A stretch of 5,489 bases of DNA from Candidatus Sumerlaeota bacterium. Lineage in GTDB: Bacteria > Sumerlaeota > Sumerlaeia > JAFGJS01. A model generated the notes under the pieces. It saw only the letters and a program-made list of their open reading frames with translations, was not told the DNA's origin and did no database searches. Made by a program: the position numbers and the translations under genes. The stretch is taken from positions 1 to 5,489 of the forward strand of contig JAFGJS010000023.1 in the NCBI GenBank assembly GCA_016928995.1, given 5' to 3'. Below are positions 1-5,489 of this stretch, piece by piece (position 1 is the stretch's first letter; the number at the start of each line of letters is the position of its first letter).

Positions 1-51
1 CTGCCTTGAAAAAACGGGGGGACGGCGGAATTGCATTCAGCAGAGATTGGG

Positions 52-79
52 ATGAGCAAAAGTAGAGTGTATTTTTAAA
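52..79 (+). other. Possible true N-terminus of the following gene, out of frame by one base
   Basis: An ATG at 52 opens an eight-codon frame (MSKSRVYF) that ends in TAA at 76-78, just before the TTG proposed as start of the large gene. A weak purine stretch, agag (42-45), lies 6 nt upstream, a better ribosome-binding candidate than anything before the TTG. If one T of the five-T run at 72-76 is skipped or removed, the frame continues as MSKSRVYFKLALVHINKLN, a lysine- and arginine-containing N-region leading straight into the hydrophobic segment. The stop context is ttt taa a, so tRNA-Phe could re-pair with UUU after a +1 slip. This may therefore be a sequencing or natural indel, a programmed frameshift, or coincidence. 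The frame relation is seen directly; the interpretation is inference. Confidence 0.35.
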
Positions 80-2350
80 TTGGCTCTTGTGCATATCAAT
101 AAACTCAACCTGTTCACTGCTGTTTTTGGTTTCGCCTTGCTTGTTTTATTTTCCGCGCTATCCCTGCGAGCGAACATCAACACCGTGGAGTACGACACCT
201 CTGTAGCGGGCCAGTTGGTTCCGGTGGATGAAACAGAAATCAGAGTGCTCGACGAAGAGCTGGAGATCTATTTCGAGCAGCTGAACGAATATTGGATCAG
301 CAATGACGCCGGCGTATGTGTGCTGCGCCCCCTGCGCGCGCATGTCACGGCGAAGTATCGCCTGGAAAATCCATCCAACCAGGATCGCGCGCCGCTGATC
401 GCCTTTCCGATCTTGCGCAACGGCGCTGAATCGCAAATCGAGATCGTCCGTCTTTTTTGGGATCCGGAATGGACCCGGCAAGACCGGCATCCGGAAAGCA
501 TCAGGCGCGGTGTTCGTGCATCCGTGATCATCGATGATCAAGAAATTCCGTCAAAGCTCGTCGCCTTCGAAGATCTGTTTGAAGCGCAGCGCAAGGTCTG
601 GGCGACTGGAGTGCGCGAATGGCTGGCTGAATGGCCGGAAGTCGCCGAAATGGCCGACCGCAGCAAGGATTTAGCGTTTGACGATCTTTCATATTGGGAA
701 CGTTATGGATTTTCAACTCGTAAAAAAGAAGAATTTCCCAATATTGATGACGTCATCGAAAAACTGCTCCGCATCGCCGCGCGGCAAATCTCTGTGCATC
801 AAAACGTCGAAGAATGGGATTTGGATGTCCTGTCGTTTTTAAACAGCCGCCTCTATCCCGACAACGAGAACATCGTCGCCGTGCACCAGGAACGCTGGGG
901 TGCTGAGCCGTTTTTCATCGATCCGGCCAGCGAACGCCGTGTGCCGATCGAACCCTTGGAATGGGCTGGCGTGTATTATTATGATCTTGCCCGCCTGAAT
1001 CAACGGATTGATTTCCTGCAGTATCGCCCCGTCTTGCCCGCCGGAAAAACCATTGAACTCAAAGTGGAATACAGCCATCTGCTTGATGTCACTGATATGC
1101 GGGGCAAGCATAATCCTCACTATTTCGATTACTACACGAATCAGTTCCAATATATCCTCCGCACGTCGCCCAAATGGAAAAACTTTGGACCGATCAAGAT
1201 TCAACTCGCGCTGCCCGCGAATAAAGGCTGCTCCATTTCGCTCCCGATGGAATATCTCGGCGAGCAGGCCGGCATGGATCGCTACCGTTACACGCTCGAT
1301 GGAGCGACAGCGGATAAGAATCTATTGATTGGCATGGAGGGAATTTGGCGCTGGGGCTATTATTGGGGGATCGGCAAGCTTCCCGGAGATGATCCTGAAA
1401 GTTATCTGCTGGACGTGATGCAGTGCTGGCGCCGATATCAGGAAAATCCAACCGGACCTTTCGCTGACGACCTGCTTTATCGCATGGCATGGCAAATCAT
1501 GCTCAGCGAAAACGACAAAGGATACTACGGCAAAGTCAGCGATGAAAAATTGCAGCAGCTGGCGTGCGAATTAAAACTGGACGCAACCGCCAAAGATCTT
1601 TGGAAAACGGCATCAATCCAACTGTTGAATGCCATCCCCTCCGATCACTTCAATCTTCATTACGACGGTCAATTGATGGCTTTGCTATGCCAATACAAAG
1701 GTGAATCCATCGGCGCCGACAATATCAAGGCTTTCCAACAGCGGTTGATCGAGATCAACGATGAAGAGCGAGATAATTCCCGAAAATTGCTGTATTGTCT
1801 GCCCAAAGGTCCGCTGAAAAATTATTTACTCCAACACAAGCAGGAAAGTTACATGTATCAACGGAAAGCGCTGGATGATTTGCTGTGCTTATGCGATATC
1901 GCGCGGGCAGGCCTTGAATCCAAAGGCTATTTCTTCAAAGAAGAACCGTCGCGTGAAGCCCAATTGAAAGCGGCCATGGCCTGCGCGAAAATCGAATACG
2001 CCGCTCAAAATGCGCCGTATCTGGAGCTCAAACTTCTGGATGATCTCGACGATAATCTCGTTCTATTGAATCGGCTCTGGTCGATCTATCAGGACTATAA
2101 GGACGTTCCAGAAGCGGCCGATTTACTGCGTTTATTGAAAAGGGAATGTTCCAATAACTATTTTCTCGTCGGTTCCGAATTGACCGAAGAGGACATCGCA
2201 CAACGCAAGGAATTCGCCCGGATGATCGAAGCGGAAGCAAAAGCAAGCAGACTGCGTTTGCCGCAAGATTGGTATAATTATGAACATCCCGAATGGCTGA
2301 CCGGAGTTCCAAAACGTTCATCAATCCCGGATGACGGCAAGTTTTATTGA
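80..2350 (+). CDS. Membrane-anchored or exported protein of unknown function, 756 aa
   Basis: I do not recognise this protein as a named family. A short basic N-region is followed by one hydrophobic segment at about residues 9-29, acting as a signal anchor or signal peptide, so the rest probably lies outside the cytoplasm. Residues about 85-160 look beta-rich (AHVTAKYRLENPSN, then a paired-strand IIDDQEIPSKLVAFEDLF). Residues about 160-260 are helical and charged. Residues 315-420 return to beta character: LPAGKTIELKVEYSH, an aromatic-rich stretch near 345-366, and KIQLALPANKG. This layout loosely recalls bacterial surface beta-domain proteins of the DUF4424/VIT type, but I see no diagnostic motif. 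Residues about 435-725 are predicted mainly helical, perhaps helical repeats. The TTG start at 80 is forced by an in-frame stop at 53-55; GTG at 89 is the alternative, and a frameshifted ATG at 52 is more attractive than either. The coding frame is clean; function is unknown. Confidence 0.85.
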   Translation: MALVHINKLNLFTAVFGFALLVLFSALSLRANINTVEYDTSVAGQLVPVDETEIRVLDEELEIYFEQLNEYWISNDAGVCVLRPLRAHVTAKYRLENPSNQDRAPLIAFPILRNGAESQIEIVRLFWDPEWTRQDRHPESIRRGVRASVIIDDQEIPSKLVAFEDLFEAQRKVWATGVREWLAEWPEVAEMADRSKDLAFDDLSYWERYGFSTRKKEEFPNIDDVIEKLLRIAARQISVHQNVEEWDLDVLSFLNSRLYPDNENIVAVHQERWGAEPFFIDPASERRVPIEPLEWAGVYYYDLARLNQRIDFLQYRPVLPAGKTIELKVEYSHLLDVTDMRGKHNPHYFDYYTNQFQYILRTSPKWKNFGPIKIQLALPANKGCSISLPMEYLGEQAGMDRYRYTLDGATADKNLLIGMEGIWRWGYYWGIGKLPGDDPESYLLDVMQCWRRYQENPTGPFADDLLYRMAWQIMLSENDKGYYGKVSDEKLQQLACELKLDATAKDLWKTASIQLLNAIPSDHFNLHYDGQLMALLCQYKGESIGADNIKAFQQRLIEINDEERDNSRKLLYCLPKGPLKNYLLQHKQESYMYQRKALDDLLCLCDIARAGLESKGYFFKEEPSREAQLKAAMACAKIEYAAQNAPYLELKLLDDLDDNLVLLNRLWSIYQDYKDVPEAADLLRLLKRECSNNYFLVGSELTEEDIAQRKEFARMIEAEAKASRLRLPQDWYNYEHPEWLTGVPKRSSIPDDGKFY

Positions 2351-3954
2351 TAATCAATCCACACCAGCAAAAGAAGCATCGCCAGAAAATAGCCGATCAG
2401 GATCGCGTAATGCTTGCGCCAGGCGCGGAAGTTCTGCGCCATCTCCGCATTGAAGAAACTCAACTCGCTTTCTTGAATCCCTGGCGCTCGCGCCGGAATC
2501 CATAACAAACTCACCACATAGCCGATCCCGAATGTCGCGCCGCAGCCGATCATGTTCCACCACAGCCAGGAAACGCCCGGCGCAAATTTCCATAGAGCCA
2601 GATTGATCCCAAAGCCGGCCAGAATACCGCACACTGTTCCGGCGCCATTCGCGCGACGCGTCAATATCCCCAGCAAGAACGTGGCCAGGATCGGTCCATT
2701 GGCCAGCGAGCCGATCTTGTTGATCGACTCAATGATCGACTTGGAAATATCGCCGACGAAAAACGAAAACGCCACGCACAGCACGCCCCAAAAAATCGTC
2801 GTGACTCGCCCCAGCAGCAATCGCCGCGAATCGGACAAGGACTCCCCGCCCAGATACGGATCAATCACATCGCGCATCGTCACCACGCTGAGCGAATTGA
2901 TCGTGGAATCCAGCGACGACATCGCCGCCGCGAACAACGCCACGATGATCAGGCCGATCACGCCATGCGGCAGGTAATTCAAACAAAATACCGGAACCGC
3001 AAGGTTGTAATTCGCTTCGCCTTTGTCGGCGTCATACAGCAAATCGATAAACGACGGATGCATGGCGATGAAAGCCGCGACCGCCACGCCCGCCATGCAA
3101 TATGTCAGCACCAGCGGAAAACGCAGCAAACCGCCCCAGAACAGCGACAGATGCGTCTGCTCAACGTTCTGCGTGGAAAGCTCCCGCTGCACCTGCGTCT
3201 GGTCGCAGCCGTAATAGCTCATATACAGAAAGAAGCCGCCGATCAGCATCGGCCAGAAGGCATACGTCGCGCCGTCGCCCAACCCAAGGCCCTTGAAGTC
3301 CAGCGTGCGCGACCGCTCGCCCGCGAATAGGCTCCACACCTCCGACCAGCCGCCGCACAACTCGATCGCAAAAATCAAACACAGCGCAATGCCGAGATAC
3401 AGGATCGCCATCTGGATCACATCGGAATAAACAACCGCCTTCATCCCGCCCAGAAAATCGTAAATAATCGTCACCGCGCCCAGCAGCAGCACCGCCCCCC
3501 AGAATGGAATATGCAGCAGCAGTTCCAGCACGATCGCAATACCGTACACCGTGACGCCGGTGGAAAACGCGCGCAGGAATTGAAACAGGACCGAAAGCAG
3601 CGTGCGCGTTCCCGGTCCGAAACGCCGCCCGAGATATTCATAAACGGAAATCAGCCGCAAACGCCGGAACAGCGGCAGCAGAAACAGCATCACGCCGATC
3701 ATTGCCAGCGGCACGGCCAGCTCGTATTGCAGCCAGAGCAAACCGCCGACCGCGATGACGAACGCCGGCGCCCCAAGCAGGCTGTTCGTCGAGCACTGCG
3801 TCGCCATCGTGGACAGCGCCACGGTCCAATGATTGAGTTCATTGCCCCCCAGGTAATAATCCCGCTCATCGCTCTGCCTGCGCCCCAGCCAAAGCGCCAG
3901 AACAATCAGCCCCGAAAGATAAACGCCGACGATCGACCAATCGAAAAAATTCAT
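2344..3954 (-). CDS. Sodium:solute symporter (SSS family), 536 aa
   Basis: This is an inner-membrane Na+-coupled importer of the SSS/SLC5 family (LeuT fold). The N-terminus MNFFDWSIVGVYLSGLIVLA is typical TM1, followed by the usual RDYYLGG loop (31-37) and the unwound-helix region TQCSTNS (52-58). The family signature stretch, from FLGGMKAVVYSDVIQ to about residue 188, is present. The loop motif YYGCDQTQVQR (247-257) is also present. AAAMSSLDS (342-350) supplies the paired serines S346/S347, equivalent to the Na2 sodium-site serines of vSGLT. About 13-14 hydrophobic segments are visible, ending with one at about 513-533, and the 536-residue length is normal. The ATG at 3954 gives the canonical N-terminus, although no Shine-Dalgarno precedes it. 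Its 3' end overlaps the convergent upstream gene by 7 bp, and its 5' end faces the MFS gene across 96 bp. Sugar, amino acid, vitamin or organic anion are all possible substrates; sequence alone does not decide. Confidence 0.95.
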   Translation of the reverse strand: MNFFDWSIVGVYLSGLIVLALWLGRRQSDERDYYLGGNELNHWTVALSTMATQCSTNSLLGAPAFVIAVGGLLWLQYELAVPLAMIGVMLFLLPLFRRLRLISVYEYLGRRFGPGTRTLLSVLFQFLRAFSTGVTVYGIAIVLELLLHIPFWGAVLLLGAVTIIYDFLGGMKAVVYSDVIQMAILYLGIALCLIFAIELCGGWSEVWSLFAGERSRTLDFKGLGLGDGATYAFWPMLIGGFFLYMSYYGCDQTQVQRELSTQNVEQTHLSLFWGGLLRFPLVLTYCMAGVAVAAFIAMHPSFIDLLYDADKGEANYNLAVPVFCLNYLPHGVIGLIIVALFAAAMSSLDSTINSLSVVTMRDVIDPYLGGESLSDSRRLLLGRVTTIFWGVLCVAFSFFVGDISKSIIESINKIGSLANGPILATFLLGILTRRANGAGTVCGILAGFGINLALWKFAPGVSWLWWNMIGCGATFGIGYVVSLLWIPARAPGIQESELSFFNAEMAQNFRAWRKHYAILIGYFLAMLLLLVWIDYQ

Positions 3955-3966
3955 GGTGAGACATCA

Positions 3967-3981
3967 TTGCGCCCTGCGCAA
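3967..3981. promoter_or_regulatory. 15-bp dyad, candidate operator or leader hairpin (dyad 1)
   Basis: ttgcgc-cct-gcgcaa is a perfect inverted repeat with 6-bp arms and a 3-nt spacer. On the minus strand it lies 13-27 nt upstream of the symporter ATG, so it could be an operator or a hairpin in that gene's 5' leader. A-rich sequence follows it on the plus strand, where a terminator would need T residues. On the minus strand the matching T tract precedes the hairpin, so it is not an intrinsic terminator in either direction. Confidence 0.4.
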
Positions 3982-3989
3982 AAAAACTC

Positions 3990-4004
3990 AACAAATACTT
4001 TGTT
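3990..4004. promoter_or_regulatory. 15-bp dyad, candidate operator (dyad 2)
   Basis: aacaaa-tac-tttgtt is a perfect inverted repeat with the same geometry as dyad 1: 6-bp arms and a 3-nt spacer. Its centre is 23 bp from that of dyad 1. The arms differ in sequence between the two dyads, so they are not copies of one operator. Their matched size and placement in a divergent promoter region suggest protein-binding sites, but each could arise by chance in short AT-biased DNA. Confidence 0.35.
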
Positions 4005-4015
4005 TCAATCTCCGT

Positions 4016-4044
4016 TTGCTAACTCCCGGCTCCCGTTCTATTTT
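4016..4044 (+). promoter_or_regulatory. Weak sigma-70-like promoter candidate for the MFS gene
   Basis: ttgcta (4016-4021) and tatttt (4039-4044) each match the sigma-70 consensus at 4 of 6 positions and are separated by exactly 17 bp. Transcription would then begin at or within a base or two of the ATG at 4051, giving a leaderless mRNA, in line with the missing Shine-Dalgarno. Matches of this quality are common by chance. Confidence 0.25.
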
Positions 4045-4050
4045 CATTAA

Positions 4051-5250
4051 ATGAACACGCAACAATTTCCATTTCGCAAAATCCTGCTCGCCATCTATCT
4101 GCCCAGCCTTCTGATCGCGATCGGCGCCGGGGCCATCATCCCCTTCCTGCCGCTCTTCATTCAGGAACTCGGCGCCAACGTCGGCCTGACCGGCCTCATC
4201 GTCAGCATGGGCGGCTTCGGACTTTTGATCTTCAACATCCCCGGCATCCTGCTCGCCTCCCGCTACGGAGTCTACCGCCTCCTGTTCGTCAGCGCCGCCG
4301 CGACCATTCTGGTCGCACTCCTGCAAGGCTTCAGCGTCAACCTGCTCATGCTCGCCATCCTCATCTTCCTCGGCGGCTTCGCCCACACCCTCTGGCAGCT
4401 CTCGCGCCTGACCTATCTGCGCCAGGTCATCCCCGTCGAAAAACGCGGGCGCGCCATGTCGCTCATGGGCGGATGCATGCGCATCGGCGCCTTCCTCGGC
4501 GCCCTCATCGGCGGCTACATCGCCCACTATTGCGGCTATCGCTGCTTGTTTTTCTTTCACGCCGGGGCCGGCCTGATCGCCTTCATCCTCCTCGCCCTGT
4601 TCATCATGCCGCTGGCCCATCGCCCGCCGGAAAAACATAGCTCAGGCTTGCCGGGGCTGCTGCGCGTGCTCTTACAGGAACGCCGCTCCTTCGCCACCGC
4701 CGGAACATGCATGTTCTTTCTCTCGCTGCTGCGGGCGGCGCGCTCCTTCATCATCCCGCTCTGGGGCAAGCACATCGGCCTGGACGACGCGCAAATCGGC
4801 GTCATCTTCGGCCTCTCCTCGGCCATCGACATGACCATGTTCATCCCCGCCGGCATCGTGATGGACCGCTTCGGGCGCCGCTATTCCGCCTTCGTCACCA
4901 TCGCCGGTTTCGCCATTGGTTTCCTGGCCATCCCCTGCGCCGGCAGTTTCGGCGCCTTTCTGGCCGTCTGCCTCTTCATCGGCCTGTCCAACGGCTTGGG
5001 CTCCGGCATCAACATGACCCTCGGCGTTGACCTCGCCCCGGACGACGCCCCCGAACAATTCATCGGCCTCTGGCGCCTGCTCACGCTGACCGGATCCGCC
5101 GTCGCGCCCAACATCATCGGCCTTATCGCCCTGATGCTCAACCTCTCCGCCTCCTCGCTCGTCACCGGCGGACTCGGCGCCGCCGGAGCCGCCTTCGTCT
5201 ATTTCATCCTGCCCGAAACCTTGAAATCCAAATCTAAGAACGTCTCTTGA
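4051..5250 (+). CDS. Major facilitator superfamily transporter, DHA1-like, 399 aa
   Basis: This is a cytoplasmic-membrane secondary transporter with about 12 hydrophobic segments in two six-helix halves; the central loop spans about residues 189-212. The 399-residue length is typical of 12-TM MFS_1 drug or metabolite transporters. The second-half motif A is canonical (GIVMDRFGRR, 268-277). The first-half equivalent, LLASRYGVYR (67-76), has Ser in place of Asp and lacks the following basic pair. TM4 carries a motif-B-like LSRLTYLRQVIP with R119. TM5 has GAFLGALIGG (146-155), which matches the spacing of antiporter motif C but has Ala in place of the conserved Pro. The protein ends LPETLKSKSK, common in MFS C-termini. 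ATG 4051 is preceded directly by an in-frame TAA, so no longer start exists. By analogy an efflux or small-solute role is likely, but the substrate is unknown. Third positions are strongly C/G, unlike the gene at 80-2350. Confidence 0.93.
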   Translation: MNTQQFPFRKILLAIYLPSLLIAIGAGAIIPFLPLFIQELGANVGLTGLIVSMGGFGLLIFNIPGILLASRYGVYRLLFVSAAATILVALLQGFSVNLLMLAILIFLGGFAHTLWQLSRLTYLRQVIPVEKRGRAMSLMGGCMRIGAFLGALIGGYIAHYCGYRCLFFFHAGAGLIAFILLALFIMPLAHRPPEKHSSGLPGLLRVLLQERRSFATAGTCMFFLSLLRAARSFIIPLWGKHIGLDDAQIGVIFGLSSAIDMTMFIPAGIVMDRFGRRYSAFVTIAGFAIGFLAIPCAGSFGAFLAVCLFIGLSNGLGSGINMTLGVDLAPDDAPEQFIGLWRLLTLTGSAVAPNIIGLIALMLNLSASSLVTGGLGAAGAAFVYFILPETLKSKSKNVS

Positions 5251-5278
5251 AAGAAATAGCGCTTTCTGAAAAATGTGG

Positions 5279-5298
5279 CACAGCCGCCCTCAGCCGTG
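5279..5298. repeat. Degenerate 20-bp hairpin after the MFS gene
   Basis: cacagccg-ccct-cagccgtg is two transitions away from a perfect 8-bp stem: position 5292 A instead of G, and 5295 C instead of T. It also contains the direct repeat cagccg at 5281-5286 and 5291-5296. It lies 28 bp after the MFS stop and has no following T tract, so an intrinsic terminator is unlikely. It may be a decayed interspersed palindromic repeat. Apart from this, the non-coding stretch 5251-5333 shows only a weak 5-bp hairpin at 5249-5266. Confidence 0.25.
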
Positions 5299-5328
5299 AC
5301 CGCTGACCAGTACGCAAAAACATACGAG

Positions 5329-5333
5329 AAATG
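5329..5333. repeat. Left copy of candidate 5-bp target-site duplication
   Basis: The pentamer aaatg directly abuts the left terminal inverted repeat and recurs directly after the right one at 5481-5485, as expected for a duplication made on insertion. The identity stretches to agaaatgc in both copies, but the extra bases fall partly inside the terminal repeats or flank and may be chance. Confidence 0.55.
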
Positions 5334-5417
5334 CTTGCTCTGTTGAAAACCTATTTCGTACTCGTACTCAGCGTAGCGGCGCTCGTACTCGATTTGATCG
5401 CTATCTCGCTCGTTTGA
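5331..5417 (+). CDS. Doubtful 28-aa hydrophobic small ORF across the left end of the element
   Basis: ATG 5331 lies in the left flanking pentamer and reads into the element for 28 codons to TGA at 5415-5417. The peptide (begins MLALLKTYFVLVLSVAALVL) is almost wholly apolar, with one Lys near the start and one Asp at residue 21, so it would resemble a single membrane helix. The only purine-rich sequence is gag (5326-5328), 2 nt before the ATG, too close for normal ribosome binding. The apolar character comes largely from the ctcgta repeat, so a chance frame is the likelier explanation. Confidence 0.12.
   Translation: MLALLKTYFVLVLSVAALVLDLIAISLV
5334..5352 (+). repeat. Left terminal inverted repeat
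   Basis: This 19-bp arm, cttgctctgttgaaaacct, pairs without mismatch with 5462-5480. Pairing stops at both edges: 5333 G faces 5481 A, and 5353 A faces 5461 A. The repeat boundary is therefore sharp. Confidence 0.85.
5356..5391. repeat. Short tandem ctcgta units inside the element
   Basis: tcgtactcgtactc (5356-5369) and ctcgtactcg (5382-5391) repeat a tactcg hexamer around a GC-rich core that can form an agcg/cgct mini-stem (5370-5383). The repeated unit explains the Val-Leu alternation of the small overlapping frame. Confidence 0.5.
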
Positions 5418-5456
5418 AACTGATGTTCGAGAACGAGGACAAGGTCGAGCGAGATA
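5402..5456. repeat. Internal inverted repeat of the MITE-like element
   Basis: tatctcgctcg (5402-5412) is the reverse complement of cgagcgagata (5446-5456), a perfect 11-bp stem enclosing 33 nt. The loop contains a small gttc-ga-gaac dyad at 5425-5434. The stem lies off-centre, in the right half of the element, which gives it an asymmetric fold. Confidence 0.65.
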
Positions 5457-5461
5457 TCACA

Positions 5462-5480
5462 AGGTTTTCAACAGAGCAAG
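5462..5480 (-). repeat. Right terminal inverted repeat
   Basis: This is the exact reverse complement of 5334-5352. It is followed at 5481-5485 by the second copy of the flanking pentamer aaatg, only four bases before the window ends. Confidence 0.85.
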
Positions 5481-5485
5481 AAATG
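5481..5485. repeat. Right copy of candidate 5-bp target-site duplication
   Basis: aaatg follows the right terminal repeat with no gap and matches 5329-5333, supporting insertion with a 5-bp staggered cut. Confidence 0.55.
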
Positions 5486-5489
5486 CCAG

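Follow-up and report, generated by a model that had tools for sequence, protein, structure and literature searches.

A short multi-copy element in a Candidatus Sumerlaeota genome, with the ends and target duplication of IS5-family elements

Near its right-hand end, the window (the whole stretch of 5,489 nucleotides analysed here) carries an inverted pair, 5334-5352 and 5462-5480, that on checking the sequence is perfect over 19 bp, and aaatg adjoins both of its members (5329-5333 and 5481-5485). The question is what this structure is, what may have moved it, and what lies between its ends. An earlier note on the window read it as a 147-bp MITE with 19-bp ends and 5-bp target duplications, recently inserted or else held by selection on a hairpin, and belonging to a family that it could not name. 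What that note described is there: the inverted pair, aaatg, an 11-bp internal stem, tactcg units, and no transposase ORF within the element. The length of the duplication and the bounds of the element had to be revised.

Copies and boundaries of the element

The element is a multi-copy one, and its paired ends are not a product of chance, as had been argued from the single copy. A search for further copies, which the earlier note had proposed, returned 30 related stretches at the level of BLAST matches in the host genome (G000; 4.55 Mb in 161 contigs, the assembly being estimated as 92.5% complete), and 17 of these are two-ended. An 18-mer of the end matched this genome 34 times at no more than three mismatches, 17 times on each strand, and its reversed control not once. 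Aligned with their flanks, the copies have in common the terminal sequence and an interior module of hexamers. They are mostly intergenic on the gene calls of a basic ORF picker, which cannot stand in for proper annotation. A 5,496-bp end pair on contig C97 was rejected as one element, since it consists of two separate MITEs joined.

Direct repeats were sought by comparing left with right flanks in 55 candidate copies from several genomes, among which are a few spurious or nested pairs. A single register was raised (d=12, that is, flank positions 2-10, or 9 bp), with the remaining registers at about 0.25. From this family-wide scan the target duplication is 9 bp long rather than 5, and the ends of the element are TGCTYTGTTGAAAA...TTTTCAACARAGCA. 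The window element therefore occupies 5336-5478, a length of 143 bp with perfect 17-bp ends (Table 1). The aaatg makes up positions 3-7 of the duplication. The CT/AG at the outer edge of the "19-bp ends" also belongs to the duplicated target; it was mistaken for the end of the element because targets prefer the palindromic AG-N5-CT, with a T-rich flank on the left and an A-rich flank on the right. Both the boundary and the duplication length are thus corrected relative to the single-copy reading.

The other copies bear this out. Eleven of the 17 two-ended copies have a 9-bp duplication matching at seven or more positions, where about 0.02 would be expected (a binomial estimate; equal base frequencies are assumed for expected values of duplications here and below), and the duplication is exact in five copies besides that of the window. 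The other six have no recognisable duplication (at least three mismatches in nine). The data neither require nor show a recent insertion: median identity among the 17 copies is 77%, no other copy exceeds 91% identity with that of the window, and the window copy's own two duplications, which agree at eight of nine positions, already hold one mismatch. The contig stops at 5489, so the right flank is cut there.

Taken together, the element is short (MITEs measure about 50-500 bp), lacks a transposase, and has terminal inverted repeats, a target duplication and dispersed copies. Its description as a MITE without transposase stands, with the dispersed, duplication-flanked copies just described and with complete elements that have the same ends in other genomes.

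Table 1. Features of the element and its flanks in the window
Feature	Position	Strand	Basis or remark
Left 9-bp target duplication AGAAATGCT	5327-5335	.	Flank scan peak exactly 9 bp; window copy 8/9
MITE, 143 bp, TGCTCTGTTGAAAACCT...AGGTTTTCAACAGAGCA	5336-5478	+	30 related stretches in host genome, 17 two-ended
Left terminal inverted repeat, 17 bp, TGCTCTGTTGAAAACCT	5336-5352	+	Common to complete IS5-family elements
Left conserved core TGCTYTGTTGAAAA	5336-5349	+	Mean conservation 0.89, n=17 copies
Right terminal inverted repeat, 17 bp; conserved core 5465-5478	5462-5478	-	Core mean conservation 0.92, n=17
Interior module TCGTACTCGTACTCAGCGTAGCGGCGCTCGTACTCG	5356-5391	+	0.93 conserved across copies (5358-5391)
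11-bp internal stem, left arm TATCTCGCTCG	5402-5412	+	Not conserved in most copies
Right-hand hexamer array GAGAAC/GAGGAC	5427-5448	+	Roughly inverse of the module's hexamers; unit number differs among elements
11-bp internal stem, right arm CGAGCGAGATA	5446-5456	+	Pairs with 5402-5412
Right 9-bp target duplication AGAAATGCC	5479-5487	.	Flank scan; 2 bases before contig end

Complete elements with the same ends

In a Planctomycetota genome, G142, a transposase-bearing IS5-family element with these ends is present in about 25 copies; its ends were counted at or close to the termini of contigs, 25 of one type and 29 of the other. In nineteen pairings of a left with a right junction the match is exactly 9 bp long, where 0.003 would be expected, and none was seen at 10 bp. 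One end carries the C-terminus of a DDE_Tnp_1 (PF01609) transposase and the other an N-terminus that can be aligned by eye with the Paludisphaera protein described below, the middle of the element being unassembled. At C106:1-430 of this genome (L313) and at L381:1303-2523, the transposase frame of IS5-type elements runs on through the terminal repeat, so that its stop would lie in or beyond the flanking DNA.

Two complete elements were reached via the closest plasmid relatives. The first, of 971 bp, lies on the Paludisphaera borealis plasmid PALBO1 (NZ_CP019083), has the ends TGCTCTGTAGAAAACC and an IS5 transposase, and is flanked by TCCCAATGT twice, an exact 9-bp duplication. Its end differs from that of the window MITE at one base over 16; it is unlike the MITE in its transposase, its Planctomycetota host and its interior, which is not common to the two. 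The second, of 995 bp, which also has these ends and bears a transposase, lies on a Roseomonas mucosa plasmid and is flanked by ACCCCGTTT twice, also an exact 9 bp. A Methanomethylovorans relative has similar ends and no clear duplication. A scan with NCBIfam NF033579, covering the transposases of Paludisphaera, Methanomethylovorans and IS903 and the G142 fragment, placed the first three above the cut-off of 140 bits (148.9 for Paludisphaera, 356 for IS903) and the fragment below it. A full-length transposon with these ends, which the earlier note had proposed to look for, is present in Paludisphaera and Roseomonas and, going by its assembled ends, in G142; none was found in the incomplete G000 assembly, which has no match to the G142 transposase protein and whose PF01609 and NF033579 matches do not lie between these ends.

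IS903 itself is like the window MITE in its ends (GGCTTTGTTGAATA against TGCTYTGTTGAAAA, 12 of 14 bases the same) and in its 9-bp duplication (GACACAACG twice), and its copy on Rts1 has GGCTTTGTTGAATAAATC together with a 9-bp duplication. Elements of the IS903 group are about 1,050 bp long, each with 9-bp duplications (PMC3281130). The two differ in that IS903 measures about 1,057 bp and encodes a transposase, whereas the MITE has 143 bp and none. The Planctomycetota transposases are distant, that of Paludisphaera having 25% identity with the IS903 protein over 148 aa. The 9-bp duplication, the GCTYTGTTGAA-type end and, in other genomes, an IS5-type DDE transposase between such ends all point to an IS5/IS903-like source. 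Going by sequence comparison, the element can be given a position next to the IS903 group within the IS5 family. That is further than the earlier note could go, although no family name was found for the element itself. Because its ends and 9-bp duplication match those of complete IS5 (IS903-like) elements of other bacteria, it is a passenger element of an ordinary kind.

The same ends also enclose other interiors. A scan of genome contigs with the 18-mer end gave 21 matches, near the chance number, with paired ends in Planctomycetota. Whole-genome counts of the end in two of those Planctomycetota genomes were 55 and 32, against 3 and 0 for the control. The Planctomycetota copies have unrelated interiors of 54 to 282 bp, and in many the 9-bp duplication is exact. 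Viral contigs gave 51 matches to a 16-mer of the end, about chance by our own estimate, and no pair with a matching duplication. One end type is found across G000, Planctomycetota and a Roseomonas plasmid, and what it encloses differs from genome to genome. In G062 (L149-L165), the hairpin CCCCGCTTTAGCGGGG of several MITE copies is, by eye, broken at contig ends by a repeat, apparently an insertion sequence, that starts with GGGCTTGTCGATTTAG.

Common ends, 9-bp duplications and dispersal mark the copies, and complete IS5-family elements elsewhere have the same ends and the same duplication length. We infer that an IS5-type transposase is the mover of the window element, and we are confident that this is a non-autonomous MITE that depends on an IS5-family DDE transposase of a kind near IS903. 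A transposase of the IS903-like kind would recognise the ends through the core TGCTYTGTTGAAAA, move the MITE in trans, and leave the 9-bp duplication at targets with a palindromic preference. The interior would then be cargo, an inverted hexamer-repeat module in G000 and unrelated hairpin sequences in other genomes. What this means is that an unnamed repeat has been set beside a known transposase family by a concrete test, that of the same ends and the same 9-bp duplication.

The interior module and the arrays beside IVP genes

The module inside the G000 copies (TCGTACTCGTACTCAGCG...) is conserved at 0.93, comparable to the terminal cores at 0.89 and 0.92. It is also found without these ends, with about 19 occurrences in G007, a relative from another family, and it adjoins an IVP gene at G000:C43; 294 Planctomycetota genomes and the viral contigs searched were without it. 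All three positive observations would suit a hexamer-repeat module that is a mobile unit in itself, that entered an IS5-type MITE originally lacking it, and that owes its dispersal partly to its own movement. We take this possibility seriously but think it unlikely, because the 9-bp duplication lies at the outer ends of the MITE, which makes the whole MITE the unit moved in these copies, and the module has yielded no demonstrable duplication or ends of its own. Descent by deletion from an element carrying an IVP gene was not adopted either, as none of the element's end pairs was found to enclose an IVP gene, for all that the module adjoins one at C43.

S23/IVP four-helix-bundle genes (PF05635) of G000 and its class relatives (L064-L070, L387-L414) are often flanked on both sides by arrays of 6-8 nt tandem units in inverted orientation, and the unit differs from locus to locus. 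For each gene, the 600 bases preceding it were compared with the 600 following it, and the one best inverted match was scored. At 21 of 31 loci this score was above 25.6 bits, the 95% point obtained from 150 mismatched pairings; the loci were the ones retrieved by searches, a non-random set in which several share a genome. No description of such arrays was found in the full-text literature, where titles and abstracts were skimmed and subscription journals were mostly outside the search, so this negative is no evidence that they are unreported. One could suppose that the MITE carries as cargo a repeat of a second kind with a dispersal of its own, namely inverted arrays of 6-8 nt units like those flanking S23/IVP genes, with a unit for each locus, that the IS5-type ends are the capturing vehicle, and that the arrays are parts of an IVP-linked cassette for which we found no description. 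We offer this as speculation and consider it improbable as it stands; the interior's link to the IVP-gene arrays is the part of this analysis that deserves further work.

Several further observations concern the interior. In G007 (L076-L097), for example at C4:24730-25427, copies of the module follow one another in a run with a spacing of about 165 bp. An extra GTACCGCGACCGTCAGGGAGCGGCC-like repeat is present in or beside the interior of three MITE copies (C141:15491-15803, C3:1704 and C62:47405; L009, L034 and L030). Among bacterial MITEs, BrickBuilt of Porphyromonas gingivalis is likewise small, multi-copy and intergenic, its inverted ends enclosing tandem repeats; it differs in its 23 nt repeat unit and its host, and the likeness is one of description (PMC4596501).

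Hairpin, recombination site or transposon end

The terminal cores are conserved in the manner of recognition sites. Perfect ends might instead be preserved by a hairpin transcript with a role in the cell (terminator, RNA stabiliser or regulator), transposition being their origin only. The predicted RNA fold of the region is indeed strong (z = -6.75), the copies sit mostly between genes, and it is on record that MITEs can influence the transcripts of their neighbours (PMC3733652). However, mismatches between arms average 4.06 of 17 within the same copy and 3.97 of 17 between different copies, and the window copy is the only one of 17 with perfect arms. Since arms differ within copies as they do between copies, selection on the hairpin is unsupported, with no sign of compensatory change. 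The 11-bp inner stem is not conserved in most copies, and a search inside the element gave no terminator-like site. We thus regard a hairpin role as very unlikely. The element region had no match in Rfam. Site-specific recombination (by a tyrosine recombinase, or integron attC or IMEX-like), with the repeats as overlap regions between half-sites that the inverted TTTNG / CNAAA around the duplication do resemble, is scarcely credible, given duplications that vary by locus and have the 9-bp length seen around complete DDE elements bounded by such ends, and a complete element that has a PF01609 transposase.

Elsewhere in the window, a 756-codon ORF with a TTG start occupies 80-2350 on the forward strand and is without a Pfam match at E 0.001. 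A gene at 4051-5250 encodes an MFS transporter and ends 85 bp before the element region.
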